Source: Thermoplasma volcanium GSS1 (GTDB lineage: Archaea; Thermoplasmatota; Thermoplasmata; Thermoplasmatales; Thermoplasmataceae). Taken from it: DNA of 64,000 bases. The stretch is from the NCBI RefSeq assembly GCF_000011185.1, contig NC_002689.2:372001-436000 (forward strand), written 5' to 3'. The notes beneath the pieces were generated by a model, which made no database searches, was not told the origin of the DNA, and saw only the letters and a list, made by a program, of their open reading frames with translations. This document shows, one piece after another, positions 1-64,000 of this stretch. Each line of letters starts with the position of its first letter. Position 1 is the stretch's first letter. The position numbers and the translations under genes were made by a program.

Positions 1-2
1 AG

Positions 3-401
3 CTATACATAACGGCTTCAAGAAAAGTGCTGGGGCAGGCTTATGATTTAAAAAATGGGACGGTTCTGCAGGGGCGCCTTATGGATCTTTCAGTAGCTCC
101 TGGAAAGGAAAAGATCACCGAAACAGCTGTTCCAGGGAGAGATAGATTAATAGGAACTAAACTGGAGGCTTACTACTTTTCTGCCGGGCAGTCAAACCCA
201 ACGGCCGACCGCGATTATATATTTTTTTCATCTAAATTCAGCCACATCCTTACGGAATATGCAATATTTGCAGAGGAATATGAAGTTAAAGTGGAGTTTG
301 TAAGCGCAGCCTATAAATTGAAGAAGGTAAAGCTTTATACAAAGGGCACTGTGATGGATAGTTACTCCGAGGAGAAAAGCGAGGGAGATGTAAATGAGTG
401 A
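3..401 (+). CDS. Conserved hypothetical protein, 5' end outside the window
   Basis: The reading frame is open from base 3, so the N-terminus lies before the window; an internal GTG at 27 is only a fallback start. The visible 130 or so residues alternate short hydrophobic and charged stretches, suggesting a beta-rich soluble domain, and end in an acidic, lysine-rich tail. I do not recognise the family. The last 8 bases overlap the start of the Vps4-like ATPase, so the two are almost certainly co-transcribed and translationally coupled. A role with the ESCRT/Cdv machinery is inferred from this position only; it does not look like crenarchaeal CdvA, which has a long coiled coil. Confidence 0.7.
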   Translation, partial: LYITASRKVLGQAYDLKNGTVLQGRLMDLSVAPGKEKITETAVPGRDRLIGTKLEAYYFSAGQSNPTADRDYIFFSSKFSHILTEYAIFAEEYEVKVEFVSAAYKLKKVKLYTKGTVMDSYSEEKSEGDVNE

Positions 402-1521
402 TGATGTTCAGAATAAGATTGAAAAAGCCACAAAACTACTGCACGCAGGGATAAAAGAAGAGGAAAATGGACATAAAGATAAGGCAAAGGAGTACTATCT
501 TGTGGCTTACAGGGTAATGTTAGAAGCTGCAAACGACTCTCCATCGGATCTTAAGAAGAAAAGACTTGATCAATGTGCTTTAATATTAAATGCCTACAAA
601 CGCGTTAGTGGAGAAAGGACAGACTTCACAGTGAAAAAACAAAATGATGATGAAATAGTAGAAGGTGAGGCTCTACTAGAAGAGATAGGAATAGAAAAAC
701 CAGAGATACCAAAAGTAACCTTTGAAGATGTTGCAGGTCTAGATGACGTTAAAAATGAGATATTAGGAAAAATTATTTACCCAATGAAATTTAAGGAATT
801 ATCGCAGGAATATAATATACAATTCGGAGGCGGAATGTTATTGTACGGTCCGCCAGGCACTGGAAAAACCTTTATTGTTAAGGCTATAGCCAACGAGGTA
901 AAGGCCAGATTTATCAACGTAAATCCTTCCACACTCTACAGTGAATGGTTTGGTGTTTTTGAAAAGAATATATCCAAGCTTTTCAGGGCAGCGTCATTGC
1001 TATCTCCAGCAATAATATTCTTTGATGAGATAGATGCTTTGGTGCCAAAGAGAGACACCTCCAATTCAGATGCTGCAAAGAGAGGAGTTGCACAGCTTTT
1101 GAATGAGGTTGGTGGTATAAATTCTCAGAAGAACAAAAATATATTCATCATCGCAGCAACAAACAATCCCTGGGAAGTAGATGAGGCCATGCTTAGGCCA
1201 GGTCGCTTCGATATAAAGATATACGTGCCACCTCCAGACATAGTCGCTAGAAAGAAAATATTTCAGCTTAATCTAGCGAAAATTAAACAGGTAGGAAACG
1301 TAGACTACGATCTGCTGGCAGAGGAGACAGAAGGATACAGTGGTGCAGATATAGAGTTCATATGCAAAAAGGCAGCTCAGAATGTATTCATGGAAGCGGT
1401 GAAAACAGGGAAGAGCAGACCAGTTGAAACGAGGGACGTCATAGACGTTATAGGAAGCATCAAACCTTCCATTGATTATGAACTGCTGGAAAAATATTCA
1501 AAGTATGGTTCCGCTTTTTAG
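394..1521 (+). CDS. cdvC: Vps4/CdvC-type AAA ATPase with N-terminal MIT domain
   Basis: A 375-residue AAA ATPase expected to disassemble ESCRT-III polymers during membrane scission or cell division. Residues 1-75 form a three-helix MIT-like region, followed by a linker and one AAA module. Visible motifs are Walker A GPPGTGKT (152-159), Walker B IIFFDEID (207-214) and the second-region arginine motif RPGRFD (268-273). A single AAA domain plus an MIT domain fits Vps4/CdvC rather than the two-domain VAT/Cdc48 or the proteasomal PAN. The start overlaps the upstream gene by 8 bases; an ESCRT-III-like gene follows 107 bases downstream. The family is well characterised in Sulfolobus; in euryarchaea it is patchy. 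Confidence 0.9.
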   Translation: MSDDVQNKIEKATKLLHAGIKEEENGHKDKAKEYYLVAYRVMLEAANDSPSDLKKKRLDQCALILNAYKRVSGERTDFTVKKQNDDEIVEGEALLEEIGIEKPEIPKVTFEDVAGLDDVKNEILGKIIYPMKFKELSQEYNIQFGGGMLLYGPPGTGKTFIVKAIANEVKARFINVNPSTLYSEWFGVFEKNISKLFRAASLLSPAIIFFDEIDALVPKRDTSNSDAAKRGVAQLLNEVGGINSQKNKNIFIIAATNNPWEVDEAMLRPGRFDIKIYVPPPDIVARKKIFQLNLAKIKQVGNVDYDLLAEETEGYSGADIEFICKKAAQNVFMEAVKTGKSRPVETRDVIDVIGSIKPSIDYELLEKYSKYGSAF

Positions 1522-1548
1522 GCAATAGCAATTCAATAAAAAGGCATA

Positions 1549-1562
1549 AAAGTTTATATGTT
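1549..1562 (+). promoter_or_regulatory. TATA-box promoter of the ESCRT-III-like gene
   Basis: TTTATATG at 1553-1560 lies in the 107-base gap between the ATPase and the ESCRT-III-like gene. Transcription would begin near 1580, leaving a short leader before the ATG at 1629. This suggests the polymer subunit can be expressed separately from its disassembly ATPase. Confidence 0.5.
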
Positions 1563-1628
1563 TATTTCGTTTATTATTGGCAATAGATCCCCTGCATCGA
1601 TAATGGCAGAGGATAGGTAGGTATTAAT

Positions 1629-2267
1629 ATGGTGTTCTTTAAATTTGGAAAAAGTGAAGAAGAAAAAATGCTTGAAAGGAGATCAAGGATCAGTAAGTGG
1701 AAATCTGACATAGACCGAGCCATAAGGCAGTATGAAAAGAACAGGGAGATGAATATACAAAACGCTAAAATATCTCTTCGAGACGGGAACCTTGAAAAAG
1801 CCAGAGTGTTCGCTTCTAATATAGTCTCCTTAGAGAGTGCCATAAGAGGTCTTAAGGATTACAAGCTTTTCCTTGAGAACATAGATCTTAACCTGCAATT
1901 TGCAGATACCACCAAGAAGGTTTGGGCATCGCTAAAGGAGGGATCAGAGGACCTATTAAAGAGCCAGCTTACAGAAAAACAAGTAATACAGATGCAGCAG
2001 AACGTGGAAAAAATAATCAATTCATCAGACCAGATACAGGAAAGGCTTAGCAGCCAGCTAGACCAAATAACTACTGCGGTCAATCAGAGAGGTGAATACA
2101 ACGTGGAGAGCGTTGACAAGATCCTTGAAACACTTAAGGGAGATACCGAAGCATCCAAGTCAGCTTCTCGTACATCAGAACCAGCTCAAGGGGAAGCTAC
2201 AACAGATAAGGAACTTGAAGATCTTTTAAAATCGCTCGGAGGAGTGAAATCTGACGACAATAAATAA
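1629..2267 (+). CDS. cdvB: Snf7/ESCRT-III-like protein (CdvB type)
   Basis: A 212-residue, strongly helical, charged protein with the layout of ESCRT-III: a basic N-terminal helical hairpin (about residues 14-75), further helices to about 165, a Ser/Thr/Glu-rich linker, then a short C-terminal helix with the pattern ELEDLLKSL. That last helix resembles a type-1 MIT-interacting motif, the element bound by the MIT domain of Vps4. With the MIT-bearing ATPase immediately upstream, a polymer/disassembly pair is the natural reading. No winged-helix tail as in Sulfolobus CdvB is present. The family call rests on architecture and neighbour; sequence identity to characterised members cannot be measured here. 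Confidence 0.8.
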   Translation: MVFFKFGKSEEEKMLERRSRISKWKSDIDRAIRQYEKNREMNIQNAKISLRDGNLEKARVFASNIVSLESAIRGLKDYKLFLENIDLNLQFADTTKKVWASLKEGSEDLLKSQLTEKQVIQMQQNVEKIINSSDQIQERLSSQLDQITTAVNQRGEYNVESVDKILETLKGDTEASKSASRTSEPAQGEATTDKELEDLLKSLGGVKSDDNK

Positions 2268-2365
2268 AATATACTAATGTTTATAAGAATATTTAAATTG
2301 GTTTATTGATTTGCTGCACTTAAGATATTATCGGTTTTTTGACACCAATCGTTATTATATAAAAA

Positions 2366-2674
2366 TCATCCCTTCCAGAGTCCAACACCAAGCCCTATAA
2401 GGAATAAGACAATAGTTAAGGAAAGGGATCCTCCAAATCCTATGGAGATGGCTTTTGTTATCTGGTCTGCGTACGTCTTAATGTAAGGTACGAGTTTTGC
2501 CGTCACATTTGTAAGAGAAACGTGTGGAGCAAAGGAAAATCCTACATAGGTCGATATTATCAGAGCTATTATAATAAGGATGAACGACGTAACGCCCTTC
2601 TTTATGGCTAGGCCAAACAGCAACCCGTCAATAAGGGCAACGATTAATAGTACTACGCCAGTTACTTCTACCAT
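2366..2674 (-). CDS. Small hydrophobic membrane protein, unknown function
   Basis: A 102-residue protein made almost entirely of three to four membrane-spanning stretches (about residues 3-23, 28-50 and 75-99), with glycine-rich helices and a short basic C-terminus. There is no signal peptidase site or catalytic motif. It is convergent with the ESCRT-III-like gene and divergent from homoserine dehydrogenase, so it has its own promoter. I do not recognise the family. Confidence 0.65.
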   Translation of the reverse strand: MVEVTGVVLLIVALIDGLLFGLAIKKGVTSFILIIIALIISTYVGFSFAPHVSLTNVTAKLVPYIKTYADQITKAISIGFGGSLSLTIVLFLIGLGVGLWKG

Positions 2675-2737
2675 TGTTAACCTATCCGAAATAGCCTATA
2701 TAAATCTTTTTACTGAATCTTTTATAAATCTCCGTAA

Positions 2738-3766
<1,029 letters not shown>

Positions 3767-3783
3767 TTCTGCTTTTCAACAGG

Positions 3784-3792
3784 ATTTATATA
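3784..3792 (+). promoter_or_regulatory. TATA box driving the structured leader and ABC transporter
   Basis: TTTATATA at about 3785-3792 is a near-perfect archaeal TATA element just after the hom stop codon. The usual 24-27 base offset puts the transcription start near 3812-3816, so about 115-125 bases of leader would precede the ABC transporter start. Confidence 0.6.
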
Positions 3793-3808
3793 TGCCCAAG
3801 GGATCGGG

Positions 3809-3930
3809 CGTATGCGGTGATAGCCCCGTGAAATGACTTGAAATACCGTGAGTGCAGCATCCAGGTATAAAAGCCTCGGCAAGTCCATTAGACCGCAGTC
3901 TCAGTGATCGGGGTCCCACTAGTGTATACG
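3809..3930 (+). ncRNA. Candidate structured RNA leader (possible riboswitch), unknown class
   Basis: The stretch is unusually GC-rich for this genome and folds by eye. CGTAT 3809-3813 pairs with ATACG 3926-3930; TGCGGT 3813-3818 with ACCGCA 3892-3897; GACTTG 3835-3840 with CAAGTC 3880-3885; ATACC 3843-3847 with GGTAT 3864-3868. CCCCG 3824-3828 can pair with CGGGG 3909-3913, crossing the second helix as a pseudoknot. It lacks the signatures of tRNA, 5S, SRP, RNase P or TPP-riboswitch RNA. Its position between a TATA box and a transporter start fits a regulatory leader. A free-standing small RNA is the alternative. Confidence 0.45.
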
Positions 3931-3931
3931 G

Positions 3932-4753
3932 GTGATCACTTTGGCAAAGGACCTGGTCAGAGAGTCTCAAATAGAAAAGCCGAGCAATTCAAGCTCAGTT
4001 TTAGAAGCAGCAAATATAGATTTTTCTTATGAGAACGGTTATAAAGTATTTGAAGACATAAATTTAAGCCTTAACCGAAATGAATTTGTAGCGATAGTAG
4101 GACCATCAGGAATAGGGAAATCAACCTTGTTGAGGATCCTGGGCGGATTTTTGAAGCCAGATAAAGGATCTGTCTATCTTATGGGGAAAAAAATAAACAG
4201 ACCAACACCAGACATAGTTTTGATACACCAGTCCATAGTTACTTTTCCGTGGATGACGGCTCTAGAAAATGTTATGGTATCCTTGAAAGCTAAGCACATC
4301 CCAAATGACAAGGCTGAAGAAATGGCAAAGGAAGCCTTAGAAACAGTTGGTCTCCAGGGGTTTGAAGACCTATATCCAAAGGAGATGAGTGGCGGCATGA
4401 GGCAGAGGGTTGCCATAGCAAGAGCACTAGCTGCTGATCCTTTGGTATTTCTTATGGATGAGCCTTTTGCCCATCTGGATGAGCTCACAGCGGAAGGCCT
4501 TAGGCAAGATATATATAACATACTCTTTAGTCCAGATACACCCCTGAAAGGCGTAGTGCTAGTGTCACACAATCTTACAGAAGTCATTGAACTCGCTGAT
4601 GTGATATATATATTGAACAACGTTCCGGCAACGGTTGTCGGCAAGGTTCAGGTTGATCTTCCAAGACCCAGGAGCCCAAGGAGCGAAGCGTTCAACCGGC
4701 TTCTTGACAGCCTCTATAATTACTTGACTCCACCGAAGGTGAAGAAGCCATGA
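3932..4753 (+). CDS. ABC transporter ATP-binding protein, nitrate/sulfonate/taurine (anion) type
   Basis: Cytoplasmic ATPase that would power the duplicated permease encoded next. The 273-residue protein has Walker A GPSGIGKST (57-65), the Q-loop region near HQSIV (99-103), signature SGGMRQ (153-158) and Walker B LVFLMDEP (171-178). The fold and partner place it in the NrtD/SsuB/TauB group. It overlaps the permease by 4 bases. The start is uncertain: the GTG at 3932 lies inside a good ribosome binding site (GGTGAT 3931-3936), so a TTG at 3941 is equally plausible. No substrate-binding protein gene is adjacent, so the substrate is unknown. Confidence 0.85.
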   Translation: MITLAKDLVRESQIEKPSNSSSVLEAANIDFSYENGYKVFEDINLSLNRNEFVAIVGPSGIGKSTLLRILGGFLKPDKGSVYLMGKKINRPTPDIVLIHQSIVTFPWMTALENVMVSLKAKHIPNDKAEEMAKEALETVGLQGFEDLYPKEMSGGMRQRVAIARALAADPLVFLMDEPFAHLDELTAEGLRQDIYNILFSPDTPLKGVVLVSHNLTEVIELADVIYILNNVPATVVGKVQVDLPRPRSPRSEAFNRLLDSLYNYLTPPKVKKP

Positions 4754-6375
4754 ATATGGTACTACTTATAATCCTTGCAACTCTTGCAACTGCGGGACGT
4801 GTACTTGGCCTAATATTAATATCTATTGTTACAGGGTGGTTTCTAGCATACCTAGCGATAAAGGGTAAGTTTTTTGAGAATATATACATCGCTCTGATAG
4901 AGGTCTTTGAATCAGTTCCTGTTATCTCTTTCTTCCCAATAGTCCTAATAATTTTTGTAACTCGTATAGGTGGCCCACTAGGAGTAGAGCTGGCTGCCGA
5001 TTTTCTTGTATTTACGGCTGTTGTATGGAATATCTGGATGGGTGAATACCAGGCCTTTAAAACCGTTCCAAAGGAGATGATAGAGGTTGCGGATAATTAT
5101 AGAATGTCATTTTTGTCCAGGATGGCGCGGATATATATACCCTTCTCATATCCGAGAATAGCTGCAAACCTTTTCCCAAGCGTATCAGATGGATTCTTTT
5201 ACATAACTGTAAGTGAAGTTTTTACAGTTGGCATTCATACTTATGCTACTTTTGGGATAGGTAGCGTGCTCGATAGTCTGGCCCCTACAGGCAAGACTAA
5301 TTATGTTTATCTTGCGCTTTTAGTGCTTGCAGTAGTCATAGGAGCTATTATTTACATTTTGCGCGAATTCAGCAGATACGTCGTATCAAAATATACCATC
5401 GATACGGACGCACCCATAATAAGGAGAGGAAGGTTAAGCGTAAAGCAAACAACAAGGATTCTTTCAGTAATAGCTACAAATCCACTTTCTCGCCTTGCAG
5501 GTTATTACAGATCAAGATACCCGGGTCAGAATTCAGAGGTGTTCGAGAAAGACGAATATCCTCAGAGAAAGATAGGAAGCTATGTGATGTCAGGTATAGG
5601 TATAATTATACTTATTTTGCTAGTTTACTCCGCTTATTCTGTGATATCAGCTACACCGACTGCACTATGGCACAAGCTCGTATCTATTACTCCAAGAATT
5701 GTTGTTTATCTCCTGTATGACTACGGCAGAGTAGCCACGATCCTCGTTGTATCTTTTATCATATCGATATTTCTTGGGTATTCCCTCGCAATACATACCA
5801 GAGCGGAGGGGATCGGAGTACCTTTGCTTCAGGTACTTAGCGCCTATCCTCCACCGATATATTTCCCGTTTGTGTTTGCGGCAAGCTATACCTGGATCCA
5901 CAATTTAATGGGCCCAGTAACTAACGAGTTTTTTGTTATAGGCCTTGGATTCATCAGCACATTTTATTACATGTTCTATTCCTTCTGGATGGGTGTTAAG
6001 GCATTGCCCTCGGAGTATTTCGAAGTGATGAAGAATCTCAATCTAGGTTTCTTCAAAAAGATGAGGATGATAATATTGCCAGGAACATTTCCGTACCTTA
6101 TATCCGGCATCTCTTCAACAATAAATAGCGCTTGGGGAGGACTTATGATCGGCGAGTACTGGCCGGATATAGTCGGTGATAAGACCCTACAGATCCACTA
6201 CGGCATAATGAAATTCATAGATATACAAACAGAAGCAGGAAATATAGCCTATGCTGGCTGGGCCTCTTTCATATTTGGAATTGTAGTTGTGATATATTCG
6301 ATACTATTTACACGGAGAATGATGGACTTAGCTAGAAAGAGGTACGTTGCTGAAGAAGGCCTATTCGCCGCCTAA
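4750..6375 (+). CDS. ABC transporter permease with two fused BPD-type domains
   Basis: A 541-residue integral membrane protein in which two permease halves are fused. Each half has about five to six hydrophobic segments and an EAA-like coupling loop: near residues 96-125 (before FLSRMARIYIPFSYPRI) and again near 418-450 (before FFKKMRMIILPGTFPYL). The duplication means one polypeptide supplies the whole membrane channel. This fits the archaeal duplicated anion permease family paired with NitT/TauT-type ATPases. ATGA overlap with the ATPase gene shows translational coupling. Substrate cannot be read from sequence. Confidence 0.85.
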   Translation: MNMVLLIILATLATAGRVLGLILISIVTGWFLAYLAIKGKFFENIYIALIEVFESVPVISFFPIVLIIFVTRIGGPLGVELAADFLVFTAVVWNIWMGEYQAFKTVPKEMIEVADNYRMSFLSRMARIYIPFSYPRIAANLFPSVSDGFFYITVSEVFTVGIHTYATFGIGSVLDSLAPTGKTNYVYLALLVLAVVIGAIIYILREFSRYVVSKYTIDTDAPIIRRGRLSVKQTTRILSVIATNPLSRLAGYYRSRYPGQNSEVFEKDEYPQRKIGSYVMSGIGIIILILLVYSAYSVISATPTALWHKLVSITPRIVVYLLYDYGRVATILVVSFIISIFLGYSLAIHTRAEGIGVPLLQVLSAYPPPIYFPFVFAASYTWIHNLMGPVTNEFFVIGLGFISTFYYMFYSFWMGVKALPSEYFEVMKNLNLGFFKKMRMIILPGTFPYLISGISSTINSAWGGLMIGEYWPDIVGDKTLQIHYGIMKFIDIQTEAGNIAYAGWASFIFGIVVVIYSILFTRRMMDLARKRYVAEEGLFAA

Positions 6376-6386
6376 ATACTTAGAAT

Positions 6387-6911
6387 CTATCCTGCAATGT
6401 GAAGTATAAGCCCTACGTACGACATAAGAACCCCAAGCAGGGCCATACCCAACGCCCACGTTGCGTAGTGGCCTGATATGGATCTTGCTAAGCCTATTCC
6501 GAGGATCGATAGAGCTGCGATTGATATGACGAACGGAACCTCACCAAGCTGATGAAGATAAACATCAGAGGCGAGTGGGATAAGTGCACCTGCGAAGCCT
6601 GAAAAACCTGAAAGAGTAGTACCCTCCAACGATTCGATAAGTATGGAATGCCCTATTCTAGTGTGTATGAGCTTCCAAGGAGATACCATCGTAAGCTGCC
6701 TTGATATCCTTACTATCTCTCCCCTTAGTCTAGAGTATTCTGCAACAAAATAACTGAAAGCACCTACAAGAGATGACCCAAAGCTGATCCTCAACGCCTC
6801 ATAGAGACTTACAGGAGTGTTCGATGCAATTCTGGCTGAAGCTATCATAAGGGCCGTTATTATGCCATCCGAAAGCCCGAGTGTAACTGAAAAAAGGGTT
6901 CTGCCTCTCAA
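6387..6911 (-). CDS. VIT1/CCC1-family membrane protein
   Basis: A 174-residue membrane protein with four to five hydrophobic helices. The N-terminal GLSDGIITAL resembles the family motif found in vacuolar iron/manganese transporters, which suggests divalent metal transport or a related role. The central charged stretch (about residues 60-85) would be cytoplasmic and is short compared with full VIT1 proteins. It overlaps the DUF211 gene by 4 bases, an arrangement that implies a joint function. Metal specificity is inference only. Confidence 0.7.
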   Translation of the reverse strand: MRGRTLFSVTLGLSDGIITALMIASARIASNTPVSLYEALRISFGSSLVGAFSYFVAEYSRLRGEIVRISRQLTMVSPWKLIHTRIGHSILIESLEGTTLSGFSGFAGALIPLASDVYLHQLGEVPFVISIAALSILGIGLARSISGHYATWALGMALLGVLMSYVGLILHIAG

Positions 6912-7204
6912 TCCTGTGTTCTCCTAACGTTTTCAATTAGTCTTTTTCCAACAGCGATCTCATCAACTGAATGAATAGCGGATCCTGTATTCTCTATAGA
7001 TTCTATTAGTTCCTCATAATTTATGTTAGTACCTTCTACAGTTATGTTCGTTCCCATAGTTTCCATGTCCATTTCAGTGACAATTATATTTACAGCTTCT
7101 ACACCAGGAACGCGCTCGATGGCAGAGGCCAATTCCACAAGTGTGGGTCTATTTAATCCCTTGTCAACGTCTAAAACTATACGCCTAATATTCAATTTCA
7201 TCAC
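6908..7204 (-). CDS. DUF211 family protein
   Basis: A 98-residue protein with the ferredoxin-like (beta-alpha-beta) pattern of archaeal DUF211 proteins: IRRIVLDVDKGLNRPT at the N-terminus, a VEAVNIIVTEMDMET strand pair, and a C-terminal IHSVDEIAVGKRL. The family fold suggests a ligand- or metal-sensing role but no function is proven. It is the first gene of a two-gene operon with the VIT-like membrane protein (4-base overlap). Its start follows a GGAGTGATG context near 7206. Confidence 0.85.
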   Translation of the reverse strand: MMKLNIRRIVLDVDKGLNRPTLVELASAIERVPGVEAVNIIVTEMDMETMGTNITVEGTNINYEELIESIENTGSAIHSVDEIAVGKRLIENVRRTQD

Positions 7205-7540
7205 TCCGGTCTTGCAGCCGGCAGGTACGGTCTACTCTACTTGACATAATCCTAAATCTATTGTAATTTTTAAATTTATCCCATGTTTCTTGTTCTAACT
7301 GACTTCCTCCCCACCCTAAAGGGCGAGTGTTTTTCCAATCGATTCGTGTTTATATCTCTCATTTGAGGAGCAGTTGAGTGGCTCAGCGAACCACTCCCAT
7401 TGAATATTCTTTACGAAAAAAATATTTAAACTTTTTATAAGGAGGCTACCCATGCCTCCGGTGAATGGCGAGGCCTTCCTCTACCTTAACCCTCCATTTT
7501 GTAATCAAAACTATTTTTAATGATGATACACTAATATAGC
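7205..7540. other. Intergenic region holding a mobile-element remnant
   Basis: This 336-base gap contains the AT-rich promoter of the DUF211 gene (right of 7205), the IS605-type right-end remnant (7300-7391), a perfect 6-bp-arm hairpin at 7441-7459 and AT-rich DNA before the oxidoreductase GTG at 7541. No further coding sequence is evident. Confidence 0.6.
7300..7391 (-). mobile_element. IS200/IS605-type right-end remnant, copy 1 (no tnpB)
   Basis: Read on the minus strand this segment ends with the CCCTTTAGGG hairpin followed by GGGGAGGAAGTCA, the pattern seen at the right end of many archaeal TnpB-carrying (IS1341-like) elements. About 75-90 bp are shared with a second copy at 11315-11411, including the hairpin and a GTGGCTCAGCGAACC-like segment. 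No tnpB or tnpA gene adjoins it. A separate hairpin, GGAGGC...GCCTCC, lies at 7441-7459. In intact elements the RNA from this end guides TnpB, using the flanking bases as guide; here it is probably a relic. Confidence 0.55.
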
Positions 7541-8506
7541 GTGAAAGTAAATATTATAGGCCTTAACGGGTTCGGAAAAGTACATTTGGAAGCGTGGTCA
7601 AAGACTGACGTTGACATCGAAATAACAGAGAGAAAAAAGGAAATAGTTGAAGAACTCAAACAAAAATACAATATTTCCAAGGTTTATGGCTCGTTAGAAG
7701 AGGCTCTCCGATCGGATGCAGAGATATTTGATATAGTGCTGCCGCACAGTATGCATCGTGATGTAGCTGTAAAATCTTTGGAAAGCGGGAAGCACGTGCT
7801 CATAGAAAAGCCTATAGCAACAGAAGTTAGAGACGCACAGATCATGATAAGTACGGCTGAAAAGAATAAGAGAAAATTCATGGTTGCAGACCAATACTTT
7901 TTCGATCCGAGCGTTAAAAAGATTATCGATATCATAAAAGCAGGAGATATAGGAAAGGTACATTCTATTATAATACGTGACCAAAGGAAGTATAATTGGC
8001 ATGGATGGCGTGCTGAGGCAGAACATATGGGTGGTGGATCACTTATAGATGGTGGCATACATTTCATAGATACACTTTTAAACATAGGCGGTGATTATTC
8101 AGCCGTTCGATCGCTATCCTATAAAAGTACCCAGTCTATTCAGGAACCAGACACTGTCGAGGCCATATTTAAGTTCAAAAACGGTTCGAATGGCATGTTC
8201 TTTTATTCATGGGGCTATCCATTTACTCCAAAGTTACCGGCATACGAGGTGATAGGAGAAACTGGGAGTATAGTTGAGGATGTGGTAAGCAAGCCAGTAG
8301 GTTTCGATGCCCCGAAGGGCAAAAGGGCATATGGGGACCCAATTGTAAATGCTAAGTTAATTGATCTTGGGGAACATGATATTTTTTATGATGAGGTTTC
8401 AGGCTTTTTGAAGTCGGTGGTTAAAAATGAGAACGTGCCGTTTGATCCTTATCTAGCGTTAAGAGACCTTGTGGCTGTGAAAGACATATATGCAAACCAG
8501 ATTTAG
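7541..8506 (+). CDS. Gfo/Idh/MocA-family NAD(P)-dependent oxidoreductase
   Basis: A 321-residue Rossmann-fold dehydrogenase acting on a sugar or polyol. The N-terminus carries a dinucleotide-binding GLNGFGKVH (7-15), the family EKP motif is at 89-91, and a catalytic-region signature GGGSLIDGGIHFID (164-177) supplies the conserved Asp and His. The protein starts with GTG and no signal peptide is present. A small gene of unknown function follows after 12 bases. The exact substrate cannot be assigned; the first glycine motif is a slightly unusual variant of GxGxxG. Confidence 0.85.
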   Translation: MKVNIIGLNGFGKVHLEAWSKTDVDIEITERKKEIVEELKQKYNISKVYGSLEEALRSDAEIFDIVLPHSMHRDVAVKSLESGKHVLIEKPIATEVRDAQIMISTAEKNKRKFMVADQYFFDPSVKKIIDIIKAGDIGKVHSIIIRDQRKYNWHGWRAEAEHMGGGSLIDGGIHFIDTLLNIGGDYSAVRSLSYKSTQSIQEPDTVEAIFKFKNGSNGMFFYSWGYPFTPKLPAYEVIGETGSIVEDVVSKPVGFDAPKGKRAYGDPIVNAKLIDLGEHDIFYDEVSGFLKSVVKNENVPFDPYLALRDLVAVKDIYANQI

Positions 8507-8518
8507 ATACGGAGAGAT

Positions 8519-8863
8519 ATGGCGGATTCAGAACAAGAGTTATTCCTATGCAGATGCAGACATAAGGCAGTTAAAGATATAGCTAAAAAAATTGGAGTTA
8601 AGAAAGCGTATCTCGAAAAGCTAATATTAAAAAACATAGCTGATACAGACAGTATAATGCAGAGACTGGTTGAAGGTAGAACAGTGAAAAAGCTTAATCC
8701 TGATATTTCGCCTATAATTAGGCAGTATCTGGAAGGGAACATTTCAGCGGAGGAACTTCTGAGGAATGACGACGTTTTAGATTACATAGCTGTAAAGATA
8801 AAGGATCATCACGACCGCTATATGGATTGTATAAGATTTATTTATAAGAATATCACTAAATAA
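8519..8863 (+). CDS. Hypothetical helical protein
   Basis: A 114-residue soluble protein, mainly helical by composition, with a CRCRHKAVKDIAKKIGV segment near the N-terminus that could form a helix-turn-helix but is not convincing. It begins 12 bases after the oxidoreductase stop and is likely co-transcribed. I do not recognise the family. Confidence 0.6.
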   Translation: MADSEQELFLCRCRHKAVKDIAKKIGVKKAYLEKLILKNIADTDSIMQRLVEGRTVKKLNPDISPIIRQYLEGNISAEELLRNDDVLDYIAVKIKDHHDRYMDCIRFIYKNITK

Positions 8864-8901
8864 TACAGGAATTTTATTATCATTTGTAAAAAGAGGGATG
8901 T

Positions 8902-9372
8902 TCAAGATACAACGCTAAAGCCATCATCGTCCTTTCTCAAGAGACCTGAGTACACACCCCATTCTATAAGTATAACTTCTAGGTCGTGCTTTCCAGAAGG
9001 AGAATTAAAAGTTTGTACTCCTTTTCTTTGTAGGTTTTCCATTAGTGTCTCGCAATCAAAGTTGCGGAGATCAAGTGCGGTTCGGAAAGGTTCAATATTC
9101 CTCAGAGCTTCTCTAATTATTTCCTTTCTCCTCTTTATGCTTGCCCTTATATATTCTTTGCCTTCTTCGGTTACTATTATGTCGCCGGATTCCGCGCTAA
9201 CAAAACCAAGTCTTGATGCGGTATATACTATAGGCATTAAATCATCAATATCCACTTCCATCTCTTTTTCAAGCTGGTAAAGGTCAGTTTTACCATCAAA
9301 TATATTATTCATGACATATAGAAGTCCAACTAGATCGGCTATCCTGGCGTTCGGATCAATTACTTCTGTCAT
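8902..9372 (-). CDS. Stand-alone AAA-associated C-terminal (AAA_assoc_C-like) domain protein
   Basis: A 156-residue protein matching from memory the domain often fused to the C-terminus of NitT/TauT-type ABC ATPases: a start with PNARIADLVGLLYVM, a winged-helix-like middle (DLYQLEKEMEVDIDDLMPIV) and a C-terminal segment ending in EVILIEWGVYSGLL. Here it is encoded alone, about 2.5 kb from an ABC transporter of exactly that type whose ATPase lacks the domain. It may regulate that transporter in trans. The link is inference from family habit and proximity. Confidence 0.65.
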   Translation of the reverse strand: MTEVIDPNARIADLVGLLYVMNNIFDGKTDLYQLEKEMEVDIDDLMPIVYTASRLGFVSAESGDIIVTEEGKEYIRASIKRRKEIIREALRNIEPFRTALDLRNFDCETLMENLQRKGVQTFNSPSGKHDLEVILIEWGVYSGLLRKDDDGFSVVS

Positions 9373-10011
9373 TTTCAGTTTATGATATAGCGAATAATAA
9401 TATTAACTGTTTGATCAAATTAATCTAGGATTATTTGGGCAATAGCTTAGGTTTATAGATACATAAACATAGATCACGTTGCTTGTTTGATTTAAGCAAA
9501 TACAATAAAATCTGCTTAATCTTAACACTTTCTAGAGTTTCAATCTTCCGTACATTAACGAAGATTAAGGAAATTATTAACGCCACTGCTGCATAACTCC
9601 TGACGCAGAAAAGATAATTGGTGACAATAAAAATCGAAAAATTTTAGTGATATGGCTTTGTATCGTTTTAAGAGAATGCTAAATTACGAATCTCAATTTA
9701 GATCTATGAAGCGGATTAAGAGAGGTAGCCTGGTATTATCATAGAACGAATATTTGAAGTTCATATACCTTACGCTCGATCAGAAGCTTTCCCTCGGAGT
9801 ATTACACCGGTATAAATGAAATATCAATATAAGTTGTAAGATGAATGCTGTATTCAATTTAATAAACATTTGCTTCGTAGAATCAGGGGTATGTATTTCA
9901 AAACTCATGCTATTTGAGTCCAGAAGTATTGCTAGCCCCATGATCAGCGAATCAAGCATTGGACTATAGACATTCGAAAGAATAAATAATTTAAACACAT
10001 GGTGCTAGGAT
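9373..10011. other. 640-base AT-rich gap without a convincing gene
   Basis: Only short open frames are present. One plus-strand frame from ATG 9652 encodes 30 residues rich in Arg/Lys and then hits TAG at 9742-9744, continuing in frame for about 30 more codons; it could be a decayed transposase tail but I cannot identify it. A 72-residue minus-strand frame at 9780-9998 has no recognisable features. AT-rich DNA near 9980-9998 likely holds the promoter of the antiporter. Confidence 0.5.
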
Positions 10012-11193
10012 ATGGATTTAGGTATATTGTCCCAGCTTCTCATACTCCTCTTTGTTTCAATGTTGCTTGGGGTATTGTTCAGTAAGTTCAAGATACCTGA
10101 CGTGGTGGCATATATACTGACAGGTGTATTGGTTGGAAATGGATTTCTTAAGATAGTTTCGCCATCCGTTCCAATATCCGACATAGAAAGTGTATCATTG
10201 TTCTTCATTATACTAGCGATTGGTGTTGAAGCAAACACAGAATATATCTATGGAAATGTAAGGAGATCAATTATTTTAACAATTTCAAGCTTCATCGCAC
10301 CTAGTATGCTTGGTTTTCTATACCTTCAAGCTGTTGCTCATCTGCCAATTATCCCAGCATTCGTACTCTCCATGTCTGTTGGTGTGCCTTCCATATCAAT
10401 AATATCGGTACTCTTGATGAGGTACGATTTGCTGAAGTTAAATGCAGGCAGACTCATACTTTCATCCGTCGTTCTCACCGATACAAGTGCCTTTATAATT
10501 CTGTCCTCTACATACGAAAGTGTTACAAAGGTTTTGATCTCCTTTGGCTTTGTTGTCCTTTTCCTTTTTGCCATATGGCTTTTTGATATACTAATAAGGA
10601 GAAGAGCGGGGCGTATAATTGAATGGATATCCAGGCGAGAGACCGATAACAATATGGAATACATATTGTTCTCTTTAGTTATAATTGCAGGGCTTCTTGT
10701 CTCAACCCTATTTGAATTCATCGGCATAACTTATGTGCTTGGTGCTTTTTATGCAGGCATATTGATTCACGAAGCGTCAATTGGTCAAAAGTATCATAAA
10801 ATAATCCTTAATACTATAAAAAGAATAAACGATTCTTTCTTTATACCGCTTTTCTTTAGCATAGCCGGCATTAGTATGATCCTTCCAAAAATAAGTATAT
10901 TCATGATCTTTTTACCTGCGCTATTGATATTAATGGGCGCGAGTGGGGGCCTTACCTATTTGGTCTCTCATAGATTAATAAGGAGCCTTGAGCCTATTAA
11001 AGTTGTGTCTATCCTAGGAGGTCGTGGGGCTGTAGGGGTAATTATTGCGACAATTGCTTTTCAGTCTGGAATAATAGATGTAGCGGTATACTCGCTTGCG
11101 TTGATAGGTACAGTGATATTCTCTTTGGTTATGACACCTCTGGTTTCTATTGGTAATGCACCATCTCAAAACGATGATGTTAGGTATAGCTAG
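10012..11193 (+). CDS. Kef/CPA2-type Na+/H+ or K+/H+ antiporter, membrane domain only
   Basis: A 393-residue polytopic membrane protein with about 11-12 hydrophobic segments. Features of the CPA2 family include KIPDVVAYILTGVLVGN (residues 27-43), the FIILAIGVEAN stretch in the place of the ion-binding helix, and the later ITYVLGAFYAGILI. The C-terminal TrkA-N regulatory domain of full-length Kef proteins is absent, as in NapA-like antiporters. It stands alone between two remnant-rich regions. Confidence 0.85.
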   Translation: MDLGILSQLLILLFVSMLLGVLFSKFKIPDVVAYILTGVLVGNGFLKIVSPSVPISDIESVSLFFIILAIGVEANTEYIYGNVRRSIILTISSFIAPSMLGFLYLQAVAHLPIIPAFVLSMSVGVPSISIISVLLMRYDLLKLNAGRLILSSVVLTDTSAFIILSSTYESVTKVLISFGFVVLFLFAIWLFDILIRRRAGRIIEWISRRETDNNMEYILFSLVIIAGLLVSTLFEFIGITYVLGAFYAGILIHEASIGQKYHKIILNTIKRINDSFFIPLFFSIAGISMILPKISIFMIFLPALLILMGASGGLTYLVSHRLIRSLEPIKVVSILGGRGAVGVIIATIAFQSGIIDVAVYSLALIGTVIFSLVMTPLVSIGNAPSQNDDVRYS

Positions 11194-11314
11194 TTAACCG
11201 CTTGTCCGTTAGTTTAGACAAAAATACTTTATGTTTTAATATTTAGTCTATTAAATACAATTAGTTGTTACATTTCTTCACTATTTCAGATCGTTACATC
11301 TTTGCCTATAATTC

Positions 11315-11411
11315 TGACCTCCTTCCCCGCCCTAAAGGGCGAGTGTTTTTCCAATCGATTCGTGTTTACATCCCTCATTTGAGTGGCAGTTGAGTGGTTC
11401 AGCGAACCCTT
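11315..11411 (-). mobile_element. IS200/IS605-type right-end remnant, copy 2
   Basis: A second copy of the segment at 7300-7391. It contains a perfect CGCCC-TAAA-GGGCG hairpin at 11328-11341, flanked by TGACCTCC, followed by about 70 bp nearly identical to copy 1 (through CAGCGAACC). Orientation is the same, minus strand. No intact tnpB is present on either side. The strong conservation between two otherwise gene-less copies suggests recent mobility or selection on the RNA-coding end. Confidence 0.55.
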
Positions 11412-11435
11412 CGCGCCGGACTAGAACAACAAGCA

Positions 11436-11486
11436 GCCAATCGATGAGGCAGGAACCTCATGCCGCTTAGGGTTGAGAGGATGTCA
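11436..11486 (+). mobile_element. Second, oppositely oriented right-end-like remnant
   Basis: Immediately beside copy 2, the plus strand reads GAGGCAGGAACCTCATGCC then TTAGGGTTGAGAGGATGTCA, resembling a degraded IS605-type right end in the opposite direction, ending near 11486. The pairing GAGG...CCTC around 11445-11459 is visible. This suggests nested or back-to-back elements rather than a single decayed copy. Confidence 0.4.
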
Positions 11487-11520
11487 GAAAAGGAGCAAGC
11501 CTCAAAGATCTGAATTCTAG

Positions 11521-11613
11521 GTAGAGCCCAATTTAATTGTTTCCCTCGGCATCAGGAATATGATTGCAATTAATCAACCTGTATCAGCCAAGATCAAGGA
11601 TGCCTAGGCGCAA
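11521..11613 (+). pseudogene. Possible TnpB fragment (RuvC-I region)
   Basis: A plus-strand frame from 11521 reads through a segment containing SLGIRNMIAIN, reminiscent of the DLGIxNL motif at the first RuvC active-site strand of TnpB, and is stopped by TAG near 11610. The catalytic Asp is replaced by Ser. The match is short, so this is tentative; the surrounding right-end remnants are the main support. Confidence 0.3.
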
Positions 11614-11769
11614 TGTAAGAAGCTTTAGCTAAGAGTAGTTTACCTCGTACGAGCTACATTCATTAAAATAATATAGTTACCAACTAGCAAAAAGCCTTAT
11701 TTAAGCATAAGCAACTATGCCATGTTGTGACTTGCAGAAGTGAAGGCAGAACGAACATCTAGGACACTA
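11614..11769. other. Remainder of the remnant region, no gene seen
   Basis: No coding pattern or repeat is recognisable between the putative TnpB fragment and the end of the convergent MFS pseudogene. Confidence 0.5.
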
Positions 11770-12935
11770 TTAGTAATACTTAAATTTCCTGCCAGCAAAT
11801 AATATTATAAGGCCTCCGAGGATCGCTGCCAATCCTGCGTACAGATAAGCGGAAAGTGGAGATATTTCATAATAAAGTAGGCCCATTAGGATGTTGCTTG
11901 TGAATAGACCTATGCTTATGAAAGATGTTAGATAGCCCACTCCGCTTCCTGTTCTGGAACCCTTAATAATCTTGGAGATTATCGTGGGTTCGAATGTTTC
12001 AACCCCAGATGTTCCTAGTCCAATCACGACAGCTGATAAATAGTAGTAAAGTTCAGGAGCCCGGTATAGATATACCAACGAAATTAAAAGTGTTCCCACG
12101 CCAGTGAGGGTGTATCCAAGGTATCCCAATAATCTGACTTCTTTGGAAATCCTGAGCCGACTATAAAGGAATCCACCAACAGATGAGGACGCCATAAAGA
12201 CAGGGAATAGTACGAGTCCTGAAATGGTTGAATCTGCAGATTGTGCTGCCGTAAGAATGGGGAAGCCAATACTGTGATATGAAAATCCAAATGAGAGTGT
12301 TGCCAGGAAAACACCATAAACGACGTTCTTCTCTGCCTTAGCGCTATCCACATTCTTGATTTTTACCTCCTCTTGCTTAACTTAATGGACACTACGGGTA
12401 GATGCAACAAGAAGATTAGATACTACAAGTGGAGCAATTGAAAAGAGAAAAACGCGACTAAGAGGTAGTCCTAACGCTGTGAAACTCAGGGGCAGAATCC
12501 CTGCAATCGTACCTCCTGTAATGTCAAGTCCATGAAGGAGGCAAATGGCCCTGGATATATCCTCTTCCTTTGAGGACTGTATTATCATTACTCTCGGCGG
12601 TGGATTTCTGAAGTTCCTTGACCACCAACCTCCAATATAAAGAGCACTGGCACCTATGTATGTACCAGCAAGGCCTATTAAAGACATTAGCGGAATAAGT
12701 GAGTTTCCCAATATGGTAAGCTTCTTTGGGCTATGACTATCCCATAATCTTCCACCGATGTAAGAAAAGTCCGAACCTATTCCGTATCCAAGTGCTTCAA
12801 CAATTCCAAAAACCATACGGGGGCGCCAAGAACTAAAACAAGGAAGACAGAAAGAGCTCCGATCACTATCTGGTAACCAAGATCTGCAAAGAACGCAGAG
12901 AATGGTAATAGGTAGACATTCCTATGAAATTGCAT
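11770..12935 (-). pseudogene. MFS transporter pseudogene, one frameshift and one in-frame stop
   Basis: Three pieces join into one MFS permease of about 390 residues. The N-terminal part starts at ATG 12935 and runs through a hydrophobic first helix to a T5 run at about 12802-12810, where one missing base shifts the frame (a sixth T restores it). The second part continues to TAA at 12382-12384. The C-terminal part lies in the same frame after that stop and ends at 11770. Helices, a GGRLWDSHSPKK-type loop between helices 2 and 3 and the C-terminal six-helix half are all still recognisable. Few lesions imply recent inactivation. Confidence 0.8.
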
Positions 12936-13338
12936 ACCATTACGACATAGATTATTATACTTAGCCTTTTTTTATAGTTTTGTTAGATGGGTAAGCTTTG
13001 ATCTTCTAATATTTGTACTTAATCTTTACATCTCTTTTTTATTTATTACACTATACTTTATTGATACAGGCTATTATACAATTAAGGTACCTCACTTTAC
13101 CTTCAACTGTGATATACTTTCGCAGCGTTCCAGCGACTGCCTTCACGTAAAACAATAACAATAACCATGCTTTTTTTTATCAGCATACCTTTCTGCTATA
13201 GTTCAGAACCTAACCTGTATGTATGTGCATATTACGAAAGTATTATGGAACTTTGCTTATTGGACTAAGAATTAACCGATCTGTAAGAACATGTCCTGCA
13301 AAAATAACAGAATAATAGATCGAATTAACTAGGAAGAT
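12936..13338. other. AT-rich gap without a gene
   Basis: This 400-base region shows T-rich runs and only very short open frames. I see no RNA gene or repeat other than the tRNA that begins at its right edge. Confidence 0.5.
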
Positions 13339-13411
13339 GCCCGGGCCGGGATTCGAACCCGGATCTGAGGCTCCGCAGGCCTCCAGGATATCCAAATTAC
13401 CCCACTCGGGC
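13339..13411 (-). tRNA. tRNA-Arg (anticodon GCG)
   Basis: The minus strand folds as a cloverleaf: acceptor GCCCGAG/CCCGGGC, D arm GGGT...ATCC, anticodon stem GAGGC/GCCTC with loop CTGCGGA (anticodon GCG, reading CGC), and T arm CCGGG-TTCGAAT-CCCGG. The acceptor has one A-C mismatch (position 6 with 67). No CCA is encoded and no intron is seen in the anticodon loop. Confidence 0.9.
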
Positions 13412-13511
13412 GAAGTTACATTGCTAGCGAATATTTAGTTTTCTCCTAGAACACAGCATTTATATAAGCCAATATGACAAATCTTTAATACATAATTTGG
13501 TTTGTTATATC

Positions 13512-13916
13512 ATGGCAAAGTTTCCAAGTGATGAATGGGTTAGTGAATACTGCAACAGATTGAACAATAATCCAGATTATGCAGATGCCGGGAAAACGTG
13601 GGAAGGCGACATTCTATTCGTAGTCCAGCCAGACGAAAATTACAGCAAGACCGAGTATATTTACATCGATCTATATCATGGAAAATGCAGGTCAGCTAAA
13701 TACGTACATGAAGGCGAAGAAGTACCTAAGGCGGAATTTAGATACGTAGGCAAGTACGGGAACTGGATACGGTTGCTTAACAAGGAGATCGATCCGATCC
13801 AAGGCATACTCACTGGTAAATTTAAGCTAGAAGGATCTATGATGAAGATAATGCGATATACTAAGGCCGCAAAGGAAATGGTTAATACCGCCGCCCAGGT
13901 AAAAACCGAATTCTGA
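13512..13916 (+). CDS. SCP2 sterol-carrier-like domain protein
   Basis: A 134-residue soluble protein of the SCP2-like fold, which binds hydrophobic ligands. The pattern of a charged N-terminal helix (SDEWVSEYCNRLNNNPDY), central antiparallel strands and a C-terminal helix with GILTGKFKLEGSMMKIMRY is typical; the LTGK..L.G..MK..RY segment is the family hallmark. ATG 13512 is chosen over an upstream TTG because the family starts close to it. It lies just upstream of the alcohol and aldehyde dehydrogenase genes, probably in the same operon. Confidence 0.8.
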   Translation: MAKFPSDEWVSEYCNRLNNNPDYADAGKTWEGDILFVVQPDENYSKTEYIYIDLYHGKCRSAKYVHEGEEVPKAEFRYVGKYGNWIRLLNKEIDPIQGILTGKFKLEGSMMKIMRYTKAAKEMVNTAAQVKTEF

Positions 13917-13917
13917 G

Positions 13918-15048
13918 GTGTTACCTTTGTGGTATTTTAGAACACCAAGGATAATCTTTGGCGAAGATTCATTGTCCTTTCTAGACGATCATAGTTCTTC
14001 TAAGATACTTGTTGTAACTGATAATTTTCTATCAAATACGCCAATTCTTAAAGAAGTTCTTTCTCATCTATCAGGCAAGGACATTAAAGTATTTTCTGAG
14101 ATAAGTCCAGAACCAAGACTGTCTGAAATATTGAAAGGCCGAGAGCTAGCATCCAGATTAGATCCGGACACTATCATCGGTCTTGGGGGTGGTTCATCAA
14201 TGGATGCAGCCAAAATATTATTTGCATTGCACGAAATGCCTGATCTCTCTCCATTTGATATTTCGCCAATAAATAGCATTAAGCTGCATCAGAAAAGCGA
14301 ACTTATAGAAATACCTACAACTAGTGGCACGGGTTCCGAATGTTCCTGGGCAGCTGTTTTTTCAGATGATACGGAAGAAAGAAAAAATGAAATAGCTTCA
14401 CCTGAGATAATGGCTGACTACGCTATACTGGATCCGAAATTAGTCTTGGATTTGCCTAAGGGTATAACGGTAAACACCGCTACGGATGCTATAACCCATG
14501 CAATTGAAGCCTATACAAGCCAATGGAGGAACCCTTATTCTGATGCTATGGCTGAAAAGGCCCTAGATCTTATTCTGAATAATTTGCCCACCGTTCTGGT
14601 AAATCCGAAGGACATCAATGCTAGAAACAGCGTCCACATAGGCGCGTCTATGGCAGGAATTAGTTTTTCAAATTCACAGATAGGCCTTGCACATGCCCTT
14701 GGGCATGCACTTGGCGCAATCTTCAAGACACCGCATGGTGAGAGCGTTGGCTTATACCTTCCTCATGTTACTGAATTCAATTATGAAGCAGCAAAGGATA
14801 GATACGACAAAATAAATAGTTTCTTCCCTGATGAGTATCGAACGGATAAGGTGTGGGAAACCATCAGGAGCTATCTCAATGCTATAGGGCAGGTTACTAA
14901 TGTATCGGAAGCTGGAATAGAACGAAGCAAATATGAAAAGGAATTAGGCAAGATAGTTTCACTCGCATCCGAATCAACTGGGGTTATAACAAACGCTCGT
15001 GATGCAAGTACGAAGGATATTGAAAATATTGCGAGGTCCATTCTATGA
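13918..15048 (+). CDS. Iron-containing alcohol dehydrogenase
   Basis: A 376-residue group III, metal-dependent NAD(P) alcohol dehydrogenase. It shows the nucleotide-binding GLGGGSSMDAAK (88-99), the family segment IEIPTTSGTGSE (130-141), and metal ligands in the pattern TATDAITHAIEAY (Asp190, His194) and AHALGHALG. The GTG at 13918 overlaps a GAGGTG ribosome-binding sequence, so TTG 13927, giving a start at WYFRTPRIIFG, is a serious alternative. It overlaps the aldehyde dehydrogenase by 4 bases, so the product aldehyde/alcohol is likely shared between the two. Confidence 0.9.
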   Translation: MLPLWYFRTPRIIFGEDSLSFLDDHSSSKILVVTDNFLSNTPILKEVLSHLSGKDIKVFSEISPEPRLSEILKGRELASRLDPDTIIGLGGGSSMDAAKILFALHEMPDLSPFDISPINSIKLHQKSELIEIPTTSGTGSECSWAAVFSDDTEERKNEIASPEIMADYAILDPKLVLDLPKGITVNTATDAITHAIEAYTSQWRNPYSDAMAEKALDLILNNLPTVLVNPKDINARNSVHIGASMAGISFSNSQIGLAHALGHALGAIFKTPHGESVGLYLPHVTEFNYEAAKDRYDKINSFFPDEYRTDKVWETIRSYLNAIGQVTNVSEAGIERSKYEKELGKIVSLASESTGVITNARDASTKDIENIARSIL

Positions 15049-16541
15049 TCAATACGGAAAATTTTGGTAATATAATAAATGGGACAGAAGAAATGGTTGG
15101 CGACGAATCTATTGTGAAAAGCCCAGTTGATGGATCGCCTATTGCATCGGTTTATTTTGCAGATAGGGATGCCGTTTCAAAAGCAATAGATTCATCATAT
15201 GATTCTTATTACAAAGTATGGTCTAAGTTCACTTTGAGCGAAAGAAAAAAACTTCTAGCAAAATTAGCTGACAGGATACAGGAAAAATCCGAGCGATACG
15301 CTACGTTGGAATCATTGAATACCGGTAAAACGCTGAGGCAGAGCATGCTTATGGATATACCGCTTGGAATTGAGCATTTGCGCTACTTCGCCACTGAGAC
15401 CGAGTTCAAGATGGAACGTCAGATTACCCATCCCGAATATCCAGATTCTCACGGTATAGTGCAGTATGTACCAATGGGAGTTGTTGGTGCAATAACTCCA
15501 TGGAACGTTCCCTTCCTAATGGCCGTCTGGAAAGCAGCGCCGGCCCTTCTTGCCGGGAATACAGTAGTGATAAAGCCATCTAGTTTTACTCCGCTAACTA
15601 CAATAGAAATGGCCAGGGATGCCATATCTGTTGGGTTTCCACCCGGTGTGCTGAATGTGGTAAATGGTCGTGGGGAAACTGTGGGGGAGGAACTGGCTCG
15701 AAACAAAAAGGTAAGAATGTTGAGTTTTACAGGATCAACATATACCGGAAAGAGAATTACAGAAATAACAGGCATAAAGAAAGTTACGCTTGAACTTGGA
15801 GGTAAATCACCGAACATTGTATTTGATGATGCTGATCTGGAAAGAGCAGCATTGGGTGTTATGTTTGGCATATACCTTAACTCTGGGCAGCTCTGCGAAT
15901 CAGGCAGCAGACTGTTGGTTCAGTCATCAATAAAGGATAAGTTTCTCAACTTACTGAAATCCAAAATCGAGAAGATGAGACCCGGCAACCCTATGAGTAT
16001 GGAGACAGATATAAGTGCAATAACAACAAAGAACCAAAGAGACAAGATCGAGAAGATGGTAAATTCTGGACTCAAGGACGGTTCTGTGATATTTTATCAA
16101 AAAAGTATTGATGGATCAGTTCCTAAGGGAGGATTATATTTCCCACCCACGATACTTGACAAGGTGTCCGAAGATATGGAAGTCGCTAAGGAAGAAATCT
16201 TTGGGCCGGTCCTGAGTGTAATGGAATTTGATGATGAAGCGGATGCTATAGATAAAGCTAACATGACAGATTACGGCCTGGCCGCTGGGGTCTGGACACA
16301 GGATAGCGAGAAGGCAACAAGGGTTGCATCATCCATAGAAGCCGGAACTGTATGGATAAATGAGTACCATCTCCTCTCTGCAGCTGCTCCAAGGGGTGGA
16401 TTCAAAAACAGCGGTGTTGGAAGAGAGCTTGGCTTAGATGGCATCATGGAGTTTACTCAGACAAGGCATCTCTTTGTCAGCCATGGTAGCACGGATCAAG
16501 ACACGGTAGCTTATGGATTGGTACTGGCTGATCTAAGTTAA
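15045..16541 (+). CDS. Aldehyde dehydrogenase family protein
   Basis: A 498-residue NAD(P)-dependent aldehyde dehydrogenase. Visible are the PWNVPFLMAVWK segment, the general-base region TLELGGKSP (Glu250) and the catalytic Cys284 in NSGQLCESGSR. EEIFGPVLSVMEF and the C-terminal GGFKNSGVGRELG are typical of the family. ATGA overlap couples it to the iron alcohol dehydrogenase. The substrate is not evident; a C-terminal extension of about 30 residues after the RELGLDG region is normal for the family. Confidence 0.9.
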   Translation: MINTENFGNIINGTEEMVGDESIVKSPVDGSPIASVYFADRDAVSKAIDSSYDSYYKVWSKFTLSERKKLLAKLADRIQEKSERYATLESLNTGKTLRQSMLMDIPLGIEHLRYFATETEFKMERQITHPEYPDSHGIVQYVPMGVVGAITPWNVPFLMAVWKAAPALLAGNTVVIKPSSFTPLTTIEMARDAISVGFPPGVLNVVNGRGETVGEELARNKKVRMLSFTGSTYTGKRITEITGIKKVTLELGGKSPNIVFDDADLERAALGVMFGIYLNSGQLCESGSRLLVQSSIKDKFLNLLKSKIEKMRPGNPMSMETDISAITTKNQRDKIEKMVNSGLKDGSVIFYQKSIDGSVPKGGLYFPPTILDKVSEDMEVAKEEIFGPVLSVMEFDDEADAIDKANMTDYGLAAGVWTQDSEKATRVASSIEAGTVWINEYHLLSAAAPRGGFKNSGVGRELGLDGIMEFTQTRHLFVSHGSTDQDTVAYGLVLADLS

Positions 16542-16567
16542 TTCAGAAACAATAGAAAATTTAATTT

Positions 16568-17749
16568 TTAAATTATATGTAATTTCTTTCCAAGTTCTCC
16601 GAACGCGTTAACTGCAGTCATTATATCTTCGTGCGTATGGACTGCAGACGGCATTAGCCTTATTCTTGCCGTACCTTTCGGAACCGTTGGATATACTATG
16701 GGTGAAGCGAATACATTTTTTTCCTCATAGAGCTTGGTGCTCAATTCAACAGTCTTCTTTTCATCGCCAATTATAACTGGTGTTATTGGGGTTTTGCTGT
16801 GGCCCGTATTATAACCGAGATCCGCAAGTGATTTTTTAAGTAGATCGGCATTTTCCCAAAGCTTCTTTACAAGAGAATCATCCTTCTCAAGTATTTCTAT
16901 GGCTTTAAGGACTGCGGCAGCGTCTCCAGGATTAAGTGCACTGCTGAACAAGAAAGGCCTTGCCTTCTGTTTTAAGAGGTCTATCATTTCTGCTGATCCT
17001 GCCACGAAACCGCCCATGGATCCGAGTGCTTTTGAGAATGTGCCCATCTCTATGTCAACTTTATCCTCTAGATGGAAATAGTTTACGATGCCTCTTCCAT
17101 GGTCGCCTAGAACCCCCTCACCATGTGCATCATCTACGTACGTCATTATGTCGTACTTTTCAGCAATATCAACTATTTCTGGCAGAGGAGCTATGTCACC
17201 GTCCATGCTGAATACCCCATCTGTTATAACCAAGGCCTTCTTTCCACTGGATCTGTTTTCTTTGGCTTGCTTTTCTAGATCATCGACAGATAAGTGCTTG
17301 TACACTATTCTCTTAGCAGGGCTCAATCTGGTACCATCAATTATACTTGCATGGTTTAGCTCCTCACTGAATATTATATCATCTTTACCGACCAGCGCAG
17401 GTACTGTGCCGAGGTTGGCAAGCAATCCGCCTTGGTATACAAGTGCAGCTTCCGAGTGCTTAAAGGAAGCTATCTTTTCCTCAAGCTTTATGTGAATTTC
17501 ATCCGTACCAGCTATTGATCTAACTGCGCCTGCTCCAACTCCATATTCTTCTATAGCTTCAATAGCAGCTTTTTTAGTTTCTGGATGGTTGGCAAATCCT
17601 AAGTAATTATTTGAGCACATATTCAATACTTGCTTTCCGTTTATCTTGACCCAAGCGCCCTGTGCGCTTTCTATTGTCCTTATTGGAACGTATCTTCCTT
17701 CGGCTTTCAGAGCAGAGATCTCTTCATCTACCCAGTTATATTTTTGCAT
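16568..17749 (-). CDS. kbl: Glycine C-acetyltransferase (2-amino-3-ketobutyrate CoA ligase) / AONS family
   Basis: A PLP enzyme of the alpha-oxoamine synthase family, 393 residues from ATG 17749 (a TTG at 17758 is the alternative). Motifs include NNYLGFANHP, GVGAGAVRSIAGT, the FSEELNHASIIDG segment, VDDAHGEGVLG and the PLP lysine in GTFSKALGSMGGF. Length and motif details fit Kbl, which cleaves 2-amino-3-oxobutyrate with CoA into glycine and acetyl-CoA; 8-amino-7-oxononanoate synthase is the alternative, but no other biotin genes are nearby. Confidence 0.85.
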   Translation of the reverse strand: MQKYNWVDEEISALKAEGRYVPIRTIESAQGAWVKINGKQVLNMCSNNYLGFANHPETKKAAIEAIEEYGVGAGAVRSIAGTDEIHIKLEEKIASFKHSEAALVYQGGLLANLGTVPALVGKDDIIFSEELNHASIIDGTRLSPAKRIVYKHLSVDDLEKQAKENRSSGKKALVITDGVFSMDGDIAPLPEIVDIAEKYDIMTYVDDAHGEGVLGDHGRGIVNYFHLEDKVDIEMGTFSKALGSMGGFVAGSAEMIDLLKQKARPFLFSSALNPGDAAAVLKAIEILEKDDSLVKKLWENADLLKKSLADLGYNTGHSKTPITPVIIGDEKKTVELSTKLYEEKNVFASPIVYPTVPKGTARIRLMPSAVHTHEDIMTAVNAFGELGKKLHII

Positions 17750-17980
17750 GTTTATCAATATTTAATCGGAGATTGCTATATAACACTTGCATGATCCGGG
17801 CTGTCATAGTTGATAGGATCTAATATAAACATATTCAGTCCGTATTTATCTGCAGTAATGATGATGCATTTCGCAGGGAGCGAAACTATCCTGATGCATA
17901 GTATGAGCAATAAAGTGATATAATAGTATCCAATAACGTAAGAGATTCAGATTAATTGTATGCTCTCAAATGGTGAAAAT

Positions 17981-18580
17981 ATGGAAGAAGAAATGCTAAT
18001 ACCGGAAGAAGAATACCAAAAATCAGGAGTACATATAGGAACACAAGTTAAATCAAGTGATATGAAGCCTTATATATTCAAGATCAGGAATGACGGCTTG
18101 TACATACTTGATGTTAAGAAAACCAACAGCAAGCTTATAGCTGCCGGTAAAATGCTTGCTAGGTTTGATCCGCAGGACATACTGGTGGTTGCGCAGAGGC
18201 AATATGCTTTTAGGCCTGTGGCAAAGTTTGCAGAAGTAACGGGTGCAGTCTCAATAACCGGGAGATTTAATCCCGGGACTCTGACGAATCCGTCCCTGAA
18301 GTTTTACAAAGAAGTTAAAGTCATAGTAGTGACAGACCCTCTTGCAGATGTTCAGGCGATGAAAGAAGCGATAAAAATAGGGATACCCATTATTGCACTA
18401 TGCGATGCTAATAATAAGACGGACTTTGTAGATCTTGTAATACCTACCAATAACAAAGGAAGGAGATCTCTTGCAGTTATATACTGGTTGCTTGCACGCG
18501 AAATATTGAAGAACAGGGGAACTATAACAAGCTACGATCAGTTCAAATACACCATAGACGACTTCGAGGCCCAGATCTGA
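17981..18580 (+). CDS. rps2: 30S ribosomal protein S2
   Basis: Small-subunit ribosomal protein, about 199 residues. Archaeal S2 signatures are present: HIGTQVKSSDMKPYIFK, the RNDGLYILDV strand, GRFNPGTLTNP and VVTDPLADVQAMKEA, and LAREIL at the end. ATG 17981 is favoured because GGTGA at 17972-17976 sits at the right distance; the upstream ATG at 17960 has no ribosome binding site. Its usual archaeal operon partners (RpoN, RpoK, S9, L13, enolase) are absent here. Confidence 0.95.
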   Translation: MEEEMLIPEEEYQKSGVHIGTQVKSSDMKPYIFKIRNDGLYILDVKKTNSKLIAAGKMLARFDPQDILVVAQRQYAFRPVAKFAEVTGAVSITGRFNPGTLTNPSLKFYKEVKVIVVTDPLADVQAMKEAIKIGIPIIALCDANNKTDFVDLVIPTNNKGRRSLAVIYWLLAREILKNRGTITSYDQFKYTIDDFEAQI

Positions 18581-18588
18581 CCTTGCCA

Positions 18589-18810
18589 TTATTTTTTTAA
18601 ATTAGATATTGTTAATTTTTTTGTTGATTTTTTAATGGATTGATACCTCAATTAAAACGATGAAAAAAATCACGAAATACTGTAAGTAGAAACTATATAT
18701 TTATAATAGCGAAAAAGCGTTCGTACATGTTAGAAGGGAACTATTAAAGTATTATAAAGTGAAGCAGTCAAAAGATACAGAAAATATGGCATAAAGTCAA
18801 ACGTGAACGG
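18589..18810. repeat. Dispersed repeat R1, copy a (222 bp)
   Basis: Nearly identical to 40802-41024, with about four differences over 222 positions. It begins in a T-run before AAATTAGATATTGT, includes TGGATTGATACCTCAATTAA, a strong TATA box at 18694-18707 (TATATATTTATAAT), and ends near AAAGTCAAACGT. Broken frames downstream of the TATA box read like the start of a transposase-type protein but none is intact. It fills the gap between rps2 and the convergent endA; its right end touches the endA stop codon. Likely a solo fragment of an insertion element. Confidence 0.75.
18694..18707 (+). promoter_or_regulatory. TATA box inside repeat R1a
   Basis: TATATATTTATAAT is conserved in both long R1 copies. 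The expected start site about 25 bases downstream falls near 18725, close to an ATG at 18730 that opens only six codons. The repeat could therefore produce a short RNA or donate a promoter. Confidence 0.4.
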
Positions 18811-18825
18811 GCATGCGGTAAAGCC

Positions 18826-19704
18826 TTAAATTACTATATCCTTGGATCTAGAGATCATAATATATTTTATCTTGCCGTCTATTATAGTAGTGAAGATCAT
18901 TTTTTTTCTGACACTGGATGCGACTCTTACAGCCCTGCTTATGTAATACCAAATCAATTTGTTCTCCACTACGCTAACGAGATACTCCGCGTGTTCACTT
19001 TTTTCCCCTTCGTACACCCGAAAATTTGTTCCGTACTTGAATCCAGTCTTAACAATACAGCCTCTGGACAATAAGTCTCTGTATACTTCTTCCGCCATGC
19101 CCTTCGGTTCTTTTCCCTCTATTAAGTTGGCTTCAAAATCAGTTAGCATCCTGTATTCATGGAATTTTGTACCCATCCAGTGGGGCAGATCATCCTTAGT
19201 GAAGTGCCTATCGCCAAAATCTGTAACGCTGCATTTACCGATTTTGTTATTTTCAGTGCCTTTTATGTCTATTTCATCTATCCTGTAAATTGTGGCATCG
19301 CCTTCCTCGTCCACAGTAAAGTAGAAGTCTGGGCGCTCCGTAAAAAATTTACCTACGTCGATCTCATCGTATTCTCGCACTACTACTACGCTCCTTGGTA
19401 TCTCCGTACTCTTTCTGAAAAATATCGTACCGTTATCTTCGTGCACCCTGTACCCTTTATTTTTTAAAAGGGTGTATGCAGTATATCTCTCCACAGAAGT
19501 AATAGAGAATAGCTTTTTTAGTGCACTTTCTTCAGAATCTTCAAAAGTTATCCTTCCCTTGAAGTATAGGTATAAGCATTCATATGGGTCAAGAAACAAA
19601 ATACCTTGCTGCACGAACCCAAGCTTGTACCTTCCGACTATATAGTTTGGGCCGTGCCCCTCCGATACGTTAAAAGATATCCCATTGCAAAGTCCGTCAC
19701 TCAT
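18826..19704 (-). CDS. endA: tRNA-splicing endonuclease, homodimer type
   Basis: Cuts bulge-helix-bulge introns from tRNA and rRNA precursors. At 292 residues it is of the two-repeat type, in which an inactive N-terminal repeat precedes the catalytic one. The catalytic region carries the Tyr in TNFRVYEGE, the His in SEHAEYLV and the Lys in RVASSVRKKM. ATG 19704 is preferred over an upstream start because AGGAGGG lies four bases before it. It overlaps the Ras-like GTPase by 8 bases. The gene ends in the edge of repeat R1a. No intron-containing tRNA is visible in this window. Confidence 0.9.
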   Translation of the reverse strand: MSDGLCNGISFNVSEGHGPNYIVGRYKLGFVQQGILFLDPYECLYLYFKGRITFEDSEESALKKLFSITSVERYTAYTLLKNKGYRVHEDNGTIFFRKSTEIPRSVVVVREYDEIDVGKFFTERPDFYFTVDEEGDATIYRIDEIDIKGTENNKIGKCSVTDFGDRHFTKDDLPHWMGTKFHEYRMLTDFEANLIEGKEPKGMAEEVYRDLLSRGCIVKTGFKYGTNFRVYEGEKSEHAEYLVSVVENKLIWYYISRAVRVASSVRKKMIFTTIIDGKIKYIMISRSKDIVI

Positions 19705-20212
19705 TTGCCCTCCTTGCTTGAGTCTTAGTGGCAATACTATTTATTATGTCTTCAAGCAGAGTCTCGAATCCTATTCCATCTTTGCATGAGACCATATAAT
19801 ATTTGGTGGAAAATTTATTTTTCAATTCTTCCATGTCATCTATCCATATCTGCGCTTCATACTTCAAGTCGATCTTGTTTCCTATTACAAATATATTGTT
19901 TTTCTTTGCATTCTTTATCTCCATGATGATATTCCTAGCTTCTGACAAACTATCGGCACTGGTCACATCGACAACAATAATGAAGGCTGTTGCAGTTGGG
20001 ATGAAGTTTTCGATACCTCCATCAACTTCTTGGAAAAGTATATCGACAGCCAGCTTATGGCCGTTTATCTCACGATTCAGGCTTTTCTTAACTAACGACC
20101 TTGGAAGTATAGGGGCCGGTTCACCGTACACTATGTAGGATATGAATGACGATTTACCTGCTCCCTTAGAACCGGCTATAACGAATTTCCAAGCTAATCT
20201 TTGAATGGGCAT
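19697..20212 (-). CDS. Ras/Rab-like small GTPase
   Basis: A 171-residue single-domain P-loop GTPase. G1 is GSKGAGKSS (14-22), G3 is represented by VDGGIE (63-68), G4 is GNKIDL (111-116) and G5 is SCKDG (142-146). The stretch VVDVTSADSLSEAR is strikingly like the Rab/Arf region. There is no prenylation cysteine at the C-terminus, so membrane attachment would need a partner. Overlap with endA by 8 bases links expression of the two, although no functional connection is known to me. Its cellular role cannot be inferred from sequence. Confidence 0.85.
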   Translation of the reverse strand: MPIQRLAWKFVIAGSKGAGKSSFISYIVYGEPAPILPRSLVKKSLNREINGHKLAVDILFQEVDGGIENFIPTATAFIIVVDVTSADSLSEARNIIMEIKNAKKNNIFVIGNKIDLKYEAQIWIDDMEELKNKFSTKYYMVSCKDGIGFETLLEDIINSIATKTQARRANE

Positions 20213-20326
20213 TGCCGTTTTATAGGAATCTTTTAATTATACTTTTCTCCGAGACACATTCTGACTAGGTCAATCTGGCAATTAGTGACACTATAATTTT
20301 ATATATTTTTATATGATTTTTAAAAC

Positions 20327-21535
20327 ATGAACTACAAATTCTCTGAAATTTTTAGATACATAAAGCCCTCTGAGATCCGATCTCTCTTAAAGTATACTTC
20401 AGATCCCGAGTTAATCTCATTTGGCGGTGGGATGCCTAATCCTGAAAGTTTCCCAGTAGAGGAAATGAAGGAAATACTCGCTGACATAATGGACAATTAT
20501 GGCAAAAAAGCCCTTCAGTATGGAACAACTGAAGGACTAGACGTTTTGAGAGATGAACTGGCAAAGTATGTGCTTAAGACAGAAGGCATTAATGCAAAAA
20601 GAGAGGAAATAATACTAACTACTGGATCACAGCAGGCTTTGTATGCAATAGCTAAGATATTTGTAAATCCTAACGATCCTGTAATTACAGAAGGCCCAAC
20701 GTACGTTGGTGCCATATCGGCCTTTAATGCAAACACTGCCAATATGATGGCTATAGACATAGATGAGAATGGGATGAATGTTGATGAACTTGAGGCAAAG
20801 ATAAAAGAATTATCACAGAACGGACTAAAACCCAAGTTCATATACGTTATACCTACTTTTCAGAATCCAGCTGGAACTACGATGTCTCTTGACAGGAGAA
20901 AGAGACTCCTAGAGATCTCGGAGAGATATGAAATACCCATAGTTGAAGACAACCCATATGGGCAGCTTCGCTACGATGGAGAACCTGTACAGTCTATAAA
21001 GAGTATGGACAAGAATGGGAATGTGATATACCTTGGAACATTCTCAAAGGTTATGGCTCCAGGTCTAAGGCTTGGATACGTAATAGCTCCAAGGGAAGTT
21101 ATTGATAAAATTAATTTGCTTAAACAAGGTCTTGATCTTGCATCGGATTCATTATCAGAGTATATAGCCTACGAATATCTAAAGAGAGGTGCGATTTACA
21201 GGCAGATACCGAAAACAGTAGATCTATACCGTAAGAAGAGGGATTTGATGATCAAATCACTTGAAGAATACTTCCCTGAAGCTGCAACATGGACAAAGCC
21301 TCACGGTGGGATGTTCCTCTGGGTATCACTGGATGAACGCATAGATACTACCAAGATGTTGGATCGTGCTTTGAAGGCAAAAGTGGCTTATGTAAGCGGA
21401 TCTGCATTCTATCCGCACGGAGAAAAACACAACAGCATGAGGTTGAACTTCACCTACTCTGATGATGATAAGATAGTCGAAGGTATAAAGAGGCTTGCTT
21501 ACGTCATAAATGAAGAAATGGAAGTAGTTGAATAA
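20327..21535 (+). CDS. PLP-dependent aminotransferase, aromatic/2-aminoadipate (LysN/MocR-like class I) type
   Basis: A 402-residue fold-type I aminotransferase without an N-terminal DNA-binding domain. It shows SFGGGMPNPESFP near residue 30, the TTGSQQALYAIAKIF segment, IYVIPTFQNPAGTTM, the Asn/Tyr of EDNPYGQLRYDGE, the PLP lysine Lys241 in GTFSKVMAPGLRLGY, and the C-terminal arginine in MRLNF. The family includes LysN and archaeal broad-specificity aromatic aminotransferases. It has its own TATA region (about 20300-20310) and is followed by a T-rich terminator. Confidence 0.9.
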   Translation: MNYKFSEIFRYIKPSEIRSLLKYTSDPELISFGGGMPNPESFPVEEMKEILADIMDNYGKKALQYGTTEGLDVLRDELAKYVLKTEGINAKREEIILTTGSQQALYAIAKIFVNPNDPVITEGPTYVGAISAFNANTANMMAIDIDENGMNVDELEAKIKELSQNGLKPKFIYVIPTFQNPAGTTMSLDRRKRLLEISERYEIPIVEDNPYGQLRYDGEPVQSIKSMDKNGNVIYLGTFSKVMAPGLRLGYVIAPREVIDKINLLKQGLDLASDSLSEYIAYEYLKRGAIYRQIPKTVDLYRKKRDLMIKSLEEYFPEAATWTKPHGGMFLWVSLDERIDTTKMLDRALKAKVAYVSGSAFYPHGEKHNSMRLNFTYSDDDKIVEGIKRLAYVINEEMEVVE

Positions 21536-21539
21536 TAAC

Positions 21540-21564
21540 TAAATCTTTTTTATCCTTTTTTTGC
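21540..21564 (+). terminator. T-rich transcription terminator
   Basis: Two T-runs (21546-21551 and 21556-21562) directly follow the aminotransferase stop codon, as expected for an archaeal intrinsic terminator. Confidence 0.4.
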
Positions 21565-21599
21565 TGAAATATTTTATCGTAATAGGTGATTTAGGTACA

Positions 21600-22586
21600 A
21601 TGATAACTGTTGTCGGTGGAACTTTTTCGAAATTACACAAGGGACATAAGGCGTTATTGGAAAAGGCAATAGAGACAGGCAATGAAATAGTAATAGGGCT
21701 CACAAGCGACGAATACGTGAAGCGGAATAAGGTATACCCAGCAATTCCATATAAAGAAAGGTACAGAAACCTTTACAATTATATGGTGAAAAAAACTAAC
21801 AAGTTCAGAATACGCCCTATAGATGATAGAAATGGAAATGCACCTTACGAAAGGGACTACGAGATAATAGTTGTATCGCCGGAAACATATCAAAGATCTT
21901 TAAAGATAAATGAAATTAGGATTCAGAATGGCCTCCCTCCTTTAAAGATAATACGTGTGCCTTACGTTTTGGCAGAAGATCTTTTCCCAATAAGCTCTAC
22001 TAGAATAATAAACGGCGAGATAGATGGAAATGGGAGAAGATTGAAACCAGTTAAAGTTGCAATAGCAACAAACAATTCTGCAAAGTTAAAGGCAACAAAT
22101 GATTTTTTCCATAAACTTATGAAAAACTTTGATGTTATACAAAATACAGATTACAAACTTGAGACTCAACAACCTTTTGGCGAAGTCACTATGAATATGG
22201 CCACAAAAAGGGCGATGCAGTCGCTTGGTGACAACGACTATGCGATAGGCATAGAATCAGGAATTGTATACGAGCGGTTTTCGCGGAAATATTTTGACTT
22301 TCATTACTGCGTTGTCATCGATAGGTTTGGGAACGTTACTAGAGGTTCAAGCAGCGGATTTGAGGTGCCAGACCGTATCATCGATCTCATAAAGAGAGAC
22401 ATGAGCTTTTCCCAAGCTTACGGAAAGGTGATAGATACAAATGGTATAGACGATTCCACTGGAATAGTTGGCAAAATCTCCAACGGCAGAGTAAGAAGGT
22501 ACGACCTGATTATGGAATGCATCAGAAATGCTTTTATACCAAGGTTTGACCCGGACTTTTATGATACTACCTATACCCCCCCTTGA
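21600..22586 (+). CDS. coaD: Fusion of archaeal phosphopantetheine adenylyltransferase and YjjX-type (deoxy)inosine/xanthosine triphosphatase
   Basis: Two enzymes in one 328-residue chain. Residues 1-148 are an archaeal CoaD nucleotidyltransferase domain: VVGGTFSKLHKGH (HxGH at 13-16) and ISSTRI (131-136), forming dephospho-CoA from 4'-phosphopantetheine. From residue 151 an NTPase domain follows with VAIATNNSAKLKA and GIESGI, the family that hydrolyses non-canonical purine NTPs. ATG 21600 is chosen because the upstream part of the frame is unlike the family. The two reactions are biochemically unrelated, so the fusion is noteworthy. It is convergent with the exchanger gene, ends overlapping by 20 bases. 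Confidence 0.85.
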   Translation: MITVVGGTFSKLHKGHKALLEKAIETGNEIVIGLTSDEYVKRNKVYPAIPYKERYRNLYNYMVKKTNKFRIRPIDDRNGNAPYERDYEIIVVSPETYQRSLKINEIRIQNGLPPLKIIRVPYVLAEDLFPISSTRIINGEIDGNGRRLKPVKVAIATNNSAKLKATNDFFHKLMKNFDVIQNTDYKLETQQPFGEVTMNMATKRAMQSLGDNDYAIGIESGIVYERFSRKYFDFHYCVVIDRFGNVTRGSSSGFEVPDRIIDLIKRDMSFSQAYGKVIDTNGIDDSTGIVGKISNGRVRRYDLIMECIRNAFIPRFDPDFYDTTYTPP

Positions 22587-23382
22587 ATTTAATCGTGCCA
22601 TATAACGTATAGAATAAGAATATAACAGAAAGGATCATTATAGTCATTAACGGTAAGTCAAGGCCCGTGGTCTCAATCTTACCGGTCATTATTAAAAGGC
22701 CGGGAATTATACTCATTTTATAGACTGAACTACCTGCCAGTACGCCAATGCTTATGTCTACTTTCTTTTTAATTGAGGCAACTATTATCATTACAGTTTC
22801 CGGTATTGCAGAAGCAATGCCTATGCCATATATGCTCAGTGCCGCTATATCTATGTGGTCAAGTTCGGATAATGCTATCGTGTCCTCCACAATGATCTGA
22901 GATGCGGCGGTAAGCAGCACTATGGAGAGCACAAGCATGATCAAGCTGAATTCCTCAGTTGTACTAGATTTGCCTCTTGGCATCCTAACGTAAACCATCA
23001 GATATGGTACTATAAAGAGAGAGAGCAGTATTCCAGCTATGATCTTAAAATCGGAAGAAACGGTTGAAAAATAGTAGGTTATAATTGATAATAATAAAAC
23101 AAAAACTGCATCTGCCCTGAAAGCTCTTGTTTTTTGTATTGAAAACAACGGCATCCAAACCACAAAAAATAACAGCGTAACTAGGTTTGATCCTTCAACT
23201 GCACCAAATCCTACGAGTGGAGTGCGAAGAATAACGGAAAAAATGGAGAGTGATATCTCGTCTGCAACTGCAACCATAGCGGCAAAAATAGAACCAGAGA
23301 ATCTATCGCTGAACCCTATTCTGCCCATCGCTGCAGTTGCTTCGTCGAAGAACCTGTCGCTTGATACTATGAGAACAGCCAT
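22567..23382 (-). CDS. CaCA-type Na+/Ca2+ exchanger-like membrane protein
   Basis: A polytopic membrane protein with two inverted alpha repeats: the first around SGSIFAAMVAVADEISLS, the second around GIASAIPETVMIIVASI followed by GVLAGSSVYKM. This matches the cation/Ca2+ exchanger superfamily. From ATG 23382 it has 271 residues and lacks the usual first helix. The same frame continues upstream for about 40 codons with a clearly hydrophobic sequence, up to a stop inside the 3' end of speD, but contains no ATG, GTG or TTG. Either the true start is non-canonical or the N-terminal helix has been lost. Confidence 0.75.
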   Translation of the reverse strand: MAVLIVSSDRFFDEATAAMGRIGFSDRFSGSIFAAMVAVADEISLSIFSVILRTPLVGFGAVEGSNLVTLLFFVVWMPLFSIQKTRAFRADAVFVLLLSIITYYFSTVSSDFKIIAGILLSLFIVPYLMVYVRMPRGKSSTTEEFSLIMLVLSIVLLTAASQIIVEDTIALSELDHIDIAALSIYGIGIASAIPETVMIIVASIKKKVDISIGVLAGSSVYKMSIIPGLLIMTGKIETTGLDLPLMTIMILSVIFLFYTLYGTIKFKGGYR

Positions 23383-23473
23383 AGCAAAAATAAGCGAAGG
23401 AATGACGAATATAATGCTATATAACTTTACAAAATTAAGGTATATAGTTAGGATCAGTATTAATACGAATACA

Positions 23474-23866
23474 CTAATGTATTTCGACTTGCATTTCGTT
23501 TAGACCCTCTTCACCCACGAGGTCTCCACGTACTATCTTTCTTGTCGTAACTGAGGTCGGCTTCAATTCACGTGTGAGATATTCAAATGCGTCATCTGCA
23601 GTCTTTGGGTCTCCGCATGTGTATATGTCTAAGGTAACTAAACCGTACTCCGGCCATGTATGAAAGGAAAGGTGCGATTCAGCAAGTAAAACGACACCGC
23701 TTGCGCCCTGTGGCCGAAATTGGTAATAGTCAGATGATATTTTAGTAAGGCGGCCGTACTTTACAGCGCCCTCTATGATAGGATACATGCGTTCTGTAGT
23801 AGATATCAGTTTTGAATCCACTCCGTAAAAGTCCGCAATGATATGAATTCCTACTCCCACTTTCAT
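23474..23866 (-). CDS. speD: S-adenosylmethionine decarboxylase proenzyme
   Basis: A pyruvoyl enzyme making decarboxylated AdoMet for spermidine synthesis. The 130-residue prokaryotic class 1B form is complete: the self-cleavage serine is Ser64 in AESHLSFHTWPEYG, with His69 nearby and Cys84 in IYTCGDP as the catalytic acid. It is the partner of the spermidine synthase at 32.4 kb. It lies directly upstream of the exchanger reading frame. A 180-base AT-rich region upstream probably carries its promoter. Confidence 0.95.
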   Translation of the reverse strand: MKVGVGIHIIADFYGVDSKLISTTERMYPIIEGAVKYGRLTKISSDYYQFRPQGASGVVLLAESHLSFHTWPEYGLVTLDIYTCGDPKTADDAFEYLTRELKPTSVTTRKIVRGDLVGEEGLNEMQVEIH

Positions 23867-24050
23867 CGTCCTCCATTAGCTTTTCACCCCAGCTATGCGA
23901 TGTAAATTAATATGTTGTATTTAAATATTTTATTGCCTATTGGATCATGTCTATTATGCATGTATAGTTATTTTTTTGCATAGGACATATCCCGTAATCC
24001 ATAATTAAAATAAAATAAATATGAATATATATTATTATATTTGTTTTACT

Positions 24051-24845
24051 TTATGTGAGGTCTATTATATGCGCTCGAACCGGATTATACCTATTTTCAA
24101 GTTCTGGTATTTCTCTGAGTGAATAATGAAATCTTCTGCGTGACACTAACAATATTACACTTATGCCTCTTACACACGCTTCAAACGATGCTGGCAAAGA
24201 TCCGAATTCTATACTTGGATTTAATCCTAATTTCCTTGCAGCTACGAAACCACCCTCTCCCATTGCAGCTATTTCAGAGTTCTTTCTATCCTCTATGATC
24301 CCCTTCAATTTGGAAATGACAGTTTCATCAAGTGAATCAGGTATAATAACTATATCAAGAACTCCTATGCTAACATCTATCATGCCCGATATCTGGGTGA
24401 CGCCTACTAAATCACCCTCAGAGGCATCGTTTTCGGCCTTGCCTGATGCACCCGGCCCCTCATGGTAAGCGTAGAGGTACCCACTATTCATCCTTAAAAA
24501 TATGTCGTCTCCCTTCTCTATTCTAGAACCGGCAATAGCCTCCCATACCATCACGCTATCGAGATCTGTTATGTTTTCATTTATAAATTCACGCATCTCA
24601 GAAAGCTGATCGTAAAGGAATTGAAACCCCTCCTTAGTGATCCTATTCTCCTCATCGATATACCTGCTTTTCCTTAGATTCTTTAAGTGATATATAACTC
24701 CCTGCAGTGTTATGTCCATGTTCTTAGAAATTTCGGAGGGTTTTCTTCTTCCATGATAAACGTTCAACAGTACAATTACCTGGTTCATTTGGTCTGGTTT
24801 TGGGAGCATGTTATGGATATCGAAAGCATAATATAAAATTTGCAT
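24051..24845 (-). CDS. Predicted winged-helix transcriptional regulator
   Basis: A 264-residue protein with an N-terminal winged HTH (about residues 20-85; RKPSEISKNMDITLQGVIYHLKNL is the recognition region) and a C-terminal domain of alternating strands and helices that may bind a small molecule. It lies 15 bases after ubiA at the end of a long operon and could be read through from it. An internal Met at residue 13 is an alternative start. The ligand and targets are unknown. Confidence 0.75.
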   Translation of the reverse strand: MQILYYAFDIHNMLPKPDQMNQVIVLLNVYHGRRKPSEISKNMDITLQGVIYHLKNLRKSRYIDEENRITKEGFQFLYDQLSEMREFINENITDLDSVMVWEAIAGSRIEKGDDIFLRMNSGYLYAYHEGPGASGKAENDASEGDLVGVTQISGMIDVSIGVLDIVIIPDSLDETVISKLKGIIEDRKNSEIAAMGEGGFVAARKLGLNPSIEFGSLPASFEACVRGISVILLVSRRRFHYSLREIPELENRYNPVRAHIIDLT

Positions 24846-24860
24846 GTTTAAACTATTGCA

Positions 24861-25733
24861 TCATACCCATAATGGCGACGCTACACTTAGAATAACGGTA
24901 ATCAAGAAAATAAAGCCTATGAACGAATTTGCATTGAAAAAGGACTTCCTGATGCTTAGCGGATCCGCAGGATCAACTATGATATGCTGATATATCACTA
25001 ATATTGTTATAATTATTAGTCCGGCCAGATACCATATCGTTCGAAAGTAGTAAAGCATCAGCCAAAAGAATATTAGTGCAGCTAAATGCGTAATGTCTGA
25101 AATTAAAAGTCCAAGCTTGATTCCGTATTTTGTCATAACAGTTTTCAGCTTGTTTTTCTGATCGTACTCAATGTCAGGTATAACGTAAATCATATCGAAG
25201 CCAGCGATCCATAAAGAGGAGGCTATAAAAAGAAAGTAAATCGCCAGATTGGATGGGAATTCAGGTATAACTGCAAGATATCCAGCTAGGGTTCCAATGC
25301 CTATAGCAGATCCCATATAAAAATGCCTCCATTCCGTATAGCGCTTTAAGATTGGATCCGATACAAACAGGAATATAACTATGGGCGATAGTATGAATAC
25401 AAGCCTATTCAGCAGAAAGGCCGATATTTCGAAAACAGCTATGAAAAGTATCGTCAACGCTATTGCTTCTCTCACTGTCATCCGTCCAGATACAAGTGCC
25501 CACTCCTTCTTTCTTGGATTTGTTAAATCGTACCGCAACCCCTCTATTCTGTTTATGGACATAGCGGATGACCGTGCAGTTACGGCGGCTATGAGTATTA
25601 GTATTATCTTGTATGGGAATATCGATGTGCCTGCGGCAATTACGTATCCGGATAATATAAAAGGAAGATCGAATACTGTGTGTTCCAGCTTAATGTAATC
25701 TACGATATCCTTGAACTTCATACTCTTTTTCAC
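24861..25733 (-). CDS. ubiA: UbiA-family prenyltransferase (quinone biosynthesis)
   Basis: A 290-residue membrane enzyme with eight to nine hydrophobic helices that transfers a polyprenyl chain to an aromatic acceptor. The first metal-binding motif is NRIEGLRYDLTNP (61-73), a variant of NDxxDxxxD, and the second is PDIEYDQKNK (about 185-194). It overlaps ubiD by 4 bases. A UbiA/UbiD pair fits the prenyltransferase and decarboxylase steps of menaquinone synthesis by the futalosine route (MqnP and MqnL), which is an inference; no other mqn genes are in the window. Confidence 0.85.
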   Translation of the reverse strand: MKKSMKFKDIVDYIKLEHTVFDLPFILSGYVIAAGTSIFPYKIILILIAAVTARSSAMSINRIEGLRYDLTNPRKKEWALVSGRMTVREAIALTILFIAVFEISAFLLNRLVFILSPIVIFLFVSDPILKRYTEWRHFYMGSAIGIGTLAGYLAVIPEFPSNLAIYFLFIASSLWIAGFDMIYVIPDIEYDQKNKLKTVMTKYGIKLGLLISDITHLAALIFFWLMLYYFRTIWYLAGLIIITILVIYQHIIVDPADPLSIRKSFFNANSFIGFIFLITVILSVASPLWV

Positions 25734-27175
25734 TGAATAAGCCTGTTGTTCTTCATTATCTGCCTTACTTTATCAACTACATCTTTGGGCATTTCAAGCA
25801 CATCTGGCCATCTCCTCGTGTATCCTTCTGATTTGTCCTTCTTTGTTGCATCTATTCCCATCTTTGATCCATAATTAAACAGCGGAGCTGCATGATCTAA
25901 GCTGTCTGTTACGGTTCCGGGTATTATTATTACATCACGATCAGGGTCTATCCTAGTCGTCATCGCCCAGATAAGTTCCTTCCTGTTATGGATGTTTATG
26001 TCATCATCCACCACTACTATTATCTTAGAGAACATCAGTTGCCCAAGGCCCCATAGGGCAAACATAACCTTCTTTGCATGTCCAGGATACCTCTTCTTTA
26101 TTGAAACGATTACCATGTTGTGAAACACTGCCTCTTCCATCGTATTGATATCAACGACTTCAGGAAGCACCATTTGAATCAGCGGTAGAAACATCCTTTC
26201 CACGGCTTTTCCAAGCACAACATCTTCGTGCCATAGCTTTCCGACTATAGTTGTTGGATATATCCTATCGTTTCTTTCAATTATATTCTTCACATGGAAT
26301 ACAGGAAACTCTTCCTCCAACGAATAATAACCTGTGTGGTCTCCGAAAGGCCCTTCCACTCTTGTCTCAGATGGATCTATATAGCCTTCAAGGACAATCT
26401 CGAAATTCCTAGGATACTCAAGGTCAACGGTTTTTCCCTTCACCAGCTCCGATCTTTTCCTTGAGATGAGCCCTCTAAACATAAATTCGTCTATGCCATT
26501 GGGCAGTGGGGCAACCGCTGAGAATATGGTTAACGGATCGCTTCCTATAACCACGGCTACATCCATCGCCTTTCCTTTCTCCTTTTCCTTCAAGAAGTTC
26601 TCAGATCCGCCTTTATGGATATGCCAATGCATCCCCGTAGTTTCACTATCGTATACCTGCATTCTGTACATACCCATATTCCTAATGCCAGTGCTAGGGT
26701 CTTTGGTTATAACCAACGGTAGTGTTATGAATGGGCCGCCATCATCAGGCCAGGTCTTGCATATCGGGTATCTGTACAGATCAACTTTTTCAAGTTCCGA
26801 ATAGCCGCTGGGAATGCTGTTGGAAACTTTCGGCCTAAGGCCGCTCAATTCCCTCATCATTTCCAGGCCCTTCCCTATAAACGATTCGCTATCTCTGGGA
26901 GGCTTTACAATATCCGCGATCTTCACGCCGATTGAATACGGATCGTCGCCAAGTACTGCCTTTAACTTCTCGTTAGTTGAAAATAAATTTCCAACTGCAG
27001 GTACTTGACTCCCCTTCACATTTTTGAATAAAATGGTACGGCCTCTTCCCATCCGCTCTTCTTCGCTAAGAATGTAAGTTAAATCGAGATTTGGGTCAAC
27101 TTCCTCAGTTATAGTTACTAGATCATTCTTCTTTGCAAGATAATCGAGATATTCGTGGAGATCCTCAAACGTCAT
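25730..27175 (-). CDS. ubiD: UbiD-family decarboxylase
   Basis: A 481-residue prenylated-FMN-dependent decarboxylase acting on aromatic or unsaturated acids. It has the family core EGPFGDHTGYYS (about residue 275), DDDINIHNRKELIWAMTTR for the conserved acidic motif, and an intact C-terminal oligomerisation region. The likely job is decarboxylation of the prenylated quinone precursor, given the coupled UbiA. A UbiX flavin prenyltransferase would be needed and is not seen here. Another archaeal UbiD acts in a mevalonate variant pathway, but the nearby gene at 39.7 kb points to the Thermoplasma route instead. Confidence 0.9.
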   Translation of the reverse strand: MTFEDLHEYLDYLAKKNDLVTITEEVDPNLDLTYILSEEERMGRGRTILFKNVKGSQVPAVGNLFSTNEKLKAVLGDDPYSIGVKIADIVKPPRDSESFIGKGLEMMRELSGLRPKVSNSIPSGYSELEKVDLYRYPICKTWPDDGGPFITLPLVITKDPSTGIRNMGMYRMQVYDSETTGMHWHIHKGGSENFLKEKEKGKAMDVAVVIGSDPLTIFSAVAPLPNGIDEFMFRGLISRKRSELVKGKTVDLEYPRNFEIVLEGYIDPSETRVEGPFGDHTGYYSLEEEFPVFHVKNIIERNDRIYPTTIVGKLWHEDVVLGKAVERMFLPLIQMVLPEVVDINTMEEAVFHNMVIVSIKKRYPGHAKKVMFALWGLGQLMFSKIIVVVDDDINIHNRKELIWAMTTRIDPDRDVIIIPGTVTDSLDHAAPLFNYGSKMGIDATKKDKSEGYTRRWPDVLEMPKDVVDKVRQIMKNNRLIQ

Positions 27176-27196
27176 GCGTGCTGATATAAACTAAGG

Positions 27197-28561
27197 TTAA
27201 GAAATTTCTCTTTTCTTGCTATAACGTATGCATTCCTCTACGAATCTCTTCGGAATGGCAATGTTGGACAAAAAATGAATATGCACATAGCTCGCCACTA
27301 CATTATTTGAGTAGTAGCCGTCTTCTTCAAACCTGTCTTTATACTTCAGAACGAATGGATGGTCCACTTTATCTTGGAATTGGATCGTAGATCGATGGAA
27401 CTCATGGCCTCTTGCAGTTTCACCATGCCTTAGAAGCATGTTGCTAGTTTTAGAAACTATCTCCCTGTAGCCAAGTATAAGTTTGTCTGTAAGAAAGGTC
27501 TTAGCTGGAACGATGCCAACGCCCGGATATTCGATGCCGTCCTGTCCTACAATAGTTCTTGTAAGATACATATAGCCACCGCATTCAGCCAGTGTAGGTA
27601 CGCCTTTTTTTATCAGCTTAGCTATGTTTTCTCTTGCATCGACGGCATAGGCAAGTTTCTTTGCAAAAACTTCGGGATATCCACCGCCTATGTAGAGCCC
27701 GTCTGTATCTTCAGGAGGGATTTCATTGTTTAGCGGAGAAAAAAATACTAGCTCAGCTCCGAGATTCCTCAACACCCTAAAATTTTCTTCATAGTAAAAG
27801 TCAAAGGCGCTATCATAGGCCACCGCTATCTTGGCATATCCAACTCTTGATAAGAGCGGACTAAATTTAGGATCCAGGTCTCTTGATGCTCGGGCTATCT
27901 CGATTATTCCATCAACGTTAATGTGAGTAACCTTGCTCAGCCTCTCTATATAGTCTGAAAAAGAATTCAACTCGCTTGCCTGTACTAGCCCAAGATGTCG
28001 ACTTTCAAGTCTTACTTCATCGTTTTTTTCAATATAACCAAGCACACGAACATTAGTATTATCTTCAATGGCCTTCTTAATGAGATCGTAATGCCGTTCT
28101 CCAGAAACCCTCGTAACTATGACACCGGCGAGAAGATCTCCTGAGAAGTCTTTAAAACCTTTTACGATAGCAGCAGCTGAACCTGACAATCCATATCCGT
28201 CAATTACAAGGATAATTGGGGTGCCGGTAATTCTGGCTAGATCTAGGGTACTGCCTTCGTCGGTCGATCCAAACCCATCCAGTAATCCCATCACACCTTC
28301 AATAACTGAAATATTAAAACTTGTGGAAGCGTCTGCCAATAACTGAAATATCCTTTCCCTCGGGATCATCCACAGGTCTAGATTATCGCTCGTTGCTCCA
28401 GCTAATAATGAATGAAACTGTGGATCAATGTAATCCGGGCCGACTTTGTATGGTTTGACTTTTAACCCTTTATTCTTAAGGGCAGATATGACTGCCAATG
28501 TTGTGGTGGTTTTTCCCACACCGCTGTTTGTACCGGCAATTATAACTCTGGGTACTTTCAT
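27197..28561 (-). CDS. cbiA: Cobyrinic acid a,c-diamide synthase
   Basis: Amidates the a and c side chains of cobyrinate using glutamine and ATP. The 454-residue protein has the dethiobiotin-synthetase-like N-terminal domain with P-loop GTNSGVGKTT (10-19), KPYKVGPDYIDPQFH, then VIEGVMGLLDG, and a C-terminal glutamine amidotransferase domain with Cys in TLAECGGYMYL and RGHEFHRS. It overlaps the PAC2 gene by 4 bases. No other cobalamin genes are in the window, so it could serve full synthesis or precursor salvage. Related CfbB makes Ni-sirohydrochlorin diamide, but only in methanogens. Confidence 0.85.
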   Translation of the reverse strand: MKVPRVIIAGTNSGVGKTTTTLAVISALKNKGLKVKPYKVGPDYIDPQFHSLLAGATSDNLDLWMIPRERIFQLLADASTSFNISVIEGVMGLLDGFGSTDEGSTLDLARITGTPIILVIDGYGLSGSAAAIVKGFKDFSGDLLAGVIVTRVSGERHYDLIKKAIEDNTNVRVLGYIEKNDEVRLESRHLGLVQASELNSFSDYIERLSKVTHINVDGIIEIARASRDLDPKFSPLLSRVGYAKIAVAYDSAFDFYYEENFRVLRNLGAELVFFSPLNNEIPPEDTDGLYIGGGYPEVFAKKLAYAVDARENIAKLIKKGVPTLAECGGYMYLTRTIVGQDGIEYPGVGIVPAKTFLTDKLILGYREIVSKTSNMLLRHGETARGHEFHRSTIQFQDKVDHPFVLKYKDRFEEDGYYSNNVVASYVHIHFLSNIAIPKRFVEECIRYSKKREIS

Positions 28562-29313
28562 CCAAAGTAACCCAAATCTTCTTTTCCTTGCTTGTTCTGG
28601 AACTCTTCCTGCATTTTTCCTGTTATCTGTTCTATCTGCTTGCTCCTTGTTTCAATATCGGACATGTCTATTTTAATTCCAATCTGTTTCTGTAAGACGT
28701 TTAGAACTTCCATCGCACTCTTCGGATCGGCAAAATAGCCTGAAGTTTCTCCCATGAGACACGCGCCATTTATCTTGAATATTTCCATTCCGAGGCCAAG
28801 AATTAGCCCGGCTGAGCCAACTATACCTCCGCCTGGTTCCCCTTTCGGAAATATTACCCCGTTCTTTTCTAGTTCCGGTATGAGTTTTTTGTCAGTCACA
28901 GCTCCTAGGACTCTAGGTCTTTCCACAATCTTACCAACGCTATAGCCACCAAGCGTGTATACTTCACTAACATTCATATCCTTTGCAAGTTCTAGCATCT
29001 TGTACGAAAGTTCATATTGAGCTTCTTGGGTTGTACCCTGAAAGTCTCCTCCAAGAACAAGGAGATCGTGCTTTCCTCTCATTTTTTTGTAATAGATAGA
29101 ATTTCGAACAAGGTGAATCTCGCTGTCATCGTTTATGAATACCTGCGGTGGAAGATACTCAGAGAAAATATCATAGATCTTAACCATGTTTAATTTTTCA
29201 ACTATATAATCTGCTGCGATCTTTCCAACGTTACCTATCCCAGGCAAGCCGCCTATGAGAATTGGTGATTTTAATTTGACGTCTCTATACTTTACCACTA
29301 TTATTTTTTCCAT
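28558..29313 (-). CDS. PAC2-family protein, proteasome assembly chaperone homologue (PbaB-like)
   Basis: A 251-residue soluble protein of the PAC2 family: LIGGLPGIGNVGKIAADYI near residues 20-40, LLVLGGDFQGTTQEAQYELS, the glycine-rich EPGGGIVGSAGLILG, and a C-terminal helical extension ending in DLGYFG. Archaeal members help assemble the 20S proteasome alpha ring; the C-terminal tyrosine recalls, but does not match, the HbYX docking motif. It overlaps nop10 by 29 bases and cbiA by 4. The neighbourhood with aIF2alpha and Nop10 is a known archaeal arrangement. Confidence 0.8.
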   Translation of the reverse strand: MEKIIVVKYRDVKLKSPILIGGLPGIGNVGKIAADYIVEKLNMVKIYDIFSEYLPPQVFINDDSEIHLVRNSIYYKKMRGKHDLLVLGGDFQGTTQEAQYELSYKMLELAKDMNVSEVYTLGGYSVGKIVERPRVLGAVTDKKLIPELEKNGVIFPKGEPGGGIVGSAGLILGLGMEIFKINGACLMGETSGYFADPKSAMEVLNVLQKQIGIKIDMSDIETRSKQIEQITGKMQEEFQNKQGKEDLGYFG

Positions 29314-29473
29314 ATTTTCCCTCCAATAGCTCTTCCATTCTGTACTTTTTAAACCTGTCTACCGGTGAAAACCTAGGAGGAACAGCTATGTAGGTCTGAG
29401 AACCACATACTGGGCAGATCTCCTCCATAGTATAGCGACCACATTTCCGGCATTTTCTTATGAGAGATTTCAT
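29285..29473 (-). CDS. nop10: H/ACA RNP component Nop10
   Basis: A 62-residue zinc-ribbon protein of the H/ACA pseudouridylation complex, which bridges Cbf5 and L7Ae. The ribbon cysteines are in IRKCRKCGRYT and EEICPVCGS, followed by PPRFSPVDRFKKYR, the Cbf5-binding signature. It overlaps aIF2alpha by 4 bases and the PAC2 gene by 29. Confidence 0.95.
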   Translation of the reverse strand: MKSLIRKCRKCGRYTMEEICPVCGSQTYIAVPPRFSPVDRFKKYRMEELLEGKYGKNNSGKV

Positions 29474-30234
29474 TGCCTAGAAAACTCCAATTCCACTTGT
29501 AGCTTTTTAGCCTTATCTGTTACACTCTGGACTATTTTCTTTAATGTTTCCTCAGCCTTTTTGTAGTCTTTATCCCTAACGACGATCCTATACCTAGGCG
29601 CCCCGACATACTCCAGTTCTGCCTTTCCGATCTCTGGTGGTATTGTGAGAACTTCCTTTATCTTTTCAACACCATCAGACGCTAGAGAATAAGCTTCGAA
29701 GTAACCCGCCACTGAAACTTCAGGTATAGTTATATTTTCCTTTGCGACTTCCACGAAAGTGTCTTTCCAGTCACCGTTTATGTCAGGTAACCATTCTCCC
29801 TCCGCTGCGGCAGCGCTTTCAAACGCAGCGAATAGAGTACCATAGAGCTCTACTAACCTTACACCAAATTCTTTCTTGCAGGCCTCAAGATCCTTGTTTA
29901 GTTTCGAGCAAACTATTTCGAATAGCTTGTCTGCCTTTTGTTCGTTCTTCCATTCAGCTATCTTTTCCCTGCTTTGATGTTGGTTAACTCTCTTCAAAGA
30001 GAGGTCTACATTTTTCCTCTCCTGATTTACATTTATGACTTTGCAAACCACGCGCTGGCCTTCCCTAAGGTAGCTTCTTATGTGTTTTACCCAACCAGTT
30101 GCAACCTCTGATATATGTATGTAACCTTCGACACCAGGATACTCTTCTAGTATCCCATTTGCACCGAAGTTCTTAACCTCTGTTATCTTCACTACTACTA
30201 GATCGCCTACCTCTGGGAGCAGTTTTATGTTCAT
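29470..30234 (-). CDS. Translation initiation factor 2 subunit alpha
   Basis: Alpha subunit of aIF2, which delivers initiator tRNA with the gamma subunit. The 254-residue protein has an N-terminal S1 domain (residues 1-85; EYPGVEGYIHISEV, VVCKVINVNQERKNVDLSLK), a central helical domain (about 90-170) and a C-terminal alpha/beta domain (about 175-254) that binds aIF2gamma. ATGA-type overlaps on both sides (S27e and Nop10) show a tightly coupled translation operon. Confidence 0.95.
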   Translation of the reverse strand: MNIKLLPEVGDLVVVKITEVKNFGANGILEEYPGVEGYIHISEVATGWVKHIRSYLREGQRVVCKVINVNQERKNVDLSLKRVNQHQSREKIAEWKNEQKADKLFEIVCSKLNKDLEACKKEFGVRLVELYGTLFAAFESAAAAEGEWLPDINGDWKDTFVEVAKENITIPEVSVAGYFEAYSLASDGVEKIKEVLTIPPEIGKAELEYVGAPRYRIVVRDKDYKKAEETLKKIVQSVTDKAKKLQVELEFSRQ

Positions 30235-30428
30235 AGGCTCTCTATCACTTCTCCGGATGTTTCAAGCACTCCTCCTGTAGGCTTAGCTATTGTTGCCCCG
30301 CATATATTGCATGTCACAACGGATGATGGACGTGCGAAGACAACCTGTACATTGCCACAGTCCTTGCACTTTATCTTGAGAAAATGCCCACTAACGTTTT
30401 TTGGTTTTACAAATTTAACTTCACTCAT
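30231..30428 (-). CDS. rps27e: 30S ribosomal protein S27e
   Basis: A 65-residue ribosomal zinc ribbon. The four cysteines sit in KIKCKDCGNVQ and VVTCNICGA, separated by the normal interval. It overlaps aIF2alpha by 4 bases and starts 2 bases after the L44e stop codon. Confidence 0.95.
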   Translation of the reverse strand: MSEVKFVKPKNVSGHFLKIKCKDCGNVQVVFARPSSVVTCNICGATIAKPTGGVLETSGEVIESL

Positions 30429-30430
30429 GA

Positions 30431-30712
30431 TTATGCCTCCACTATCTCGAATTTCTTAGCCCTTATCCCCGGCGGTGTAATAGCTTTATGGCATTCATCG
30501 CACACGAGGCGGAGAGCAATTCTCTTAGTTGGTTTCTCCCTACCTTCAAATCTCGGCCTTGGAAAACCTCCATATCCAGACGTTACCCTCCTGAATCTCC
30601 TTTGGCCAGCTTTCAACTCGCTTGCCTTCCTCTTTCTAACCCTCTCAACAGAATGAGTTGTATGCTTCTTACAGTATGGACAATACGTAACTATCTTTTT
30701 TGGCATTTTCAA
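30431..30712 (-). CDS. rpl44e: 50S ribosomal protein L44e
   Basis: A 93-residue zinc-binding ribosomal protein with [26 protein letters not shown] and LVCDECHKA. It is the first gene of the L44e-S27e-aIF2alpha-Nop10 operon. TTG at 30712 is preferred because AGGTGA lies 7 bases upstream; the nearer ATG at 30706 would be 13 bases away. Repeat R1c begins about 60 bases upstream, so the promoter region may have been altered by that element. Confidence 0.95.
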
Positions 30713-30768
30713 CTTGAATTCACCTTTGACTTCGAAAGTATTTCAATCTATTATTTTTACCTTTTCCA

Positions 30769-30861
30769 AGATTAATATTGTCAATTTTTTGTCGATTCTT
30801 TAATGGATCGATACTTGATCGATACTTCAAGTAAAATGATGAAATACTGTAAGTAGATTCA
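30769..30861. repeat. Diverged copy c of repeat R1
   Basis: Shares the order of segments with R1a and R1b: ATATTGTCAATTTTTTG, TTTAATGGATCGATAC, and GAAATACTGTAAGTAGA, but with substitutions, a duplicated GATCGATAC segment and loss of about 10 bases. The TATA box of the long copies is not retained. It lies upstream of the L44e operon. Confidence 0.5.
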
Positions 30862-31402
30862 TATACAATAACGGTATTTACGTTTGTGTATGCCTATAAG
30901 GCATGACACAGGATTTTTTAACATCCGATAACTTAAAGGCTCATGTACCAATTTATTGATATTATTAGCCTTACGATTACTATTGTGCTCGAGAAGAACA
31001 TCACATCATGAAATTCTGTATCGAAGGAAGTTTATAAGGATCTCAAAAAGTACGGTACGCCTTCATGTTATTATTCGAATATAATCAATAAAGGAGTTGC
31101 ACTTGTTAAGATCTAAAGGAAAAGGTTGTGAAAAAAGAGAAAGCAAAAGTAACGCATTTGGAAAGGCCAATGCTTTCTGCATTATTTGGTTTTAATATAA
31201 TCGATGGGAATGCATAATTCATGTAGCTGTCAGAATGCACGACTACAGTAGGCATTGATCGAAAAATTAGGAATAATACTGTAGTAAATGAGTATAATCA
31301 ACTCTAACCGCTTACCGTTTAGGAATAACAGACCTATTTATGCTTTCATTACTTAATGTTTTATCTCTATTTTAGTTCGGATGAACATTATTGTAATTTG
31401 AT
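30862..31402. other. Gene-less region with decayed coding traces
   Basis: A plus-strand frame at about 31029-31115 contains KDLKKYGTPSCYYSN and ends in TAA; it looks like the tail of a decayed protein, possibly belonging to the R1-type element, but I cannot identify it. Nothing else coding is evident. Confidence 0.4.
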
Positions 31403-31690
31403 CTAGAGCTTTGACAGAACGTCTTTCAGTACATCCCCTTTCTTTATACCTAACGCAGATGCTGCACTGGTGACTTCTACGATTTTCCCATTTAGCATAT
31501 CATCAAGTGTTTTAATGCCGGTTATGCGTACTGCAGTATCCCCAAGTTTTTCTGCTGCATCAAGGTTAAGATACCCGCACATAGCGTATCCATGTTCTCC
31601 TTTTAATATTAATAGTGGTGCATTACCTAGCCCCATTCTGAAAAACTGGAACGCTTTTCCATTTAGGTTAACGGTATCGATTTCTATCAT
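31403..31690 (-). CDS. DUF1805 family protein
   Basis: A 95-residue protein from ATG 31690 (an ATG at 31750 gives an unlikely 20-residue extension). The pattern of short strands with GNAPLLILKGEHGYAMCGYLN and the central Cys match a small conserved archaeal/bacterial family of unknown function (DUF1805). It stands alone between two AT-rich gaps. Confidence 0.7.
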   Translation of the reverse strand: MIEIDTVNLNGKAFQFFRMGLGNAPLLILKGEHGYAMCGYLNLDAAEKLGDTAVRITGIKTLDDMLNGKIVEVTSAASALGIKKGDVLKDVLSKL

Positions 31691-32042
31691 AGTAACATGG
31701 TATCGTTGGAAAGCATAAATAACTCTGTTTGTTGATAATTCTATTTTCACGATGGCTAATAACCTAGATATGCTATTTGAGCGACAGCAATAATCAAACT
31801 GTGTCAGTGCATTGCATATTTGATAAAGGTTGGTAAACGTACACTAGAATTTATGCTAATGGAGTTATAGATGCGGTAATCTAATAATAATTAGAAGACT
31901 GAAAAGCTTGTTTTATGGCCATAGTACAATGCAGATTGCACGTAATGCCTAACATTAAATTTAACTTTAGATCGAGGCATAAAATCAACAAAGAGCAAGC
32001 AATATACAATGTTTAAAATATCAATGTATATTTAGCATCAGC

Positions 32043-32408
32043 ATGGAGAAGTCTATCAGGGATTTCCAATTCATCATCTACGCTGCGTTGTTCGTAATTT
32101 CTATGGCGGTCTTGGTTATAGTTTCAAATCAGCTGATATTTCATAATTCATTTCTCAACGATGCACAGTTCAACGTCGGCGATTGGGTATATTGGATATT
32201 TGCTGTATCTTTTATAGCCGCCATTATGTTTGGATACTCGATGTGGGCAAACTTAAGGGATACCTCAAGGTTCGAATCCCTAATCAACAGCTCAAGTAAA
32301 AGCGTTTTCGTACGAAATCTTGATGAATTAGAGAGGCTTGCCAAAAAACTTGGCAAAGGTTATTTGATCCAGCTAGAAAATGCAAAGGAAAAGTGGAAAG
32401 TTAAGTAA
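32043..32408 (+). CDS. Small membrane protein, two TM helices (DUF3198-like)
   Basis: A 121-residue protein with hydrophobic helices at about residues 9-29 and 47-67, followed by a charged, helical cytoplasmic tail of 50 residues ([21 protein letters not shown]). It resembles a Thermoplasmatales-specific family of unknown function; this identification is from memory. It is convergent with speE, the 3' ends overlapping by 8 bases. Confidence 0.65.
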
Positions 32409-33222
32409 TTAAGTCCTTCACAAACTGCGGCAACTTGAACACCCCATCCAAGACATCTTCGTTGAAATACTTTCCCTTTATTGCCGGTTTTCTTGGGTTC
32501 ATTGCATCTTCACTTGCTATCGTGAAGGACCAGAAACCACTAGGATAAGTGGGTATGAAGCCCGTATATACTTTCACGTCCTTAAAGAGCCTCCTCATGC
32601 CAGTGTAAGCTAGTTTTAATGCTTTTGGCTGATAAAATGGAGAACCTGACTGTGATACTATTACTCCGCCGTCGCTAAGTATTTTCGTTATATCACTATA
32701 AAATTCCATGGAAAAAAGGCCTTCAGCTGGACCCTCCGGATCGGTTGAATCTATTATAACCAAATCGAATTTTTCATTACATTTCCTTACATACTTTATG
32801 CCGTCGTCAATGATCAGGTTAACCCTCTTATCGGTGAAGGCCGAAGAAAGGTCCGGAAAGAACCGTTTCGAAACTTCGACGACCTGGCCATCTATCTCTA
32901 CATTGACGATCTTATTTAGGCCTAGATCTAACAATCTTCTGGCAGCACCACCATCTCCCCCACCTATTACAAGGGCCGATTGAGGTGGATTCTTTGTCAT
33001 GTGGTAAGGGATCATAGTTATGAGTTCGTGGTAGATGTACTCATCCCTCTCTGTTAGCTGGACCGTTCCGTCGATGGCTAGAAGCTTACCAAAGTCATAT
33101 GTATCGAATAAATCGATTCTCTGGTAGTCAGTTTTTATGGAGAGGAGCTGATCGCTTACCCTGAACGATAGCTGCAAGTTATCAGAATACCGCTCGGAAA
33201 ACCAATTTTCAATGAGCTTCAT
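32401..33222 (-). CDS. speE: Spermidine synthase (polyamine aminopropyltransferase)
   Basis: Transfers an aminopropyl group from decarboxylated AdoMet to putrescine or a related amine, releasing MTA. The 273-residue protein has an N-terminal beta-strand domain with [20 protein letters not shown], the AdoMet-binding [15 protein letters not shown], and the catalytic-loop [17 protein letters not shown]-type variations cannot be used to assign amine specificity. ATG 33222 is chosen because the family begins near KLIENWFSE. Its substrate and product connect to speD (23.5 kb) and MTA phosphorylase (54.9 kb). Confidence 0.9.
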
Positions 33223-33412
33223 ACGACTTTTATTCCTATACAATATTTAGATTTTGGCTTATACATCAATCATAGCTATACTAAAGAACGAGAATCCTGC
33301 TTAGAAATTAAATATGCATAACGCGGGTGATTTCCGTGCTATACAAAATATAGGGAAAAATGGTTTGGTATTACATTCGATAAAAGATTATATTCTCACA
33401 TAATACCTCTGC

Positions 33413-34345
33413 ATGGACAGAAAAGAATTACTTAGCAAGCCAGTTCAAGACCTGCGCATTGACGGGAATACAACCCTATCAAATCTTATGGCCCAGTTCT
33501 CTAACATAGGTGGCTTTACTGCTGCAAAACTCTATGAAGCCCATTCGATAATTTCTGACATGTTTTTGGAAGATAACACAACCTTCCTTTCGTTCCCTGC
33601 CGATATTATATCTACCGGTCTACGCGGCCTAATAAACGATGTTGTGAAGAGGAAACTAGTCGATGTCATAATTACTACTTCTGGAACGCTTGACCATGAC
33701 ATCGCAAGAACATTCGGAAAATATTACTGCGGTTCCTTCAACTACAGCGACGTGGAACTGAGGGAGATCAACATAAATAGGTTGGGAAACGTGCTTGTCC
33801 CAGATGAATCATATGGAGAACTCATAGAAGAAAAGGTGATGGAACAGCTCGAGAAGCTCTATTCGATAAAGAAAGAGTGGGCAACGGTCGATCTCATAAA
33901 AGAGATCGGGCTTAGCATTAACAACGAATCATCAATACTCTATAATGCTGCAAAGAACGATATCCCAATATTCGTGCCTGGCATAACCGATGGCTCCTTT
34001 GGTTCTCAGTTGTGGAGCTTTTACGAACAGCACCACGATTTTAAAATAAATTTGCTCGAGGATGAGCACAGACTTTCCGATATAATATTCGATGCAAAAA
34101 AGACGGGTGCAATAATGGTTGGTGGAGGTATATCGAAGCATCACACCATATGGTGGAATCAATTCAGGGATGGTTTGGATTACGCTGTCTACATAACTAC
34201 TGCACAGGAATATGACGGCTCACTCTCAGGGGCAAAGCTTGAAGAAGCCATATCTTGGAAGAAGGTCAGGCCAAACGCTAGGTTTGTGAATATATATGGA
34301 GATGCGACTGTGATTATGCCAATACTCATGGCTCCATTCCTGTAG
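33413..34345 (+). CDS. dys: Deoxyhypusine synthase
   Basis: Uses spermidine and NAD to convert one lysine of aIF5A to deoxyhypusine. The 310-residue protein shows GGFTAAKLYEA, the TTSGTLDHDIART region, IFVPGITDGSFGSQLW, the active-site Lys242 in GGGISKHHT, and DYAVYITTAQEYDGSLSGA. It is divergent from the spermidine synthase gene, sharing a 190-base intergenic region, so the spermidine maker and user may be co-regulated. Confidence 0.95.
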   Translation: MDRKELLSKPVQDLRIDGNTTLSNLMAQFSNIGGFTAAKLYEAHSIISDMFLEDNTTFLSFPADIISTGLRGLINDVVKRKLVDVIITTSGTLDHDIARTFGKYYCGSFNYSDVELREININRLGNVLVPDESYGELIEEKVMEQLEKLYSIKKEWATVDLIKEIGLSINNESSILYNAAKNDIPIFVPGITDGSFGSQLWSFYEQHHDFKINLLEDEHRLSDIIFDAKKTGAIMVGGGISKHHTIWWNQFRDGLDYAVYITTAQEYDGSLSGAKLEEAISWKKVRPNARFVNIYGDATVIMPILMAPFL

Positions 34346-34475
34346 GTATACGTTAAACAAATATAAATAATTTTTATAAATTTATAAAATGAATTAGCGA
34401 TTGTTCTGACCCTGAAATATAATTGTAATTTATAAAATATCATAATCTTTATTAATTGATACAACATATTTGTAT

Positions 34476-34934
34476 ATGGAACTGTTAAAGGTTGGTGATC
34501 AAGCCCCTGATTTTGAGACTGTTGATCAAAGTGGAAGCAAAGTTAGATTGAGCGACTTTAAGGGACAGCCAGTTGTTCTTTACTTTTACCCTAAGGATAA
34601 CACTCCTGGATGCACAACGGAAGCCTGCAACTTTAGGGATAACTTTAACTCATTTAAGGAAGCCGGTATCAAGGTTATAGGGGTGAGCGTTGATTCGCCG
34701 GAATCACATAAGAGGTTCGCAGAAAAGTATCAGCTCAACTTTACGCTTGCCTCTGACAAAGAAAAGGAAATTTGTAAAAAATATGGTGTGCTAGGTCTTG
34801 CAACGGCTAAGAGAGTGACATACATAATAGATCGAGATGGAAAGATCGTCTACGTATATCCAAAAGTCACACCTAAGGATCACGCAGTGGAAGTTATGAA
34901 CAAAATAAAGGAGCTAGGCCTTATACCATCCTGA
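34476..34934 (+). CDS. bcp: Peroxiredoxin, Bcp/PrxQ type
   Basis: A thiol peroxidase of 152 residues. The peroxidatic cysteine is in YPKDNTPGCTTEAC with the second cysteine five positions later, the atypical two-Cys arrangement of Bcp. ATG 34476 gives the usual family start (MELLKVGDQAPDF); an ATG at 34470 adds two residues. With the peroxiredoxin pseudogene at 60.2 kb, this may be one of few intact peroxiredoxins. TATA-like AT-rich sequence lies upstream. Confidence 0.9.
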   Translation: MELLKVGDQAPDFETVDQSGSKVRLSDFKGQPVVLYFYPKDNTPGCTTEACNFRDNFNSFKEAGIKVIGVSVDSPESHKRFAEKYQLNFTLASDKEKEICKKYGVLGLATAKRVTYIIDRDGKIVYVYPKVTPKDHAVEVMNKIKELGLIPS

Positions 34935-34941
34935 TCGTTGA

Positions 34942-35115
34942 TCAGGAATAACTTTTTTCTTCTTGAATAAGCATAATTGAGACGAATATAGATCCAAGTA
35001 TCCATATTATAGATATAAGCAAAAGTATGAAGATATCAAAAATGATCGCAAACGCAAATAATAAAATGGGGATTATGTATTTAAGCAATCCCCATACAAG
35101 GTCATAATAATCCAT
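34942..35115 (-). CDS. Small hydrophobic protein downstream of L12
   Basis: A 57-residue open frame from ATG 35115 to TGA 34942-34944, starting 6 bases after the rpl12 stop codon. It has an N-terminal MDYYDLVWGL, then about 40 mostly hydrophobic residues (one or two TM helices), and a charged IQEEKSYS tail. Position in the L11-L1-L10-L12 operon and the absence of a gap support it being translated. I do not recognise the family. Confidence 0.6.
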   Translation of the reverse strand: MDYYDLVWGLLKYIIPILLFAFAIIFDIFILLLISIIWILGSIFVSIMLIQEEKSYS

Positions 35116-35121
35116 GAAGGA

Positions 35122-35436
35122 TCATCCGAACAGTGCGCTCAGCCCGGACATTGCCTCTTCTTCTTCCTGCTCTTTGTTCTCTTCTTTCTTCTTTTCTTCC
35201 TTCTTCTTAGGCTCTTCCTTCTTCTCCTGTGGGGCTGCTGGTGCAGCAGCTACAGGAGCCACTGTGGCATTCTTCAGTACTTCATCTATGTTGACATCCT
35301 TAAGGCCAGAGACAAGAGTCTTGAGTCTTGCCTCATCGACCTGTACACCTACGTCCTCTAGTACCTTCTTCAGTTTCTCTTCATCTACTTCTTTGCCTGC
35401 TGCGTGAAGCAACAGAGCTCCATATACATACTCCAT
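35122..35436 (-). CDS. rpl12: 50S ribosomal protein L12 (P1/P2 type)
   Basis: A 104-residue archaeal stalk protein. The N-terminal helical dimerisation domain ([15 protein letters not shown]) is followed by an Ala/Pro-rich hinge, a long Lys/Glu run and the conserved tail MSGLSALFG, which recruits translational GTPases. It is the last ribosomal gene of the L11-L1-L10-L12 operon. Confidence 0.95.
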
Positions 35437-35449
35437 TCTTTCAACCTCC

Positions 35450-36394
35450 TTATTGGAACAGGGAACCTAGGCCCTCCGATATGCTTTCATCTACAGATTT
35501 TTCGGCTTCCTTAGGTTCCTCAACCTTTTCACTTTCTTTTTCTGTTGTATTACCCTTATTCAATTCATTGTTTAAAATTATCGCATTCCTGTTTGCAATT
35601 GCCAAGAATTCCTTTAAGTTCTCTTCCGTAATGAACTGGGCAGCAACTGCGAAAGCATCGGCCTTAACCTTTGCTTCAGCGATTAGATCCTTGAGCACCT
35701 CAGCCACAAAGAACATCGATGCCTTTGAGATTTGTAAGGCCTGTGCGTATCCTATTGCCATCTGTTCTGCTATCTTTTCTGGTGTTAAAGACAGAACATC
35801 AGCGCTGTATAATACACCGTCACTATAAAGGCCGAGCAGCTCCAACCCGACTTCTAGCGGCTTTATATCGAGCATAGCCATTATCTTAGCCTTGTCCTTT
35901 GGGATAACTTCGCCTTTTTTTACCAGTACGGCTTCTTTTTTTATAGCTATCTTTCCCTTCTCAACCCCTGTTTGAAGGCCAACTTTCTGGAATTCTGTCA
36001 TCATTGGTCCAGGTGGGAAGCCAGTCACCATAGGTTCAACAGTTATGTCAGCAGGCGCAACTTCTCCACCTCTTGGCGAGGCCTTTGTCAATGTTGCCTG
36101 TACCATTTGGTAAATCTCAGTGGGATCGAGCTGAGATGTTAATACCGCTATTTGGCCAGTAGTAGCATCCTTAAGTTTCGTGAGCTTCTCGTCATTTATG
36201 CTGTCAAGCGCTTTGAATAGAAGGGTCTTTTTGACAACTTTTATCTTGACTTTGTCTCTGTTCTTTGCCCTTATATCCTGCATCTGCCTGGTGCGAACTC
36301 CTTTTATATCAACTATTGCAACGGCCTTAGACTTTGTTATGTCTTGTGCAAGTTCGCTGACTATTTCCTTCTTCTTTGGATTTATCTTCCTCAA
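35450..36394 (-). CDS. rpl10: 50S ribosomal protein L10 (P0)
   Basis: A 314-residue stalk base protein. The N-terminal rRNA-binding domain carries [17 protein letters not shown], the middle contains the archaeal P0 insertion ([17 protein letters not shown]), and the C-terminal helical spine holds L12 dimer sites. The end, SEGLGSLF, resembles the L12 tail as in other P0 proteins. It overlaps rpl1 by 4 bases. Confidence 0.95.
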
Positions 36395-37044
36395 TTCTGA
36401 TCACCTGTCCCTACCTGTACGGCTTTTCCCATAGTAGTCTTCACGTAAACATTCTTTATATTTGAATGCCCCCTCTCAAGCTTTCCGGTGATCCTGTTAA
36501 GTATAGCCATTATATTTTCACTTATTTTTTGGGTATCCATGGATCGAGTGCCAACAGGCACATGCAGAGTAAGAGAGTTCCGGCTTCTTGCTTTCACTGT
36601 GTTCTTCAGAGCTTTTATCAGCGGTACGGGGTCCTGCCCAGGTGGTATTGGCCTAGGCATCTTCCCTCTCGGCCCTAAGACTTGACCGAGGCTCTTACCT
36701 ATGTTAGCCATTAGGGTTGCTTCAGCGATGAAGAAGTAGGCATCGTTAACTATCTTCTTAAAGGCCTTCTTATCCTCAGCAAATTTTGATATGTCTTCAG
36801 GCCCGAATATGTAGTCAGCGACCCCCTTCGCTTTGGCCTTAAGCTCTTCGGAACCGAATATGACTACCTTAACATCTTTTCCCCTCCCATTTGGAAGAAG
36901 TATCTCCTCATTTATCCTGTTCTTTGGGTTAGTCATATCGATATCTTTTAGGTTTATTGCTATTTCAACGCTTTCTTCGAACTTTCTCTGGGGGGAACTT
37001 TGTTTTACGGCTTCAACAGCCTTGCTAATATCATTGATATCCAT
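36391..37044 (-). CDS. rpl1: 50S ribosomal protein L1
   Basis: A 217-residue L1 with the conserved [14 protein letters not shown] loop and the two-domain pattern. L1 often represses its own operon by binding its mRNA; such a site is not evident to me here. The gene starts 14 bases after rpl11. Confidence 0.95.
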
Positions 37045-37058
37045 ATCGCCTCACCGAC

Positions 37059-37535
37059 CTACTGTTCGATCTTGATTTGTCCACTCTTTATTAGCTTCTG
37101 GACTTCCTTCGGATCTTTCCCCTCAACGTTTATTCCCATAGCTACGCAGGTACCAAGAACCTCCAAAACAGCTGACTTTAGGTCTTTGGCGAGCATGGAT
37201 GGCATCTTCTTTATCGCTACATTTTTTATCTGCTCTAAGGTAGCGTTACCTGCTACAGCTTCCTTTTTCTTAGAAGCTCCCTTCTCAAGCCCAAGCTCTT
37301 TTTTTAGAAGAGCTGACGTGGGCGGAACCCCTACCGTTATCTCATACTTCTTCGTCTCTGGATCTATAACGGTTACAGTCACAGGCACCTGCATACCCTG
37401 AAACTCTTTAGTCTTTTCATTTATTTCCTTTACTACCTGTGCTACGTTTAGTCCAAGTGGACCCAATGCTGGCCCTATAGGTGGTCCCGTGGTGGCTTTT
37501 CCACCTTCCACCATAGTCTTTACTGACTGCGCCAT
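37059..37535 (-). CDS. rpl11: 50S ribosomal protein L11
   Basis: A 158-residue L11, first gene of the stalk operon. The N-terminal domain begins VKTMVEGGKATTGPPIGPALGPLG, split here as GGKATTGPPIGPALGPLGLN for the hallmark loop, and the C-terminal rRNA-binding domain carries AVLEVLGTCVAMGINVEGKD. AGGTG lies a few bases before the ATG and a TATA box lies 36-45 bases upstream. Confidence 0.95.
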   Translation of the reverse strand: MAQSVKTMVEGGKATTGPPIGPALGPLGLNVAQVVKEINEKTKEFQGMQVPVTVTVIDPETKKYEITVGVPPTSALLKKELGLEKGASKKKEAVAGNATLEQIKNVAIKKMPSMLAKDLKSAVLEVLGTCVAMGINVEGKDPKEVQKLIKSGQIKIEQ

Positions 37536-37569
37536 AGGTTAAACACCTTTTCAAGACAATATGAAACTC

Positions 37570-37580
37570 CTATATATACC
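37570..37580 (-). promoter_or_regulatory. TATA-box promoter of the L11 operon
   Basis: GGTATATATAGG on the minus strand (37570-37580) is well placed: transcription about 25 bases downstream gives a leader of roughly 15-20 bases before the L11 ATG at 37535. Confidence 0.6.
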
Positions 37581-37697
37581 CATGTCTACTTTTCTTGGGT
37601 TGAAGTTTTAGTTTCTCTACACGTTATCCTGATCTTGTTATGCATTGCTACCACAAAATTTCTATTTCTTCATTTCATGAATATTCGGTGGTAGTTG

Positions 37698-38258
37698 ATG
37701 ACAAAGGTTTTGATAATAACTGGCGATGCCGGAGAAAGCCTAGAGGTTATGTATCCATACCAGAGGTTGTTAGAAGAAGGTTATGAAGTAGATATAGCTG
37801 CACCCTCTGCAAAATACGTACAAACTGTAGTTCACGATTTTGTTCCTGGTTTTGACACATACACCGAAAAGCCAGGTTACCTGGTAAAAGCCAATAAAGC
37901 GTTCAAGGATGTAAATCCAGAAGAATATGCCGCTATCGTAATACCAGGCGGAAGAGCCCCAGAGTACATAAGGAATGATCCAGACGTGCAGAGGATCGTT
38001 AAATACTTCTTCAACAAGGATGCGCCTGTAGCTGAGTTATGCCACGCTCCTCTAATACTTGGGTCAGCTGGGCTTCTCAAGGGAAGGAAGACGGCAGCTT
38101 ATCCTGCGCTGAAGAGTGACGTTGAGATAGCAGGCGGAACGTTTATTGACGAGGGGGCTGTCGTAGATCGAAACATTGTATCTGCTAGAGCATGGCCAGA
38201 TCACCCATCTTGGATGAGAGAATTCATGAAAATACTTAAGACAAAATATCCTCCATGA
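37698..38258 (+). CDS. DJ-1/PfpI family protein
   Basis: A 186-residue protein of the DJ-1/PfpI superfamily (deglycase/peptidase/amidase-like). The nucleophile cysteine is in AELCHAPLIL (Cys115), preceded by the IVIPGGRAPEYIR segment with the conserved glycines and by the GDAGESLEVMYPY region carrying the conserved Glu. ATG 37698 is used; a TTG immediately before it is the alternative. Function in archaea ranges from protease to glyoxalase/deglycase, so no substrate is assigned. Confidence 0.85.
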   Translation: MTKVLIITGDAGESLEVMYPYQRLLEEGYEVDIAAPSAKYVQTVVHDFVPGFDTYTEKPGYLVKANKAFKDVNPEEYAAIVIPGGRAPEYIRNDPDVQRIVKYFFNKDAPVAELCHAPLILGSAGLLKGRKTAAYPALKSDVEIAGGTFIDEGAVVDRNIVSARAWPDHPSWMREFMKILKTKYPP

Positions 38259-38568
38259 TATAAGCCAATATCTGATGTTCGTAGGTTTATCTTCGTAATA
38301 TTCATTATTTTCTTGCTTTTGTAGTATACGGTTTTTTGTAGTTGTGGCCCGCAATATGCACGTAACTTCGCTTAGATGTAATCAAATCTATTTTGAAAAT
38401 CTGAGAAATATTTTATGTATGTATATATTAATATAATACGTTTTAGCATTCCGCCTTATTATTTGAACGCTGAAATTATATTTAATCCACGTCCCAAATT
38501 TAAATTTCGTTTTCATGCGCTCTTTGTTCAAGAAAATTAAAATATAGGCTACTGCGATTGAAACACAA
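38259..38568. other. AT-rich 310-base gap
   Basis: No convincing gene. A minus-strand frame at 38388-38579 has a hydrophobic N-terminus but overlaps the start of the downstream gene and lacks a ribosome binding site. The promoter of the hypothetical gene at 38569 must lie here. Confidence 0.5.
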
Positions 38569-39609
38569 ATGAATAGCATATTAATGCCGCCTTCTCTCGA
38601 TTATCTAGTTGCTGTAAGAGTAAAAGTGCCTAATCCCATACCTGAAAAGTATTGGAAGAGTATTTCAGATGAGTTTTACGGTATACAGAAATATTATCAT
38701 ATTGGCGCAATGTTCGTCAAAGAGTCTGGGCATTGGAATATATTGATGAACGCCTTCAAGGTGCTTCCTACAGAGGAAGTTATATCTATAGTGGATTATA
38801 TAAACAACGTCTACACTAAGATGGGTCTTGGAACTGTGGTAAGCAACGATGCAAAGCATATAATAAGAAGTATAACTGATATATCTGATAAATCTATAGA
38901 TAGGCTTGCAGGCATAGATGGCCTAGTTCTCTACCCTGTAATAAGTATAGGAAACAACGAACTCATAATGGTGTTCGAATACCCTGAAGAAGCAAGCGAT
39001 GAAGTTAGCCGCATGATACTGGATTACGTGAATAAAGCACCGTTGCCAGCTGAAATAATCAAGATGGAGATGAAAAAACCAGGGGACAAACCTTCCTTAT
39101 TCAAGGCTATTGAATTGAAAGGCATAGATCCAAGCAGCGTCTTAATTCTGCATACAAGGTGGTTCATGAAACTAGAAGAGTTCGATAGGCAGGTCGGTGG
39201 CATATTTAGAAACCTAATGGCCTTCAGGATAAAAAAGTTCGACAGAGATGCATTTCAACTGATAGCTGAAGTGTTCGGTAACGAACTGAAATTCGATGGT
39301 CAGTATAAGGTATATAGGAAAAGTGAAAAATCACAGATAGTTCAGTTCACTCTTAATACAGGTTGGTTCAAAGATTTCTTCGACGATGTTATCAAGGTTT
39401 TTATGGGCCCGGTTGACTATTGGGGATACAGTGATGGTATAGGCAACGTAGACAACTACTTTATGATCAGGAAGAGTGACCAAGCAGACTTTCTTAAGGC
39501 TTTAGGCAAGCACTGGAAAAATCCAATCCGATATTATCACAGGAATAGGTTAATGGAGATTGTACCTATGTCTGATATTCTCCCATCAGACCCACGAAAT
39601 AGTAAATGA
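38569..39609 (+). CDS. Hypothetical protein, possibly a DNA-binding regulator
   Basis: A 346-residue soluble protein without a recognisable family. It appears to consist of two repeats of a strand/helix unit (about residues 10-170 and 185-340); both halves start with a segment mentioning VAVRVKVP or LILHTRWF and end in helical basic stretches. No catalytic signature or membrane helix is seen. It is convergent with the mevalonate-pathway gene. Confidence 0.7.
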   Translation: MNSILMPPSLDYLVAVRVKVPNPIPEKYWKSISDEFYGIQKYYHIGAMFVKESGHWNILMNAFKVLPTEEVISIVDYINNVYTKMGLGTVVSNDAKHIIRSITDISDKSIDRLAGIDGLVLYPVISIGNNELIMVFEYPEEASDEVSRMILDYVNKAPLPAEIIKMEMKKPGDKPSLFKAIELKGIDPSSVLILHTRWFMKLEEFDRQVGGIFRNLMAFRIKKFDRDAFQLIAEVFGNELKFDGQYKVYRKSEKSQIVQFTLNTGWFKDFFDDVIKVFMGPVDYWGYSDGIGNVDNYFMIRKSDQADFLKALGKHWKNPIRYYHRNRLMEIVPMSDILPSDPRNSK

Positions 39610-39661
39610 GAACAAAAAAATGTAGAGTTTAAGTTCTAAATCACTAATTATCGATCAAAAT

Positions 39662-40780
39662 TTATTCTATTTTATTTTCAAGGAAATATTCGTTTGCCTC
39701 CTTAGTGAAGTTGTTCAAGTCTCTAGTATGCCTATTAAAGTTGTAAGTTCCTTCTATGTATGGATCCTCAACGCTTTGCCTTAATTCCTCGATTAAGGAC
39801 TTGTCTCTCGATAGAACCATTATTGAAGGGCCTGTGTCAGCCGTGAAAAACAGATCCCCATTCTTTTTAAAGTCTTGTATAGCACGTAGTATCCTCAGAC
39901 TTTCCCCAGTCTGTATAATTAAGCCACCTGAGAAAAGAATTGCGTTTAGCTTTAGCATGTCATTTTCCCCCGATATGAGTAGTTCGTCGATGTCAAAGTT
40001 GTGCTCGATGAGCCTCTTGATATTTGCGTATTTGTCTTCTAGCCATGAAGCATAAAAAATGGATTTAACGGCGACGCTATGTGCGCTATCTGTGGCGATA
40101 TCTGTATATTTTGGGAATATGCCGTAATATACATCATGGGGATCATCTGCTACTCTAAATGCAGCGCATTCGCGAAGGTTAATACCAGGATACGAAAGCC
40201 ATATGGATATACCGCTGTGTGCAGCCCTTGTACCCGATCCGGATACAAGTCTTGCATATTTCGAAACGAAGACATCGTCCAACGCTGGGCCTTCTCCGAA
40301 TACGTTTTTTATGAGTGCCCTAGATACGGCTGCAGCAACTGCGGATGACTCGCTGAGTCCTTTTGCTTTAGTATACCTTCTGTATCTCCTTATGTAGAAA
40401 TCGAATGAGCCCTTTATCCTAAATTCCTTCCTGAAATAATCTAAGGCAAACTTAGCTTTCCTTAGATATTTTTCGTCTGTGACGCCATCTAGTATGACGG
40501 TATCTTCGTTTCCATTTTTATTATATCTACAGGCAGCGATACAATATGAAAAATCAGTTCTCATTGAAATAGATGGATTATATGCAACTCTGTTTTCTAC
40601 ATCATAGTATCCAAGGAATTTTTCAAAGGCCTTTATTGGATATGCATATGAAATAGAAATGTTTCCGTCAATTGGGTTAGGCTCATAATCGTTATTTTCT
40701 GAAAGATAACCGTGATCTTCAAGCATCGTTCTTATTTTATCCCCTAATGATTGGAACTTGCTTATTTCCATAATGTTCAA
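39662..40780 (-). CDS. Mevalonate-decarboxylase-family protein, probable mevalonate 3,5-bisphosphate decarboxylase
   Basis: A 372-residue GHMP-kinase-fold protein of the mevalonate diphosphate decarboxylase family. Motifs are KAKGLSESSAVAAAVSRAL (about 132-150), SGSGTRAAHSG (about 181-191) and TADTGPSIMV (about 319-328). Thermoplasma makes isoprenoids through mevalonate 3-phosphate and mevalonate 3,5-bisphosphate, using family members as a 3-kinase and a decarboxylase. Retention of an aspartate in TADTGPS (like the catalytic DAGPN of decarboxylases) and the longer length favour the decarboxylase; mevalonate 3-kinase is the alternative. Repeat R1b lies 22 bases upstream. Confidence 0.7.
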   Translation of the reverse strand: MNIMEISKFQSLGDKIRTMLEDHGYLSENNDYEPNPIDGNISISYAYPIKAFEKFLGYYDVENRVAYNPSISMRTDFSYCIAACRYNKNGNEDTVILDGVTDEKYLRKAKFALDYFRKEFRIKGSFDFYIRRYRRYTKAKGLSESSAVAAAVSRALIKNVFGEGPALDDVFVSKYARLVSGSGTRAAHSGISIWLSYPGINLRECAAFRVADDPHDVYYGIFPKYTDIATDSAHSVAVKSIFYASWLEDKYANIKRLIEHNFDIDELLISGENDMLKLNAILFSGGLIIQTGESLRILRAIQDFKKNGDLFFTADTGPSIMVLSRDKSLIEELRQSVEDPYIEGTYNFNRHTRDLNNFTKEANEYFLENKIE

Positions 40781-40801
40781 TTCAAGGCTTTATATTATAG
40801 T

Positions 40802-41024
40802 TTATTTTTTTTAAATTAGATATTGTCAATTTTTTTGTTGATTTTTTAATGGATTGATACCTCAATTAAAACGATGAAAAAAATCACGAAATACTGTAAG
40901 TAGAAACTATATATTTATAATAGCGAAAAAGCGTTCGTACATGTTAGAAGGGAACTATTAAAGTCTTATAAAGTGAAGCAGTCAAAAGATACAGAAAATA
41001 TGGCATAAAGTCAAACGTCAACGG
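40802..41024. repeat. Dispersed repeat R1, copy b (223 bp)
   Basis: About 98 percent identical by eye to 18589-18810. It includes the same TATA box (about 40908-40921) and the same terminal AAAGTCAAACGT. It sits directly upstream of the mevalonate-pathway gene, which is transcribed away from it, leaving only about 22 bp of unique DNA for that gene's promoter. Sequence beyond the right end diverges from copy a but shares AAAGNCT-TAAATTA, so the true end may be about 20 bp further. Confidence 0.75.
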
Positions 41025-41334
41025 ATATTTGCCAAAGTCTAAATTATCAAGATATGTTTTGTTTAAGATCAAAAAAGATTGACTAGAACAGTATTAAATA
41101 TAAATCAAAAATCATTGAAAAATTATATGAAATATAAAGAAATATTATATTCGAATATAAAAAGTCAGAAGATGGTATGAAAATCTGGAAGCTAAATCAG
41201 TGTTAACCGCTTCTGTATACTTGCGTGGATTGTGGTATTATTGTTAATTGAAAGGAGCAAGTATAACAAATATCTGGCATAATATGGTGCCAACTCAAAC
41301 TTTTCGTTAAGTTTGCCGGTAACCATTTTTCTTT

Positions 41335-41567
41335 TCATTTTTCCTTTTTAAAGTTTCTGATGGCGCGCTTCAGAGAAATAATGTAGTAGTACCATATACC
41401 AGCAAATATTAAAAACCAAAATCCCAAATACGACACAAGAAAACTATGCCAGTACGGATGGTATTTTATCTCAGCAGATGCCAAATATAATGAAATCGGT
41501 AGTGAAGCAATACCACCTGGTAAAATTTCTATAATGATTTTTTTCTTTTCGGGTTCATTTTATTCAT
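41335..41567 (-). pseudogene. Small membrane protein broken by a one-base deletion in an A-run
   Basis: ATG 41567 opens MNKMNPKRKK and then the frame is lost in a run of seven A (minus strand, about 41539-41546). Adding one A gives a continuous 77-residue protein with two hydrophobic helices (IIIEILPGGIASLPISLYL and FLVSYLGFWFLIFAGIW) and a basic tail ending at TGA 41335. No family is recognised. The lesion could be real or a homopolymer error. Confidence 0.5.
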
Positions 41568-41768
41568 TATAAGGCAACACTCTATCCTGCTATATATTTT
41601 TTTCGTCGCTGGGGCTTTGCAATTAAGCCTATTTTTAGCATGTTTTAGGTCCAAACTCGAAATTGGGTGTAAAGTCGTTTTGCCACTATGGCGGCAATAA
41701 AGCGTTAGGCCTACTATATATACGACTATTAGAGCAACCCATAGAATAGGCAGTTCTCATGTCATAGA

Positions 41769-41793
41769 TGTGTACACCCTATTTGAGTACACA
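41769..41793. repeat. Short perfect inverted repeat
   Basis: TGTGTAC at 41769-41775 and GTACACA at 41787-41793 form 7-bp arms around an 11-base spacer. It could be an operator for a dimeric regulator or a small hairpin. It lies about 150 bases upstream of the frame-split hydrophobic gene. Confidence 0.35.
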
Positions 41794-41916
41794 CAAAATT
41801 AATTGCAGAACCCTTACAATAAGAAGAAATCAATGTATGTGACCTAATAGTCCTTTGCCAACATAGTTTTGCCAAGAAAATTTGTATATAATATATGATT
41901 AGAGATATAATCTTAA

Positions 41917-42403
41917 ATTGACGTAGACCAATTAGCGCTTAAGATTAACGAATCTGGTATAGAAAAAAGGGCTAAGCGTAGAGATTATAAAAAGGCAGGT
42001 ATCGCTATAGCGCGTGCAGTTGTGGTGCTAATGGTGGTGACACAAACTCCATTGGCGTTTCCACTCTTGATACCCGGAATGGAGGCAACTTCTTACTTTG
42101 CGTCTCAAGGTCAGGTGCCTGCAATCCCACAATTACTTTACTATTGTTAACCACGACAGCCTTTTACTGTCCATTGAATTAGGTCTTGAACATGGAACAC
42201 TGGCAGGCTTGTTATCATATTTAGGCATTTACCTGCTGGCAACATCAATCGCGGGACACATAGCTCAAGGAGTTAATGCTGGTTTAGAAGCTGCTGGAAT
42301 AACGGATATCATAGTAGACGCTTTATTTGGTTTAATGCCATGGTGGGGATGGGTATTTTGGCCAGCTGTAGTTGCGGGAGTAGTTACTTTTGTCTACTTT
42401 TAA
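41917..42403 (+). pseudogene. Hydrophobic protein split between two frames
   Basis: Frame A (41917-42150) encodes a basic N-terminus (EKRAKRRDYKKAG), a hydrophobic helix and the segment LAFPLLIPGMEATSYF, stopping at TAA 42148. Frame B (+1; open from about 42098 to 42403) continues with two glycine/alanine-rich hydrophobic helices ending in WWGWVFWPAVVAGVV. Together they would make a small membrane or secreted protein of about 150 residues. There is no ATG at the left end of frame A. A frameshifted pseudogene is most likely; a programmed shift or two separate peptides cannot be excluded. Confidence 0.45.
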
Positions 42404-42586
42404 CCATTTTTTCCTTTTGACGATCTTATCCAACTTTACCTTTTCAATAAACCTTGATGTTAGCTGAGACTTCATATGTAATGATGAAGAAAGAGGAGTT
42501 GCGTCCATTGTAGTCATTGACATTATTTATCTATATATTCTATTCCAGTCCCTTGGAAGGAAAAGAACACTCGTTGTGAAGAAACT

Positions 42587-42836
42587 CGTGAGTGAAACTG
42601 ATATAAACAAGTGAATCAAAGAGGAAAAAACAGGGCAAGAATTATTCCCAGGCTAATACTCATAAAGCTCCTTTATACAGGGATCAGTGTGAATGACGCT
42701 GCAAAGAATGTTGGTGTAACCAAGAGGGTTAGATATTAATAGCTTCAGAGATGGAATGATTCTAGTTATGAGGGACTTGTTCCAAGATTTGCTGGAGGAA
42801 AGCCGTCTAAACTTACAGGTTTAAAAGAACATTATT
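42587..42836 (+). pseudogene. IS630-type transposase N-terminal remnant
   Basis: One frame encodes RARIIPRLILIKLLYTGIS and NDAAKNVGVTKRV, a helix-turn-helix of the IS630 type, then two in-frame stops (TAA TAG at about 42737-42742), then continues in frame with LQRWNDSSYEGLVPRFAGG and KPSKL, the typical next segment of these transposases. The catalytic DDE domain is absent. A further frame break upstream is suggested by SETDINK/IKEEKTG in a neighbouring frame. Confidence 0.65.
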
Positions 42837-42972
42837 GAAGTGAGTCGCCGTTTCACTGGCCTCGAATCCAACTATATAAATTAGTACTCTAATTGCGATT
42901 TCTTATAATCCATATGAACCACAACCCTATAATCGATGGATAATGAGGGGTATGTTGAACATAGACAACTAA

Positions 42973-43110
42973 TTAAAAGTCGCAAGTGAGTTCTGGGATT
43001 TTCTTGGAAGAATAGGAACATACTTAGAATTATTGGATTGCTTCGAGAGAGTGGGAATCGAACTGAGACCAGAAATAGATAATTACTTAGATGGTTTTAA
43101 TAAATTCTAA
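42973..43110 (+). pseudogene. Possible C-terminal fragment of a type II restriction endonuclease
   Basis: A 45-residue frame, LKVASEFWDFLG...NKF, ending at TAA 43108. The pattern FWDFLGRIGTYLELLDCFE followed by RVGIELRPEID recalls the C-terminus of a family of type II restriction enzymes (TdeIII/PmeII-like), where FWxFIGGxxTYxxLL is typical. The rest of the gene is absent. This is recognition from memory over a short stretch. Confidence 0.35.
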
Positions 43111-43241
43111 ACAAACCCATACCAACAGTTATTGAGACTTCGATTAAGGCACAATGTTTGAATAAGAAGTTGATATCCACTTAATTAAATAATCGGATAC
43201 CTACCTATCTTTGCAAAATAGGATCTGCTTATAGCTATAAA

Positions 43242-43313
<72 letters not shown>

Positions 43314-43360
43314 ACAAATTGCGATACCCGTATATGGACACTAAATTTAAACTTAATGCG

Positions 43361-45271
43361 TTAAGAGTGGTTTCTAACGTATTCATTATACTCTAATAAG
43401 GATATTATGAACTCTGCATGGCTCCAAACGAGCGGAGAAACAGAGAGAGGTTGCCCGTTGTACGGGTTTATCTGTTCTGAAAATATACCAGACTTCTGGC
43501 GGTGCGATTTAACCCACATTATAAGATCCCATGCCCTTTCAAAGTCCCCGTACCTCAAGTAGTACCTTGCCATCCATAAAGTAGTTATTATCCACGGGTT
43601 TCCTGGTATGTTCGTGTCATCTTTCACTCTCATGTACCTGTCATTCTGGTACCTCGCTATGCCTCCAACACCGTTTACCCATAGCGTATCCGATATTTTT
43701 TCCATTGTCGATACTATCTTTGGGTCTCTAGGATCTTTCATTCCAAAAATCACGAGCGATGTGAGTGCAGAATCTACAGTGAAATCCGGTTTTCCATCTA
43801 GGATCGCCCTTGCATAGTACCCGTACTCTTCGGAATAGAACTTCTCCTCGAAGGCTTCATACATCCTTTCCGCAGCGCTTAAATATTTTTCTGACAGATC
43901 CCCATCTCCGAATACATTTGCAAAGTTTGAGGCAGCCTTCAGCGCTGCGTATACCGTCGCTACGGTATATGCGTGAACACCGTATCGCTCCTCCCATAGG
44001 TCAAAGGATGGCTGCGGAAGCCCGTCTGAATCGACAAACCTTGTCATGAAGTCAGCTGCTTTCGTTATAAGCTTCTCGTAGTATGGTGCAGTGAAGCCTA
44101 TGTCGTTGTACTTATGGAAGTATTCCCAGAGTACCCACACTACGAGTGCAGTTTCATCTTCCTGAATTGGGTAGATGTGCTTTCCGTTGATAACATGGGG
44201 CAGCCAGCTGCTGGCTATCTTACCATCTACGTTGTACTTATGGTAGAGATAACCCTCCTCTGACATTGAGCTTTCCATCAAGGCGAAGAATCTCCTTGCA
44301 GTCTCGCTGTGTCCCGATATGCTTAAAGCATATGCCGCTATTGAAGCATCTCTAGGCCAAACATAATAATAGCCGTCATGGCTCATCTTCAGTATGTCAC
44401 TGTCACAGGAAGCAGCGATGGCACCAAGATCGTTTGCATGACTCCTAGTTACGAAGAGTGATCTTCTGAAAAGAGCTGTGGAATCAGCATCCAGGTTGGG
44501 CGTAACCTTAGAGGACCACAGCTCCCAATAATTGGTGGTTCTCTTTACCAATTTCCTTATGTACCTGAGGTCTATAAGTTTGTATTCTTCCTCAATATCA
44601 TATATATTCCTACCGGATATTATGAAGTAATAGACTGTGAACTTTGACCCAGGCTTCAATGTAAAGGAATGCCTTATAACGGAATCTACTGAACCTATTG
44701 CTACTGGATTCATGGACAGTTCGTTATCCTCGGCATCCTTCCATGTGCCTTTAAGCTCGCCATAGTCTTTTATACCTGTCGCATACTGGTCTATAGTATT
44801 TCCTGATTCATCTACTGTTGAAGCCAGAAAGTACCTTCCCCCCTTATAATGGAGTACTCCATTGAATTCTGGATAGTATGTGGCCGTATCCCCTATGTCA
44901 TTACCATAAATGTAAAAGTTTTGGTGGAAAAATAATTTCACATTCTTCTCTTCATTTCCCTTATTTTCGGCTGTTATCTGCCTCACGTAAATGTTCTTGT
45001 AGATATCAACAAGGTCATGGTTTTCAAAGTTAATGTCATCTACATTATAATTTATTATTCCAACCATTGTGTGGTCATAGTAATCCATGTACTTTATGCA
45101 GTTCCGATCTATCCACTTAAAATTGTTGTTTACGGAAACACCGAAATAAAACGGATGACCAGAAGAATGATTTTCAGATGCGTACTTTGAAAAGTAGAAA
45201 TCAACAATCCTATAATCCTCATCAAATGCGACGATCATCCGCCCATTGCCGAGCGGGATATACCTAACCAT
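43361..45271 (-). CDS. Glycoside hydrolase family 15 (glucoamylase or trehalase)
   Basis: A 636-residue GH15 enzyme that releases glucose from alpha-glucan ends or trehalose. A beta-sandwich N-terminal domain (MVRYIPLGNGRMIVAFD) precedes an (alpha/alpha)6 barrel with YYYVWPRDASIAAYAL, DEDETALVVW-like QEDETALVVWVLWEY, and SPLVWSHAEFI at the end, carrying the catalytic glutamates. No signal peptide is seen, so it is probably cytosolic. ATG 45271 gives the canonical start. It is divergent from the debranching enzyme, with only about 100 bases between them, suggesting joint control of glycogen use. Confidence 0.85.
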   Translation of the reverse strand: MVRYIPLGNGRMIVAFDEDYRIVDFYFSKYASENHSSGHPFYFGVSVNNNFKWIDRNCIKYMDYYDHTMVGIINYNVDDINFENHDLVDIYKNIYVRQITAENKGNEEKNVKLFFHQNFYIYGNDIGDTATYYPEFNGVLHYKGGRYFLASTVDESGNTIDQYATGIKDYGELKGTWKDAEDNELSMNPVAIGSVDSVIRHSFTLKPGSKFTVYYFIISGRNIYDIEEEYKLIDLRYIRKLVKRTTNYWELWSSKVTPNLDADSTALFRRSLFVTRSHANDLGAIAASCDSDILKMSHDGYYYVWPRDASIAAYALSISGHSETARRFFALMESSMSEEGYLYHKYNVDGKIASSWLPHVINGKHIYPIQEDETALVVWVLWEYFHKYNDIGFTAPYYEKLITKAADFMTRFVDSDGLPQPSFDLWEERYGVHAYTVATVYAALKAASNFANVFGDGDLSEKYLSAAERMYEAFEEKFYSEEYGYYARAILDGKPDFTVDSALTSLVIFGMKDPRDPKIVSTMEKISDTLWVNGVGGIARYQNDRYMRVKDDTNIPGNPWIITTLWMARYYLRYGDFERAWDLIMWVKSHRQKSGIFSEQINPYNGQPLSVSPLVWSHAEFIISLLEYNEYVRNHS

Positions 45272-45371
45272 AGCGGAGTATTGACGACTAAGCTTATAGA
45301 TTTTTTGGATATATAGGATCGTATCTGTCTTATGTGGCAAAATTAATATCCCAACTTGATTAACTATAGCT

Positions 45372-47177
45372 GTGGATCTATACTATGAGTGGCTAATGTC
45401 AAATGAAAGGGGTTCGTACTCTTCTTCTACGTTTGCCTTCGCCAATACGCGTACTTACCACGGCCTTCTCGTTGTAAACACAAATGAATACTACGATAGG
45501 TACGTTTTACTTTCGAAGATAAGCGAAGAAATAGGATACGATGGCGAATACATAAGTATCGACACAAACTTTTACGAAGGTGGAGTCTACCCCGATGGAT
45601 TTAAATATATATATGAATATAGGGATTTTCCATATCCTTCTGTTTCCTTTAAATTTCCTGGTGATCGAAGGTTAAAGAAAAGCATAGTTATGGATAAGGT
45701 CAGTGATCTGGTGATAATACGTTACGAGTTCCAGGGCGAAAGGCCCAAATCACTTGTCCTTACTCCGCTTATTGCTTTACGGAGCTTCCATCGAACTCTT
45801 AATTCGAAAGAAAAGAACTTTGATGTACATATAAGTAACTTTTACGTATTTTCAGACGGCAAATATAGCTTTTCTATGAATAAAGTTGGTAAATTCTATG
45901 GACCGGGCTACTGGTACTACAACTTCAGGTACCCGCGAGAGGAAGAACGTGGGACGAACAGTTTGGAAGATCTTTATAATCCAGGGAGAATAGTTATAGA
46001 TGAGCCAGAAGATACAGTAGATATAGAGGTTTTTTCTGGAGCGCATGTCAATAGAAATTTTGATGATATAGCGGCTGATTATGAAAAAAGCTCAAAAATT
46101 GATGTGCCGTTACCCATATTGAGGTATGAATCTTCAAAGTTCGTACTTAAGGACAACATAATAGCAGGTTTCCACTGGTTTGGTCCGTGGGGCAGAGACG
46201 CCTTCATATCTTTGCCCGGCCTGCTCCTCATTCCAGGTATGTACGATAAAGCTGCAAATGTGTTGAGGCACTATTCTGAGCAATCCGTAGATGGACTCAT
46301 ATTGAATAGTGCGGAAGGCGGAAACGTACTTTATTCAGCAGATTCATCGCTTTGGTTTGTTTACGCCATTCAGAAATTTTATGAGTATACAAAAAACAAG
46401 GCTTTCCTTAGGGAAATGTATAATAAGGTTCAAAACATAATATATGCGTACTTGAAGGGAAATGAAAACTTTCATATAGAGGGAAAATTCGTAAGAGTCA
46501 CTGGCAGTCCGATGACCTGGATGGACGCTGTTATCGACGGCAAAGCTGTGACGCCTAGGAGCGGTTTGCCAATTGAAATAAATGCCCTATGGTATAACAC
46601 ATTGAAAGCTTATACCGATTTCTCGGCTTTACTTGGAAAGGAACCAAAAAAAGAAGCAATAGAAATACTAGATGGCTTTGAGGATGAATTCAAAAAAGCA
46701 TTTGTAAGGGGAACGCACATACTGGACATTGCGTTTCCGGACGACTATTCTTTTAGGCCGAACTTCCTCTTTGCTTACTTCCTCCCATACCCGCTCTTGA
46801 AGGATAAAATATGGATCGATTATGCCATTGATAAACTGGTCACGCCATATGGCCTGCGCTCCTTAGATCCATCTAATCCTAGTTTTATAGGAAAGTACGC
46901 AGGCGATCGCTTCTCACGGGATAATGCTTATCACAACGGAACAGTATGGCCCTATCTTGCTGGTATATTCATAAAAGCTGCAATAAAGGTCGGTTATGAT
47001 AGAATTAAACTTCTCAATATTTTTAAGCCGCTCTTCGATTCTGCGAGAATTCCTGAAATATATGACGGTATCAATCCAGGTGTTCCAAGGGGCTGCATAA
47101 TGCAGGCCTGGAGCCACGGTGAAGTAATACGGTCTTACTACGAAGACATACTCGAGAAGAGCAGTGGTTTAAGTTGA
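45372..47177 (+). CDS. Glycogen debranching enzyme (amylo-alpha-1,6-glucosidase type, GH133)
   Basis: A 601-residue archaeal/bacterial debranching enzyme. The N-terminal domain begins EWLMSNERGSYSSSTFAFAN and TRTYHGLLVV, the hallmark of the family, and the catalytic (alpha/alpha)6 domain contains GPWGRDAFISLPGLL with Asp276. Near the C-terminus, NAYHNGTVWPYLAG and GCIMQAWSHGE are typical. GTG start at 45372. Overlap with the next gene by 4 bases. It hydrolyses alpha-1,6 branch points in glycogen. Confidence 0.9.
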   Translation: MDLYYEWLMSNERGSYSSSTFAFANTRTYHGLLVVNTNEYYDRYVLLSKISEEIGYDGEYISIDTNFYEGGVYPDGFKYIYEYRDFPYPSVSFKFPGDRRLKKSIVMDKVSDLVIIRYEFQGERPKSLVLTPLIALRSFHRTLNSKEKNFDVHISNFYVFSDGKYSFSMNKVGKFYGPGYWYYNFRYPREEERGTNSLEDLYNPGRIVIDEPEDTVDIEVFSGAHVNRNFDDIAADYEKSSKIDVPLPILRYESSKFVLKDNIIAGFHWFGPWGRDAFISLPGLLLIPGMYDKAANVLRHYSEQSVDGLILNSAEGGNVLYSADSSLWFVYAIQKFYEYTKNKAFLREMYNKVQNIIYAYLKGNENFHIEGKFVRVTGSPMTWMDAVIDGKAVTPRSGLPIEINALWYNTLKAYTDFSALLGKEPKKEAIEILDGFEDEFKKAFVRGTHILDIAFPDDYSFRPNFLFAYFLPYPLLKDKIWIDYAIDKLVTPYGLRSLDPSNPSFIGKYAGDRFSRDNAYHNGTVWPYLAGIFIKAAIKVGYDRIKLLNIFKPLFDSARIPEIYDGINPGVPRGCIMQAWSHGEVIRSYYEDILEKSSGLS

Positions 47178-48283
47178 AGATTGCTGTTATAGGTTGGGAA
47201 CTTCCACCGGCATTTTCTGGCGGTCTAGGTATACATACCGTCAATATGTTTTCTATCATCGGCTATTATAGAAATGTCGATCTATATGTCCCGGATCTTT
47301 GCTATTCATTTCCGAAGTATCCGTTTAACGTAAGGAAGGTAAAGATCGAAAAGGGGATAGATAGATCCGCCTACTCTAGAATAACAGACTTTTACGAAGC
47401 CGTAATGGATTACAACGAAAAGGTTGTAGACGCTTTCGACCCAAATGGCGTAAAACTTGTCCACTGTCATGACTGGATAACGTTCCCGGCTGGTATTGCT
47501 ATAAAGGAAAAATACGGGATACCTCTAATAGTGACTTACCACAGCACAGAGTTCGATCGATCAGCGTATTTTAATCCGCAAGAAAAAATAATGAAGATCG
47601 AAAGGGAAGGCGGGAAAGAAGCGGATAGGATAATAACGGTTTCGAATCTTACAAAGAGTATAGTGGTTGAAAAATACAATATCGATCCTGAAAAGATCGT
47701 GACCGTTTATAATGGAGTAGATGCGACCCATTATCTCTCTTTCCCAGATGTAAAGAAGGAGAGAAACGTATTGTACTTTGGCAGAGTAACTAACCAGAAA
47801 GGGCCAAAGTTCTTCATGGAGACAGCGAAAAAAGTTCTGGAGTTCGATAGGACGATACGCTTTACAATTGCAGGAACTGGAGAACTCCTGGGGGAGATGA
47901 AGTCATACGCTATGGATAACGACTTCTTTGATCATATCGAATTTCCAGGATTCGTCCACTTCAGGAAAGCTATATGGTACTATAAGAGGAGCTCTGCATT
48001 TATCATACCTGCTGTGTCAGAACCATTTGGAATGACCGTATTGGAAGCTATGGTCTCAGGAACGCCGGTAATACTTAGTAGAACGACGGGTGTTGGAGAA
48101 GCTCTCCATCACGTGCTTTCTGCTGATTTTTGGGATACCGATCGTATGGCAACGTACGTAGTCTCTATACTAAATCACCGCGGAATATTGGAGACCATGT
48201 CCAGGTACGGAAAGGCAGAGGCTTTGGGATTCACCTGGGATAAAGCAGCTGCCAAAACTATGGAGGTATATGATTCTTTATGA
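47174..48283 (+). CDS. GT4-family glycosyltransferase, probable glycogen synthase
   Basis: A 369-residue GT-B enzyme with the synthase-like start WELPPAFSGGLGIHT (8-22), HCHDWITFPAG, the loop NVLYFGRVTNQKGPKFF and the donor-binding EPFGMTVLEAMVSGTPV. Length and the context of debranching and GH57 enzymes favour an ADP/UDP-glucose glycogen synthase over a lipid or protein glycosyltransferase. TTG start; overlaps neighbours on both sides by 4 bases, showing full translational coupling of the glycogen genes. Confidence 0.85.
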   Translation: MKIAVIGWELPPAFSGGLGIHTVNMFSIIGYYRNVDLYVPDLCYSFPKYPFNVRKVKIEKGIDRSAYSRITDFYEAVMDYNEKVVDAFDPNGVKLVHCHDWITFPAGIAIKEKYGIPLIVTYHSTEFDRSAYFNPQEKIMKIEREGGKEADRIITVSNLTKSIVVEKYNIDPEKIVTVYNGVDATHYLSFPDVKKERNVLYFGRVTNQKGPKFFMETAKKVLEFDRTIRFTIAGTGELLGEMKSYAMDNDFFDHIEFPGFVHFRKAIWYYKRSSAFIIPAVSEPFGMTVLEAMVSGTPVILSRTTGVGEALHHVLSADFWDTDRMATYVVSILNHRGILETMSRYGKAEALGFTWDKAAAKTMEVYDSL

Positions 48284-49416
48284 AGGATGTAATGTTTTAT
48301 TTCGAGATACACCAGCCGTTCCGCCTTAGGCCAACTAATCTTTATGATGTGAAGAGTGAACAAAACGTTTTCTGGGACGAAAAGAACGAAGAAATATTCA
48401 GAAGAGTAGCTGAACGGTCTTACATTCCGGCGACACGGAACCTTATGGAATATGGGATAAAGTCCTCCTTTTCAATTACTGGCACTGCTGTTGAGCAGGC
48501 ATTGATGTATAATACGAAAGTCATAGATGCTATAGACGACTATGTGAAAAGTGGCTTATGCGAAATGTTGTCCGAAACTTACTACCACTCGCTTGCTTCC
48601 ATATGGAACTACGATGAGTTCAAGCGGCAAGTAGACATGCATAGGGACCTTATGAAACGAATTTTCAATGTAGTACCTAAAGTGTTCAGAAACACAGAGT
48701 TGATCTACGACGATAGGATTGCTGAAATGGTAAAGAGAATGGGCTTCACTAGTATAATTACAGAGGGTACGGATAGCATAGTGAAAGATCATAGCCCAAA
48801 TTACAGATATGCATCACCATCGGGATTAAACCTATATCTTAGGAACTACGTAATGAGTGATAATATCTCGTTTAGGTTTTCAAATACAAAATGGAAGGAT
48901 TACCCGCTTACGGCAGATAAATATGCGAAGTGGATAAACGAATCAGAAGGGGATATGGTGAACCTGTTTATGGACTATGAAACGTTTGGCGAGCACCAAA
49001 CGCAGGAAACAGGCATTTTCGATTTCATGAAGTATTTGCCTGTGTATTTTCGAGACTATGGAATAGAAACTATAACAATATCAGAGGCGGAGAAGAGGCA
49101 TAGGGTAAAGGACGTTCTCAGCATACCGGAAACAATATCCTGGGCAGATACGAGACGCGACCTATCTGCATGGCTTGAGAACGAAATGCAGATAGATACG
49201 TTCGATCGCATAAAGAAATGCAGGGAAAAAGCCGGGCGACTTTGGGGATACCTCCAGACATCCGACATAATATATTATATGTCCATAGGGCTGGAACAGG
49301 ACTTTACTGTGCACGAGTACTTTAATCCATATAAATCACCCTACCTTGCTTTTATATACACGAACTACGCGCTTGATAAGATCTGTGGCAGCAGCTACGG
49401 CAAAAATGAAATTTAA
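48280..49416 (+). CDS. Glycoside hydrolase family 57 (alpha-amylase or amylopullulanase-like)
   Basis: A 378-residue GH57 enzyme. Motif 1 is YFEIHQPFRLR (7-17), the nucleophile region is KVFRNTELIYDD, and a later MNLFMDYETFGEHQ-type segment (LFMDYETFGEHQ) holds the acid/base aspartate. It is shorter than GH57 branching enzymes, which carry long C-terminal helices, and so is more likely an alpha-amylase-like hydrolase of intracellular glucan. No signal peptide. The last gene of the glycogen operon. Confidence 0.85.
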   Translation: MKDVMFYFEIHQPFRLRPTNLYDVKSEQNVFWDEKNEEIFRRVAERSYIPATRNLMEYGIKSSFSITGTAVEQALMYNTKVIDAIDDYVKSGLCEMLSETYYHSLASIWNYDEFKRQVDMHRDLMKRIFNVVPKVFRNTELIYDDRIAEMVKRMGFTSIITEGTDSIVKDHSPNYRYASPSGLNLYLRNYVMSDNISFRFSNTKWKDYPLTADKYAKWINESEGDMVNLFMDYETFGEHQTQETGIFDFMKYLPVYFRDYGIETITISEAEKRHRVKDVLSIPETISWADTRRDLSAWLENEMQIDTFDRIKKCREKAGRLWGYLQTSDIIYYMSIGLEQDFTVHEYFNPYKSPYLAFIYTNYALDKICGSSYGKNEI

Positions 49417-49439
49417 TAAAATGAATGTAATGCACTATT

Positions 49440-50264
49440 ATGAGGAACGTCCTTCTCATCCATGGAGGAGCTGGATCGGATCCATCGTACAGTGGCCGCC
49501 TTAACTCCTATGCGTCCTTTGCTTCTGAAGAGATTAGTGCGCTGGACAACGCTGTAAAAGCAGTTGTCAAGATGGAAGATGACCCAGACTTCAACGCAGG
49601 CACTGGATCTGTCCCAAGGTTAGATGGGAGCATTCAGATGGATGCCGCTGTAATGATACCCGGCCACTTCGGATCAGTTATAAACATAGAACGCGTTAAG
49701 AACCCTGTACTTGTAGCTAGAGATGTCATGGCAAAGTCTCCGCACATTATGATATCTGGCGATGGAGCTGTAAAGTTTGCCAGGCTGATGGGATATCCAG
49801 ATTATGATCCTACTACAGAGAAAGCGAAGAAGCTCCTCCAGCAGTTTGAGGAAGAAGCCGAGAAAAACGAAATACCAGATAAATTCAAGATATACTTTAA
49901 GTACGTGAAGCCCCACGATACAGTTGGGGCTGTTGCCCGTGTGGAAGGTGAGTTCGCTGGGGCGGTTTCAACAGGAGGTTCATTTCCAATGGTTCGGGGA
50001 AGAGTTGGTGATTCTCCAATACCTGGTGCTGGAATATACGTTGGTGAAAAAGGCGCCGTTGTTGCGACAGGCATAGGCGAGGAGATAGCAAAGAATATTT
50101 TATCGTTCCGCATATACAACAGAATTGGTGAAAAAAGGCTTTACGACATTGTCAAAGAAGAAGTAGATAAGTTCAGCGTATCAGTAGGTATAATAGCTGT
50201 GGATGAGAAAGACTATGCGTATTATGCTAACAGGCCGATGGCAGTAGGAATAAAGGAGTTTTGA
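49440..50264 (+). CDS. Isoaspartyl peptidase / L-asparaginase (Ntn hydrolase)
   Basis: A 274-residue plant-type asparaginase that clears isoaspartyl dipeptides and hydrolyses asparagine. The precursor would self-cleave before Thr161 in KPHDTVGAVAR; other landmarks are IHGGAGS (7-13) and FNAGTGSVPRLDGSIQMDAA (51-70). It overlaps the next small gene by 4 bases. It lies 23 bases after the GH57 gene and may share its transcript. Confidence 0.9.
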   Translation: MRNVLLIHGGAGSDPSYSGRLNSYASFASEEISALDNAVKAVVKMEDDPDFNAGTGSVPRLDGSIQMDAAVMIPGHFGSVINIERVKNPVLVARDVMAKSPHIMISGDGAVKFARLMGYPDYDPTTEKAKKLLQQFEEEAEKNEIPDKFKIYFKYVKPHDTVGAVARVEGEFAGAVSTGGSFPMVRGRVGDSPIPGAGIYVGEKGAVVATGIGEEIAKNILSFRIYNRIGEKRLYDIVKEEVDKFSVSVGIIAVDEKDYAYYANRPMAVGIKEF

Positions 50265-50635
50265 AAATCATGGGATATGAGGAAGGAGAGTTCTGGCACG
50301 GTATAGCACTTAAAGTCCTCTACGAAGGGAGTAAAACAGTCTATAAAAAGGATCCAGTTTATGGGAATGTGCCCGCCATAGAAAGAAGTGCAGTATTTCG
50401 TAGATCTATTGGGGAACCAAAGGGCCAGATCGCGGATTGGAGATGCACGTTCCCTGGAGATCCCAGGAGTGTGCACGCAGTTGAATACATAGACAGGTAC
50501 GAGATACATGTGGACAAGTTTGATCCTTCGAAGCATCCCTTAAAACACGTCGTTTATGATGCCCCTTCAGTTGGCCTGTTTATTCTTCCACTAACTATAA
50601 TAGCAGCCCTTTTCCTCGCAAGAAAACGATTCTGA
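50261..50635 (+). CDS. Hypothetical protein with C-terminal membrane anchor
   Basis: A 124-residue protein starting with TTG, made of a soluble N-terminal part with short strands and a single hydrophobic helix at the C-terminus (VGLFILPLTIIAALFLARKR), a tail-anchored topology. It is coupled to the isoaspartyl peptidase by a 4-base overlap. I do not recognise the family. Confidence 0.65.
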   Translation: MKIMGYEEGEFWHGIALKVLYEGSKTVYKKDPVYGNVPAIERSAVFRRSIGEPKGQIADWRCTFPGDPRSVHAVEYIDRYEIHVDKFDPSKHPLKHVVYDAPSVGLFILPLTIIAALFLARKRF

Positions 50636-50660
50636 AATTTATCAATAAAGAGATAAAATT

Positions 50661-51014
50661 TTAAATTTCCTTGAATATTTCATCGTAGATATTTACTTCT
50701 TTCTTGACTGTGTCCTTTTCGGAGGCAAGTTCCAATATTTTATCCTTTCTGTATCTCCACTGGTTCACTCTCCAAATTTTTCCATGCATAACTGATACTT
50801 CCTCTCTATATGTTTCAAGAATTCCGTACTCTTCAAGGTTATAGAAAACATCCCTTTCTGCAGTTGAAAGTACGTTGTCCAATACGTAGTCGTCATATCC
50901 AAAGAAGGATAGCACGAAGTCTGACAGATCCTCCACGTCTGGGCGGGACATACCTTTTTTTCCATAAATATTATTAAGGGCCTGCAGAAGCATTTCTCTA
51001 GTTACTATCCCCAT
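50661..51014 (-). CDS. Hypothetical protein (DUF6015-like)
   Basis: A 117-residue charged, helical protein: TREMLLQALNNIYGKKGMS, FVLSFFGYDDYVLDNVL and a LEEYGILETYREEV strand-turn-strand. The shape suggests a winged helix and recalls an archaeal family of unknown function. No partner gene adjoins. Confidence 0.65.
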   Translation of the reverse strand: MGIVTREMLLQALNNIYGKKGMSRPDVEDLSDFVLSFFGYDDYVLDNVLSTAERDVFYNLEEYGILETYREEVSVMHGKIWRVNQWRYRKDKILELASEKDTVKKEVNIYDEIFKEI

Positions 51015-51095
51015 ATAACCGGAACATCATTAAACCATCGCTATTAAATTTTGCTATGTATAAGCATGCCTATTATGAGCTGATATATATGATAA

Positions 51096-52040
51096 TTATT
51101 TTTTACTTCTAATTACCTCGAACCTGCAGTTCTCAATGGCTGTGACATATATACTACCAGACGCATGCCTTATATTTCCTTCCCTAATTCCAGTTTTTTC
51201 ACCATCATCGATGATACCCTGGCCATCAATTACCTTGATTATTGCTCCTTTATCAAGATCCATCATAGCCTTTTCACCTGTCTTTATAAAGTATTCTTCG
51301 ATCTTAGCATCTTCATCATCGTAGGCTACTTTCCTATAGCCCCAAGGATAATCGTCCCTGTTCTTGTATTCTTCTCTTATCTTTTCTAAGTCTTTTTCGC
51401 TGTCTATCCCCATCCAGAGGGCATCCTCATGATAGGAAGCTACAAGCCCAAGCTTTGTCAGTTTTGGAAAAACGGTAGTTTCGAGGTCTCTGTACATGTA
51501 TTCCTCGTAAAAGTAGGGAAAAGCATCCTGTTTAATATAGTATAATCCTGCATTTATGTAGTGATCGAGTTCCGGTTTTTCTCTAAATTCAGAAACTTGG
51601 TCTCCGAAGGTCTCAACTATGCCAAACGGGCTCTTCATCTTTGTGATATGGATTGTTATAAATGCCTGCTGCGACTGTGCCTTTTTTATAAAGCTCAAGA
51701 AGTTGATGTCTGTTATCGTATCCCCATTTCTTAAGATGATGTCATCATCCGATCTTTTGTCCAGCAAATTACGTAGCGAATAAAGTGTACCGAGAGGTTT
51801 TTCCTCCCTCAAATAATACATGTTCATATCGTTGTATAGGTCGCCATACCTTTCCTCTATCTTATTTCCTAGATAACCGGAAAGTATGTAAACTTCCTTT
51901 ACGCCTATATTTCTAAAATCGAATAGCTGGCGATCCATTATAGTGTAGTTGTCCTTTATCTCTACTAATGCCTTTGGGATAGAATCAGTGATCGGCTTTA
52001 GCCTTTTCCCGTATCCACCTGCAAGAATGGCGCCTATCAT
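51096..52040 (-). CDS. Sugar-1-phosphate nucleotidyltransferase with C-terminal beta domain
   Basis: A 314-residue NDP-sugar pyrophosphorylase-like protein. GAILAGGYGKRLKP (3-16) and PKALVEI form the nucleotide site, and ILRNGDTITDI holds the metal-binding Asp. A C-terminal beta-rich segment (about 235-314) resembles a cupin or left-handed helix cap. It would make an activated sugar for glycan or cell-surface synthesis. ADP-glucose for glycogen is possible but unproven. Confidence 0.85.
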   Translation of the reverse strand: MIGAILAGGYGKRLKPITDSIPKALVEIKDNYTIMDRQLFDFRNIGVKEVYILSGYLGNKIEERYGDLYNDMNMYYLREEKPLGTLYSLRNLLDKRSDDDIILRNGDTITDINFLSFIKKAQSQQAFITIHITKMKSPFGIVETFGDQVSEFREKPELDHYINAGLYYIKQDAFPYFYEEYMYRDLETTVFPKLTKLGLVASYHEDALWMGIDSEKDLEKIREEYKNRDDYPWGYRKVAYDDEDAKIEEYFIKTGEKAMMDLDKGAIIKVIDGQGIIDDGEKTGIREGNIRHASGSIYVTAIENCRFEVIRSKK

Positions 52041-52138
52041 GATCGGTTATTATAAGTTGGTTATATTTTTTTTCTCACTTGCAGAGAATCGGCAAATAAC
52101 GAATGAAAATACAGAAATCTATATATATAGTCTACTGA

Positions 52139-52217
52139 TGTTTATATGTATATTAGGTTAGTTCAATACCCGTCTACAGGGAGTGGAACGGGATGTACAA
52201 ACATAGGAGGTATTTGG
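52139..52217 (+). promoter_or_regulatory. Promoter and short hairpin leader of the MFS gene
   Basis: TTTATATGTATATT near 52141-52154 is TATA-like. The leader contains CCCGT 52169-52173 paired with ACGGG 52188-52192, then AGGAGG 52205-52210 seven bases before the ATG at 52218. The small hairpin could be regulatory or incidental. Confidence 0.4.
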
Positions 52218-53555
52218 ATGGGTTTCTTTGATGATATGGACAGAATGGGAATAAGACCGTTCCATAGGAAGATAGAGATACTTGCATCTATGGGGATGTT
52301 CCTTGATGGGTACGATCTTTCGGTCATAACAATGGCAATACTGCTGATGCCAACACAGCTTCATTTTGGAAAACTAGACTATATCTTGGTCAACGTGTCT
52401 GCGTTCATCGGAATGATAATAGGCGCTCCGTTGCTTGGAAGGCTATCCGACAGGATTGGAAGGAAAAAGATATTCGGCATAGACCTACTTCTATTCGTTG
52501 TTTTCGCCATAACCGCTGGCCTAGCCACCAATTTTGCGATGCTTTTCATAAGTAGGCTGATGCTCGGCATTGGTATAGGCGGCGATTATCCTATAAGCTC
52601 TACTATGGTATCAGAGTTCTCACCTGTCTCGAAGAGGGGCACTCTCTTATACGGTATGGTCGGCATGTACTGGCTCGGCTCATTTTTCTCAGCTGTGATG
52701 AACTATACATTTGCGTTTACCCCATACTTCTGGAGGTACACGTTCATAGTGGGCGGAGTAATTGCCATACCTATAATATTCCTTAGGATGCGAATACCGG
52801 AATCTCCTAGGTGGCTCATCGGGCATGGCATGACGAAATCCGCAGAGTCGGTAGTTGAAGATCTTACTGGAAGGAAGCCGGATGTCGAAGAAGGCAAGGC
52901 AGAGGCAGAGCAGGAAGAATCTGTAAAGTTTTCTTCACTTTTCTCTTCCAAATTTCTCGCTTCCACTATATTCGTCCTCTCTGTGTGGTTCCTTTTCGAT
53001 GTTGCATCTTACGGTATAGGTTTCTATTATCCTACGCTTATAGACAAGCTTGGTCTAGCTTCTCATGTCCTTAACACGGCAGGGCTTAGGGCAATAGCAG
53101 AAAGCAGTATGATAGTTGCGGTAGGTGCTATATTGGGATACCTAGTTGCGATGCCTTTGGCCGACAGGATCGGCAGGAGAATACTAACTATCAGTGGTCT
53201 ATTCGTTATGTTTCTCTTGCTGCTTCTTGGATCTGTTGTGAAGATAAGCACACTTTTGCCGGTTGTGGCATTCTTTTTCTCCTTCGTGCTATTTGAACAG
53301 TGGGTCGGAGCTGCGACGCTTTTCTATCCTACAGAGCTGTTTCCAACCAATTACAGGTCTACAATACAGGGTATCGCTACCTCTGTATCAAGGGTAGGAG
53401 CAATAATGGGCATAGTCGTATTTCCACTATATCCTGTTTTCCACTCTATATTCATATTTGCAATCCTGATGGCACTTGCGCTCATAATTAGTGTAATATT
53501 TGCCCCGGAGACGAAAAAGACTCCACTTGAAAAGATATGGAAATCAAAAGCGTGA
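52218..53555 (+). CDS. Major facilitator superfamily sugar/metabolite transporter
   Basis: A 445-residue, 12-helix MFS protein of the sugar-porter type. Loop 2-3 has GRLSDRIGRKKIFG and the matching loop 8-9 ADRIGRRILT; after helix 6 PESPRWL is diagnostic. A charged central loop lies at about 205-235. ATG 52218 is set by a strong AGGAGG; the frame extends upstream but through the leader hairpin. Substrate not assigned. Confidence 0.9.
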   Translation: MGFFDDMDRMGIRPFHRKIEILASMGMFLDGYDLSVITMAILLMPTQLHFGKLDYILVNVSAFIGMIIGAPLLGRLSDRIGRKKIFGIDLLLFVVFAITAGLATNFAMLFISRLMLGIGIGGDYPISSTMVSEFSPVSKRGTLLYGMVGMYWLGSFFSAVMNYTFAFTPYFWRYTFIVGGVIAIPIIFLRMRIPESPRWLIGHGMTKSAESVVEDLTGRKPDVEEGKAEAEQEESVKFSSLFSSKFLASTIFVLSVWFLFDVASYGIGFYYPTLIDKLGLASHVLNTAGLRAIAESSMIVAVGAILGYLVAMPLADRIGRRILTISGLFVMFLLLLLGSVVKISTLLPVVAFFFSFVLFEQWVGAATLFYPTELFPTNYRSTIQGIATSVSRVGAIMGIVVFPLYPVFHSIFIFAILMALALIISVIFAPETKKTPLEKIWKSKA

Positions 53556-53662
53556 AAATACAATATTAATTATTTATTTTGGTTTAAGGTTATCTGCTAT
53601 CATTTTCCTCAAATGTTATTCTCCATAAAGATGAATTTTAAAAATATCAATTTATTAAAAAA

Positions 53663-54895
53663 CTAGATTTCGTACTCTTTACCGTTATAGGGTAAAAGTA
53701 CGTCATAGCCTTCAAGATCAGGCAGAAGCTCTTCTCTATGGTCACCGTGCATAAGCACGACTTTCTCTGGATTTATGGCTTTTATGAAGCTCACTAGTTC
53801 GTCATGCCCTGCGTGTGCAGACATATCAAAGAATTCGACCCTCATCTTTGGTTTCATAGTAACACCAGCAACAGTGATCGTACCGTTTTCTAGAAGACTT
53901 CTTCCGTTTGTGCCTTCAACTTGGTATCCAGTTACAAATATGGCGCTCTTTTCATCCTCCATAAGTTTCTGGATATAACCTAGTACAGGGCCACCGTCAA
54001 GCATGCCAGATGTAGATATTATTATGTCGCTGTTAATGGCGTTCTCTCTCATCCTGCGTCCTTTTACTTCCCTGACCTTTCCAAGGGCCCTGAGGAAGTC
54101 TCTCTTCGACTTCAGGAAACCTGGAGTATTCAAGTATATGGAGCTTATGTCATTCCCCATGCCATCTACGGACACATCGTATCCCATATCTGCAATTGTC
54201 ATTATCAGTTCCTGCGTTCTTCCTACTGCAAAGGCTGGCATTACTACCTTGCCTCCGCTTTCAATGACCTCCCTTACGCTTTCCCTGAACCTCTTCCTTA
54301 CATCTTCCCTGCTTTCGTGGTTTTTCCCAGCATAGGTGCTTTCTATGATGAGAACGTCTGTCTTTATTGGCTTTGCGCCGTTGATCAAGTACGTATCTAT
54401 TGTATTAACGTCGCCAGTGACAGTTATCGATTTTCCGTCTTCGAACTTCCACATAGCAGAACCAGGGATGTGCCCAGCCGGATAAGGCGTCACTTTGAAG
54501 TCACCCACATCGAACGATTCGAAATACCTCGCAGGCTTCATATTCGCTAGTGCTGTATTTATATCGTCTTCGTTGAACATAGCTGGGTACCCTTCTAAAT
54601 TTGTTACCTTCAGCGAATCATTGAGCAGCGGTTTCATGCAGTTCAATGTCATCTGCGTAGCGTACAGATCAGGCTCTCCCTTATGGTAATAGACAGGTAT
54701 TGCCCCTATGTGGTCCAGATGGGAATGTGTTATAAACATTGCATCAACAGGCTCAGGGGGCATAGGGTACTGTGGAGGCTTATCCGGTATTACGCCGTAG
54801 TCCACGATCACACTTGTGTTTCTGTCCGTTATTTTTACTCCTAGTCTCCCTACTTCTTCTGCACCACCCAAAAATTTCAATTTCATTTCGATCAC
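53663..54895 (-). CDS. Beta-CASP metallo-beta-lactamase ribonuclease (aCPSF/RNase J-like)
   Basis: A 410-residue zinc-dependent nuclease for RNA processing or decay. The metallo-beta-lactamase motif is THSHLDHIG (56-64), with later metal ligands in TGDVNT and HGDHREE. The beta-CASP insertion carries [10 protein letters not shown] and [12 protein letters not shown]. No N-terminal KH domains, so it is the aCPSF2/RNase J-like class rather than aCPSF1. It overlaps the MTA phosphorylase by 4 bases. Confidence 0.9.
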
Positions 54896-55665
54896 ACTTT
54901 AGCGTTATCTAATCTAAGAGAACATGCGCATTTCCTGTCTTTCCCAATCCTAGGAAGTGCGTTGAAGAGAATGTCTCTAACCTTTTTATCGTTCTGCTTC
55001 ATAATAGTCATAACTTCTCGAGCATCTACTGGCTTTTCAGACCATACATCATAATCCGTTATGGAAGCTATTACCGAATAACATAGCGCCAGTTCTCCCG
55101 CCAACCCAACTTCGGGTACGAGAGTCATTCCAATTATATCAGCGAATTGTCTGAACATTTTCGATTCTGCTCTTGTTGAGAATCTTGGACCCTCAATTGT
55201 TATGTACGTACCTGTATTATGAACGGGGATTTTAAGGTTTTTGGCAGTTTGATAAAACAATTCGTTCATCTCTGGACAAAACGGATCTGCCTCTGAAATA
55301 TGGTATACCTGTGGGCCATCATAGAATGTGAGTTCTCTCCTTTTTGTAAAGTCGATATACTGATCCGGTATTACTATATCGCCAGGCTTGTAATCTTCCC
55401 TTAGGGATCCAACCGCATTTAAGCCTATTATCCTTTCGACGCCTAGATCGTGTAGGGCCCATATATTTGCCCTATAGTTGACCTTATGCGGAGGGATCGT
55501 GTGCTTCTTGCCATGCCTTGGGAGAAAAGCTACCTCAACACCATTTACTTCACCTATTTCTATTAGATCCGAAGGCTTGCCATAAGGAGTATCAACATCA
55601 ACCTTCTTCGATTCAGCCATCAAGTCGTAGAGGCCACTGCCGCCAATTATACCTATGTATGCCAT
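54892..55665 (-). CDS. mtnP: 5'-methylthioadenosine phosphorylase family
   Basis: Phosphorolyses 5'-methylthioadenosine, the by-product of spermidine synthase. The 257-residue protein has the [10 protein letters not shown] phosphate-binding loop, [29 protein letters not shown] and [13 protein letters not shown], all characteristic of the MTAP branch of purine nucleoside phosphorylases. A methylthioinosine-specific variant cannot be excluded from sequence. It is upstream of, and coupled by 4 bases to, the beta-CASP nuclease gene. Confidence 0.9.
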
Positions 55666-55720
55666 TCTATATCGAATCCATAAAAGACTCTAAAACAAAA
55701 ACCTTCGTTTTAAAGCTGTG

Positions 55721-56431
55721 CTAAAATAGCCCAAAGTAAGATACAGACTTAAGCGCTTTGTCTATACCAGATCCGTATTGCGCTGCTTTTTTCCTATATC
55801 CGTATACTTCTTCAGGGAGGCCGGCGATTTTAGCTATCTCCCTTAAGGCCTTCTTGCCGCCATACAGGCAGTGGTAAGCCGGAGATATTTCACTGGCTAA
55901 CTTCAATATTCTATCATCGAGGAAAGGTGTAACAAGTTCCTTTCCTTGTCTTTTTGCCATATCCTTTTCTCTTGGTATGGTTCGCTTTAATAGCCTCTCC
56001 ATCTGAAGCGAATTGTCCATCTCGTTGACAGATCTTTTGTAGCCAAAGAATAGCTCGTCGGCCCCCTGACCAGTAACTAAAAGGTCTGAATCAACATTTT
56101 CGAGTAGTATTTCGAGTACAAGTTCAAAAGATATTTCAACCTTATTTATGTCTGGGTATTCCGACTTTAAATATTTAACGTAATTTTCAATGTTAATTTC
56201 ATCCAAAGTTACGTATTTTCCGGAACCGTTTAAAAGGCTTAGTACAAATTTTGCACGGTTTACATCATGAGAAAAGGAGTACCCTACTGTGTACGGAACA
56301 AGATTTCTATCGGAAATTACGTAAAGCAGGGAACTGTCAAGGCCACCAGAAAATGCTATGCTGCCTCTTAGGCCGTAAACATTCTCTTTCAATACCTCGA
56401 GTATTTTTTCTTCCTGAATATGGTAGTCCAC
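55721..56431 (-). CDS. Asparagine-synthetase-like PP-loop ATPase without a glutaminase domain
   Basis: A 236-residue protein matching only the synthetase half of AsnB. The PP-loop is FSGGLDSSLL (27-36); LVTGQGADELFFGYKR and VTPFLDDRIL, GGKKALREIA are the asparagine-synthase motifs. The N-terminal Cys2 glutaminase domain is missing. It may use ammonia or a partner amidotransferase, or have been reassigned to another adenylation-dependent amidation or tRNA/protein modification. It has its own promoter, divergent from the PIN-ATPase gene. Confidence 0.8.
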   Translation of the reverse strand: MDYHIQEEKILEVLKENVYGLRGSIAFSGGLDSSLLYVISDRNLVPYTVGYSFSHDVNRAKFVLSLLNGSGKYVTLDEINIENYVKYLKSEYPDINKVEISFELVLEILLENVDSDLLVTGQGADELFFGYKRSVNEMDNSLQMERLLKRTIPREKDMAKRQGKELVTPFLDDRILKLASEISPAYHCLYGGKKALREIAKIAGLPEEVYGYRKKAAQYGSGIDKALKSVSYFGLF

Positions 56432-56480
56432 GTGCGGTGAGTATAAACAATATTAAATAGTTACCTATAATATTCTGAAC

Positions 56481-58262
56481 GTGAATTACGTTCCAGACAC
56501 ATCTGTGATTGTAGATGGCAGGTTTACTGCTTTTATATCAGAAAGGGAAGGATCTAACGTCATTTTGCCGGAGGCCATGCTATCTGAGATAGAGCATCAG
56601 GCCAATGAGGGGAGGGCAATTGGCTTTGCTGCCCTTGAGGAACTTAAGAAGCTTAGAAAGATGGAATCGGAAGGAAAGATATCTATAGAAATTGAAGGTG
56701 AAAGGCCCAAGGAATGGCAAATAAAGAGGGCAAAGAGCGGCGAAATAGATGAAATGATAAGGCAGGTGGCCTTTCAGTACGATGCCACTCTTGTTACAGG
56801 CGATATTATACAAAGGGACGTGGCCATAGTAAAAGGTATAACCGTGGAGTATTTGTCACCGCCTGAAAAGATAATAAAGAACATAGAAGAGTTCTTCGAG
56901 GAAACAACTATGAGCGTACACCTCAAGGCTGGTACTAATCCAGTTTTGAAGGATGGCAAGCCTGGCAACGTTAAGTATAAAAGGCTGGACTACGTCATTA
57001 ATAGAAACGATCTCGAAAATATAGCCAGCAACATAGTCAAGAGAGGAAAGCTAGAACCTGATTCTTTTATAGAAATGGATGCACTCGGAGCCACAGTAGT
57101 ACAGCTTAAGAACATTAGGATAGTTATTACTAGGCCGCCATTTTCCGATGATATGGAGATCACGGCTGTAAGGCCTATCGTAAAGCTGGGTATAGATTAC
57201 TATGAACTTAACGATAAGGTTAAGGAGCGCTTAGAAAGTACTGCGAACGGCATACTGGTAGCAGGATCTCCTGGAGCAGGCAAAAGTACATTTGTCCAGG
57301 CCCTTGCTGAATTCTTCAATGCACGCGGCAAGATAGTGAAAACTATGGAAAGGCCGAGAGATCTCGATGTCTCAAAGGATATAACGCAGTACACTGAGCT
57401 GGAAGGATCCATGGAGATGACCGGCGACATATTGCTCTTAGTAAGGCCTGATTACACCATATTCGATGAGATGAGGGTGACCGACGACTTCAAAGTCTAT
57501 GCCGATCTAAGGCTCGCAGGAGTAGGAATGGTTGGCGTAGTTCACGCTACTAGGGCCATCGACGCACTTCAAAGATTCATTGGGAGGATAGAGCTAGGTC
57601 TAATACCACAGATAATTGATACGATAATATACATAAGCAATGGGCAGGTAGCACAAGTTCTTAGTACAGAATATACAGTTAAGATTCCGTACGGCATGAC
57701 CCAGGAAGATCTAGCCAGGCCCGTTATAGTTGTGTCAGACTTAATAACCGGGAAGGATTTATACGAAATTTACAGCTTCGGAGAGCAGATCGTAGTTGTC
57801 CCAGTTAAAGAAAAGACCGAGAGTTCTGTATCAAGGCTTGCTGTGGACAGGATCGAGGATTACATCAAGAAGGTGCTGAAAAGCGACGATGTTGAAGTAA
57901 AAATGGTAGGTGACAGCAGGGCCATAGTTAGAGTGGATCCAAAGTACATACCGAAGCTCATAGGAAGGAATGGGAGAAACATCTCTGAAATAGAAAAAAA
58001 GCTTGGCATTAAGATAGATGTGGAAGAAGCTGGTGGATCAAGCGAAAGGGAGAAGGCTGGCGTAGAGATAAAGAACAAGATCATATACATAGACGTTGGG
58101 CATCCAAACAAGCATGTAAAAATATACTTAGGCGAAGTGCCAATACTGCAGGCGCTTTCCTCTTCGAAGGGGGTAGTAAGGATAAAGCTCACTACGGACA
58201 TTGGAAACGCAATATACAATCACATAAAGAACGGTGGGGACATATTCTACTCTATCGATTAG
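56481..58262 (+). CDS. PIN-domain / VirB11-type ATPase / KH-domain protein
   Basis: A 593-residue archaeal protein joining three modules: a PIN nuclease domain (1-130; [11 protein letters not shown] with Asp6 and later acids), a secretion-type ATPase domain with Walker [10 protein letters not shown] (262-270) and Walker B TIFDEMR, and a C-terminal KH RNA-binding domain (about 455-515; [17 protein letters not shown]). The combination points to RNA handling rather than secretion. GTG start. An HTH protein gene follows 10 bases downstream, possibly in the same transcript. Confidence 0.9.
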
Positions 58263-58272
58263 CAGTGTTTAA

Positions 58273-58785
58273 ATGATCGCTATGGAGTACGAAAATGAAA
58301 TAATGGATCTGATAAATGATTACGATATGCTTAGAGTTTTGAAACATTTTACAGTTGCGCATGTGGATTACGCTAAGAACATAACGAGGTATACTGAGAT
58401 CCCGCAAATTAGAGTGAGAGCGTACCTTGAAAGATTGAAAGAGATGGGCCTTCTTGATTACTACACGAACACCTCTATAAAAAGGACCGAGGCGAAGCTA
58501 AAGAAAAGTGCAGAAGTCCACAAACACCACACCTACTATCAGATCAACAAGAAGGCAGAGGCAGTGTTAAAAGAAATAACGCCGAAGCTTTATGTTAAAG
58601 TCCTCGGTAAAGAAAAGTTGGAACTCCTCTGCAGTCGAAAGGTACGCAAAACCAGCCCAGATAGATGCACTGGGCTTCAGGCTATGGGCCTAATAGATAA
58701 GTGCTTCGATCTCACGGAACTAGGCAGAGAGGTATTCGAAGCTGCCCTGAGGATGCAGGCAATAAGGTGCCAGGATCAAAACTAG
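58273..58785 (+). CDS. HTH protein, DUF2250-like
   Basis: A 170-residue protein with an N-terminal winged helix-turn-helix (DMLRVLKHFTVAHVDYAKNI followed by RYTEIPQIRVRAYLERLKEM) and a second similar domain towards the C-terminus. It resembles a small archaeal family of unknown function. It is convergent with the DNA methylase (4-base 3' overlap) and follows the PIN-ATPase-KH gene. Confidence 0.7.
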   Translation: MIAMEYENEIMDLINDYDMLRVLKHFTVAHVDYAKNITRYTEIPQIRVRAYLERLKEMGLLDYYTNTSIKRTEAKLKKSAEVHKHHTYYQINKKAEAVLKEITPKLYVKVLGKEKLELLCSRKVRKTSPDRCTGLQAMGLIDKCFDLTELGREVFEAALRMQAIRCQDQN

Positions 58786-59888
58786 GTTTTTTGGAAAACA
58801 AAGATGTATTCATGCTTGAAGACGTAAAACCCACCGGCCAGAGCTCTGTATCTCCACAGATCTGAGGATGAGGCCTTCCCCCTTGTGTATTCGAAGTTCT
58901 TTACTATAGTGCTCTTGAGCCTAAACCCCTGATCCATTACCTTTTGCATGGAATAGAAACCTAACGGTATCCATTCGCCGTTGGAATATTTGTCTCCTAT
59001 AACGAGTGCTAGGAATCGCCCTTTCTGAAGATACTTGGAAACATTCCTCGTCACCTTTCCCAGCATGGATAGGAATTCCTTTGTGTCTCTGGCGTTTGAA
59101 AGATCTCCACCAATATCTGTAAACTTGATTATGTCGTGATATGGTGGATGCATTATCACGAGGTTAAACTCAGGTATGCCATAGTATTCCATCACTTTTG
59201 TTAGATTGACGCTTGCGGAATCCCCGCTTATAGCTGTAGAAAATCCGTCACCATCTATGCTGTTAAGGATTTCTAATGACTTCTTACATACTTCCTCATT
59301 TATTTCGATACCTAAAGAATTCCTGCCAAGCTTTTTAGCTTCAATTAAAGTTGTACCGCTGCCGCTAAAAGGATCGAGTACCCATTCGTCTTTGCGTGAA
59401 AACCTAAGAATAAGCTGCCTTGGTATCTGAGGTACAAAGTTTCCCCAATACCAGCCAAGTTTCGATCCTCTATAATCCCTTTTGTCGAATAGCCAGAGGC
59501 TGTCAGTAATTACGAAATCGTATTCCCTCCACCTAGATAGATCTATGTCGCTGTATGGTAGTTTTCTGGATATGAATGCCATATTGTAGACTTCATTAGC
59601 ATAATGCCTTGCCAGCTCAGTTGTATGTGAAGAGGCGATCCTTTGTAGGATCGATTTAAGCACATCTTCCCTTATTGATATGCCATTTTCAGAGGATTTG
59701 GATCTCAATTCTTCAGCAAAAGAAGAAACTGCCGCCCTTACTTTATCCATGCTATCGGCATCATTAACGCTTTTTACGAAATTCCGGATAGTCTCTGCAT
59801 CCAAGACTAGGCTTGAATCAATCATCTGTTTGATTAAACTCCAATATGATTTAATCTTTTTCGATGGAGCTTCAATAGGGTGAGCCAT
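58782..59888 (-). CDS. DNA (N4/N6) methyltransferase family protein, orphan
   Basis: A 368-residue amino-methyltransferase. The AdoMet motif is DPFSGSGTTLIEAKKLGRNS (172-191) and the catalytic motif IV is HPPY (247-250), where DPPY or SPPY is standard. The order motif I before IV is of the alpha or gamma type, and a 160-residue helical N-terminus precedes the catalytic part. No restriction enzyme adjoins. Targets may be DNA or, less likely, RNA. The HPPY variant is uncommon. Confidence 0.8.
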   Translation of the reverse strand: MAHPIEAPSKKIKSYWSLIKQMIDSSLVLDAETIRNFVKSVNDADSMDKVRAAVSSFAEELRSKSSENGISIREDVLKSILQRIASSHTTELARHYANEVYNMAFISRKLPYSDIDLSRWREYDFVITDSLWLFDKRDYRGSKLGWYWGNFVPQIPRQLILRFSRKDEWVLDPFSGSGTTLIEAKKLGRNSLGIEINEEVCKKSLEILNSIDGDGFSTAISGDSASVNLTKVMEYYGIPEFNLVIMHPPYHDIIKFTDIGGDLSNARDTKEFLSMLGKVTRNVSKYLQKGRFLALVIGDKYSNGEWIPLGFYSMQKVMDQGFRLKSTIVKNFEYTRGKASSSDLWRYRALAGGFYVFKHEYIFVFQKT

Positions 59889-60179
59889 AAAAAGCCATAC
59901 AGTATTGGAATGGCTACTCTAGAGGCTTTGTATAACAGATAACATATTGCAATAAAACTTTATTTTAGAAAAAAAGGGAAAAACATCCCATTAATATCGT
60001 TTATAGAGGTACTACAAAATTGGACAGAATATCACTAATTCCAATCGTATAAGGAACCCGATCTCCATAAACTATTCTAAAGGTAAATTATACATTGCCT
60101 GAACGTATTTCATTAATTGCTATTTGTTTAGCATAGTAAAAATTCTTAATGCAAATTACAGTGCAGTATTGATAAAGAT
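59889..60179. other. AT-rich gap without a gene
   Basis: No coding pattern, RNA gene or repeat recognised between the methylase start and the peroxiredoxin pseudogene. Confidence 0.5.
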
Positions 60180-60826
60180 GGAAAAGTGAACGTCGTTAAT
60201 CGGTGAGAAATTTTCTTGAATGGATGTTGTGCAATAAAAGGGAATATGAAGTTACCTGGCGATTACAGCGGAAAATGGCTTGTATTATTCAGCCATTTCG
60301 GTGATTTCACTCCCGTACGTGCTACTGAGTTCTTCTCATTTGCTCGAAGAAACGATGAACCCGAAAGGTTGAACGCTTAATTAATAGGGCTTAGTGTCGA
60401 CTCGAAAATATCGCATATAGAATAGCTCAGCTTGATACATTATAATTTGAAAATAGATGTCAAATTCCGCGTAATAGCTGATCCGATGGAAAATGTTGCC
60501 AATGCACTTGGAATCATCTAAGCAGAATCTGCAACCTCTATGGTTAGGACAGTATTTATCGTAGATGGCAAATATGTGGTAAGGGCCAAACTTTATTATC
60601 CTATTAAGATAGGGAGGAATTTATCAGAGATCCTCAGAATGATAAAAGCGTTGCAGATGGTTGACAAGTATAAAGTGGAAACTCCTGCAAGCAGGCCGGA
60701 CAACGAATTAATAAAAGACAAGTCTATAATACCGCCGCCAGTTACTATCGATGATATACCTGAAAGTATGAAAATAATACAAGGGTTATGTGTGGTGGCT
60801 AACGTATAAGGAAGCCCCTGAGTAAG
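60180..60826 (+). pseudogene. Prx6/AhpC-type peroxiredoxin pseudogene
   Basis: A nearly full-length peroxiredoxin can be read from about 60180: [71 protein letters not shown], and then the still-open [20 protein letters not shown] and IIPPP. Lesions in the main frame are TAA 60378-60380, TAG 60423-60425 and TAA 60519-60521. A frameshift lies near the N-terminus and another near 60775, after which [12 protein letters not shown] resembles the family tail. The peroxidatic Cys in TPVCTTEF is Arg. The gene is dead but mutations are few. Confidence 0.85.
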
Positions 60827-61302
60827 ATATAAGGAAACAAAAGAAACATCAAGGATGAAAGAGGCAGATTAAGTGCACGATGTATGGAGCAAAAATATTT
60901 AGATGAAAGATGTGTCAAGGTGGAGAGTTTGCCAACTGCTCTTCACGGGGGCTTTATAATCTGTTGTTCTGAAATCATTTCATGATTGAACTTTGATTGA
61001 AATGCAACTAACAGATAGTAGATTTAATCTCAAGGAGGTGTTCTATTATTTTAGTTATGAAATATTTACTGTGTTTTTTAGAGATATCATTTCTTTCATA
61101 TTTATCTCTCTAAAGATCAGAATTCTCCAGCCTAATATTAATAAACATTGGTCTTCTTACCTCTTCTAATCCTCTTTCTCTGAGACCACAACGCTGACTC
61201 GTTTATCTTTGACTATTTTTCATCCTCAAAATCAATGGAAGCCACTTTCTCTTAAATCAATGGTATAATTTTTGTTGTTTTGCGCACAAATTTAAGTAGT
61301 AT
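60827..61302. other. AT-rich gap between the peroxiredoxin pseudogene and tRNA-Ile
   Basis: I see no gene or structured element. A short basic minus-strand frame near 61140-61230 is not recognisable. Confidence 0.5.
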
Positions 61303-61376
61303 GGGGTTGACCGGATTCGAACCGGTGACCTCTCGGTTATCAGCCGAGTGCTATAGCCTGTCTAAGCTACAACCCC
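61303..61376 (-). tRNA. tRNA-Ile (anticodon GAT)
   Basis: Minus-strand cloverleaf: acceptor GGGGTTG/CAACCCC, D arm GCTTAGACAGGCTATAGC region, anticodon stem CTCGG/CCGAG with loop CTGATAA (anticodon GAT), T arm ACCGG-TTCGAAT-CCGGT. 74 bases, no intron. Confidence 0.95.
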
Positions 61377-61463
61377 AACATCAGGTAATTTGTTTGATAT
61401 TTAATACATTTTCCCTGGTATTTATGTGTATGAGAGCTACTATCAATGATCTAAAGTATATTT

Positions 61464-62393
61464 TTAATGTTCTGCCATCATTTCATTTACTTCCTGCAAT
61501 GAAGAACAGGCCGTACAGACATCCCTCTCGGTTGGTGCCCCGCATATCTTGCATCTCTTTAACTTCACCTCTTCATGACCAGTTGTGATATTCTCCCTAA
61601 CTCTATCAAAGAACTTCAATATTGCAAATTTTGTACTTGGGTTCTCCTCAGAAAGTTTGTTTACTACCTCTCTGAACACGTTTCTCTGTGCCCTGCTGTA
61701 GTATGGACACCAGCTGCTGTCAAAGGGTATGTCGTTTGTCACTGCATAAAGCACAACTTCCTTTTCAAGTATGGTCCTTAGTGGAGCAATACGCCTTACC
61801 AGCCCTACCTTGCGATCCGTCTGCGGGGACATTCTTATAAATCTATCAAAGTCACCTTTTGCTACATTCATAAGTATGGATTGGCTATAGTCATCTAGAT
61901 TTAGGCCCAAGGCAACGTAGTCTGCATCCTGCTTATCGGCCATCTCGTTAATTAGCTTACGCCGTAGCGGGCCACAGTAGGCGCATGGTATTTTTACTGG
62001 ATTAGTCTTTACTATACTATCCAAAGTTAGACCATAAGAATCATAGAATGAAATTGTCTCGTGGTCTATTCCGAGGCTAGTGCAAAGCCTCTTGGCACTT
62101 TCCAGCCCACTTGGTCTATATCCATCTATACCTTCATCGACAGTAAAGGCCTTTATTTTCATATTTTTCCTATTACCTAGGATCTTGTGGAGAAGAAAAA
62201 GGGTAACAGACGAATCCTTCCCACCAGAAAGTGCAACAGATATCGTTACATCATCACCGTGGAATTCTACCTGTTTTCGTATCTCCTTCTTAACCCTGCC
62301 TTCGATCATCTCATTAAAATGATCTCGGCATAGGTATAAGCCATTGTATTTAGCATAATAAATGGCTTCTGCACTACACTTTGAGCATTTCAT
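61464..62393 (-). CDS. ttuA: TtuA/Ncs6-family tRNA thiolation enzyme
   Basis: An ATP pyrophosphatase-type tRNA sulfurtransferase, 309 residues. N-terminal zinc ribbon (CSKCS and LCRDHF), PP-loop LSGGKDSS (55-62), IPCAYCGPLRRK with the paired cysteines that coordinate an iron-sulfur cluster, and a later SSWCPYYSRAQR supplying the third Cys; a C-terminal zinc ribbon (CKICG and CTACSS) ends the protein. This architecture fits 2-thiouridine synthesis at tRNA position 54 (TtuA) or 34 (Ncs6/Ctu1). ATG 62393 is preferred over a TTG nine bases upstream. Confidence 0.9.
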   Translation of the reverse strand: MKCSKCSAEAIYYAKYNGLYLCRDHFNEMIEGRVKKEIRKQVEFHGDDVTISVALSGGKDSSVTLFLLHKILGNRKNMKIKAFTVDEGIDGYRPSGLESAKRLCTSLGIDHETISFYDSYGLTLDSIVKTNPVKIPCAYCGPLRRKLINEMADKQDADYVALGLNLDDYSQSILMNVAKGDFDRFIRMSPQTDRKVGLVRRIAPLRTILEKEVVLYAVTNDIPFDSSWCPYYSRAQRNVFREVVNKLSEENPSTKFAILKFFDRVRENITTGHEEVKLKRCKICGAPTERDVCTACSSLQEVNEMMAEH

Positions 62394-62444
62394 AACAAGC
62401 AAGTATCAGGATTTGATATTAATAAATACTGAATTAAAGCGTCA

Positions 62445-62747
62445 TCAATCCATATGGAAAACTTCCGTAAATTTGTTTGGGAAAGTATCTGTTCTCTCCA
62501 ATATTATATTACCCATGTATTCCTGCCATTTCTTGTCTATTTCTCTATTAAAGAGGTAGTTCACAACGGTAGAAATATCACCATATTCCCAGTATCAGTA
62601 TACATTGTCATCATCTATAAACAACGTGTAATTACGTATCCCAGCCTTTTTAAGTTCTGCTATCATTTCATCCCAAACGCGTCTATGCTTTTCGATATAT
62701 TCTGCTTTTCTTGTACCATCTATTTTCAATGTAAAAAAGTACCGCAT
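62445..62747 (-). pseudogene. rhaM: L-rhamnose mutarotase-family gene interrupted by one in-frame TGA
   Basis: From ATG 62747 to TGA 62445-62447 the minus strand encodes a 100-codon protein of the rhamnose mutarotase family: MRYFFTLKIDGTRKAEYIEK, HRRVWDEMIAELKKAGI, RNYTLFIDDDN, then after the stop YWEYGD, DKKWQEYMGNI and FTEVFHMD. All family landmarks (start, YxxxHxxVWxE, IRNY, WxxYM, EVFH) are in one frame, broken only by TGA at 62595-62597 (codon 51). A Gly codon GGA at that place would fit relatives. Either a very recent pseudogene, a readthrough site or an error. Confidence 0.75.
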
Positions 62748-62900
62748 AGTCTCAACGTGAATTCTATTTTAATATATATAATTATAGTAAATACCAAAAT
62801 CAATGATACAGTCAAAATCTTATATAAGGTTTTGATATTTAATGATATATGTATATTTTTAAAGGATATAATAATGCTTATTCATATATATTTTGATCAT

Positions 62901-63626
62901 ATGTTAGCCATGAACTCTCGAACGTCCTTTGTCAGCCCAGATGATAGATTTTCGATGGTATACTTCAAGATGGAGCACGAAGGTTGCTGGACTGGTATTA
63001 CGAAAGAGCATAACATAGCCATTCATACTTTGAAGATAATTCCGCTTAAAGATAGGAATAATATATATGGGCTCTTTGAGATAAGGGCGCAAGGCAAAAA
63101 GGAGTTTAGAGACTTCTTAAGACGTATAAACAGGGAGAAAACAATTCACCGTGTTATGGCTTATAGCCCTAGCGAACTCCGAAAGAACGTCTACTTTATC
63201 GACCTATACGAAGTCTATGGGGGTATGATAGAAGGTATTTTAAATGATTACCAGAGCATCTTTGAATATGATGTAGTCAGGCGAGGCGTTGAGGAGAAGT
63301 ACGCAATAATTCCTTCGGATAGAGTCCTTGAACTGAAGAACTCCATTAATGGACTAGGAAAAATTTACCAATTTAAAGCGAGGTGTATTAAAAACTTCTA
63401 TTATGCTTTCTCTCCATTCCTTTCATACACACCATCTGAGATGCAGATCATAGCGGAAGCAGTGTCTAGGGGTTACTATTCTATCCCAAGGCATGTCGGC
63501 ATCAGGGATCTAGCAGAATACTTTGGCATGTCAAAATCTACAGTTCAAGAATATCTCAGGAAGGCCGAACAGAAAACAATGAACAATCTTAAACTTTTAA
63601 AATTAATGAATGAAATGAAGGAATGA
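62901..63626 (+). CDS. Bacterio-opsin activator-type HTH transcriptional regulator
   Basis: A 241-residue regulator. The C-terminal segment (about 175-235) has the HTH_10 pattern: SYTPSEMQIIAEAVSRGYYS, HVGIRDLAEYFGMSKST and VQEYLRKAEQK. The N-terminal half is a possible ligand-sensing domain with strands and a Cys-Trp (EGCWTGI). The frame is open much further upstream, but that part is the shadow of the mutarotase gene on the other strand; ATG 62901 or 62910 is the realistic start. It lies between a sugar-mutarotase-family gene and a polyol-type dehydrogenase and may control them. Confidence 0.8.
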   Translation: MLAMNSRTSFVSPDDRFSMVYFKMEHEGCWTGITKEHNIAIHTLKIIPLKDRNNIYGLFEIRAQGKKEFRDFLRRINREKTIHRVMAYSPSELRKNVYFIDLYEVYGGMIEGILNDYQSIFEYDVVRRGVEEKYAIIPSDRVLELKNSINGLGKIYQFKARCIKNFYYAFSPFLSYTPSEMQIIAEAVSRGYYSIPRHVGIRDLAEYFGMSKSTVQEYLRKAEQKTMNNLKLLKLMNEMKE

Positions 63627-63695
63627 ATTTTTGGACAGTTCCGATACCTTATTTTTATCCTTTATTGAATTCATTGTACTTGGTAGCGATCTTAT

Positions 63696-64000
63696 ATGAG
63701 AACACTTGTTTTGACTGGCATCAAAAAGATGGAGATTGAGGATAATAAATTGGAAGATCCGCAAAGAGGGTGGGTTACACTTAAGGTAAATTATGCTGGC
63801 ATACGCGGCTCTGAACTTTCAGCATTTGTAGGTCAGAACGAGTTGAGGAAGTCACTCTCAGTAATGGGTCACGAGTTTACAGGAAAAGTTGTAAAATTAG
63901 GAGAGGATGTAGATCCTAAACTTCTTAATAAAAACGTTGCTGTTAATCCACTTGTGACATGCGGAAAGTGCAGGTATTGCAAGACTGGAAATAGACAACT
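63696..64000 (+). CDS. Zinc-type alcohol/polyol dehydrogenase, truncated by the window end
   Basis: The first 101 residues of a medium-chain dehydrogenase. It resembles galactitol-1-phosphate-type and other polyol dehydrogenases: NYAGIRGSELSAFVG, MGHEFTGKVVKLGEDV and the start of the structural zinc lobe VTCGKCRYCKTGNRQ. The catalytic zinc cysteine expected in AGICGSE is Arg (CGC instead of TGC). ATG at 63696. The 3' part lies outside the window. Confidence 0.85.
   Translation, partial: MRTLVLTGIKKMEIEDNKLEDPQRGWVTLKVNYAGIRGSELSAFVGQNELRKSLSVMGHEFTGKVVKLGEDVDPKLLNKNVAVNPLVTCGKCRYCKTGNRQ

Follow-up and report, generated by a model that had tools for sequence, protein, structure and literature searches.

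The closest described counterparts of the RNA analyzed here are the leaders of l7ae genes, whose kink-turns are bound by L7Ae, controlling translation (PMC5539422, PMC6298567). In the l7ae leaders known so far, L7Ae acts as a repressor and the kink-turn lies beside or over the ribosome-binding site (PMC5539422, PMC6298567); their C-helices are also limited (PMC6298567). Metal ions alone do not fold box C/D kink-turns, whereas L7Ae does, and a U.U at 3b:3n in Kt-7 is associated with middling, not absent, ion-induced folding (PMC5689011).

The leader that we describe precedes an ABC transporter operon of Thermoplasma volcanium, in a stretch of 64,000 nucleotides that we call the window and from whose first letter positions are counted. 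It shares with l7ae leaders (Daume et al. 2017, PMC5539422; Huang, Ashraf and Lilley 2019, PMC6298567) a putative 5'-leader kink-turn beside the Shine-Dalgarno sequence, tandem G.A pairs, U at L3, little C-helix, an l7ae gene in the same genome and, as predicted here, conformational control of ribosome access. Unlike those leaders, it belongs to a transporter mRNA, has a long variable loop on the C side and contains a second conserved hairpin that competes, and its predicted kink-turn form would expose the ribosome-binding site. It is also similar to the box C/D (C'/D') kink-turns and k-loops of archaeal sRNAs, with UGA opposite RUGAU and U.U beside tandem G.A. In contrast to box C/D sRNAs, it is not a guide RNA, has one C/D-like pair, is embedded in an mRNA leader, carries G-C in place of C1-G6 and has a stem of 5 bp plus an extension. 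As in translational riboswitches with anti-Shine-Dalgarno competition, three segments compete for the ribosome-binding site; unlike such riboswitches, it has no recognizable aptamer and no Rfam family. To our knowledge, few cis-regulatory RNAs have been found in archaea, and we know of no natural activating kink-turn switch reported before.

A leader element shared by four genera

The leader lies between a homoserine dehydrogenase gene (2780-3766) and, on its other side, an operon of an ABC ATPase and a fused permease. The ATPase (3941-4753, plus strand) is NitT/TauT-like, and the permease (4750-6375, plus strand) is a two-module fusion of 541 aa. We revised the ATPase start to TTG 3941, directly 3' of the leader, by alignment with orthologs. 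The mechanically called start, GTG 3932, falls within the Shine-Dalgarno sequence GGGUGA (3930-3935, plus strand), which was itself recognized from the sequence and the ortholog alignment. The initial annotation had pointed to a GC-rich segment in AT-rich DNA, with a TATA box upstream and a transporter start directly downstream, and these observations hold: segment 3812-3933 has 51.6% G+C compared with 40.2% in the window, placing it at the 98.6th percentile of 122-base windows, and it stands between the TATA box TTTATATA (3785-3792, plus strand) and TTG 3941.

The promoter is tied to the element by a nearly constant spacing. From the TATA center to the first nucleotide of the conserved core the distance is 27 nt in T. 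volcanium and, as measured by script, 24-27 nt in 16 of the 17 leaders; in the remaining leader the script chose an upstream box, and by eye its TATA spacing fits too. Archaeal promoter spacing puts the start of transcription at, or within about 2 nt of, the 5' end of the core. On this spacing we predict a start at about 3814, where stem P1 begins, so that the element appears to be the 5' end of the mRNA. The 5' boundary first proposed, 3784, shifts to about 3814 for the predicted transcript. Between the TATA box and the predicted start, GGGATCGGGC (3799-3808) is conserved among the five Thermoplasma genomes only and repeats the GATCGGG of the leader core (3907-3913). If transcription starts near 3814, this sequence is DNA, perhaps an operator; with a start farther 5', its pairing with GCCCCG could provide a third alternative.

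Permease family members were matched in 73 of 101 relatives, and close orthologs (identity of 50% or more) in about half. The leaders of these close orthologs fall into two groups, with and without two shared blocks, GRNGAURRCCYCGUGA and RUGAUCGRGG. Both blocks are present in Thermoplasma, Ferroplasma (F. acidarmanus), Acidiplasma (A. aeolicum) and a Picrophilus-like genus that is probably Picrophilus, and both are absent from the close-ortholog leaders of other genera. A covariance model found the element in 18 genomes of these four genera of acid-loving archaea, one copy in each and always before the same ABC operon; one copy is truncated by a run of N, and 17 distinct leaders were compared. 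The same model gave no further convincing match over the order (117 genomes) and no convincing copy beyond the four genera in 400 genomes sampled from the class, where it returned three weak matches (E 0.003-0.045). A direct DNA search yielded convincing partial matches in three Thermoplasma genomes only and missed the other genera. On the permease tree, presence of the element has to change twice, which would fit either an ancestral element with losses or one that has moved.

That a structured RNA leads this transporter gene, as first suggested from one sequence, is thus borne out by conservation in 18 genomes. The accompanying view that it fits none of the familiar archaeal RNA classes (TPP, fluoride, SRP, RNase P, 5S) also stands: Rfam 15 assigned the T. 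volcanium leader to no family at strict (gathering) or permissive thresholds, the sole permissive match being a chance one (E = 5) outside the element, and Rfam matched none of four related leaders. We found no earlier description among the papers searched. Shared by four genera and missing from Rfam, the element is compact enough for biochemical work to begin at once.

Stem P1 and the predicted kink-turn

The shared blocks form the two strands of a stem, P1, with the consensus GRNGAURRCCYCG-UGA ... RUGAU-CGRGG. In T. volcanium its 5' strand (3810-3828, plus strand) consists of the core CCCCG (3824-3828) and an extension, and its 3' strand (3909-3920, plus strand) of the core CGGGG (3909-3913) and the extension CACU (3917-3920). 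The pairing of the two cores had been proposed in the initial annotation exactly as we find it, together with a covariance model across relatives and a search for compensatory changes. Over the 17 leaders the CCYCG/CGRGG pairs hold, with one outer mismatch in a Picrophilus-like leader, and the third pair varies between C-G, U-G and U-A yet stays paired. Identity between genera is 84% and 91% in the core blocks and 49% in the linker. On the model-fitted alignment, 92.3% of P1 cells are paired, compared with 43-70% when the partner strand is slid.

P1 extends outwards beyond a small internal loop. The extension pairs GGUG (3816-3819) with CACU (3917-3920) here, GGAGAUA with UAUUUUC in Ferroplasma, GUGACA with UGUCAC in the Picrophilus-like genome and CGGUGA with UCACUG in T. 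acidophilum; in T. volcanium only, GUAUGC (3810-3815) can also pair with GUGUAU (3922-3927). A hand alignment, which follows the structure and hence leans towards it, has two-sided changes at extension positions -3, -5 and -6. Swapping strands of the extension discriminated weakly (mean -5.9 kcal/mol within a genus and -5.0 across genera), making the extension weaker evidence than the core. A leader peptide, GTG-ATA-GCC-CCG-TGA (3817-3831 in Thermoplasma), was considered and rejected, as Acidiplasma and most Ferroplasma leaders have no start codon for it.

Little of the remaining fold is shared. The linker (3832-3903, plus strand) varies in length and sequence, with 73 nt between the paired strands in T. 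volcanium and 32-52 nt in relatives. Helices within it such as GACUUG 3835-3840 with CAAGUC 3880-3885 and AUACC 3843-3847 with GGUAU 3864-3868 are specific to T. volcanium. Of the multi-helix fold originally drawn, the core pairing is therefore conserved, but most of the structure within 3832-3902 belongs to the species. GAURR beside the core is partly conserved. Beyond P1 and the kink-turn core, the 17 leaders share no visible pocket.

In 17 of 17 leaders the core is flanked by invariant unpaired nucleotides, UGA following the first strand (3829-3831, plus strand) and UGAU preceding the second, the latter within GUGAU (RUGAU; 3904-3908, plus strand). With CCYCG/CGRGG as NC helix, UGA would be the non-bulged strand (3n, 2n, 1n) and RUGAU the bulged strand (L2, L3, 1b, 2b, 3b) of a kink-turn in which 3n:3b is U.U, 2n:2b is G.A, 1n:1b is A.G and L3 is U. 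Nucleotides for tandem G.A and A.G beside a Watson-Crick NC helix occur in all 17 leaders, and as judged from the sequence the invariant nucleotides match the box C/D kink-turn pattern recognized by L7Ae. A scan of both strands of the window for a 5-bp helix with at least four G-C pairs, followed by UGA ... RUGAU in kink-turn register, found this site alone, against 0.0 on average in 10 shuffles. All 14 motif-bearing leaders scanned have the arrangement, with a single occurrence apiece, and orthologous leaders lacking the motif do not have it. The C-helix after the 3-nt bulge is 0-2 bp long by inspection of the leader sequences, and this short helix is the weakest part of the assignment. A box C/D sRNA was tried as an explanation and rejected, as there is only one C/D-like pair, with GUGA instead of CUGA, a linker of 32-73 nt and a conserved mRNA context.

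This pattern of invariant positions suggests the protein L7Ae first, before a small-molecule pocket. The five-helix, pseudoknotted metabolite or ion aptamer imagined for the segment finds no support, since the fold is mostly unconserved and the invariant unpaired nucleotides correspond to a kink-turn. L7Ae is encoded by one PF01248 gene in each of five genomes searched. We did not find the motif before l7ae itself, whose own leader does not match the covariance model. The only PF01248 gene of T. volcanium lies at 437242-437514, about 1.2 kb past the end of the window and about 61 kb downstream of the leader.

The competing hairpin and its regulatory readings

A second hairpin, P2 (3903-3940, plus strand), comprises P2a, in which AGUGAU (3903-3908) pairs with AUCACU (3935-3940), and P2b, in which CACU (3917-3920) pairs with GGUG (3931-3934). 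Its counterpart in Ferroplasma pairs CCAUUAUGAU with AUCAUAAUGG and UCACC with GGUGA. P2 conceals the Shine-Dalgarno sequence together with the start codon or the bases immediately 5' of it. On the fitted alignment, 79.8% of P2 cells are paired, compared with 27-54% when slid. Two-sided changes affect five pairs and 11 cells, and the covariation score is reached by none of 500 shuffles; a MAFFT alignment that was not fitted to the model agrees. The hairpin is weak in T. acidophilum and in three relatives. UGAU and the anti-Shine-Dalgarno CACU are common to both structures, so the full P1/kink-turn and P2 are mutually exclusive. By themselves, the five core pairs could form alongside P2, and the result would be the pseudoknot of the initial annotation. 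The pairing of 3824-3828 with 3909-3913 is real, but it is a pseudoknot only if it coexists with P2a, and it can be understood at least as well as a simple hairpin stem in competition with P2a.

Folding energy relative to shuffles was unremarkable (z = -1.14 for 3796-3945 and +0.58 for 3811-3945), and the comparison with relatives therefore had to decide. In ensemble energies, the P1 and non-P1 forms lie within about 2 kcal/mol of each other in Ferroplasma (except F_L076) and in two of three Acidiplasma leaders; for Thermoplasma and the Picrophilus-like leaders, P1 is strongly favored even without protein.

The reading that we favor, tentatively and at slightly less than an even chance, is that the leader acts in cis as a translational switch, with a kink-turn binder, of which L7Ae is the likeliest, stabilizing P1 and freeing the ribosome-binding site. 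The transcript would begin near 3814 with the 5' strand of P1, and P1 would close the variable loop and bear the box C/D-type kink-turn (UGA/RUGAU) at its loop-side end. Together they would use up CACU 3917-3920 and UGAU 3905-3908, leaving the ribosome-binding site and start codon open. When P1 is unformed, UGAU would pair with AUCA just before the start codon (P2a), CACU would pair with GGUG of the Shine-Dalgarno sequence (P2b), and translation would be off. L7Ae, as the most likely regulator, would stabilize P1 and so favor translation. Several points argue against this model: known L7Ae leader kink-turns repress and do not activate; the C-helix is minimal and P2 is weak in some species; the P1 extension discriminates weakly between genera; U.U at 3b:3n leaves some ion-induced folding in Kt-7; and the Thermoplasma and Picrophilus-like leaders are predicted to favor P1 strongly on their own.

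It is possible, if rather doubtful, that the leader represents a riboregulator class new in archaea, in which L7Ae or a ligand on the leader kink-turn turns transporter translation on, the kink-turn form outcompeting the conserved hairpin over the Shine-Dalgarno sequence and start codon. Such a switch would have no natural activating precedent that we know of and would connect membrane transport with a protein of ribosomes and C/D RNPs. If L7Ae binds, transport would join the C/D-RNP genes as a target of control by leader kink-turns, with a sign probably opposite to that of l7ae autoregulation.

The sign might be reversed: L7Ae or another kink-turn binder on P1 might instead repress by blocking the ribosome, an unlikely outcome in our judgment. 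It would agree with the repression seen in l7ae autoregulatory leaders (PMC5539422, PMC6298567), and here about 10 nt separate the end of P1 from the Shine-Dalgarno sequence, a gap that is shorter in some Ferroplasma leaders. However, the strands of P1 and the kink-turn include the segments that otherwise conceal the Shine-Dalgarno sequence and start codon, so a stabilized P1 should expose the start site.

A small-molecule or ion riboswitch seems to us just as improbable as repression, and less likely than a switch worked by a kink-turn protein, because outside the kink-turn stem we see nothing conserved that resembles a pocket. On this reading, P1 or the internal loop between core and extension would bind a ligand, which might be the transported anion, and the binding would shift the balance between P1 and P2, leaving the kink-turn, or the pseudoknot with P2a, as a mere scaffold. 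The gene encodes an importer, GAURR is partly conserved, the core pairs could form a pseudoknot with P2, and the P2 pairing supports an expression platform; competition by an anti-Shine-Dalgarno segment is a classic platform of riboswitches, and kink-turns are found in many of them. Against this, no Rfam class was matched, the unconserved loop of 32-73 nt means that no multi-helix pocket is held in common, and the kink-turn fully accounts for the invariant unpaired bases. Should a ligand turn out to bind instead, its identity could show what this transporter family carries.

That the blocks are half-sites of a DNA operator, bound by a transcription factor close to the promoter, is very improbable. 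The first block does keep a fixed distance of 24-27 nt from the TATA box, and CGGGG with the complement of CCYCG makes an inverted repeat, but the block spacings (32, 35, 36, 38, 43, 45, 48, 52 or 73) have no helical periodicity, P2 extends into the start codon, and the changes seen in P1 and P2 preserve RNA pairing, also as G-U, which would be meaningless for DNA binding. Least probable of all is an RNA thermometer or simple stability element without a dedicated binder, which the nearly isoenergetic P1 and P2 of Ferroplasma and most Acidiplasma leaders would suit but which leaves the invariant non-paired UGA/RUGAU unexplained and is at odds with a balance of the two folds that differs strongly between genera.

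Gene neighborhood

Compared between genera, the gene neighbors of the element differ except for the ATPase, the permease and an AAA_assoc_C protein (PF09821), and we therefore name no substrate from gene context. The AAA_assoc_C gene is directly downstream of the permease gene in most relatives examined; here it lies apart from it and inverted (8902-9372, minus strand). Because of its position in the other genera, the protein is probably part of the transporter system. Elsewhere in the window, at 394-2267, an AAA ATPase gene adjoins an ESCRT-III-like Snf7 gene (PF03357), an adjacency that we take to be expected for an archaeal Cdv-type division pair. The two genes are likewise adjacent in the T. 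acidophilum neighborhood.
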